Virus record (IMG/VR): IMGVR_UViG_3300037189_014320
Span: 1 to 20,101 of that record
From: a virus
Strand: one strand, 5' to 3'
Length of the DNA: 20,101 bases
In this document: piece after piece, positions 1-20,101 of the stretch
Numbering within the stretch: position 1 is the first letter of the stretch
Layout of the letters: the number at the start of each line of letters is the position of its first letter
Translations under genes and position numbers: made by a program
Notes under the pieces: model-generated
What the model saw: only the letters and a program-made list of their open reading frames with translations
Told to the model about the DNA's origin: nothing
Database searches by the model: none

Positions 1-193
1 CCTGGATCCCGGAGAGCTCGACGAGCCTCGAGGCCCTGTCGCGTTCCGCGTCGATCCGCTTCAGCGCAGCGGCGTACCGCCCCTTCAGGCTGGAGATCTC
101 CGACCGCAGCCTGGCCAGCTCGGCGTCGGCCGCGAGCTGCGAGGCCGTGCCGGCGTCTTCGATGGCCTCATCTGTCAGTCGGCGCGAAGCCAT
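1..193 (-). CDS. Partial N-terminus of an unidentified coiled-coil protein
   Basis: The ATG lies at 191-193, preceded by a strong Shine-Dalgarno (AAGGAG, 7 bases upstream), and the frame stays open to the window edge, giving 64 codons with no stop. The visible part starts MASRRLTDEAIEDAG and continues as a charged helix rich in Ala, Arg, Leu and Glu (about residues 24-60) that looks like a coiled coil. It overlaps the end of the preceding 84-aa gene by 19 bases. The product cannot be named from this fragment. In some phages such an N-terminal coiled coil precedes a metallophosphoesterase or other enzyme domain, but that part, if present, lies outside the window. Confidence 0.7.
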   Translation of the reverse strand, partial: MASRRLTDEAIEDAGTASQLAADAELARLRSEISSLKGRYAAALKRIDAERDRASRLVELSGIQ

Positions 194-429
194 TGCTCAA
201 CTCCTTGGAAGCCGACAGACGAGATCTCGCGCGATTGCAAAACGCGGCTCAACGACTTTGCAAACACGCGAAGCGGCAGCTTGATTTTCCCGGCCTTCCA
301 GTCGGCCTTCACTTGCTGTAGCTCTGCCTGGTGCTCTTCTGCCACGCGACGATGCCACGGCTGCGTGCCGTGCGTCACGACTGCCGCGCTAACGGCCTCC
401 GCGAGAATGCTTGCCTTTGCTTTTGGCAC
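175..429 (-). CDS. Small basic helical protein, function unknown
   Basis: This is an 84-aa frame with a GTG start at 427-429, supported by a very strong Shine-Dalgarno (AAGGAGG) that sits inside the 3' end of the upstream gene. The sequence is mainly alpha-helical and basic, with an Ala-rich N-terminus (ILAEAVSAAVVTHG) and a C-terminal stretch, SLSRVLQSREISSVGFQGVEQWL, summarised here as SRVLQSREISSVGFQG, that looks like a small compact helical domain. The K-x-P-x-R-x-F-A-K-S pattern could suit DNA binding, but I recognise no family. It overlaps the 66-aa gene before it by 41 bases and the next gene by 19. It lies downstream of the tail fibres, where phages often begin an accessory or DNA-metabolism segment. 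Confidence 0.7.
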   Translation of the reverse strand: MPKAKASILAEAVSAAVVTHGTQPWHRRVAEEHQAELQQVKADWKAGKIKLPLRVFAKSLSRVLQSREISSVGFQGVEQWLRAD

Positions 430-589
430 GCTGCTCCCCCTCCTTGGGTTTCTGGGATCTGTTCAGGTAGACCCAGCCGTCGTCATCGGGAGTCCCCATG
501 ACCGGCGGGTCTTCGTCCGAGTCGTCCGCCAGGTCCGGGTTCAGGATGAACCGCGGCGGCGTTTGCTTGGCCTTCGATCGTTTTGCCAT
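389..589 (-). CDS. Small highly charged protein, function unknown
   Basis: This is a 66-aa frame from ATG 587-589. It has a basic N-terminus (MAKRSKAKQTPPRF), an acidic middle (DLADDSDEDPP) and a very basic, low-complexity C-terminus (KGKHSRGGR). It has no membrane segment and no motif I know, and is probably largely disordered. It follows the terminal fibre gene after a 44-base gap. Its 3' end carries the ribosome binding site of the next gene, and the two frames overlap by 41 bases, which is unusually long for this window. That lowers confidence slightly, although the start context and codon use look normal. Confidence 0.6.
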   Translation of the reverse strand: MAKRSKAKQTPPRFILNPDLADDSDEDPPVMGTPDDDGWVYLNRSQKPKEGEQRAKSKGKHSRGGR

Positions 590-633
590 CGCCCACCATG
601 GCCTCGGCAGTGTCGGGGAGTCATACCGTCACG

Positions 634-1608
634 TCATGCCAGGTACTGCACGATGACGCAGCCAGCGCCACCGGGGTAGCTCGAGTCGAACCCGCCACCG
701 CCGTATCCCGCAGCGAAATAGCGGGCTGGCGATGTCGGAACCTTGATTCCGCCCGAGCCGAACGCAGGCTCTGTACTACAGTCCTCGGTGGTCTTCAGGC
801 CGCAGGCCGCCGCCGCAGCCAGCACGCCGCCGTCGTAGGTCGCGTTGAGCGGCACACGTTTGCACGGCGACACGGCGCGCTCTTCCTTGTTGTCGCCGTA
901 TCCGGCCACAGCCCCGCCCAGGTACCAGCTGCTCAGGAAAATGGACCCGGTCAGGAACTGCCAGTTCGCGCCGTTGTTGCTCTGTCCGCCAGAGCCGCCG
1001 TTCCGGCCGCCGTCGCCGCCGCTCCACGAGCTGGCGCTGCCGCCGCTTGGTGCTGTGACGGTTGTCCCGCGATACGTCACAGACGTGCCAGAGCTGGTAA
1101 GCGAGATCGAAGGCGACTCGTACTGCGTGTCGACAGACCACGTCTTCCACGTCAGCGCGCCAGCCGTCCCACCGGTGCCGACGGTCGAGCCAGTTCCGAC
1201 CGCCCAGACCTTTATCGAGTTGACCCAGCACGGGATCGGAATGGTGCCAGACGACGTGAATAGTTGGTGAGCGCCGCAGTTATTCAGCCACGACGCGCCG
1301 TTGAACGAGTCAGAAGCCGCCCCTGCCCCGCACGCATTCAGCGCACGAACACGAACAGCCGTCGTATCTCTGCACCACGACAACGTCGCCGTGCGAGTGC
1401 TGGACGATGTCTCCATGAGCGTCTGCCAGCCGCCCGCGCCCAACGACTCGACGCGGTATCCCGTAAGTGGCCGCGTGCCTGTGCTGTCCGGCTCGTCCCA
1501 TGCGATCGAGCCTGAAGCGCAATCCGTGCTCAGGCTGGACTGTCGGATATTCAGCGGCGCGCTCGGCACGATGCACGCGCGACACGGAAATCCCAGGTGG
1601 CCTTTCAA
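634..1608 (-). CDS. Terminal tail fibre with fibronectin III-like and glycine-rich domains (candidate receptor-binding protein)
   Basis: This is a 324-aa protein. I chose the TTG start at 1606-1608 because it overlaps the preceding stop as TTGA and has GGAG at the right distance; the first ATG in frame lies far inside the upstream gene. Residues about 14-102 resemble a fibronectin III domain (PSAPLN start, W37, TGYRVESL at 49-56, and VRVRALNACGAG near the end). Residues about 131-324 are Gly/Ser/Thr-rich, beginning IKVWAVGTG and ending GGGGFDSSYPGGAGCVIVQY, a pattern of glycine-rich tail-fibre tip domains. There are 11 cysteines spread along the protein. As the last gene of the tail module, after a collagen-like fibre, it is a good candidate for host recognition. 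That role is inferred from position and composition. Confidence 0.8.
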   Translation of the reverse strand: MKGHLGFPCRACIVPSAPLNIRQSSLSTDCASGSIAWDEPDSTGTRPLTGYRVESLGAGGWQTLMETSSSTRTATLSWCRDTTAVRVRALNACGAGAASDSFNGASWLNNCGAHQLFTSSGTIPIPCWVNSIKVWAVGTGSTVGTGGTAGALTWKTWSVDTQYESPSISLTSSGTSVTYRGTTVTAPSGGSASSWSGGDGGRNGGSGGQSNNGANWQFLTGSIFLSSWYLGGAVAGYGDNKEERAVSPCKRVPLNATYDGGVLAAAAACGLKTTEDCSTEPAFGSGGIKVPTSPARYFAAGYGGGGFDSSYPGGAGCVIVQYLA

Positions 1609-2660
1609 GCTAGATCTCCGACCAGCAGCCACGAGTTGGAGCCGAGGTACACAAGAGACGCACCTGATCCCGTGGCGCGAAACGACGCGGACGGGGTGGC
1701 GGTAATGGTCACGCCTGACGCCCCAGCCACCGTCAACGCAGCCACGCCGATGCGCGCGATGTCGATATGCGACCCAGCCACCCACGACACGGACGAGCTC
1801 GCCGGCACAGTGATCGTGAGCGTTCCGCTCGACGCCGAAAACGTCAGCAGCGTTCCAACGTCGGAAAGCTGGAGCGTGTAGTTGGCGGTTTTTGCGCTGA
1901 GAGTTTGCGGATCGCCAAACGACCCAGCATCGCCTCGCGGAATCGTCAACGAAAGAGTCTGCGTCGGTGCCGTTCCGGTAATCGTGGCCGACGCAGAAGA
2001 TCCAGCGGCTCCAGTCGTGACAGTTCCGATCGACAAACTGTTAGCAGAGCCGGCAGAGCCGGCAGAGCCGGCAGAGCCGGCGGCCCCTGTATTGCCGCGC
2101 GGAATTGTAAGGTTCAACGTCTGCGACGGCGGATCGCCTGTTATCTCTGCCGACGCAGAAGAACCGGCTGCGCCCGTCGTCACAGTGCCGATCGAAAGCG
2201 AATTAGCAGAGCCGCCCGACCCAGACGCAGCCGGAATCACGAGAGATAACGTTTGATTCGGCGCCGCCCCTGTGAGCGTTGCCGACGCAGTCGTGCCGCT
2301 CGTCACGGTTCCGATCGATAGAGTCGTTGCCGGCCCTGATGGGCCTTGCGGGCCAGTAGCGCCAACGTCTCCTCGCGGAATCGTGAAATCGAGCGTGACG
2401 TTGTTGCCGTTGTTGCTCGACTTCGCCGACACGCTGGCCGAGCTGCCTGCGGAGCCGGTCGTCACTGTGCCGACAGCTATCGCTGTGGCTGGCGACCCCT
2501 GCGGACCAGTCGGTCCAATGCCGCCAGGCGTCCCTGCCAGCGATGCCGTGATCGTGTACGCCGACGACGACGCGCCAACGGCCACGCCGACAGTGTCGCC
2601 GGTTGTGGCGGTGACGTTTGGCCCGCTCTGGCCGTTGACGGTAACGGTGATGTCGCTCAT
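1605..2660 (-). CDS. Collagen-like tail fibre protein
   Basis: This is a 351-aa protein starting at ATG 2658-2660, overlapping the preceding stop as ATGA. The N-terminus (1-43) is beta-type (MSDITVTVNGQSGPNVTATT). Short collagen-like Gly-X-Y runs follow at about 45-57 (PGGIGPTGPQGSP), 97-110 (GDVGATGPQGPSGP) and 189-205 (GSA repeats). They separate four copies of a module of about 30-35 residues, IGTVTTGAAGSSASA...QTLSLTIPRG, beginning near 62, 115, 157 and 210. Residues 250-351 form a different C-terminal domain (ANYTLQLSDVG...LGSNSWLLVGD) of a kind common at the ends of phage fibres. It is probably a trimeric shaft connecting the tail tip to the terminal fibre protein encoded next. Confidence 0.88.
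   Translation of the reverse strand: MSDITVTVNGQSGPNVTATTGDTVGVAVGASSSAYTITASLAGTPGGIGPTGPQGSPATAIAVGTVTTGSAGSSASVSAKSSNNGNNVTLDFTIPRGDVGATGPQGPSGPATTLSIGTVTSGTTASATLTGAAPNQTLSLVIPAASGSGGSANSLSIGTVTTGAAGSSASAEITGDPPSQTLNLTIPRGNTGAAGSAGSAGSAGSANSLSIGTVTTGAAGSSASATITGTAPTQTLSLTIPRGDAGSFGDPQTLSAKTANYTLQLSDVGTLLTFSASSGTLTITVPASSSVSWVAGSHIDIARIGVAALTVAGASGVTITATPSASFRATGSGASLVYLGSNSWLLVGDLA
1932..2477 (-). repeat. Four imperfect protein-level repeats in the collagen-like fibre gene
   Basis: Four diverged copies of a coding module with the consensus (S)IGTVTTGAAGSSASA-x-ITG-x-x-P-x-QTL-x-LTIPRG lie at roughly residues 62-97, 115-144, 157-189 and 210-243 of the fibre. The last two are nearly identical in protein sequence; the first two are more diverged. 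Copies are separated by collagen-like or Gly/Ser linkers. This looks like duplication of a beta-strand fibre module within the gene. Confidence 0.85.
2044..2079. repeat. Perfect 9-bp tandem repeat, four copies
   Basis: The unit gcagagccg (+ strand) occurs four times head to tail. On the coding strand it specifies GSA triplets in a Gly-Ser-Ala linker of the collagen-like fibre. Because the unit is a multiple of three, slipped-strand changes in copy number would lengthen or shorten the linker without breaking the frame. Confidence 0.95.
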
Positions 2661-3049
2661 GGGATCCGGGCCGTGAACGTGCCGGACAGCGGCGTGAGCG
2701 TCACGCCATTAGGATCGGTCCACCGGAAATACCAGCGGTAGCCCGTGGCTGCCGACAGGGCGGTCGTCTGCGTCTCGGTGAGGCCGATCGACACTGTGCC
2801 GCCAGACAGCGAAACAGGCGACACAGTGAACGTGGCGGCCGTCGAGCCGATCACGTAGTTGCCAGAGCCAAGGCCGCCGTCCGGATTCGAGTACGTCGGG
2901 ACGAAGACCTTGGCCTCGAACGTGTACCCGGTCAGGTTGATCGGCGTGCTCGAGCTGCCAGGCACGGTGAACGCCAGGCCGACGTTCAGCTCGTCGCCGA
3001 TCACAAACGTGATCCCCAGATCTCCTGGGATTTGTGAGAACGTCGCCAC
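2657..3049 (-). CDS. Beta-domain tail or baseplate protein (BppU-N-like)
   Basis: This is a 130-aa protein with a GTG start at 3047-3049 and an AGGGA ribosome site just upstream. It begins FSQIPGDLGITFVIGDELNVG, consistent with the immunoglobulin-like domain seen at the N-termini of baseplate and fibre-attachment proteins (the LGITFVIGDELNV start, INLTGYTFEAKV, and a terminal YRWYFRWTDPNG strand pair). The family assignment is by pattern only. The gene is the first of a run of three (this protein, the collagen fibre, the terminal fibre) joined by 4-base overlaps. It follows the longest distal-tail gap, so a dedicated promoter is possible. It probably anchors the fibre to the tail tip. Confidence 0.65.
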   Translation of the reverse strand: MATFSQIPGDLGITFVIGDELNVGLAFTVPGSSSTPINLTGYTFEAKVFVPTYSNPDGGLGSGNYVIGSTAATFTVSPVSLSGGTVSIGLTETQTTALSAATGYRWYFRWTDPNGVTLTPLSGTFTARIP

Positions 3050-3083
3050 GGTGGGTCCCTCGCGGTAGTGGTCGAACGTTCAG

Positions 3084-3112
3084 ATTGTGCGGGAATCAGT
3101 TGACCGGTCAAC
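3084..3112 (-). promoter_or_regulatory. Candidate promoter and 14-bp palindrome before the fibre genes
   Basis: The 82-base gap 3050-3131 contains a perfect palindrome, GTTGACCGGTCAAC (3099-3112). On the minus strand, the TTGACC within it (3111-3106) matches a sigma-70 -35 box at 5 of 6 positions. After 16 bases, CACAAT (3089-3084) matches the -10 at 4 of 6. The spacing is acceptable and the palindrome overlapping the -35 could be an operator. The host's sigma factor preferences are unknown, so this remains a candidate. Confidence 0.35.
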
Positions 3113-3131
3113 ACGACCTAGCCCCTGGTTT

Positions 3132-3560
3132 TCAGGCCCGCCGAGCGTTGCTGATGGCCCGCCGCACGAGCATCCGCCCCACGGCATCAAGGAACGGCAG
3201 GCCGCGTGCCTGTGCCTCTGCGCGCATGACCGCCACAACCTCGTCGATGCGCTCGGGCTTGCTGCACTCGTCGCATCCCCAGGCGTCCATCTCTGCGGCC
3301 TTGGCGCGACAGGCGCAGGTCGGCGTTGGCTCGATGCCGAACTTCTTCAGCAGCTTGGAAAGCTCGGTGCCGGGGCCGCCGCGGGGAACATCTGCGACGA
3401 AAGGCAAAGCCGTAGCATTCTTCGCCGGTCGCGCCTGCGAAAACTCGTCGTCTACTACAACTGTCGCTGGGCAGGAACGCGGGGAGCCACAAAAACTATC
3501 GTAAACACCGCACGTCTTGCACCTGCGAGTTGCCGTATCGCACTCGCACAAACTGGTCAT
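3132..3560 (-). CDS. Cysteine-rich protein with GPGTEL motif, tail-module associated
   Basis: This is a 142-aa protein from ATG 3558-3560 (ATGA overlap with the preceding gene). It holds ten cysteines: C5, C7, C14, C17, C24 and C30 in the N-terminal part, then C82-x-C84 and C96-x-x-C99 around a helical segment. Residues 62-76 read GPGTELSKLLKKFGI, followed by TCACRAKAAEMDAWGCDEC. I associate this compound motif with phage-derived proteins of Planctomycetota, where its function is not known to me. The C-terminal half is helical and basic. The paired cysteines could bind zinc or form disulfides. It is the third of three consecutive cysteine-rich genes in the distal-tail region. Confidence 0.75.
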   Translation of the reverse strand: MTSLCECDTATRRCKTCGVYDSFCGSPRSCPATVVVDDEFSQARPAKNATALPFVADVPRGGPGTELSKLLKKFGIEPTPTCACRAKAAEMDAWGCDECSKPERIDEVVAVMRAEAQARGLPFLDAVGRMLVRRAISNARRA

Positions 3561-4393
3561 TCCTGTATTCCGTTGATTGATTTGAGCTCGGCGGACGTGG
3601 AAAAAGTCCTGCCGACAAGCCTGCTCAAGCAGACGCCTGATGTGTATGGCCCTGCGTCAGCGGCAAATCCGATTTGACCACGCGCAACCCAGCCTGTTCC
3701 GTTTGCCGTTGCGCGGCTGTTTCCGGCCCACGACGAAGCCCAGCTATCTTCAAGCAACGAGCCAATCTCAGAAGTGTCACGAAAATAATCAATTGCCACT
3801 TCAAAAACAGCTTGCGAATAAGTAGAGTAAGCATTGGCTTGCGCCGACACTTGTCCGACCATGCCGCTGTTTCCGATTGGCAAGCCTCCGCTCGCAAGGT
3901 TTCCATACTGCCATTGCTGGCATCGCGAATCCGTGTTTGACGAGTGCGATGAGTTTGTGATCCCAGAGACAGCGGATAGCGTGATGGTTGCGGAAAATTG
4001 CTTTTGCTTTACTCTCCCGAACATATTCCACACTTCCGCAAACCCATAGCTGACGGTCGGCCCCCACATATTGTATGAGCCCGCTATTGTTATGTTGATG
4101 AATCGCGGGTACGCGGAAAGGCCGTCTCCACAAAAACAGGTACACCACGGACAGCTAGATTGCGGCGCGGGAGTCAGGCAAACGGTGCAGCACTGGCTTG
4201 ATGTCGGACTGCACGTCGTCCCCACCCCCTTGAACGTCTTCCCCGTCCCCTGGCACTGGCACTGCGGCTTGACGCTGCACGTCGTGTCCTCGCAGCACGC
4301 GCCCTCCTTGCACGCTTCGAGGCAGGCGGCTTCGGTGGCGTAGCCGCCGGCACCTGACTTGCCGCCATATGTTGAAACTTGCCGGCATGGCAT
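3557..4393 (-). CDS. Cysteine-rich distal tail protein, function unknown
   Basis: This is a 278-aa protein from ATG 4391-4393, two bases after the preceding stop. The first 88 residues carry 16 cysteines, including EAACLEACKEGACC and CPWCTCFCG. The remaining ~190 residues look like an all-beta domain (FINITIAGSYNMWGP, FSATITLSAVSG, AVFEVAIDYF), with few cysteines. There is no clear signal peptide, so if disulfides form they would do so on the finished particle or after lysis; metal binding is the alternative. Gene order places it at the tail tip, so a role in adsorption or host-surface contact is plausible. Local GC is clearly lower than in the surrounding genes (21 of 60 bases at 3781-3840). 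Confidence 0.75.
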   Translation of the reverse strand: MPCRQVSTYGGKSGAGGYATEAACLEACKEGACCEDTTCSVKPQCQCQGTGKTFKGVGTTCSPTSSQCCTVCLTPAPQSSCPWCTCFCGDGLSAYPRFINITIAGSYNMWGPTVSYGFAEVWNMFGRVKQKQFSATITLSAVSGITNSSHSSNTDSRCQQWQYGNLASGGLPIGNSGMVGQVSAQANAYSTYSQAVFEVAIDYFRDTSEIGSLLEDSWASSWAGNSRATANGTGWVARGQIGFAADAGPYTSGVCLSRLVGRTFSTSAELKSINGIQE

Positions 4394-4395
4394 TT

Positions 4396-4950
4396 TCAGT
4401 CACCCCTGCGTACTGATGCTGCAAAGTACGGGTCATTCGGAGAACGGTAGGCGCTAAGCGACTGACCGTTGCACAAGGCGTTGAGTGCTTCTTTTCCATA
4501 GCCGGCAGAAAAACCTGTGGCTGTGAGGAAAGTGTTTGAATATGACAACCCTGGGCTGCCAGACGGATACCACAGCAAGTTCATTCCTTCCCCGAATGCC
4601 TGAGTATTCGACGAGCAGTTCGTGCATACCACAGAAACAGAAATGGCAACGCTTCCAGACATATAACTTCCGTACCACCCCAGCGTTGTGCAGGACGTTG
4701 GCCTAACGAGGCTTATGTCTCCCGCAGTGTCTGGATTTGGCCAGTTAGGCACTGACGTATTCCACGACGACGCTGCACAGTTGAATAGCAACACGTTCGG
4801 CAGCTTTCGTGCCGGGTCTTCGCAAATGCAAAAACAGTCGCCAGAAGCTGCGCCGTCATAGCACCACCAATCGCCGCAGCACCCGCAGTTCTCCGCGAGC
4901 TTGCCGTCCTTGAGGATGATCGCGTTGTTCTTCGTCGCGATGGGCGTCAT
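4396..4950 (-). CDS. Cysteine-rich distal tail protein with beta domain, function unknown
   Basis: This is a 184-aa protein from ATG 4948-4950 (ATGA overlap). It starts MTPIATKNNAIILKDGKLAE and then has a tight cysteine cluster, NCGCCGDWWC and CFCICEDP (C22, 24, 25, 30, 39, 41, 43). The remainder resembles a secreted-type beta domain rich in Ser, Gly, Asn and aromatic residues with five further cysteines. It matches its neighbour (3557-4393) in layout (cysteine cluster, then beta domain) and in low GC, though I see no clear sequence identity between them. It is probably a virion surface protein near the tail tip; function is unassigned. Confidence 0.75.
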   Translation of the reverse strand: MTPIATKNNAIILKDGKLAENCGCCGDWWCYDGAASGDCFCICEDPARKLPNVLLFNCAASSWNTSVPNWPNPDTAGDISLVRPTSCTTLGWYGSYMSGSVAISVSVVCTNCSSNTQAFGEGMNLLWYPSGSPGLSYSNTFLTATGFSAGYGKEALNALCNGQSLSAYRSPNDPYFAASVRRGD

Positions 4951-5372
4951 GTGCAGGCCGTGGTGTTAAGCCAGACGAGCTGGCCGCTCGTGTTGTGGGC
5001 GAGCACTTGCTGGGCCGACCCGCTGTACCCGGACAGGGCCGACCAGTCCCACGCCACCAGCACCCACTCGCCGGCGACGTATGCGATCTGACAGCCCATC
5101 GTCCCGGACGGCAGCAGGGAAGCGACGTAGTTTTTCGCCTTGTACTTCACCGCCGACAGCGTGGCGTCGGTGACTTCCTTCTCGGCCCCCTTGGCCCAGC
5201 TGCCGGAGAACGTCCCGCGGACCAGGGCGTCGTCGCCTGGGGCCGATCGCAGCCGCGTGCCGCCCTGGTTGCGGTCGCCGGCCTCGACCGTCAGCACGGC
5301 CCGGCCGATCCGCTTGGCGGCCTCGACGCTGAGCGCCACCCGCCTCCCGGTTTGTCGCGGCGGCTTGGCCAT
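4947..5372 (-). CDS. Tail-module protein, function unknown
   Basis: This is a 141-aa protein from ATG 5370-5372, joined to the preceding stop as TAATG. The N-terminus is basic (MAKPPRQTGRRVALSVEAAKRIGRAV), followed by an extended beta-type region. The C-terminal part, WDWSALSGYSGSAQQVLAHN then GQLVWLNTTACT, has the look of a repeat found in fibre and tail-tip proteins that bind or cap neighbouring subunits. I do not recognise a named family. Position between a probable baseplate component and the cysteine-rich proteins suggests a structural or assembly role. Confidence 0.65.
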   Translation of the reverse strand: MAKPPRQTGRRVALSVEAAKRIGRAVLTVEAGDRNQGGTRLRSAPGDDALVRGTFSGSWAKGAEKEVTDATLSAVKYKAKNYVASLLPSGTMGCQIAYVAGEWVLVAWDWSALSGYSGSAQQVLAHNTSGQLVWLNTTACT

Positions 5373-6250
5373 TAGCTCGGGTTCCCGAAGACGCTGAAAT
5401 CCGTCTCCTGGTACAGCCGGAACGCCAGGGCGTCAGGCTTTTGCCCGGCCGCCTTGGCCACGCCGTTCGACAGGGCCACTGGGGCCTTCACGGGCTTTTT
5501 GTCGGCGCCGAGGATCGCGGCCCTCGACGTCCCGCCGGTGGCCGGGCTGCCGCTGGAATCGACGAGCTGGTTGAAGCCGACGTCCCACGGTTTGAAATCC
5601 CACGTCTCCTCGCGGTAGTGGAACTCCCACGTCACCTCCCAGTACGGCTTCGTGTCGCTCGAGCTGCCGCTCACGGTGGCCTCTTTTTTGTTCGCCGACC
5701 GGAACGACGCCTTCCAGGTCCTGGCCGCCGAGCCGTTCCACGAGCTCGAGTTCACCGTGTTTGAGCGAGACTTGGCGATCGGCGACCATGACAGGTCCGA
5801 ATAGCACTTGGTCAGCGTCAGCGAGAACTCGCTCGACTCCCGCTCGGCCCCCTCGAGCGGATCGCCTGCACTGTTGACGACAAGGACGCCGTCCTTGTCC
5901 TTGAACACCGGAATGGACGTCGACGAGCCCGCGCCGCTCCAGCAGTCTTTTGGCATTCCGGTCGACGGGTCCGGCGTGTTCTCGACCGGCGGAATGTAGT
6001 ACCGAACGACCAGGCCCCAGATCATGCCGTCGCCAGACTCCTCGGTCAGGTCGAACTCCATCGCCTTGTGGCTCGTGAAGTCAGGGTAGCCGTCGCCGAA
6101 CAGGACGCTCGCGGCCTGCGAAATCTTCACGCGGGACGTCGTCGGCGAATCGACGCGGATGATCCACTTCCGCGTAAACGTAAACGTCTCGCCGTACTTG
6201 CCGGAAACGCCGGTGCCGCGGGCTATTTCAAGGCAGGACACGACGGACAT
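5372..6250 (-). CDS. Probable distal-tail or baseplate structural protein, unrecognised family
   Basis: This is a 292-aa protein from ATG 6248-6250 with a strong Shine-Dalgarno (GGGAGG), starting one base after the tape measure stop. It is rich in beta-strand patterns (TFTFTRKWIIRVDSP, MIWGLVVRYYIPP, YWEVTWEFHYREETWDFKPW) and has no enzymatic motif or membrane segment. In siphophages the gene right after the tape measure is usually the distal tail protein (Dit) or the tail hub. I cannot see Dit signatures, so the assignment rests on position. The end (LAFRLYQETDFSVFGNP) resembles the close of a compact domain, so the length seems complete. Confidence 0.65.
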   Translation of the reverse strand: MSVVSCLEIARGTGVSGKYGETFTFTRKWIIRVDSPTTSRVKISQAASVLFGDGYPDFTSHKAMEFDLTEESGDGMIWGLVVRYYIPPVENTPDPSTGMPKDCWSGAGSSTSIPVFKDKDGVLVVNSAGDPLEGAERESSEFSLTLTKCYSDLSWSPIAKSRSNTVNSSSWNGSAARTWKASFRSANKKEATVSGSSSDTKPYWEVTWEFHYREETWDFKPWDVGFNQLVDSSGSPATGGTSRAAILGADKKPVKAPVALSNGVAKAAGQKPDALAFRLYQETDFSVFGNPS

Positions 6251-6251
6251 A

Positions 6252-7790
6252 TCAACCTCCCGCGAATTCGAAGGTTTCCATCAGGTCGCCCTCGGAAACC
6301 GCATCGCGGATCTGCTCAAGGACGCCAAGCTGCTGCTCCTGGACGTCGCCGGAACCGCCACGCATCAGGCGGAACATCTCGGCAATGCCTTCCTTTGAGC
6401 GGCTGTCGGTGGCCCTTAGGACCTCTTGCGACTGCCCGGTGAACGCTGCCGGCTCAGTCGCCTGAGACTTCACGGCAGATCGGTCGGCAGTGTTCTTCGC
6501 GCTGGCCGCCTCGCTGGCCGCTTTGAGGGAGTCCGAAACCATCGTGGCCAACGGCCCTTTCTGGGCCTGGGCGACAGGTCCGCCGTCGCCGAACGCTCGT
6601 TTGAAATCCTCGCCGGCCGCGATCCCGCCTTCTGTCATGGCGGTGAACATTGAGTTGTTGAACGCGTCCGCGCCCTTGATGAAATTGTCGACGCCCAGGT
6701 CGACGCCGACACGCTTTGCCAGGAAATCGGCACCCTTCAGCAAGGCCGTCACAGGGGCCGTCAGGCCCGCAATACCGGCGGCCAGCACAACCTTGAGCGC
6801 GTTGCCGACGCCAGACAGGAACGCAGCTACACGGCTTCCCAGCTCGAACACGCCGGCCCACTGGGCGCCGACGCTCGAGACAAACTCCCAGGCCGACGTG
6901 AGCCCTCCCAGGAACGAGTCGGCGATCGACGCCAGGAACTCGGCACCGGCCATGATCCCCTCGCCGATGAACTGGCCGATGTTGGCCCCGCCGATCCCGC
7001 CGATCAGGTTCGTGAATGTATCTGTGACGGACTGGATCGCCGGTGCCAGGTAGGCCACCACCTGCTGCACGACGCCCTGTATGGACGCGTAGGCCCGCGT
7101 GAAGGCGTCGTTCATCTCCTCGACGGCAACGCCCTGCTCGTTCGTCAGGGCCATTCCGAACTTGTTGGCCTCCTCGACGGCCTTGCGGATCGAGCCGGCG
7201 CCGCCCTCAAAGAGCGGAAGCAGCTCGGCCCCGCTCTTGCCAAACAGGCCAATCGCAGCTCGAGCACGCTCGGCCGGCGTCGGAAGGCCGGCGATCGCGT
7301 CGGCCATCATCTGAAACCGCTCGGCGGGCGTCTTGTTTTGCAGCTCGTCGACTGACAGGCCCACGCCGGCAAGGGCCTGCTGGGCGAGGGCGGAGCCTTG
7401 GGCGGCCTTCACGAACGCCACGTCGGCCTTGGTGGCCGCCTTGCCGATCGTCTCCATTGAGACGCCAGCCAGGTCGCCGGCCAGCGACAGGCCAGCCAGC
7501 TCGCCGTATGTCATGCCGAGCTGACGCGACAGCTTCGACGTCTTGTCGATGCCCTCGGCCTGGCCTTTGGCCATGCTGACAAACGCCCTGGCGGCGGACG
7601 CGGCGCCGCTGGCGACCTGGCCGAAGAGCTGGGCGCCCTGGATGGCCGCCAGCATCCGCATCCCGGACCGCAGGCCGGCAACGTCGCCGGACAGCTTCTT
7701 GAACGACGACGACGCCTCCGCGACCCCAGCCTTCAGGCCGGACGTCGACGCGGTGAATACGGCGGATACTTTGCCGATCGTGGCTGCCAT
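6252..7790 (-). CDS. Tape measure protein
   Basis: This is a 512-aa protein that sets tail length and leaves the tail during DNA ejection. I prefer ATG 7788-7790, which has AGGG upstream and overlaps the preceding stop by one base; GTG at 7791-7793 is the alternative and adds one residue. Its N-terminal part is typical (IGKVSAVFTASTSGLKAG, then helical LAAIQGAQLFGQVASGAASAARAFV). ARAAIGLFGKSGAELLPLFE near residues 177-195 is a hallmark of tape measure proteins. Hydrophobic stretches lie at about 238-300 and 320-352. The C-terminus ends in an acidic helical region (QLGVLEQIRDAVSEGD). It is short for the class; at about 0.15 nm per residue, a tail of very roughly 75 nm is expected. Confidence 0.93.
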   Translation of the reverse strand: MAATIGKVSAVFTASTSGLKAGVAEASSSFKKLSGDVAGLRSGMRMLAAIQGAQLFGQVASGAASAARAFVSMAKGQAEGIDKTSKLSRQLGMTYGELAGLSLAGDLAGVSMETIGKAATKADVAFVKAAQGSALAQQALAGVGLSVDELQNKTPAERFQMMADAIAGLPTPAERARAAIGLFGKSGAELLPLFEGGAGSIRKAVEEANKFGMALTNEQGVAVEEMNDAFTRAYASIQGVVQQVVAYLAPAIQSVTDTFTNLIGGIGGANIGQFIGEGIMAGAEFLASIADSFLGGLTSAWEFVSSVGAQWAGVFELGSRVAAFLSGVGNALKVVLAAGIAGLTAPVTALLKGADFLAKRVGVDLGVDNFIKGADAFNNSMFTAMTEGGIAAGEDFKRAFGDGGPVAQAQKGPLATMVSDSLKAASEAASAKNTADRSAVKSQATEPAAFTGQSQEVLRATDSRSKEGIAEMFRLMRGGSGDVQEQQLGVLEQIRDAVSEGDLMETFEFAGG

Positions 7791-8113
7791 CACTCGCCCT
7801 GCATCTGTTTTGCGAACGCCGGAATCTTTGCCAGCTCGGCCTTCAGCTCCTCAAACGTCTGCGGCTTCTCGCGGTAGCTCGGAAGGAACCGCTCCTCGGC
7901 CGTCGGATCAGGCTTCGCCCCGAAGGCCGCGGCCGTCACAAGGGACGACCTGGCGGCCATCCGCCACGGGTCGCCGAATGGCTCGATCCGCCAGGCGGCC
8001 ATCCAGAGCTTGAGTTGCCGAACCGTCAGTCGTCTCTTCCAGGCCTCCACGTTTGGTATTCCGAGCGACAGGGCCAGCCGGTAGATGAACACGTCGTCCG
8101 GCCGGCCCCTCAT
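7790..8113 (-). CDS. Tail assembly chaperone, lambda GpT-like (downstream partner)
   Basis: This 107-aa reading frame begins at ATG 8111-8113 if translated on its own. It starts MRGRPDDVFIYRLALSLGIP, then RRLTVRQLKLWMAAWRIEPF and GDPWRMAARSSLVTAAAFG, matching the minor tail protein T / DUF4035 type of tail chaperone (x-SL-x-E-W-x-A-x-x-R-x-x-P-F-G-x-x-R). It is in the -1 frame relative to the gene before it, which carries a canonical slippery site, so it is probably also made as the C-terminal part of a 222-aa G-T fusion. GAGGG upstream of the ATG may allow independent starts as well. It sits between the tail tube genes and the tape measure, where this chaperone always lies. Confidence 0.85.
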   Translation of the reverse strand: MRGRPDDVFIYRLALSLGIPNVEAWKRRLTVRQLKLWMAAWRIEPFGDPWRMAARSSLVTAAAFGAKPDPTAEERFLPSYREKPQTFEELKAELAKIPAFAKQMQGE

Positions 8114-8119
8114 TTTCCC
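8071..8119 (-). promoter_or_regulatory. Programmed -1 ribosomal frameshift signal between the two tail chaperones
   Basis: The last two sense codons of the upstream chaperone are GGA AAA, preceded by G and followed by TGA, so the heptamer G GGA AAA (8113-8119) fits the X XXY YYZ rule exactly. It differs from the lambda G-T site (GGGAAAG) only at its last base. The downstream frame is the -1 frame. Four bases after the heptamer, an 11-bp stem can form between 8098-8108 and 8071-8081 with one G-U pair and a 16-base loop. After slippage the next codon is ATG of the downstream frame. Confidence 0.85.
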
Positions 8120-8457
8120 TCGAGCTCGTCGATCTCCTTGTCGGTGATCAGGAGCAGCTTCTGGCCCGCCTCCCATATCTCGTGCAGCGCCCGCGCGTTC
8201 TTTTTGCCGAGCCTGGCCACGTCCGCGTCGGACGTGAACAGCCGATTGCCGTCGGCATCGCACAGCAGCAGGCTCGCCAGCTTGGCCCGCCAGCTCGCCC
8301 GCTTGCCCTGGTTGGCGGCGCAGAAGATCTCCCACTCGTCGCGGACGTCTGCCGTCGGGTCGAGCAGGTAGACGTCCTTCCCCCACGCCTTGATGTGCAG
8401 CAGCTGCGGCGGGCGGATGTCATCGAGGGCCAGGATCTCGTCGGCGGTGAGCGGCAT
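8110..8457 (-). CDS. Tail assembly chaperone, lambda GpG-like (upstream partner)
   Basis: This is a 115-aa protein from ATG 8455-8457, with AGGGAA about 7 bases upstream. An earlier in-frame ATG at 8505 would lie inside the preceding gene and is not preferred. The sequence begins MPLTADEILALDDIRPPQLL, then a beta segment with HIKAWGKDVYLLDPTADVRD and a helical end (LHEIWEAGQKLLLITDKEIDEL), as in tail chaperones of the G family that coat the tape measure protein. Its last codons form the slippery site. Identification rests on position, size, the frameshift signal and the T-like partner more than on sequence similarity. Confidence 0.85.
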   Translation of the reverse strand: MPLTADEILALDDIRPPQLLHIKAWGKDVYLLDPTADVRDEWEIFCAANQGKRASWRAKLASLLLCDADGNRLFTSDADVARLGKKNARALHEIWEAGQKLLLITDKEIDELEGK

Positions 8458-8468
8458 TGGATTCCCTG

Positions 8469-8858
8469 TTAGTCGAAGCCTGTGAACTGGAACGTGGCGG
8501 CCCACTGGATCAGCTCGCCCCGCGCCAGCTCGGCGTCGAGGGACGAGCAGAAGGCCTGCCCAGAAAACGTCTTTCCGTCGGCCCAGGTTGCGACGAGCGT
8601 GCCAGGCCCGCCGATGTCCGTCTTCGCCAGGCTAGGCGAGCCGATGAACCTGGCGGTGATGGTGCCTGGCTCGATGCTCGTGCAGTTGTACTGCTTGACT
8701 ACGCGAGCGCTCTGGCCGGAGCCGACGACCTGCGACCTGAAACTCGTGACCTCGTGAACGTTCCCGGCAGTGACCGACGGCGAGAACCCTTGAAGGACGC
8801 CGAGGTACGTTCCACGAAACGTTATGTTCGCTCCCTGGCTGTCGGGGACGTCCGGCAC
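8469..8858 (-). CDS. Major tail protein paralogue B
   Basis: This is a 129-aa protein with a GTG start at 8856-8858 and GGGGGTGA just upstream. It shares with the gene before it the start MPD-x-x-DSQG, a central TIT-x-x-x-x-G strand and the end GQAFC-x-x-x-x-x-L-x-A-x-x-GEL followed by a x-F-x-x-TG strand, so the two are tandem paralogues. Both are small beta-rich proteins in the position of the tail tube gene, directly before the tail chaperones. The pair may build a tube from two subunits, or one may form a tail-end ring; the sequence does not decide. It is short for a tail tube protein. Confidence 0.75.
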   Translation of the reverse strand: MPDVPDSQGANITFRGTYLGVLQGFSPSVTAGNVHEVTSFRSQVVGSGQSARVVKQYNCTSIEPGTITARFIGSPSLAKTDIGGPGTLVATWADGKTFSGQAFCSSLDAELARGELIQWAATFQFTGFD

Positions 8859-8873
8859 GGCTCACCCCCAGGT

Positions 8874-9215
8874 TCAGCCGGTCAGCTTGAACGACGCCGT
8901 CCCGACGAGCAATTCTCCTACAGCCGCGGTGAGCTCGAACTCTTCGCAGAACGCCTGGCCACTGATTCCGAGCGTGCTGCACGAGATCGCGTACTTGGAG
9001 CCTCGAGGAGGGGCGGTCGTCCCCCAGTATTCGCAGGTGATCGTATCGCCGTCGTCCAGCGGTGCCTGCTGAAAGACGCGAGTCGAGCCAGCAGTGGCCG
9101 ACAGTGGGGTAACGTCGATCGTCGGACGCGACCGCTTCACCTTCACGTTCTTCGCCACAAACGTGACGGAGTTGAAGCTAAACGTCGTTCCCTGGGAGTC
9201 TGCGATGTCGGGCAT
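8874..9215 (-). CDS. Major tail protein paralogue A
   Basis: This is a 113-aa protein from ATG 9213-9215 with AGGAGT about 8 bases upstream. The start MPDIADSQGTTFSFNSVTF is followed by beta segments (VKVKRSRPTIDVTPLSATAG, DGDTITCEYWG) and the end GISGQAFCEEFELTAAVGEL. This end is shared with the next gene (8469-8858). Tail tube proteins typically have such an Ig-like or beta-sandwich pattern with polar strands and a T-x-L-x-A-x-x-GE-x-x-x-x-x-x-F ending. It follows the tail terminator gene by three bases, as expected for the first tail tube gene. Confidence 0.75.
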   Translation of the reverse strand: MPDIADSQGTTFSFNSVTFVAKNVKVKRSRPTIDVTPLSATAGSTRVFQQAPLDDGDTITCEYWGTTAPPRGSKYAISCSTLGISGQAFCEEFELTAAVGELLVGTASFKLTG

Positions 9216-9218
9216 GTC

Positions 9219-9614
9219 CTACTCCTGCCAGCGGATTTGATACGTGTGCTCGACCATAAACGTCGGCTTGTCCTGGCCATCAAAAAAGACCGGGTCGCCG
9301 TCGCGCTCCTCCAGGAGCAAACACAGCCGGATTGTGATTCCGGAGGCCGTGCCGTTGAAGTTGTGCATGGCGGCCCGAACCGAGTCCGCAAGCGTCTTCG
9401 CCTGGGAATACGTGGCGGCGTAGATCTCGAGCTGGAACGTCCCGGCCGGGTTGACGTTCAACGGGGCGTTGTACATGACCGTCGCCCTGTCAGTGCCTGT
9501 CCGCCCGTAGATGACGTACGGCAGGGCTGCCGATTCCGGCGCGATCAGCGGGAAGGCTTGGCAGCTCGCGGCGGCCTCGATGGCGGCCTTCGCCCATTGC
9601 TCTGGGAATGGCAT
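9219..9614 (-). CDS. Tail terminator / completion protein, DUF3168-like
   Basis: This is a 131-aa protein from ATG 9612-9614, overlapping the preceding stop by one base (TGATG). Its pattern fits the DUF3168 tail completion family: an N-terminal helix, PYVIYGRTGTDR at 32-43, FQLEIYAATYSQAKTLADSV at 60-79, and a final VEHTYQIRW at 121-129 after a beta hairpin. These proteins cap the tail tube and join it to the head. Gene order agrees: it lies between the gp10-like protein and the tail tube proteins. Confidence 0.82.
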   Translation of the reverse strand: MPFPEQWAKAAIEAAASCQAFPLIAPESAALPYVIYGRTGTDRATVMYNAPLNVNPAGTFQLEIYAATYSQAKTLADSVRAAMHNFNGTASGITIRLCLLLEERDGDPVFFDGQDKPTFMVEHTYQIRWQE

Positions 9615-10114
9615 CAGAACGGGCTCCCAGGGTTCTTGCCGGCAGCCAGCTCCTGCGATGCCTTTTCCAGCGCCGCCGCCATCTCTCCAGACAGGTTCGT
9701 GGCAGCTTTGCCTTTGTACGCTTGCATCACGCCAGCGACGATGCCGCGAGGCCTGACGTATTTCGTGCCGAATTCAAGATAGATAGCCTTCCTGCTCTGC
9801 GGGCCGTACTTGTATCCGAGCACCCCAACAACAAATCCGTCAGCATTCCTGCCTTTGTAATAGGCCTTCGCAACCGCAGCTCTGCGGAGTTCCCCGGATC
9901 TCCGCATTTTCAGGACGCCATTTTTATTTGCTTTCATGACTCTGCCGACTGGTGTAGCGGCCTTGAGAAGTGGAACGCCTGGCCGAAGCGAGCGTTTCAT
10001 TGCGGCGACAAGATGCTTTTTTGCAATATGGCGAGGAAGAGTCGCGTATCGCTGCATGAGCGACGAGATCTCTCCGGACATTTGCTGCCAGTTCAGCGTA
10101 ACTAAGTCGCTCAT
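9614..10114 (-). CDS. HK97 gp10-like head-tail protein
   Basis: This is a 166-aa protein from ATG 10112-10114 (ATGA overlap). The first half is helical and basic (IAKKHLVAAMKRSLRPGVPLL at 30-50, with TPVG at 54-57). The second half has the beta segment GFVVGVLGYKYGP and the family signature YLEFGTKYVRPRG at 112-124, followed by a helix to the end. This matches the HK97 gp10 / putative tail-component family that acts at head-tail joining. Local GC is below that of its neighbours (29 of 60 bases at 9901-9960), which may mean a different evolutionary source. Confidence 0.88.
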   Translation of the reverse strand: MSDLVTLNWQQMSGEISSLMQRYATLPRHIAKKHLVAAMKRSLRPGVPLLKAATPVGRVMKANKNGVLKMRRSGELRRAAVAKAYYKGRNADGFVVGVLGYKYGPQSRKAIYLEFGTKYVRPRGIVAGVMQAYKGKAATNLSGEMAAALEKASQELAAGKNPGSPF

Positions 10115-10443
10115 GTCGCCTTCTCGTCGCAGGTGAGCTCGTGCTCGTCGCGGTTGCCTTGCTCGACGACCGACGCGATATAGAGCAGCCGGTCGGACCT
10201 CGAGGCCCACCGGATCCGCATCTTCCCCGTAAGGCCCGGCACGTAGTGGCAGCGGACGACGAACGTGCCGACGCCGCCAATCTGTTTCCGCCGCTCCTGC
10301 TCGCTGTAGCTGATCGCCTGGACCGCGGCCCGCCTGGTGGCGAATGTCGCCCAGGTGGCCACAGGCTCGCCCAGGTTGTTTCGCGTCTCCGTTTCCTGCT
10401 CGACGACGACCGTCTCGCGGAGGATTCCGGCCGGCAGAGCCAT
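10111..10443 (-). CDS. Head-tail adaptor (SPP1 gp16-like)
   Basis: This is a 110-aa protein from ATG 10441-10443, with TGATG overlap with the preceding stop. It is an all-beta protein that starts LPAGILRETVVVEQETETRN and has the family pattern GEPVATWATFATRRAAVQAI (25-44), then HYVPGLTGKMRIRW and YIASVVEQGNRDEHELTCDE. This is the layout of head-tail adaptor (head closure) proteins that bind under the connector ring. It lies in the standard position after the gp6-like connector. Confidence 0.88.
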   Translation of the reverse strand: MALPAGILRETVVVEQETETRNNLGEPVATWATFATRRAAVQAISYSEQERRKQIGGVGTFVVRCHYVPGLTGKMRIRWASRSDRLLYIASVVEQGNRDEHELTCDEKAT

Positions 10444-11018
10444 CAGTACCTCCCGGTGATCGACTCGCTGGCCAGCAGCATCTCGAACGCCATCGGCACC
10501 TCGGAGAGCTGGACGTCTGACGCTGCCTCGCGGCGGGCGTACAGGTGGCCGACCATGAGCAGGATCGCCGCCCGCAGCTGCGGTGGGATTCTGGCGTCCG
10601 GCCCAGCCCAGTAGGTGACGGTCAGCACCGAGGCCTCTGGGACCGACGGGGCTGTAGTGAACCGGATCACGCCAGGCTTCGAGTCGGCGTCGACCGAATA
10701 GGTCGCGCTCGATACTGCCACGCCGCCAACGTCGACCGCCACCGGGTACGTGTTGCCAGTCAGCACAGGGGCCACCGGCAGCTCGACCTCCCGCGGGCTC
10801 GAGTTGCCCTCTGGCTCGTACCTGGCCCGCAGCTGCTGCGGAGCCAGGGCCAGGCCCATACGCCGCTCGACGAGCCTGCGGGCCGCGGAGATCAGGCCGA
10901 CGATCAGGCCGTCGTCGTCTGTCTGCTCTGGGAGCAGCGACAGCTGGGCCTTCGCGTCGGCCAGGCTAACGGGCTCGACGGTGGGCTGCGTGGCGACGAC
11001 CAGCGACCGAAGACGCAT
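10443..11018 (-). CDS. gp6-like head-tail connector protein
   Basis: This is a 191-aa protein from ATG 11016-11018, with a strong Shine-Dalgarno (AAGAGGTGA). It opens VVATQPTVEPVSLADAKAQL, then DDDGLIVGLISAARRLVERR, the classic N-terminal helical pair of gp6-like connectors. A beta insertion follows (VAPVLTGNTYPVAVDVGGV...) and then a C-terminal helix (PPQLRAAILLMVGHLYARRE) with the usual h-x-x-AhhLLh-x-HLY-x-RRE signature. These proteins form the ring below the portal. The full length and both termini are present. Confidence 0.92.
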   Translation of the reverse strand: MRLRSLVVATQPTVEPVSLADAKAQLSLLPEQTDDDGLIVGLISAARRLVERRMGLALAPQQLRARYEPEGNSSPREVELPVAPVLTGNTYPVAVDVGGVAVSSATYSVDADSKPGVIRFTTAPSVPEASVLTVTYWAGPDARIPPQLRAAILLMVGHLYARREAASDVQLSEVPMAFEMLLASESITGRY

Positions 11019-11021
11019 CGT

Positions 11022-11207
11022 TCACCTCTTGATCGTGGCCGTCTCTTTGCCGGGCTCATTGACCACAGCACGCTCGACCGGCGGCTGGCCCTCGAGCTCG
11101 ACGCCGGCACCCTCCTGGACAATCGCCAGGACGAAATCATTGGCGAACTCGACGACGTCGCCTGGCTGGTGGCCCCAGGCGGCCTTTATGAATCGGACCT
11201 TTGGCAT
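11022..11207 (-). CDS. Small protein after the capsid gene, function unknown
   Basis: This is a 61-aa protein from ATG 11205-11207 with GAGGAG at good distance; a longer frame with ATG at 11249 would start within the stem-loop and is rejected. The sequence is MPKVRFIKAAWGHQPGDVV..., a short beta-rich segment, with a KETATIKR tail. Small proteins of this type often sit between the capsid and connector genes of phages and are poorly understood. The strong stem-loop just upstream may set its expression apart from that of the capsid gene. Confidence 0.72.
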   Translation of the reverse strand: MPKVRFIKAAWGHQPGDVVEFANDFVLAIVQEGAGVELEGQPPVERAVVNEPGKETATIKR

Positions 11208-11227
11208 TGTCTGCTCCTCATGGACCA

Positions 11228-11259
11228 GCGGCCGGGGGCGGTGATCCACCCCCGGCCGC
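11228..11259 (-). terminator. Strong GC-rich stem-loop after the major capsid gene
   Basis: An 11-bp perfect inverted repeat (GCGGCCGGGGG / CCCCCGGCCGC) extends by one G-U and two G-C pairs to a 14-bp stem with a 4-base loop. It lies 24 bases after the capsid stop and 20 bases before the next start codon. No U-tract follows on the transcript, so it is not a classic intrinsic terminator. It may be a pause site, a partial terminator or a 3'-end stabiliser of the capsid mRNA. Confidence 0.7.
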
Positions 11260-11283
11260 CGTGTTTCGCACGCTCGACTGGGA

Positions 11284-12504
11284 TCAGCTGGCTGCCTTGG
11301 CGAGCCGGCCCACGAACTCGGGGGCGTGGTTGGCCACGCCGTACCGGGTGTTCGCCACGTACAGGACCTGGCGATTCCGCATCAGGATCTCGCGGCCGGC
11401 TTCGATCTCGAGGCCGCTGTCCTTGATGCCGATCGCCGACGCCATCGAGAAGTCGCCGTAGAGGGCCAGCGTCGTCGAGGGCAGGCCCTTCACCAGGTAG
11501 ACAGGAGCGCCGAACACCGTCGGCACAACCCGACCGCCGCCGACAGTCATGGTCGTCTGCTGGGCCGCCCACAGCTTCATCAGGTCCACCCAGCCGGCAC
11601 GGCTGGCGACCCACGCCGAAGTCCCCATCACCGTCTCGTCGACCTTGCCGACGACGTCGGCCAGGTTGTTGAGGCTGGTGGCCGCATTGGCAGCCACGGT
11701 GATCGTGTTGCCAGAGGCGACCGCACCTGCCAGGCCGGTGATCGTCGGGCTGGAGGAGTTGCCACCGAGCCAGACGGCGTCGAACTTCTGGGCGTAGGAC
11801 AGGGCGAAACGCTCGGCCACAAGGCCGGCCACGTCGATCGGCGAGTCGTCGAGCAGGCTACGCGACACGGCCACCGAGGCCCGCATCTCGTAAAGCGTCA
11901 GGTCCGCCACGCTGGTGGTCAGGTCCTGGTCGCTGGTCGCGGTGCCTTCGGAAACGAACGACGCGGTGGCGTCGCCGACCTTCGGGAACGAGATCTTCGC
12001 ACCGGCCGGACGCACGACTGTTGCCAGCTGGAGGCCGACCGACGCGTACTGGAGCCGGTTCACGATCGCGTTGTAGAGCTCGCCGATGACGTACTCGGCA
12101 CCCTTCGCGTCGTACGCGGTGGACGTTTCTCCCATCGCCCGGATTTCGCCGGTGTAGAGCTGCCGCAGGTAGCCGCCGACCAGGGCCGCAGCCTTGGCGG
12201 ACGAGAACCCCTGCACGCCGGAGCGGATGTCGGTCCGCTCGCTGCGGGCCTCGCCCTTCTCGACAGCTGCGCGCGGCTCGCTGTCGGCGACCGGCGCCAG
12301 CTTCGAACGGGCCGCCGCAAGGCGGGCCTCGATCGCGTTCTCACGCTCGACGACCTGGTTCAGCTCGTCGGCACGCTGGAGCGCCCGCTCGAGGGCCGCG
12401 GCCGCCGCGCCGTCCTTGTCGTCGTTGGGGTCGACGTTCCGGAGGTTCTCGATCTGCGGGAGAAGGGTGGCGATTTCGTCCTGGGCCAGGCGGAGCTTGC
12501 TCAT
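11284..12504 (-). CDS. Major capsid protein, HK97 fold
   Basis: This is a 406-aa protein from ATG 12502-12504 with GAGGA 4 bases upstream. Residues 1 to about 95 form an acidic and basic coiled coil (the delta or scaffold domain: LPQIENLRNVDPNDDKDG, LERALQRADELNQVVERE), normally removed by the prohead protease. The shell domain follows, with the typical AEYVIGELYNAIVNRLQYAS, VVRPAGAKISFPKVGDATAS, VSRSLLDDSPIDVAGLVAER and WLGGNSSSPTITGLAG segments. It ends YGVANHAPEFVGRLAKAAS. These are signatures of the HK97-type capsid. The gene is bracketed by two structured intergenic gaps, and it is separated from its protease by nine cassette genes. Confidence 0.95.
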   Translation of the reverse strand: MSKLRLAQDEIATLLPQIENLRNVDPNDDKDGAAAAALERALQRADELNQVVERENAIEARLAAARSKLAPVADSEPRAAVEKGEARSERTDIRSGVQGFSSAKAAALVGGYLRQLYTGEIRAMGETSTAYDAKGAEYVIGELYNAIVNRLQYASVGLQLATVVRPAGAKISFPKVGDATASFVSEGTATSDQDLTTSVADLTLYEMRASVAVSRSLLDDSPIDVAGLVAERFALSYAQKFDAVWLGGNSSSPTITGLAGAVASGNTITVAANAATSLNNLADVVGKVDETVMGTSAWVASRAGWVDLMKLWAAQQTTMTVGGGRVVPTVFGAPVYLVKGLPSTTLALYGDFSMASAIGIKDSGLEIEAGREILMRNRQVLYVANTRYGVANHAPEFVGRLAKAAS

Positions 12505-12587
12505 CGTGTCCTCGCGGGGAAGGGTGTTTCGTCGTGATCGACTCGCACACTGTCCCGAACTACGGACCACCGTTGAACTCGACTGTT
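12505..12587 (-). other. 83-base gap before the capsid gene; possible control region
   Basis: This is one of only four gaps longer than 40 bases. It holds several GAAC/GTTC half-sites and the 15-bp palindrome GTTCTACGGTAGAAC, which starts at 12585 and extends to 12599 at the end of the upstream gene. I see no convincing -35/-10 pair on the minus strand. An operator or mRNA processing element is possible. Confidence 0.4.
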
Positions 12588-12619
12588 CTACGGTAGAACT
12601 TTTGCCGGGCATCGCCCGG
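12585..12619 (-). other. Two adjacent inverted repeats at the end of the cassette
   Basis: Two inverted repeats are next to each other: CCGGGC-ATC-GCCCGG (12605-12619, 6-bp stem, 3-base loop) and GTTCTAC-G-GTAGAAC (12585-12599, palindromic DNA; as RNA a 5-bp stem with 5-base loop). They overlap the last codons of the 99-aa gene. There is no U-tract, so a standard terminator is not supported. Confidence 0.5.
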
Positions 12620-12887
12620 ACGAACACGCGCCGCACGAGCAGCGTACGTATCCACCGTCGGGCCTGTAGATGCGGCCCGTGCCGCCGCACTTCTCGCACG
12701 CGGCCGCCTTCGGCTTCTGCTCGAGCTGCGGCGGCGCCGGTTCAGGCGGCGGCGCCGGCTCCTTGGCCATGGCCGCATAGGCCACGGTCACGCAGCCGGC
12801 ACCTCGAGCACGCTCGGCGGCCATGTCGGCCGGATCGCTCGAGGTAGCCGCCAGCATCCAGAGCAGCCAATGCCACAGGGCGTGCAT
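12588..12887 (-). CDS. Small zinc-motif protein with hydrophobic N-terminus
   Basis: This is a 99-aa protein from ATG 12885-12887, directly after the preceding stop (TAG ATG), with GAGG upstream. Residues 3-15 are hydrophobic (ALWHWLLWMLAAT), possibly a membrane segment or signal. A Pro-rich linker (PPPEPAPPQ) leads to a cysteine cluster, ACEKCGGTGRIYRPDGGYVR followed by CSCGACSSGRC (C64, C67, C83, C85, C88, C93). CEKCGGTG matches the CxxCxGxG pattern of DnaJ-type zinc domains. It is the last cassette gene before the capsid gene. Function is unknown; a membrane-bound zinc protein is one reading. Confidence 0.72.
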   Translation of the reverse strand: MHALWHWLLWMLAATSSDPADMAAERARGAGCVTVAYAAMAKEPAPPPEPAPPQLEQKPKAAACEKCGGTGRIYRPDGGYVRCSCGACSSGRCPAKVLP

Positions 12888-13169
12888 CTACCACCTCGCG
12901 TTATCGAGGACCTGGTGGCCGTCGACGCCGATCGTCGCGTGGGCGAACTGCACCTCGTCGGCATCGGGCGGAGCCGGCTCGAAGACCCACAGGGCAGCCA
13001 GGCCGAACTTCGCCGCGACCTGGGCGACTCTTGCCAGGAACCGCAGGACCGGGCGCTCGGGCCGCGGCGGCGTGGGGCGGATCGGAGACTCTGGCGCAGT
13101 TGCCAGCCACCACGTCGCGCCAGCCAGGACGACGGCGGCAACGATCAGCTTCTTCTGGTCAGGTCGCAT
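12888..13169 (-). CDS. Small membrane protein, function unknown
   Basis: This is a 93-aa protein from ATG 13167-13169, overlapping the GlsB-like gene by 11 bases. It has an N-terminal membrane segment at about 8-24 (LIVAAVVLAGATWWLAT), a Pro/Arg-rich stretch (PIRPTPPRPERP), a second amphipathic or hydrophobic segment at about 41-64 (VLRFLARVAQVAAKFGLAAL) and a short acidic tail. A charged MRPDQKK N-terminus suggests the cytoplasmic side is N-terminal. It is part of the envelope cassette and could be a holin-like or accessory protein, but the sequence does not show which. Confidence 0.72.
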   Translation of the reverse strand: MRPDQKKLIVAAVVLAGATWWLATAPESPIRPTPPRPERPVLRFLARVAQVAAKFGLAALWVFEPAPPDADEVQFAHATIGVDGHQVLDNARW

Positions 13170-13395
13170 CTGATTCACTCCACAGCCGGTACAGGTACAG
13201 GACGACGCATGCCCCGACGATCGATCCGACGACGCCGGCCGGGCCTTGTCCGAACGGCAGGCCGCCGGCGATCGAGCCGAGCACGCCGACGCCGATCGTC
13301 GGGATCCAGCCGGCCGGGACGTTCGCCGGCACGATGGCCTTTGCCACGCCGCCGGCAATCGCCCCCAGTAATGCCCAGTAGACGAGCGAGATCAT
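13159..13395 (-). CDS. GlsB/YeaQ/YmgE-like small integral membrane protein
   Basis: This is a 78-aa protein from ATG 13393-13395 (ATGA overlap with the peptidase stop). It reads MISLVYWALLGAIAGGVAKA, then GWIPTIGVGVLGSIAGGLPF, then GVVGSIVGACVVLYLYRL. These three glycine-rich membrane segments fit the GlsB/YeaQ/YmgE (transglycosylase-associated) family in size and pattern. The family's function is poorly understood. Directly downstream of a membrane-anchored peptidase, a role as a pore- or holin-like partner is a reasonable guess. Confidence 0.75.
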   Translation of the reverse strand: MISLVYWALLGAIAGGVAKAIVPANVPAGWIPTIGVGVLGSIAGGLPFGQGPAGVVGSIVGACVVLYLYRLWSESDAT

Positions 13396-14489
13396 TTATC
13401 CCCCTTGGCCATCCAGCCGTCGTTTACGAGTTCGCGGGCCTTGAACCCGTCGACCGATCCGATCACGAACGAGTCGCCCTGCGCCAGGATCGCCTCGGCG
13501 TCTCCGCGTGTGATCCAGAACGAGCCGTCGGGCTGGTCGACGGGATGCCTGCCGCCGCGTACCCAATTCGGACCCCAGCTGTTCATCACGAGCACGCCGT
13601 CGCGCGGGTGCTGCATCGGCGTCAGCGATCCCGGCAGATTGTTCTTCGCGTACTTCACGCCGATGACAACCATGCAATGCGCCCAGCTGCCGCTCCTCTT
13701 CAGGAACCCGTCGGCGTCTCTGTCCTGGCCCTTGAACCCGATGTTCGAGCAGATCGGCACGCACAGGCCGTTTTCGAGCGCCGCCGTCAGGCCTTGCCAC
13801 GTCTCGACCAGGGCGACGGCTCGTGCCGTGTGTTGGTTCGCCTCTTTGGCGAGCTGCGGCGACACGCCACGCGCGCCCCATTCCTTGGCTCGCGGGATCT
13901 CGTACTTCGTCAGGTCGACGTCGCCGTACTTCTGGCGGTACAGGATCCCGCCGTGGCCGTTCTTCAGGCCGGCCACCCAGCGTGCCGCGGCTGCTCCGTA
14001 TGAGCCGTCGGAGTAGCCCGCGAACGTCACCGGCGGGAGCCGGCCCTCGGTCCGGCTGCCGGCGTAGATTGGCTCGGTTGCCACCTCGAGCGGCGGCTCC
14101 GCCAGGCCGCCCTGGCACCAGTCGACGCACTGGCCGACGTAGCTTCCCATGCCCCAGCCGAACGATACACACGTCCCGATCTCGCCCTGGTTCCATGGCC
14201 CGTAGGGCGTGCCGTAGCGCGCCTGGTGGGCTCTTTCGGCGTAGCGGTACAGGTAGGCGTCTCGCCCCTTCGCGGCCGCCAGGACGTCCGGGGCGGCCTG
14301 ACGGAATGTCGGCTGCTCGAGCTCGCGGAGGAAAGCCCGCGTGCCTTCCGGGTTGGGCGTCCAGCCCATCTGGCGATCAGCGGCCCGGAGGGCCTTGTGC
14401 GTCAGGTGGTCGACGAGCGCTCCCAGGATCGCCGCGAACACGACGAACGCGACGGCGGACCACGTCCACGCTGCCTGGCGGTTGCTCAT
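13392..14489 (-). CDS. Membrane-anchored papain-like cysteine peptidase
   Basis: This is a 365-aa protein from ATG 14487-14489, joined to the preceding stop as TGATG. Residues about 8-26 form an N-terminal transmembrane anchor (WTWSAVAFVVFAAILGALV). The rest matches the papain (C1-like) fold: Q101 and C107 in NQGEIGTCVSFGWG with the exact papain spacing (Gln six residues before Cys), H271 in GSWAHCMVVIGVKY and N303 in VLVMNSWGPNW. The Cys, His and Asn of the triad and the oxyanion Gln are all present, so it should be active. It probably faces outside the inner membrane. There is no obvious propeptide, and no muramidase or amidase endolysin is seen in this window. A role in lysis or envelope breakdown is inferred, not shown. 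Confidence 0.88.
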   Translation of the reverse strand: MSNRQAAWTWSAVAFVVFAAILGALVDHLTHKALRAADRQMGWTPNPEGTRAFLRELEQPTFRQAAPDVLAAAKGRDAYLYRYAERAHQARYGTPYGPWNQGEIGTCVSFGWGMGSYVGQCVDWCQGGLAEPPLEVATEPIYAGSRTEGRLPPVTFAGYSDGSYGAAAARWVAGLKNGHGGILYRQKYGDVDLTKYEIPRAKEWGARGVSPQLAKEANQHTARAVALVETWQGLTAALENGLCVPICSNIGFKGQDRDADGFLKRSGSWAHCMVVIGVKYAKNNLPGSLTPMQHPRDGVLVMNSWGPNWVRGGRHPVDQPDGSFWITRGDAEAILAQGDSFVIGSVDGFKARELVNDGWMAKGDK

Positions 14490-14728
14490 CAGTCCGCCTC
14501 CTCGCCGATCCGACGCGGGATCGGCAGCGGCAGGAGCGGCGCACGGCACCGGCACTGACACGGCGGGATCGCCTCGACGGCCTGCCGCAGCTCGCGGACC
14601 TCCTGGCGGATGGCCAGCAAGATCGCCGGGCAGGCCCCGGCCGAGATCAAGAGCACGACGCAGGCCAGCACTGTCAGCGCGTAGACGCCGTTGTCGATGA
14701 ATTCCCACAGCCAGTCGGCCCAGCTCAT
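14489..14728 (-). CDS. Small single-span membrane protein with helical and Cys-rich tail
   Basis: This is a 79-aa protein from ATG 14726-14728 (ATGA overlap). A membrane segment at about 17-40 (YALTVLACVVLLISAGACPAILL) follows an aromatic start (MSWADWLWEFIDNG). A charged helix (RQEVRELRQAVEA) and PPCQCRCRAPLLPLP come next, then an acidic end. The layout (one TM then a helix) resembles i-spanin or holin-accessory proteins, but the family cannot be determined. It immediately precedes the papain-like peptidase. Confidence 0.75.
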   Translation of the reverse strand: MSWADWLWEFIDNGVYALTVLACVVLLISAGACPAILLAIRQEVRELRQAVEAIPPCQCRCRAPLLPLPIPRRIGEEAD

Positions 14729-15177
14729 CGGACGGCCTCCTCGGCCGCCCTGGCCAGCTCCCGGAACGCCTCGACCCACGCAGTCCGCGACGTCTCCGAC
14801 AGCGGCCCGCCGCTCTTGCCGACAACCTCGTCGAGGTACTTTCCGATCGCCGCCTTGGCGTGCGGCTGGCGTTCACGCAGCGGCACCGGCGAGAACCGGA
14901 ACTCGCTGGCAGCCGTCCGCAGGTCCTCGAGCTGGAGGCCTGTCGAGATCCGCGGCGATCCAGACTTGCCGTCGAGCTCGAGGGCGTCGGCCACGGCGGC
15001 ACAGACGCCGGCGAACGACGCGGCGTCGGCGGCCGCCTCGGATCCGATGAACTTGCCGCGGAGATTCAGCCCGCCGTCGTTTGGCGGCACCACGGTCGAC
15101 CGCGGCCAGAACTCGACGGCGGCCGCCACGGCGGCGCCGGCCAGCAGGGCAGCGACAAGGATTGTCCGCTGATTCAT
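14725..15177 (-). CDS. Membrane-anchored or exported protein, function unknown
   Basis: This is a 150-aa protein from ATG 15175-15177 (ATGA overlap). The N-terminus MNQRTILVAALLAGAAVAAA (about 5-21) is a signal peptide or anchor. The remaining ~125 residues form a soluble domain: SEAAADAASFAGVCAAVADA, LQLEDLRTAASEFRFSP, AIGKYLDEVVGK and AWVEAFRELARAAEEAV. These are mainly amphipathic helices. I recognise no catalytic motif. Together with the next gene (15174-15452), which has the same anchor-plus-helices plan, it could be one of a spanin-like or envelope-spanning pair. Confidence 0.75.
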   Translation of the reverse strand: MNQRTILVAALLAGAAVAAAVEFWPRSTVVPPNDGGLNLRGKFIGSEAAADAASFAGVCAAVADALELDGKSGSPRISTGLQLEDLRTAASEFRFSPVPLRERQPHAKAAIGKYLDEVVGKSGGPLSETSRTAWVEAFRELARAAEEAVR

Positions 15178-15452
15178 TTCCGCTGGCTCCCGTGCAACAG
15201 GTCGAGCCACAGCGTGTCGACGGCCTTCGCAGAGTCCTCGTCCAGGGCGTCGGTGGCCGCGAGCCGGTCACGCACGGCCAGCAGCGAGTCGATCGCGGCC
15301 CGCGGGTCCGGGGCCGGGGCGGCGGCCGCCGGCACCTGGGGCGGGACGCGGAACAAATCATCTGCCGCAGAAATCTTTGGCAGAGGATTCGTAACGCCAC
15401 GCGGCCAGAACAGGTAGGCCAGCGCGGCGACGACGAGCAGGGCGGTGATCAT
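15174..15452 (-). CDS. Small membrane-anchored protein, function unknown
   Basis: This is a 92-aa protein from ATG 15450-15452 (ATGA overlap). The N-terminal segment MITALLVVAALAYLFWPRG is a single membrane anchor. A Pro/Ala-rich linker (VPAAAAPAPDP) and an acidic helical C-terminus (IDSLLAVRDRLAATDALDED... ending LWLDLLHGSQRK) follow. It has no cysteines and no known motif. The tight coupling to the 119-aa and 150-aa neighbours suggests a shared role at the envelope. Confidence 0.73.
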   Translation of the reverse strand: MITALLVVAALAYLFWPRGVTNPLPKISAADDLFRVPPQVPAAAAPAPDPRAAIDSLLAVRDRLAATDALDEDSAKAVDTLWLDLLHGSQRK

Positions 15453-15808
15453 GCTTCCTGGCTCCTGGTGATTCGCAGCAGGGCCTCGACGGCGCCGGCG
15501 GCGAGCGAGAGAACGAGAACTCGGGTTGCCGGCCGGATCAGCATCCACGCCGGCCAGGCGGCCAGCGGAACGGCCTTGTCGGCAAACGAGTCGAAGAGCG
15601 CCGCCACGGCCGTCAGCGCGATCGCCTTCTTCTCCGGGCCTGTCAGGCCAGCGACGGCCTCCAGGGCTCTGACGACCAGGTACAGCAGCTCGACGAGCAT
15701 CCGGCCAAACTCGGACCACGTCAGGCCGTCCTTCGCCTTGTCGCGTGCGCCGGCCAGGAACGCGTTCACGCTGGCGGCGACTGTCGTGATCGTGTCGCTG
15801 GCGTTCAT
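15449..15808 (-). CDS. Putative holin-like membrane protein
   Basis: This is a 119-aa protein from ATG 15806-15808 (ATGA overlap). After a short polar N-terminus, WSEFGRMLVELLYLVVRALE (31-50) and GPEKKAIALTAVAALFDSFA (57-76) are amphipathic helices. Residues about 77-112 are strongly hydrophobic (AVPLAAWPAWMLIRPATRVL, VLSLAAGAVEALL), allowing one or two membrane spans. It begins the membrane part of the cassette. Size, hydrophobic pattern and context suit a holin-like protein, but no holin family is clearly recognised, so the name is tentative. Confidence 0.65.
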   Translation of the reverse strand: MNASDTITTVAASVNAFLAGARDKAKDGLTWSEFGRMLVELLYLVVRALEAVAGLTGPEKKAIALTAVAALFDSFADKAVPLAAWPAWMLIRPATRVLVLSLAAGAVEALLRITRSQEA

Positions 15809-15972
15809 CGCTTCCTCGTCCAGATCTCGGTGGCCGGCACGACACGCTTCCTGCGGGCGTGGCAGCAGCTGCATTCCAGCCGCTGCTCCTGCTCCAGGCC
15901 GACACGCCTGGAGGTGATCACGCGGCAGCGGTGGCCACAGTTGCGGCAGGCCCTACTTGATTCGGCCGACAT
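15805..15972 (-). CDS. 55-aa zinc-ribbon protein
   Basis: This short gene uses ATG 15970-15972 and ends at TGA 15805-15807, overlapping the next ATG as ATGA. Its start overlaps the end of the prohead protease by 20 bases. The protein is MSAESSRACRNCGHRCRVIT and then SRRVGLEQEQRLECSCCHARRKRVV. C9, C12 and C16 pair with C34, C36 and C37 across a short loop in the manner of a zinc ribbon (CxxC...CxC), with many arginines, so nucleic-acid binding is plausible. It is the first gene of the cassette. A GAGG lies about 10 bases upstream. The frame, the overlap and the cysteine layout make it a real gene. Confidence 0.78.
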   Translation of the reverse strand: MSAESSRACRNCGHRCRVITSRRVGLEQEQRLECSCCHARRKRVVPATEIWTRKR

Positions 15973-16663
15973 TGGCGCGGAGCCTCATGGCTGCGAGTTT
16001 GGCGGAGGCCGCCGTCAGGGCGTAGGACCAGCGGCGGCGTCTGTCTGCCTGCTCGTCTGCCACTCGCTCGGCCGCTTGCCGCTGCTCGGCCTCTGTCAGG
16101 TGATCGGCCCGCCACTGCTCGAGCGACCGCAGGGCCGCCGACGACTGCGGGTACGCGGCCCGCGTCACGATCGACACGTCCCACAGGCCGGCGACATCGG
16201 AGATCGTGCGGACCATGGTGCCGTCCGCCTCCTGGCTCCACGCCTCGCCTGTGCCGCCCTGCGGCAGCGTGAACGCGAAGCTGGCCCCGAACAGGTCGCC
16301 CCTCTTCACGAGGGTCGTAATGTCACGCCCAAGCGTCGTATCCGGCGGGTCGATGGAATACGCAAGCCCGCGATCTGTGACGTTTAGGCGGAGCGTGTCA
16401 TTCGTCGTGCGGCCGATCGGCTGGCCTGCATGATCGAATAGGGCAACAGTGTCGAGCCCGCCGCGCGGGTCGTTCCGGTGCCGGCCGACGATCTTGTCGA
16501 ACGCCGTCGGCAGAAACACCTCGCGGAAACCGCCCAGGTCCTCGCTCCGCGAATTGAACGGCGGCGAGATCCCCTTGATCAGCGGCGAGGCCGCGGACCG
16601 CTCCTCGAGCTCGATCGGCTCGACGGCAGTCGGGACGTAACGCCGCTCGACGTCATCACGCAT
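15953..16663 (-). CDS. HK97-type prohead protease
   Basis: This is a 236-aa protein from ATG 16661-16663 with GGAGG upstream, overlapping the portal stop by 8 bases. It begins VERRYVPTAVEPIELEERSA, then GISPPFNSRSEDLGGFREVF and LPTAFDKIV, as in prohead proteases of the U35 family. H78 in ALFDHAGQPIGR and S128 in GDLFGASFAFTLP are the likely catalytic residues. VAGLWDVSIVTRAAYPQSSA (158-177) is the usual conserved end of the catalytic domain, followed by an extended helical tail. It cleaves the capsid's N-terminal scaffold domain during maturation. Unusually, the capsid gene is not next; nine other genes lie between. Confidence 0.93.
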   Translation of the reverse strand: MRDDVERRYVPTAVEPIELEERSAASPLIKGISPPFNSRSEDLGGFREVFLPTAFDKIVGRHRNDPRGGLDTVALFDHAGQPIGRTTNDTLRLNVTDRGLAYSIDPPDTTLGRDITTLVKRGDLFGASFAFTLPQGGTGEAWSQEADGTMVRTISDVAGLWDVSIVTRAAYPQSSAALRSLEQWRADHLTEAEQRQAAERVADEQADRRRRWSYALTAASAKLAAMRLRANVGRIK

Positions 16664-18014
16664 TGGCAGGATCCTCCGGAGCTTGGGCCGGCACGTCTTC
16701 CGGGTCCAGCGTGTCTGCCGGGAACTGCGTGTTCGCCGGCGGCATGGCCGGAGCCGCGTCCGGGGCCGTTCCTGTGGCCGACGTGCCAAGCGGCGCGAAT
16801 CCGAGTTGCATGTACGTTTCGTTCGCCGCTGGATTCTCCAGGAGATCCAGGTCCTCGAGATCCCGCAGCTCGTTGGGCGAGATCGCGCCGGTGTTGAACA
16901 AGAACTGGTAGAGCGCAACGCGGGCCTGCGTGTCGCCACGAAGCAGGGCGCGGGAATCGAGCCGGCAGTAGTGCCGGCCGTCCATCGGGTTGTCGTACGT
17001 CCGCAGGATCGAGCGGTCGATCGCGCCCTCGAAACGCTTCTGCCACGGCAGCAGGCCGAAGACGTGGGCCGTCACGAACTCCTGCTCGACGTTGCTGTAC
17101 TTGGCCATCGCGTCGTCGCCGAGCAGCGTCGTCGGGATGCCGTACACGCGGGCGATGTCAGGGAGCATGCTCTTTCGCAGCTCCATGAACTGATTCGCCT
17201 CATTCGAGTTGCCCTCGATCGGCTTGAACTGCGTCTTCTTTGGCAGGATCGCCGTCGAGCCGCGGCGCTTGGCCGAGCCGTAGATCTCCTGCCACTGCTG
17301 CCGGAACTTGGCGGCCGCCTCGGGCGGGATCTCTTCCTGCGTCTCGATCACGCCGTCCGGGCGTGCGGAGTTGTCCCAGAAGCTGGCGGCGGCGACGTCG
17401 AGCTTGCGTGCCAGGGCCACGCTGGTCGAACACAGCTCGGCCGGCAGCTGGCCCTCAAACCCATTGTCCGACAGCCAGCGGTAGTGAACGATCTCGCTCT
17501 GGGCGAAATTCTTGTACTCGCCACGCGGCAGCAGGTAGCGGTAGATCAGACTGCCGTCGCCACCACGCAGGCAGGACATACGGCTCGGGTGCAGCGGCTC
17601 GAGCGACGAGCAGAACCCATTGTCCCCGGACACGATCCGCGAGTAGGCCCGGCCGTAGAGAGCCAGGTGATAGGACGTCGTTTCCTTGTACTCGAAATCG
17701 CTTTGCCAGGCGTTGGGCCGCCAGGTCAGCACGTCGTAGCAGGGCAGATCGTGGGCGTGCATCTTCGGGAAGCCGGGCCGCCGACGCATGACCTCGGTCG
17801 GCATGCACGCGATCGAGCTGGCGATAAACCGGACGCACGCCAGGATGCACGTTACGCGGACGGCCACCTCGGCCGACATGGAATCGGCCTGGAGGATCCC
17901 GCCCAGCGGAATATGGTCGGCCAGGCCACGCAGCTCGTACTTCTCGCCGGCCGGCTTGCGAGCCCGCGGCCGCTTGGGTGCCGCCGTCCGCTTCACAGCT
18001 CGATGATCTGCCAT
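16656..18014 (-). CDS. Portal protein, HK97 family
   Basis: This is a 452-aa protein from ATG 18012-18014, overlapping the large terminase end by 22 bases. After a basic N-terminus (KRTAAPKRPRARK) come VRVTCILACVRFIASSIACM, YHLALYGRAYSRIVSG, IVHYRWLSDNGFEGQLP and ARVYGIPTTLLGDDAMAKYS with NVEQEF, the standard signatures of the HK97-type portal family that forms the 12-subunit DNA entry ring. The C-terminal stretch (about 410-452) is low-complexity Pro/Ala/Asp-rich. The length is typical. Confidence 0.95.
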   Translation of the reverse strand: MADHRAVKRTAAPKRPRARKPAGEKYELRGLADHIPLGGILQADSMSAEVAVRVTCILACVRFIASSIACMPTEVMRRRPGFPKMHAHDLPCYDVLTWRPNAWQSDFEYKETTSYHLALYGRAYSRIVSGDNGFCSSLEPLHPSRMSCLRGGDGSLIYRYLLPRGEYKNFAQSEIVHYRWLSDNGFEGQLPAELCSTSVALARKLDVAAASFWDNSARPDGVIETQEEIPPEAAAKFRQQWQEIYGSAKRRGSTAILPKKTQFKPIEGNSNEANQFMELRKSMLPDIARVYGIPTTLLGDDAMAKYSNVEQEFVTAHVFGLLPWQKRFEGAIDRSILRTYDNPMDGRHYCRLDSRALLRGDTQARVALYQFLFNTGAISPNELRDLEDLDLLENPAANETYMQLGFAPLGTSATGTAPDAAPAMPPANTQFPADTLDPEDVPAQAPEDPANA

Positions 18015-19609
18015 GAATCCGCACCCATCTCGGGTTCAGCCGTACTTGCCACCGCCAGGCCGCAAACCGCCGCCACGATCCCGTCGGTCTTATCGCTCGA
18101 TCGGCCCTTGTCGGGTTTCATGTTCCCGGCATGGTCGACGTATACGCAGACGTTCCCGGCCATCCACTGGAGGACGGGCGACGGGCACCGAAACTTCCGC
18201 TCGTGGATCAGGACCTCGAGCAGCTTCGACGGCGCCGTCATCCGGCCTACAGACTGGCCGATAGCCTGCACTTCCAGGCCCGCTCGTTGAAGTTGCGTTG
18301 CCACGCTGCCGAGGTTCCATGGATCGGCCCCGACGCCGCGGACACGGTGCAGCTTTGAGTAGGCCACGATGTCGGCCGCGACCTGGTCGTGGTCGAGACG
18401 GACGCCAGGCGTCGTGCGGATCCAACCGTCGGCGATCCATTGCCGCATCGGCACGCGGGCCTCACGCTCGCGGTCGGCCACGTTGTCCTCGGGCATCCAG
18501 AACATGCAGTCGGCGTCATAGCCGCCCTGGCCGTCAGGGAAGAGCGCTACGGCCGCCGTCAGGTCGAGATGGTCGGCCAGGTCCAGGCCGATGAAACACG
18601 ACCGGCCCTCCAGCGGCTGCGGTGGCTGCGCGACGCACGGGGCGTAGGCCTCCGGAGTGAACCAGCGGTTGTCTGGCGTCGTCCAGACGTTGAGCGAGTA
18701 GCGGAGCCACCGCTGCCATTTGATCGGCGACGTCTTCGCGTCCTGCCAGTCCGCCCGGAACTCGTCCTCGGAAAAAGTGATGCCCATCGACGGGTTTGCC
18801 TTCCGCCAGGTCTTTGGGTCGTCGTGATCGTCGTCGGCCGCTGCCGCGTAGATCAGCCCGTAGAACGTCGGGTTCGCAGCCGCGTTCTTCTGCACGAGCT
18901 CGCAGTCTTGCCACCACTGGTACCCCGGCCCCTTGCGGTCGTCGCCGGCCGTGCTGATCGCCAGGACCAAGCCGTTGGGCGTGGCGCGTGTGGCATAGGC
19001 CAACGCGCTGACCAGCTCGTCGGTCCGGTGGGCGTGGATCTCGTCGATGATCACCGAGCCGTTCAGGCCTTCGTTCCGGTACGCGTCGGCGCTCAAGCAG
19101 CGCAGAATGTTGCCGTGTTTCCGATTCCGGATGATGCTCTTCGAGTCGACGACTTCGAGCACCTTCGACAGCGTCGGCGAGGCCTCGACGGATCGCTTCA
19201 GCATCCGATACAGGATCCGGGCCTGCTCGCGGTCGACGGCGGCCGGGTAGACGTCCGCCAGCGGCTGGTGGGCCGTCAGCAGGTACTGGGCCACGCCTGC
19301 CATCAGCCAGGTCTTCCCGTTCTTCTTCGGCACGAACACGGCGCCGCGGCGGTAGCGGAGCCGGCCGTCCGGCCGCTTCCAGCCAAACAGCGGCGCGATC
19401 ACGCGATCGCGTTGCCAGTCGATCAGCTGCACCTTCGACGGCTCGCCGCCGTCCTGGCTCGGCACACGGCAGAACTGTTCAATGAACTGGGCCGGCTTGG
19501 CTGCGGCCTCGGGATCCCAGACGTAGCCCGGCACGTACTCGGGCCGGTCGGAGCCCGGTTCAGCCGCAGAAGGCGCGGAGCGCGGCTTCTTCGGCGTCCT
19601 CTTGGCCAT
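17993..19609 (-). CDS. terL: Terminase large subunit (Terminase_1 type)
   Basis: This is a 538-aa protein. I chose ATG 19607-19609, because GGAGG lies 9 bases upstream; TTG 19613-19615 is too near that site. The ATPase domain has a Walker A-like VPKKNGKT (about 93-100) and Walker B with catalytic Glu in SVIIDEIHAH (D189, E190). The nuclease domain starts FIGLDLADHLDLTA (D343, D346) and ends with a conserved Asp in DKTDGIVAAVCG. It cuts and drives DNA into the prohead, with the small subunit encoded just upstream (overlap 50 bases). It is complete and appears intact. Confidence 0.96.
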   Translation of the reverse strand: MAKRTPKKPRSAPSAAEPGSDRPEYVPGYVWDPEAAAKPAQFIEQFCRVPSQDGGEPSKVQLIDWQRDRVIAPLFGWKRPDGRLRYRRGAVFVPKKNGKTWLMAGVAQYLLTAHQPLADVYPAAVDREQARILYRMLKRSVEASPTLSKVLEVVDSKSIIRNRKHGNILRCLSADAYRNEGLNGSVIIDEIHAHRTDELVSALAYATRATPNGLVLAISTAGDDRKGPGYQWWQDCELVQKNAAANPTFYGLIYAAAADDDHDDPKTWRKANPSMGITFSEDEFRADWQDAKTSPIKWQRWLRYSLNVWTTPDNRWFTPEAYAPCVAQPPQPLEGRSCFIGLDLADHLDLTAAVALFPDGQGGYDADCMFWMPEDNVADREREARVPMRQWIADGWIRTTPGVRLDHDQVAADIVAYSKLHRVRGVGADPWNLGSVATQLQRAGLEVQAIGQSVGRMTAPSKLLEVLIHERKFRCPSPVLQWMAGNVCVYVDHAGNMKPDKGRSSDKTDGIVAAVCGLAVASTAEPEMGADSWQIIEL

Positions 19610-20054
19610 GGTCAACGGCCTCCGGCGGGAATCGCGTCTCGGCCGCCGGCGTCAGGCCGTACTCGCGGGCCAGGGCGACGAAATCACGGCGCGCGTCACG
19701 CAGCAGGCGGGCCACAGGGTTCGCCGCCTGGCCCTTCTCGGTTGACGTCATCCAGCCCTCGGCGGCCAGCTGCTCGGCGAGCTCGCGGCAGTCGGCGTAC
19801 AGGTGGGCCAGGATCGCCAGGGCCTCGGCGTGCTCCGGCTTGAGCCGGCCAGCCGCGGCGATCTGCGGGCATCGGTCCTTCCAGAACCGAGCGGCCGCCG
19901 GCCTCGAGCTCACGTCCGCCGGTGGCTTGATTGCTTGCGTCGGCTCAGGCTTCTCGGCGGCGGCCGGCTTGGCCATGCCAATGGCCGCGGCGCGGGCCAG
20001 GGCGGCCTGGCTGACCTTGCTTTTTGGATCAGGATGCCTTCCTCGTCGTCCCAT
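19560..20054 (-). CDS. terS: Terminase small subunit, P27 family
   Basis: This is a 164-aa protein from ATG 20052-20054 with AGGTGA upstream. After a basic N-terminus (MGRRGRHPDPKSK) and an Ala/Pro-rich linker, the central helical part FWKDRCPQIAAAGRLKPEHA, EALAILAHLYADCRELAEQL, then GQAANPVARLLRDARRDFVALAREYGL (shortened here to NPVARLLRDARRDF) with the final YGLTPAAETRF is typical of P27-type small terminases, whose last residues include the G-L-T-P-x-x-R motif. It would recognise the packaging site. It is the first gene of the transcript visible in the window. Confidence 0.93.
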   Translation of the reverse strand: MGRRGRHPDPKSKVSQAALARAAAIGMAKPAAAEKPEPTQAIKPPADVSSRPAAARFWKDRCPQIAAAGRLKPEHAEALAILAHLYADCRELAEQLAAEGWMTSTEKGQAANPVARLLRDARRDFVALAREYGLTPAAETRFPPEAVDHGQEDAEEAALRAFCG

Positions 20055-20101
20055 GAAGTCACCTAGTTTTCAGAAATCCTCTGGGAAATTCGCGCAAAGG
20101 C
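20055..20101 (-). other. Leader before the small terminase gene
   Basis: The 47 bases to the right edge hold the small terminase ribosome site (AGGTGA) and are richer in A and T than the genes around them. No gene is supported. A late promoter or cos/pac site, if present, is outside or cut by the window. Confidence 0.4.

Follow-up and report, generated by a model that had tools for sequence, protein, structure and literature searches.

A predicted lambda G/GT-type -1 frameshift with an abutting stop codon in the tail chaperone genes of uncultured siphophages

Introduction

Where the frame of a G-like tail assembly chaperone ends upon that of a T-like protein, as in the uncultured virus analysed here, it must be asked whether ribosomes slip from the first frame into the second to make a fusion, or whether the second is simply translated from an ATG of its own. 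The slippery sequence of lambda G/GT is GGGAAAG, and the mechanism is already well known in long-tailed phages, to which this locus appears to add a further case with a consistent small variation. The window, by which is meant the whole stretch of DNA that was analysed, corresponds to a single virus record of IMG/VR, 20,101 bases long.

The G/T junction of the window

The window carries a siphophage-like structural operon on its minus strand, in the order terminase, portal, prohead protease, major head protein, tail terminator, tail chaperones and tape measure. The upstream frame of the junction (Table 1) is a tail assembly chaperone that matches PHROG 344 'tail assembly chaperone' (E = 3.6e-14), as do all 13 members of the G alignment (A1), and the downstream frame, which lies in -1, belongs to the T family, matching PF06223 Phage_tail_T at 30.8 bits (cutoff 25.9) together with PHROG 337, each of which is matched by 12/12 members of the T alignment (A2). 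The pair lies between the major tail region and the tape measure gene, with the tail terminator upstream of G, and G, T and tape measure stand in lambda order, which bears out the initial annotation's placement of the pair at the genomic position of lambda G/T. No ORF of the window was identified by name as the major tail protein. A tape-measure-like ORF also follows T in 47 of the 49 distinct IMG/VR junctions described below, and the remaining two contigs end too early. None of 50,697 phage records matched the T protein, and the PDB, searched by sequence with profiles of both proteins, yielded nothing meaningful. Structure prediction was of too low quality to be used for either protein (mean pLDDT 52.4 for G and 64.5 for T). 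Two genome-contig scans directed at the host, one with the G alignment and one with the terminase, confirmed no relative.

Table 1. Coordinates of the junction and its neighbouring features in the window
Feature	Position	Strand	Basis
G-like tail assembly chaperone ORF, 115 aa + stop (MPLTADEIL...ELEGK)	8110..8457	-	PHROG 344
Slippery heptamer G GGA AAA, zero-frame phase X XXY YYZ	8113..8119	-	read directly
Zero-frame stop TGA, adjoining the heptamer without a gap	8110..8112	-	read directly
T-like frame (-1), 107 aa + stop, from ATG at 8113-8111; C-terminal half of the predicted G-T fusion	7790..8113	-	PF06223, PHROG 337
5' arm of stem	8098..8108	-	sequence + fold
16-base loop	8082..8097	-	sequence + fold
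3' arm of stem	8071..8081	-	sequence + fold
Tape measure protein, directly 3' of T	6252..7790	-	PHROG 9483 (E 9e-33)

On the minus strand the G ORF ends ...GAG CTC GAG GGA AAA TGA, and the -1 frame at the junction reads GGG AAA ATG AGG GGC CGG, or (G)-K-M-R-G-R. The initial annotation had described a slippery heptamer in codon phase, a TGA directly after it, T in the -1 frame and, four bases after the heptamer, an 11-bp stem with one G-U pair and a 16-base loop; all of this proved exact when the minus strand was read, and the lengths of the two frames (115 + 107 aa) agree with the 222-aa fusion that it had predicted. In the 25 ORFs of the window, three in-phase X XXY YYZ heptamers (Y = A or T) occur in 5681 positions, and the one at 8119-8113 is the sole one at a stop. 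The window on its own is moderate evidence for a frameshift, because the G and T frames overlap openly for 306 nt and because GAGGGAAAATGA resembles a ribosome-binding site followed by an ATGA start. A Shine-Dalgarno-like AAGGAG was noted by eye 14 nt before the heptamer, with GAGGA(A/G) in relatives; such upstream strings are possible stimulators, but Glu codons yield them anyway.

Conservation of the slippery heptamer

Relatives were found with two peptide patterns taken from central parts of G that are distant from the junction, and a search with T added no contig to the list so obtained. Two of the 130 loci were left out (L082 and L084, where the G ORF runs off the contig), and the remainder comprise 54 distinct junctions, with distinctness judged within 150 nt on either side: 49 from IMG/VR, the window included, and five from named phages. 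An in-phase X XXY YYZ heptamer is present where the frames meet in 49/49 distinct IMG/VR junctions, spelled A AAA AAC in 44 (43 adjoining the stop, plus L080), G GGA AAA in three and A AAA AAA in two, compared with 14 in-phase heptamers in the 10,458 positions scanned in the rest of their G and T frames. Loss of the heptamer from relatives that keep both proteins, the event on which the initial annotation had staked a lambda G/T-type frameshift, was seen in none of the 49.

The genomes are 63% G+C and use GAA for 24.7% of Glu and AAA for 18.3% of Lys (codon-usage figures for which one of the 49 loci, L001, the window's own, was read on the wrong strand), and Glu-Lys elsewhere is encoded by GAAAAA in 3/30 cases, making the heptamer spelling both costly and unexpected under the codon usage of these genomes. 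Synonymous diversity falls to 0.04 in the last three codons of G, against 0.35 in the gene bodies. On a tree of 47 rows, which omits L025 and L070, the heptamer changes spelling at least three times and always within its class, the identity of the stop changes at least 13 times and the exit codon at least 14 times. At L019 and L101 the T frame begins only after a TGA that immediately precedes AAA AAA, which leaves the heptamer as the sole place where a -1 shift from G is possible.

Among the named phages, Rhodococcus REQ1 and Shagrat are distant G homologues with separate ORFs annotated, and no canonical heptamer was seen by eye near the end of G in these two of the five named-phage records, which counts against the frameshift reading. 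In Jflix2 a G GGT TTC lies upstream of the stop, and the CDS is annotated as joined.

A hairpin downstream of the heptamer

The region from 8112 to 8053, in which 8108-8098 pair with 8081-8071, folds at -28.1 kcal/mol, against a shuffle mean of -20.7 (z = -2.3), and 5 of 200 shuffles were equally stable. Nine of the 11 stem pairs of the window are common to relatives, many of which have a short additional helix inside the loop; in the window this helix is weak. Across 32 gap-free relatives (31 distinct rows), the 13 pairs of the hairpin are formed in 96.3% of cells, as opposed to 23.6-55.8% when the hairpin is slid by one to three columns.

Covariation within the stem is weak, with an RNAalifold covariation term of -0.13, and it is thin because most hairpin pairs never vary: 10 of the 13 are invariant among the gap-free relatives. 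Double changes amount to seven cells in all, keeping pair 21-40 in two rows and pair 27-34 in five, while these pairs are broken in six and seven rows, respectively. Codon choice is better evidence for the hairpin than covariation, as synonymous diversity is 0.14 in the stem arms versus 0.37 in gene-body columns where the amino acid is invariant, and one in 20,000 random sets was as low. A divergent group with an altered T N-terminus (L067-L077, nine rows aligned) has a different, longer hairpin at the same place. A structured element thus lies 4-6 nt 3' of the heptamer, with synonymous change suppressed and the structure rebuilt in the divergent group, which suggests that the downstream structure is kept by selection and could serve as a stimulatory element. 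The alignment of relatives, to which the initial annotation had looked for conservation of both elements, returns a heptamer in 49/49 junctions and a hairpin that is either preserved or rebuilt.

The start of T and alternative readings

An ATG at the heptamer exit is found in only two of the 49 junctions, those of the window and of the near-identical contig 3300032318_001636, and is absent in the other 47. In L003, which is 97% identical to the window, TGA has become TAA and the ATG is gone, and the heptamer is kept. The commonest exit codon in the relatives is CTG, and 11 of 48 junctions (L025, where the contig ends, being left out) lack ATG, GTG and TTG alike over the whole span from where the T frame opens to T codon 20. 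The exit ATG can be understood as an automatic by-product, because the final A of the heptamer and the TGA together spell ATG, and the own start of T does not appear to be the conserved element of the junction. It is the relatives that decide for a frameshift, because the heptamer is kept in 49/49 junctions while the ATG is not. The initial annotation had also allowed for independent translation of T, and this holds as a possibility for the window phage but does not carry over to the group.

The window phage might accordingly do both, making the fusion by frameshifting while a certain amount of free T is started at the recently gained ATG, a combination that we regard as possible but somewhat doubtful. 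Both the window and contig 3300032318_001636 do combine heptamer, Shine-Dalgarno-like GAGG and ATG; the ATG, however, comes automatically wherever a heptamer with Z = A meets TGA and shows no sign of being kept, since three of the five Z = A junctions use TAA, and we know of no role for free T in lambda.

A second alternative is termination-reinitiation, in which T would be started at its own ATG within the ATGA overlap, with GAGG as ribosome-binding site, and no fusion protein would arise. The string GAGGGAAAATGA fits a Shine-Dalgarno sequence and start, and an IMG/VR scan for GARCTNGARGGAAAATRA showed how often such strings occur elsewhere: of 80 matches in 72 stretches, 76 have no G or T profile match and four do, and 59 of the 76 have ATG as the exit or next codon. 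The motif alone therefore cannot decide, because only 4/80 match G or T and the string doubles as a ribosome-binding site with an ATGA start; it is common at ordinary overlaps and less diagnostic in itself than the initial annotation implied, so GGGAAAATGA by itself should not be called a frameshift site. At the G/T junctions themselves, however, three of the four matching places, spelled G GGA AAA, lack the ATG because their stop is TAA. This, with the rarity of the exit ATG, its disappearance from L003, the usual CTG and the 11 junctions with no early start codon, makes reinitiation very improbable.

A scan for GARCTNGAAAAAAACTRA gave at least 120 stretches, and among the matches listed 70/120 match the G or T profile. 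Of the 50 others among the matches listed, 14 upstream proteins were compared with PHROGs, and eight fell in a tail assembly chaperone family, two in a 'tail length tape measure' family and four in none. A AAA AAC with an abutting stop, a context imposed by the query, was also observed at nine IMG/VR loci (L140, L147, L148, L156, L167, L168, L171, L177 and L186), whose tail proteins span PHROG families 344, 16513, 313, 8233 and 569.

Slippage of the polymerase on the A run, rather than of the ribosome, would be favoured by the seven consecutive A in most relatives (GAAAAAAAC) and the eight in two of them, but the clade of the window has GGGAAAA, with four A only, and conservation concerns the tandem X XXY YYZ form with its hairpin rather than the length of the run, which renders transcriptional slippage very improbable. 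A chance heptamer at a gene overlap, with which the window by itself is compatible given its long open overlap, is refuted by the conservation of the heptamer in all 49 distinct junctions, alongside suppressed synonymous change.

Proposed mechanism and comparison with known systems

The best explanation of the junction, to which we assign a probability of about 0.93 on comparative evidence, is that a siphophage tail chaperone gene undergoes -1 programmed ribosomal frameshifting of the lambda G/GT type. The majority of ribosomes would read G GGA AAA and end at the abutting stop, yielding the 115-aa G protein, and a minority, aided by the downstream hairpin, would slip back one base on the heptamer and continue through the T frame to give the 222-aa G-T fusion. 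The slippery class, its position and the conservation of the hairpin are features of the aligned sequences, whereas we infer that ribosomes slip here, how often they do so and what the two proteins do. By analogy with lambda, G would coat the tape measure protein, with G-T recruiting the major tail protein through its T part; in lambda, G and the G part of G-T are reported to bind the tape measure protein and T to bind the major tail protein, with a G : G-T ratio of ~30:1 (PMC5009743).

The junction resembles lambda G/GT and its counterparts in long-tailed phages (PMC5009743) in that a G-like chaperone ends in a -1 shift leading into a T-family frame (PF06223) directly before the tape measure gene, and differs in its heptamer (G GGA AAA here and A AAA AAC in most relatives), its abutting stop and its strong adjacent hairpin. 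A_AAA_AAC is described as far less shift-prone than A_AAA_AAG in E. coli (PMC5009743), and this may count against the frameshift reading. AAAAAAC, as in most relatives here, is the reported slip site of the phiCbK chaperone gp93/gp94 in Caulobacter phage, with GGGAAAC in Colossus (PMC3556154), and is reported or proposed for the tail chaperone of Paenibacillus phage Dragolir (PMC6003738), the likeness in these cases concerning the slip site alone. Closer parallels are the Streptomyces phages Dubu (MK937595) and phiSASD1 (NC_014229), which encode a G homologue (36.9% and 34.7% identity, respectively) with an in-phase G GGA AAC, an abutting stop, a joined CDS annotated and a tape-measure-like gene next, but which differ in the spelling GGGAAAC, in their weaker hairpins and in their hosts. 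The initial annotation expected most annotation to miss the fusion; these two records do include it. The conserved junctions of the relatives would confirm a textbook mechanism in a sizeable group of uncultured phages.

The abutting stop codon

The stop adjoins the heptamer in 48 of the 49 junctions, as TGA in 33, TAA in 15 and TAG in none; in the exception, L080, the stop after A AAA AAC is displaced 21 nt onward. The two abutting stops observed, TGA and TAA, are both read by RF2; TAG, which would alter a conserved Arg of T, may be missing for that reason alone. The authors of PRFect give mean heptamer-to-stop distances of 26 nt for their training phages and 36 nt for the Xu set (PMC10885494), and against these the abutting stop is the one unusual trait of the chaperone sites described here. 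The layout is not unique, because Dubu and phiSASD1 share it with G GGA AAC. In a control for peptide context, 36 stretches with GARGARCTSGAAAAAAAC and no following T were found, none of which matches the G or T profile; several resemble other chaperone-type frameshifts by eye, with the stop 18-21 nt on, and therefore the abutting stop would be a rule of this family and not of every site of the kind. A literature search found no paper devoted to the abutting stop in tail chaperones, which does not prove that none exists.

A stop directly after the shift site is also described for Rous sarcoma virus and prfB (PMC4373837), in genes unrelated to those here and, for prfB, with a +1 shift. The same source reports that a stop directly after the HIV slip sequence lowered -1 shifting on bacterial ribosomes and made it RF2-sensitive (PMC4373837), and because of this the G : G-T ratio is predicted to depend on termination. 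It may be speculated that the abutting stop is a regulatory part of the site, such that the slip takes place with a stop codon in the A site and frameshifting competes with the release factor; if this tentative proposal is true, the G : G-T ratio would report the termination capacity of the host. The junctions form a comparative set for the abutting stop and for A_AAA_AAC on bacterial ribosomes, with three heptamer spellings, at least 13 stop switches and two hairpin designs.

Other features of the window

Another ORF of the structural operon (13392-14489, minus strand) resembles, on visual inspection, a papain-type cysteine peptidase (GEIGTCVSFGWG ... HCMVVIGVKY ... NSWGPNW), a label that a Pfam and a PDB sequence search did not support. 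In the tail region, the ORF at 9614-10210 (minus strand) has an in-phase A AAA AAG at 10022, 399 nt before its stop, which is the strongest slippery class in E. coli. At 1605-2660, on the minus strand, a low-complexity tail-end protein combines GPTGPQG and AGSAGSAGSA with repeated NSLSIGTVTTGAAGSSAS units and has a collagen-like look.

Follow-up and report, generated by a model that had tools for sequence, protein, structure and literature searches.

Introduction

The closest described counterpart of the locus analysed here is the lambda-type holin/endolysin/spanin cassette, a tight cluster of late genes, one per genome, that combines small membrane proteins with one enzyme and sits close to the tail end or ahead of the terminase. 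In lambda itself, the lysis, head and tail genes share a single late transcript. For the enzyme discussed below, the nearest described proteins are the papain-family (C1A) peptidases, among them xylellain, a family whose members cleave ordinary peptide bonds. Related by fold are Cwp84 of Clostridioides difficile, a papain-family protease that acts on surface-layer protein, and the Peptidase_C1 proteins of uncultured Caudovirales, which are tailed phages (BFVD, e.g. A0A6J5TCZ4).

The bacteria to which this locus leads us are the planctomycetes. Their walls were long described as proteinaceous and peptidoglycan was shown only later; since the sacculi dissolve in lysozyme, peptidoglycan also matters in the wall (PMC4432640). 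In P. limnophila several peptidoglycan-synthesis genes are dispensable, and cysteine-rich YTV proteins are thought to set the rigidity of the planctomycete wall (PMC10632474). Our reading of the literature on planctomycete phages found no description of how they lyse their hosts.

Results

The window, by which we mean the whole stretch of DNA analysed, is a viral contig of 20,101 bases on which all listed genes lie on the minus strand, in the order TerS, TerL, portal, S78 prohead protease, nine small genes, major capsid protein, neck, tail and tape-measure. The original prediction was that nine small genes (here g1 to g9) split the S78 protease from the capsid gene at 12588-15972, and both the coordinates and the gene descriptions agree with the ORF calls:

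15953..16663, minus strand: S78 prohead protease (236 aa), upstream boundary; Pfam Peptidase_S78 E 1.2e-30, PHROG head maturation protease 1.6e-37
15805..15972, minus strand: g1, small zinc-ribbon protein (55 aa); head-operon gene, outside the mobile cassette
15449..15808, minus strand: g2, hydrophobic-helix protein (119 aa), holin candidate; common to both cassette types
15174..15452, minus strand: g3, N-terminal membrane anchor and short helical domain (92 aa), by hydropathy
14725..15177, minus strand: g4, N-terminal membrane anchor and conserved domain with a Pro-rich linker (150 aa), by alignment
14489..14728, minus strand: g5, single-span protein with a Cys-rich tail (79 aa); membrane segment 20-38
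13392..14489, minus strand: g6, predicted membrane-anchored papain-family (C1A) peptidase (365 aa); anchor at about residues 8-26, catalytic Q101, C107, H271 and N303
13159..13395, minus strand: g7, small GlsB/YeaQ-like membrane protein (78 aa) with two to three spans by hydropathy; second holin candidate
12888..13169, minus strand: g8, single-span protein with a conserved RPVLR...LW...EP...W pattern (93 aa), by hydropathy
12588..12887, minus strand: g9, putatively exported Pro/Cys-rich protein with a DnaJ-like CxxCxGxG motif (99 aa)
11284..12504, minus strand: major capsid protein, HK97-type (406 aa), downstream boundary; Phage_capsid E 2.7e-26, PHROG major head protein 5.5e-36

The nine genes are closely packed, with start-stop overlaps, abutting ends or gaps of a few bases throughout. 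By hydropathy, each of g2-g8 has one membrane segment or more, which makes seven such proteins where at least six had been expected, and most other proteins of the window have none. We regard g1-g9 as real genes because their families recur in order in more than 100 other contigs and because dN/dS is mostly 0.03-0.26. This range, from close pairs of the cassette genes (leaving out one pair in which g6 is replaced, and near-identical pairs without amino-acid changes), shows that the cassette genes are under purifying selection; for g2 it is 0.03-0.05 among close relatives.

The protein set of the cassette is nearly without relatives in Pfam and PHROGs. None of g1-g9 scored above a Pfam cut-off or had a PHROG match below E 0.01, g1 and g4 have no family in either collection, and PHROG, Pfam and INPHARED searches with the small cassette proteins gave no useful match. 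No recognisable member of a holin or endolysin family was found among the cassette proteins (Pfam, PHROG), and no lipobox or lipoprotein outer-membrane spanin was seen by eye in the window proteins, which leaves room for single-component spanins. Relatives of g2 and g6 were not detected among 50,697 deposited phage genomes (for g6, by tblastn against INPHARED phages). As to the two holin candidates, g2 has one strong and two weaker hydrophobic segments, and g7 resembles GlsB/YeaQ/YmgE proteins (Pfam Transgly_assoc, PF04226) in size and hydrophobic pattern, with the copy in the window falling under the curated cut-off (E 0.028; 15.1 against 25.3 bits) and its best relative reaching E 6.7e-5.

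Searches with the peptidase gave 10 close relatives first and then at least 361 in IMG/VR, and g2-g9 occurs as a unit, which we call type I, in 146 distinct IMG/VR sequences. (Genes outside the window were called with a simple home-made caller and by profile searches of six-frame ORFs.) Among the 62 distinct type I sequences whose flanks extend for at least 2.6 kb to either side, g4, g8 and g9 each accompany the peptidase in all 62, g2 in 60 and g7 in 40; g5, the fastest evolving of the genes and often absent, was detected in 11. The equivalent of the N-terminal anchor of g3 is fused to g4 in many cassettes that follow the tail genes. When 128 loci were searched with iterated profiles, g2 turned up in 120, g4 in 126, g6 in 125, g7 in 99, g8 in 110 and g9 in 106. 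The idea that the whole cassette would be found as a unit in related phages thus held for g2-g9 and failed for g1, which remains between protease and capsid gene in L005 and after the protease in L040, in both of which the cassette lies elsewhere. Because the zinc ribbon keeps its position beside the protease in these genomes, we assign it to the head genes and limit the mobile unit to eight genes.

Of the 146 type I units, 51 sit inside the head operon and 71 follow the tail genes; 6 precede the terminase, and the flanks of the other 18 are uninformative. These counts are biased by the queries, several scans having begun from the capsid, g2 or DNMK gene. After the tail, the cassette usually stands behind a metallophosphoesterase and a gene labelled DNMK. 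When the cassette is elsewhere, as in L005, G006, G008 and G009, the capsid gene lies next to that of the prohead protease or has only g1 in between, which bears out adjacency as the normal state of these two genes; placement of the cassette between them is unusual. Co-expression with head genes is not: the supposed tie between lysis and head expression is nothing special, given the single late transcript of lambda. The head operon is a frequent site, one that would suit a head or virion role as well, and prophage G339 carries a distant homologue between capsid-side and neck-side genes.

In the 34.9 kb full contig G001, which belongs to the lineage of the window and has a head-embedded cassette, an integrase directly follows the DNMK gene, where relatives have the cassette. 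G804 and G805 likewise have an integrase in this slot, and exactly one peptidase each, elsewhere. The cassette is also found with unrelated head types, namely with a lambda-type portal in G007 and a phrog_21-type portal in prophage G139. Between L087 and L012, g6 is 54% identical, as against 88-98% for the other cassette proteins compared and 93% for the capsid protein; here only the enzyme was swapped. The peptidase gene is present once per genome in 26 of 34 records (in one of them as a copy in two pieces), most of the other 8 being short, truncated or type II. Cassette-less relatives with a full lysis module elsewhere, which would have spoken against a lysis role, did not appear; relatives have the cassette at another site, or the slot holds a second cassette.

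This second, type II cassette has the order g2, proteins of 94, 79 and 131 aa, a 291-aa protein, a 274-aa protease, and membrane proteins of 111 and 99 aa. The 274-aa protein joins an exported CxxCxG module, similar to g9, to a following trypsin-like protease (Trypsin_2 E 8e-20). Of the 62 distinct sequences with type II, 32 have it head-embedded, 5 have it after the tail and 25 are uninformative; g2 is present in 25 of its 27 loci with wide flanks. Types I and II never occur in one locus and fill identical slots. The 291-aa protein has conserved Gln, Cys and His; it was considered as a g6 homologue, and we do not call it papain-like because profile comparison with g6 gives no support.

What kind of enzyme is g6? 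In its predicted active site Gln, Cys, His and Asn follow one another in this order, Gln and Cys are spaced as Q-x5-C and the Asn lies within NSW, and these four residues are invariant in 50 homologues, down to 34% identity and including those of Mucilaginibacter. An AlphaFold2 model built from nine close sequences reached a pLDDT of only 45.7, and one from the 50-sequence alignment 92.9. The best structural match of this model is xylellain (Z 22.8 over 244 residues, rmsd 3.0, 18% identity), followed by procathepsins and propapain at Z 18-20 and by further papain-family enzymes, among them Cwp84 at 17.8. The match to zymogens begins at about residue 27-33, a hint that g6 may have a pro-region and be made as a zymogen. 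There was no Pfam C1 match at E <= 1, and the g6 profile matched only papain-family chains in the PDB (best E 0.017). Judged by its modelled fold and catalytic residues, g6 is a papain-family (C1A) protease, presumably with peptidase activity. A SAR-type signal anchor was considered and set aside, as the segment resembles an ordinary signal anchor, a resemblance that is not decisive.

With xylellain and other C1A peptidases g6 thus has in common the fold, the Gln-Cys-His-Asn active site and a pro-region-like N-terminal segment; unlike them, it is phage-encoded, membrane-anchored at its N-terminus, set in a multi-gene cassette and without a Pfam C1 match. Cwp84, also unlike g6, is a host enzyme for S-layer maturation with other domains, not phage-encoded. 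The Caudovirales Peptidase_C1 proteins match g6 at Foldseek E 1e-8 to 1e-5 with 13-18% identity among the best matches, a comparison made at the level of fold.

Matches in bacterial genomes and in chromosomal prophages suggest the Planctomycetota as the hosts of phages bearing the cassette. Homologues were found in 13 of 392 Planctomycetota genomes and in 1 of 395 Bacteroidota genomes, the centre genome itself. One Planctomycetota MAG contig has the cassette, and two large chromosomal contigs (G139 and G357) contain prophages with g2, g6 and g9 beside terminase and portal genes, with g4 also present in G139. The Mucilaginibacter homologues are genes that stand alone, without anchor or cassette, and we do not take them as a sign of a Bacteroidota host.

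Discussion

What, then, might the role of g2-g9 be? From its gene anatomy, we consider it probable, with moderate confidence, that g2-g9 is a mobile lysis module of tailed Planctomycetota phages. This is based on the sharing of slots by the two cassette types, the mobility of the unit, the swapping of its enzyme, the single copy per genome and the absence of any other recognised lysis enzyme. The originally predicted lysis or envelope cassette embedded in the head operon thus accounts best for the data: it is a unit, most relatives have it at the canonical post-tail lysis position, and no other recognisable lysis enzyme turned up in the larger genomes searched; its first gene, g1, has to be given up. 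Pfam scans of G001, G007 and G009 had no peptidoglycan-hydrolase domain among the families listed, 25 each for two of them, and targeted searches for Amidase_2 (15 records), SLT and Peptidase_M15_4 (40 records), and Phage_lysozyme and CHAP (31 records) gave nothing above cut-off, with one CHAP fragment under it in the last set. The cassette-bearing records are linear contigs of uncertain completeness, so another lysis enzyme may be missing from them or unrecognised.

How does this compare with the lambda-type cassette? The canonical position of the latter is matched by the 71 post-tail and 6 pre-terminase placements, and the head-embedded site of the window is non-canonical. In place of a peptidoglycan-hydrolase domain there is a papain- or trypsin-fold protease, and the accessory membrane proteins are more numerous. 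Although it would work in the manner of one, we do not file the cassette as holin-endolysin-spanin because the peptidoglycan-hydrolase domain that defines such a cassette was sought and not found, and its proteases are best read as serving in place of ordinary endolysins.

In such a scheme, g2 and/or g7 would permeabilise or depolarise the inner membrane late in infection, in the role of a holin. The anchored g6, which probably faces the periplasm and may be made as a zymogen, would then cut the stress-bearing wall, either at cross-linked wall proteins or at peptidoglycan peptides, while the anchored g3, g4, g5 and g8, together with the Cys-rich, exported g9, might help to disrupt or connect wall and outer membrane in the manner of spanins. 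In the lineage of the window, the module would have left its usual site by the tail genes and entered the head operon, where it now separates the capsid gene from that of the prohead protease.

That two unrelated types of protease occupy one slot suggests a protein substrate, and the trypsin-like fold is not known to act on substrates other than proteins. For g6, whose assignment to the papain family rests on fold, the substrate may be a wall protein, a peptidoglycan peptide or something else. We put forward only tentatively, as a possibility that falls short of being probable, the broader idea that Planctomycetota phages widely rely for lysis on proteases, exported or anchored in the membrane, which cut a wall reinforced by protein and replace peptidoglycan hydrolases, with interchangeable papain and trypsin versions.

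Within the lysis-module reading lies a narrower case, somewhat unlikely in our view, in which g6 is a papain-fold endopeptidase acting on peptidoglycan peptides, a divergent endolysin in a standard holin-endolysin-spanin cassette. Papain-like folds are indeed common in endolysins (CHAP; PMC10318531), and Foldseek also finds the g6 fold in phage proteins that carry a muramidase or peptidoglycan-binding annotation. The nearest structures to g6, however, are true peptidases (xylellain, cathepsins and papain) rather than CHAP or NlpC/P60, and in type II a module carrying a trypsin-like protease takes its position.

A less likely explanation, to which we give a low probability, is that the cassette remodels the envelope or serves lysogeny, through a block to superinfection, a change of the host surface or non-lytic release, and is not the main lysis machinery. 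The many small membrane proteins would suit such a role, the phage is temperate (as the integrase of G001 indicates), and the planctomycete phage ZRK32 is reported to be released without lysis (PMC10945688); the cassette was not found in the ZRK32 record, which carries little weight because that record is partial and unverified. Yet the cassette lies inside the structural (late) block, on the same strand and with no promoter-like site of its own, rather than in a separate lysogeny region, and it holds the single peptidase gene of genomes in which no other lysis enzyme was recognised. Least likely of all, and in our opinion improbable, is a head or virion module of assembly factors, internal head proteins or entry proteins: 51 type I and 32 type II sequences have the cassette between prohead protease and capsid gene, which would fit it, as would the G339 homologue, but in 77 type I sequences the cassette is post-tail or pre-terminase, unrelated head types (G007, G139) carry it, N-terminal membrane anchors and an exported protein are unsuited to an internal head role, and maturation is already served by the S78 protease, near which the cassette would lie by chance.

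Thus, read as a probable lysis module, the cassette offers concrete genes with which to ask how phages lyse planctomycetes. If its proteases are the lytic enzymes, they would be lysins of a new class and could serve to probe the load-bearing parts of the planctomycete wall.

Tail module of the window

Two consecutive genes of the tail region encode small proteins, d6 and d7, whose profiles match each other's proteins in relatives, which suggests that they are duplicates of one tail protein. A putative tail fibre protein is also encoded, and the module closes with a metallophosphoesterase gene, within which the contig breaks off; in the full 34.9 kb contig of the same lineage, the next genes after it encode a dNMP-kinase-like protein and an integrase.

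8874-9215, d6
8469-8858, d7
1605-2660, minus strand, putative tail fibre protein with collagen-like Gly-x-y repeats
2-193, minus strand, metallophosphoesterase gene (start only)

Variation of the cassette peptidase

The predicted papain-family peptidase of the type I cassette (g6) has strongly diverged between loci L087 and L012 (54% identity), although their cassettes and capsids are otherwise very similar; here the peptidase was swapped on its own. At L272 its gene is in two pieces, through either a frameshift or an assembly error. Other homologues were also found:

L254:9172-10242, distant, in a prophage (G339)
L149:8986-9909 and L150:8986-9897, standalone, in Mucilaginibacter chromosomes

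The G339 prophage is of a different type and carries its homologue among its structural genes, a further independent placement in the head region. The Mucilaginibacter proteins (34-35% identity) have no anchor, and no phage genes were recognised near them.

A second cassette

L217:4276-7889, type II cassette (also at L321-L396)

This cassette, with at least 112 relatives in IMG/VR, shares the holin candidate g2 with type I; its enzyme is an exported protein that combines a CxxCxG module with a trypsin-like protease, and it also encodes a conserved 291-aa protein. As with type I, its relatives occupy both head and tail slots.

Follow-up and report, generated by a model that had tools for sequence, protein, structure and literature searches.

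A membrane-anchored papain-fold peptidase as the putative wall-opening enzyme of tailed phages of Planctomycetota

How does a tailed phage open its host cell if no endolysin can be recognised among its genes? This question is raised by a 20,101-nucleotide stretch of viral DNA (IMG/VR record IMGVR_UViG_3300037189_014320), which is that record in its full length and is called the window here. We detected no endolysin in it, and it encodes a papain-fold (C1A-like) cysteine peptidase of 365 amino acids. A sequence-only reading had placed the gene at positions 13392 to 14489 and had proposed that a protease might serve to open the cell if the host were a planctomycete. The open reading frame and its coordinates were confirmed; its orientation, however, has to be specified, as the gene sits on the minus strand and the plus-strand frame at this position is interrupted by a stop codon. 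The ATG start codon is kept in relatives.

The sequence-only reading had numbered the four active-site residues correctly, and they are conserved in homologues. On the minus strand, their codons are those of Q101 (oxyanion hole; 14187..14189), C107 (nucleophile; 14169..14171), H271 (catalytic base; 13677..13679) and N303 (in an NSWG motif; 13581..13583). The glutamine, cysteine and histidine are invariant across the 120 homologues compared (103 distinct viral and 17 chromosomal proteins), and the asparagine is found in 103/103 viral and 14/17 chromosomal sequences, the other three carrying glutamine. An AlphaFold model of moderate confidence (pLDDT 71.8, pTM 0.73) has a papain-compatible secondary structure, with a helix starting at C107, H271 in a strand and N303 at a strand end. 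Comparison of a predicted structure with C1A peptidases had been proposed as a check, and the match was obtained: 137 PDB entries were hit at E <= 0.001, with xylellain (3ois, 7e-8) at the top and cathepsins next, and matches in BFVD included C1 peptidases from uncultured phages and giant viruses. The single N-terminal transmembrane segment that had been claimed is also present, as one hydrophobic stretch spanning residues 8-26 (14412..14468, minus strand). Hydropathy and counts of the flanking charges predict it to be a signal anchor with the N-terminus inside and the catalytic domain outside, a topology favoured in 67/99 viral and 7/7 chromosomal homologues; the segment is missing in distant homologues (G394, G316, G439, G456 and others).

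Searches at the sequence level were far less productive. Pfam, PHROGs and NCBIfam contain nothing that matches the peptidase, and neither do the 50,697 reference phage records of INPHARED; it defines a peptidase family that is absent from all these resources. Searches of PDB sequences with phmmer and profiles returned nothing useful. Among Pfam families, the window protein matched neither PF00112 nor C71 (PF12386), CHAP or NlpC/P60, and its distant homologues reached PF00112 at sub-threshold values only (0.015 and 0.27). Since the PF00112 test and the sequence test for a peptidoglycan endolysin both failed, we file the peptidase as a new C1A-like family that is possibly endolysin-like in its action. 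Direct searches found homologues in 40 IMG/VR loci, and many more were reached via neighbouring genes.

On the minus strand, the window carries in succession TerS, TerL and portal genes (named by sequence and position), the S78 prohead protease gene, eight cassette genes including that of the peptidase, the gene for the major capsid protein, and tail genes. The prohead protease (15953..16663; PF04586 at 3e-30 on a longer open reading frame, 15953-16939) forms the upstream border of the cassette and the major capsid protein (11284..12504; PF05065 at 4e-26) the downstream one, both on the minus strand, as are all genes between them. The cassette opens with c5 (119 aa; 15449..15808), a small, hydrophobic and constant membrane protein without a library match, whose description as holin-like is an inference. 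It is followed by c7 (92 aa; 15174..15452), which has an N-terminal membrane segment; by c4 (150 aa; 14725..15177), in which such a segment precedes a helical domain and which is a near-constant upstream neighbour of the peptidase; and by the membrane protein c39 (79 aa; 14489..14728), present in part of the loci. Downstream of the peptidase lie c18 (78 aa; 13159..13395), a membrane protein that weakly resembles the GlsB/YeaQ type (transglycosylase-associated; PF04226 sub-threshold at 0.028, NF007771 at 3e-5 under the cut-off), the proline-rich c6 with an N-terminal membrane segment (93 aa; 12888..13169), and the zinc-ribbon-like c8 (99 aa; 12588..12887), which forms a fusion with a thioredoxin-like domain in G138, a chromosomal relative. 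A 34.9-kb contig (G001) contains the window at 99.9% identity. In this contig, overlaps of 1-11 bases, in most cases 4, join the seven genes c5 to c6 into a tight operon, with c8 next at a gap of 0. The earlier statement that the peptidase is surrounded by small membrane proteins is borne out.

Across loci, the order reads c5-(c7)-c4-(c39)-peptidase-(c18)-c6-(c8). Either c4 or c39 is found directly upstream of the peptidase in 150/157 viral loci, and either c18 or c6 directly downstream in 131/157, with 20 more ending at a contig edge. The cassette is kept together in about 200 IMG/VR loci (195, near-duplicates counted) at several genome positions, namely between the prohead protease and capsid genes (48 loci with both borders seen), between dNMP kinase and c47 (17 loci), between c76 and c75, and elsewhere. 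Hence, it travels en bloc and has no fixed link with head assembly.

Several other features of these phages deserve to be recorded. The window also encodes a tail-fibre-like protein (1605-2660, minus strand) with a repeated motif, SLSIGTVTTGAAGSSASA, and similar proteins occur in relatives. A cassette-bearing phage encodes, elsewhere, an apparent secreted trypsin-like serine protease (L206:2755-3534), and a small secreted protein of about 104 aa with the pattern RREGIGFS...SCCYY (cluster c12; L013:8412-8726) is conserved in ten phage contigs. In one record (G012, IMGVR_UViG_3300049043_000091; L061-L063), the gene of the peptidase is fragmented along with several others, one fragment having an in-frame TGA, through either sequencing error or decay.

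The sequence-only reading had reported that no muramidase, amidase or glucosaminidase endolysin occurs in the window, and had named a canonical endolysin elsewhere in the genome, with its own holin, as a finding that would refute its proposal of a cell-opening protease. The contig that contains the window and its 34.4-kb relative G002 are circularly permuted with respect to each other, and jointly represent a near-complete genome; G010 and G011 are likewise mutually permuted, as judged by gene order. Scans of G001, G002 and G011 (45 kb) with Pfam and PHROGs detected no amidase, lysozyme, CHAP, NlpC/P60, transglycosylase or M15/M23 domain among the families listed (at most 25 in some of the scans), so that neither the statement on the window nor its extension to near-complete genomes is contradicted within that scope. 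Domains that were recognised in these three contigs comprise capsid, portal, tail, RusA, RecT, clamp, methylase, metallophosphatase, dNMP kinase, integrase and fibre. The scan relied on genes from a purpose-made caller, left out small open reading frames of G011 and included no record flagged as complete, and a very divergent peptidoglycan hydrolase could evade both libraries. Within these limits, and among the families listed, the peptidase is the only lysis-enzyme candidate found in the near-complete genomes. The larger phages of the group also encode a 92-aa protein with a HELIHA zinc-metallopeptidase-like motif (cluster c57; gene 38 of G011, near the L050/L051 border).

A survey of the slot between the prohead protease and capsid genes, in relatives picked by their capsid protein alone, bears directly on the target of the enzyme. 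Each of the 38 intact slots was filled, 32 with the papain-fold cassette (type A) and six with an alternative (type B); none had other content. In type B (L136:5055-8524, L335:1084-5825, L339-L416), c5 is retained as the sole cassette member in common, and the remainder consists of k38-k31-k39-k40-trypsin-k34-k29. The trypsin-like protein matches PF13365 at 8e-17, and its longer copies combine an N-terminal signal-peptide-like segment with a zinc ribbon, resembling HtrA, DegS and MarP. An unrecognised 289-aa protein of the type B set, k40, has a papain-like motif (Q76, C82/C84, H234). This is no more than a suggestion of a papain-like enzyme, given a model pLDDT of 31, and a comparison of the single k40 sequence used with the peptidase profile revealed no relation. 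The peptidase is present in 0/59 loci with k40; as these loci are contig windows, mutual exclusion of the two types is established at the level of the neighbourhood, without extending to entire genomes. That a single slot and a single holin-like gene are combined with two exchangeable protease sets, neither with a known peptidoglycan hydrolase, is our strongest argument that the target is protein.

Which bacteria carry the cassette can be read from their genomes. A scan of genomes from 84,980 species with the c5 pattern returned a single contig, from a Pirellulales MAG, with the entire cassette and phage genes; the same collection yielded no locus when scanned with the peptidase alignment. The peptidase was found in 11/392 Planctomycetota genomes, in several of them within long chromosomal contigs (6.43 Mb in G356), and in 9/119 sampled genomes of the family of G356. 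The planctomycete host considered in the sequence-only reading is in this way supported by homologues, not by the window's own phage. At one chromosomal site, G356, G138, G484 and G510 have a phage-like element of about 24 kb in common (G356:C1 3652001-3712000, G138:C4, G484:C2, G510:C2; L231-L236, L251-L254) that comprises TerL, portal, protease, capsid, tail and cassette genes; a second copy of it lies elsewhere in G510. Neither integrase nor replication genes were seen in the fixed element, and those of its genes that were scanned included no peptidoglycan hydrolase. The dN/dS of its peptidase, 0.06-0.15, falls in the span covered by the element's structural genes and indicates purifying selection. 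We regard the element as a candidate gene transfer agent. In planctomycete chromosomes, the peptidase adjoins a subtilase (G499; PF00082 at 3.5e-48) and thioredoxin-like proteins (G439, G138, G316 and others); these neighbours lie at L260:8460-9404, L257:9734-10141, L235:11160-11684 and L238:9191-10027.

Planctomycete walls have been suggested to consist mainly of protein, including cysteine-rich YTV proteins, and peptidoglycan genes are missing in most Planctomycetales (PMC8567305). In Planctopirus limnophila, a YTV gene belongs to the essential set, and genes for peptidoglycan synthesis are mostly dispensable (PMC10632474). YTV proteins (PF07639) are encoded by 17/17 genomes that carry the peptidase vs 4/36 that do not; restricted to the 11 carriers that came from the even draw across the phylum, the contrast gives p = 8e-8. 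Three or fewer Mur_ligase_M matches were counted in 11/17 carriers vs 3/36 non-carriers; the other six carriers have at least five and may make peptidoglycan. Both contrasts track host phylogeny and do not represent independent events.

Collectively, these data lead us to propose that, in tailed phages infecting Planctomycetota, the peptidase belongs to a lysis cassette and is the enzyme that opens the wall, with wall protein as its target. We consider this reading probable, albeit by a narrow measure, as enzymatic activity, substrate and lysis are inferred. The signal-anchor segment, as predicted, would keep the papain-fold catalytic domain on the outer side of the cytoplasmic membrane. Failure of this membrane late in infection may be triggered by the holin-like c5, whose role is an inference, as is the timing. 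The peptidase, possibly aided by the other small membrane proteins, would then digest the cysteine-rich YTV protein wall that, in this reading, replaces or reinforces peptidoglycan in these hosts. Conceivably, the thioredoxin-like protein of some chromosomal relatives could reduce disulfide crosslinks. A motif search of viral loci revealed no thioredoxins in the vicinity of the peptidase, and this redox step, itself inferred, is for that reason limited to the chromosomal relatives. The earlier proposal that a protease opens the cell has thereby gained support in those parts that can be checked computationally (a planctomycete host, no canonical endolysin detected, a holin-like partner and an alternative protease cassette), without data on lysis or proteolysis.

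A broader proposition is attractive, and we put it forward only tentatively. The cassettes might represent a new class of phage lysis, in which a holin-like protein is paired with a protease, papain-fold or interchangeably trypsin-like, against a disulfide-linked, load-bearing protein wall; some chromosomal versions would add a thioredoxin-like reductant, and one copy, within a gene-transfer-agent-like element that is fixed in one planctomycete lineage, would have been domesticated. Among the papers listed in our literature searches, we found no study on the lysis of planctomycetes by phages, and phage exit from bacteria without a normal peptidoglycan sacculus is apparently undescribed for this phylum. 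The cassette supplies a concrete enzyme, partners and hosts for such a process. If the proposal is true, it would provide an independent indication that the planctomycete protein wall is load-bearing, and possibly a tool to open cells in this phylum, whose envelope is unusual.

Other functions have to be weighed against wall opening. The anchored protease might trim host surface proteins, phage receptors for example, during infection or lysogeny, and thus serve envelope remodelling or superinfection exclusion. A predicted external catalytic domain on a signal anchor, the integrase of the phages and the purifying selection on chromosomal copies are all compatible with this idea. Typical accessory genes, however, would not be expected within a late structural operon in a slot filled in 38/38 cases (32 A, 6 B), and the phages would be left without a detectable lysis gene; we consider such a role unlikely, yet worth keeping in mind.

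As we saw no hydrolase domain, and as the active site is typical of enzymes that cut proteins, we rejected a simple peptidoglycan endolysin. This leaves a divergent papain-fold endolysin that cleaves peptide crosslinks in the manner of CHAP or NlpC/P60 enzymes. Papain-superfamily endolysins are well known (PMC10318531), and six carriers have five or more Mur ligase matches. Against this, the model resembles C1A enzymes that cut proteins, the Q/C/H/N active site is of the C1A type, Mur ligases are too few for normal peptidoglycan in 11/17 carriers, and the exchangeable cassette has a trypsin-like protease, all of which renders this explanation improbable in our eyes.

The processing of head or scaffold proteins, an option raised by the sequence-only reading, is suggested by the position of the peptidase between the prohead protease and capsid genes (window 11284 to 16663). 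An S78 prohead protease is already present and adjoins the cassette, however, the membrane segment and membrane-protein neighbours fit poorly, and the cassette is placed elsewhere in many phages. As the cassette moves, we rejected virion maturation as the main reading and give it little credence. A virion-carried protease that digests a host surface protein at entry, for which one might invoke the need to pierce a protein-rich surface, is hard to reconcile with a membrane signal anchor, an operon of membrane proteins and the lack of a constant link to tail genes, and we deem it very improbable.

Hence, a wall-opening protease remains our preferred reading, and it can be set beside systems that are already known. 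With xylellain and the cathepsins, the phage peptidase has the C1A fold and the order of the Q/C/H/N active-site residues in common, but it is phage-encoded, embedded in a membrane cassette and without a PF00112 match. SAR endolysins such as P1 Lyz cut peptidoglycan with an external catalytic domain that is held by an N-terminal membrane anchor. The peptidase shares with them such an anchor, an external catalytic domain (predicted from its N-in topology) and, by inference, a holin-like protein in the cassette, whereas its fold is C1A-like and a peptidoglycan hydrolase domain is lacking; no data on anchor release are at hand. Among BFVD entries, Peptidase_C1 proteins from uncultured Caudovirales have a similar predicted fold, but are only 14-18% identical to the peptidase and have no known cassette or function. 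CHAP and NlpC/P60 endolysins likewise belong to the papain superfamily and act in phage lysis (PMC10318531), but they cut peptidoglycan, and the peptidase matches neither. PeiW and PeiP, the pseudomurein endoisopeptidases (family C71) of methanogen phages, are also papain-superfamily enzymes that open non-murein walls (PMC4592898, PMC2989375, PMC10318531); they differ in that C71 falls in the transglutaminase-like branch and cuts an isopeptide bond of pseudomurein, whereas the phage peptidase has no C71 match and its hosts are bacteria with a protein wall. By analogy, PeiW and PeiP may be the closest counterparts for a papain-superfamily enzyme directed against a non-murein wall, and the SAR endolysins for its predicted topology.
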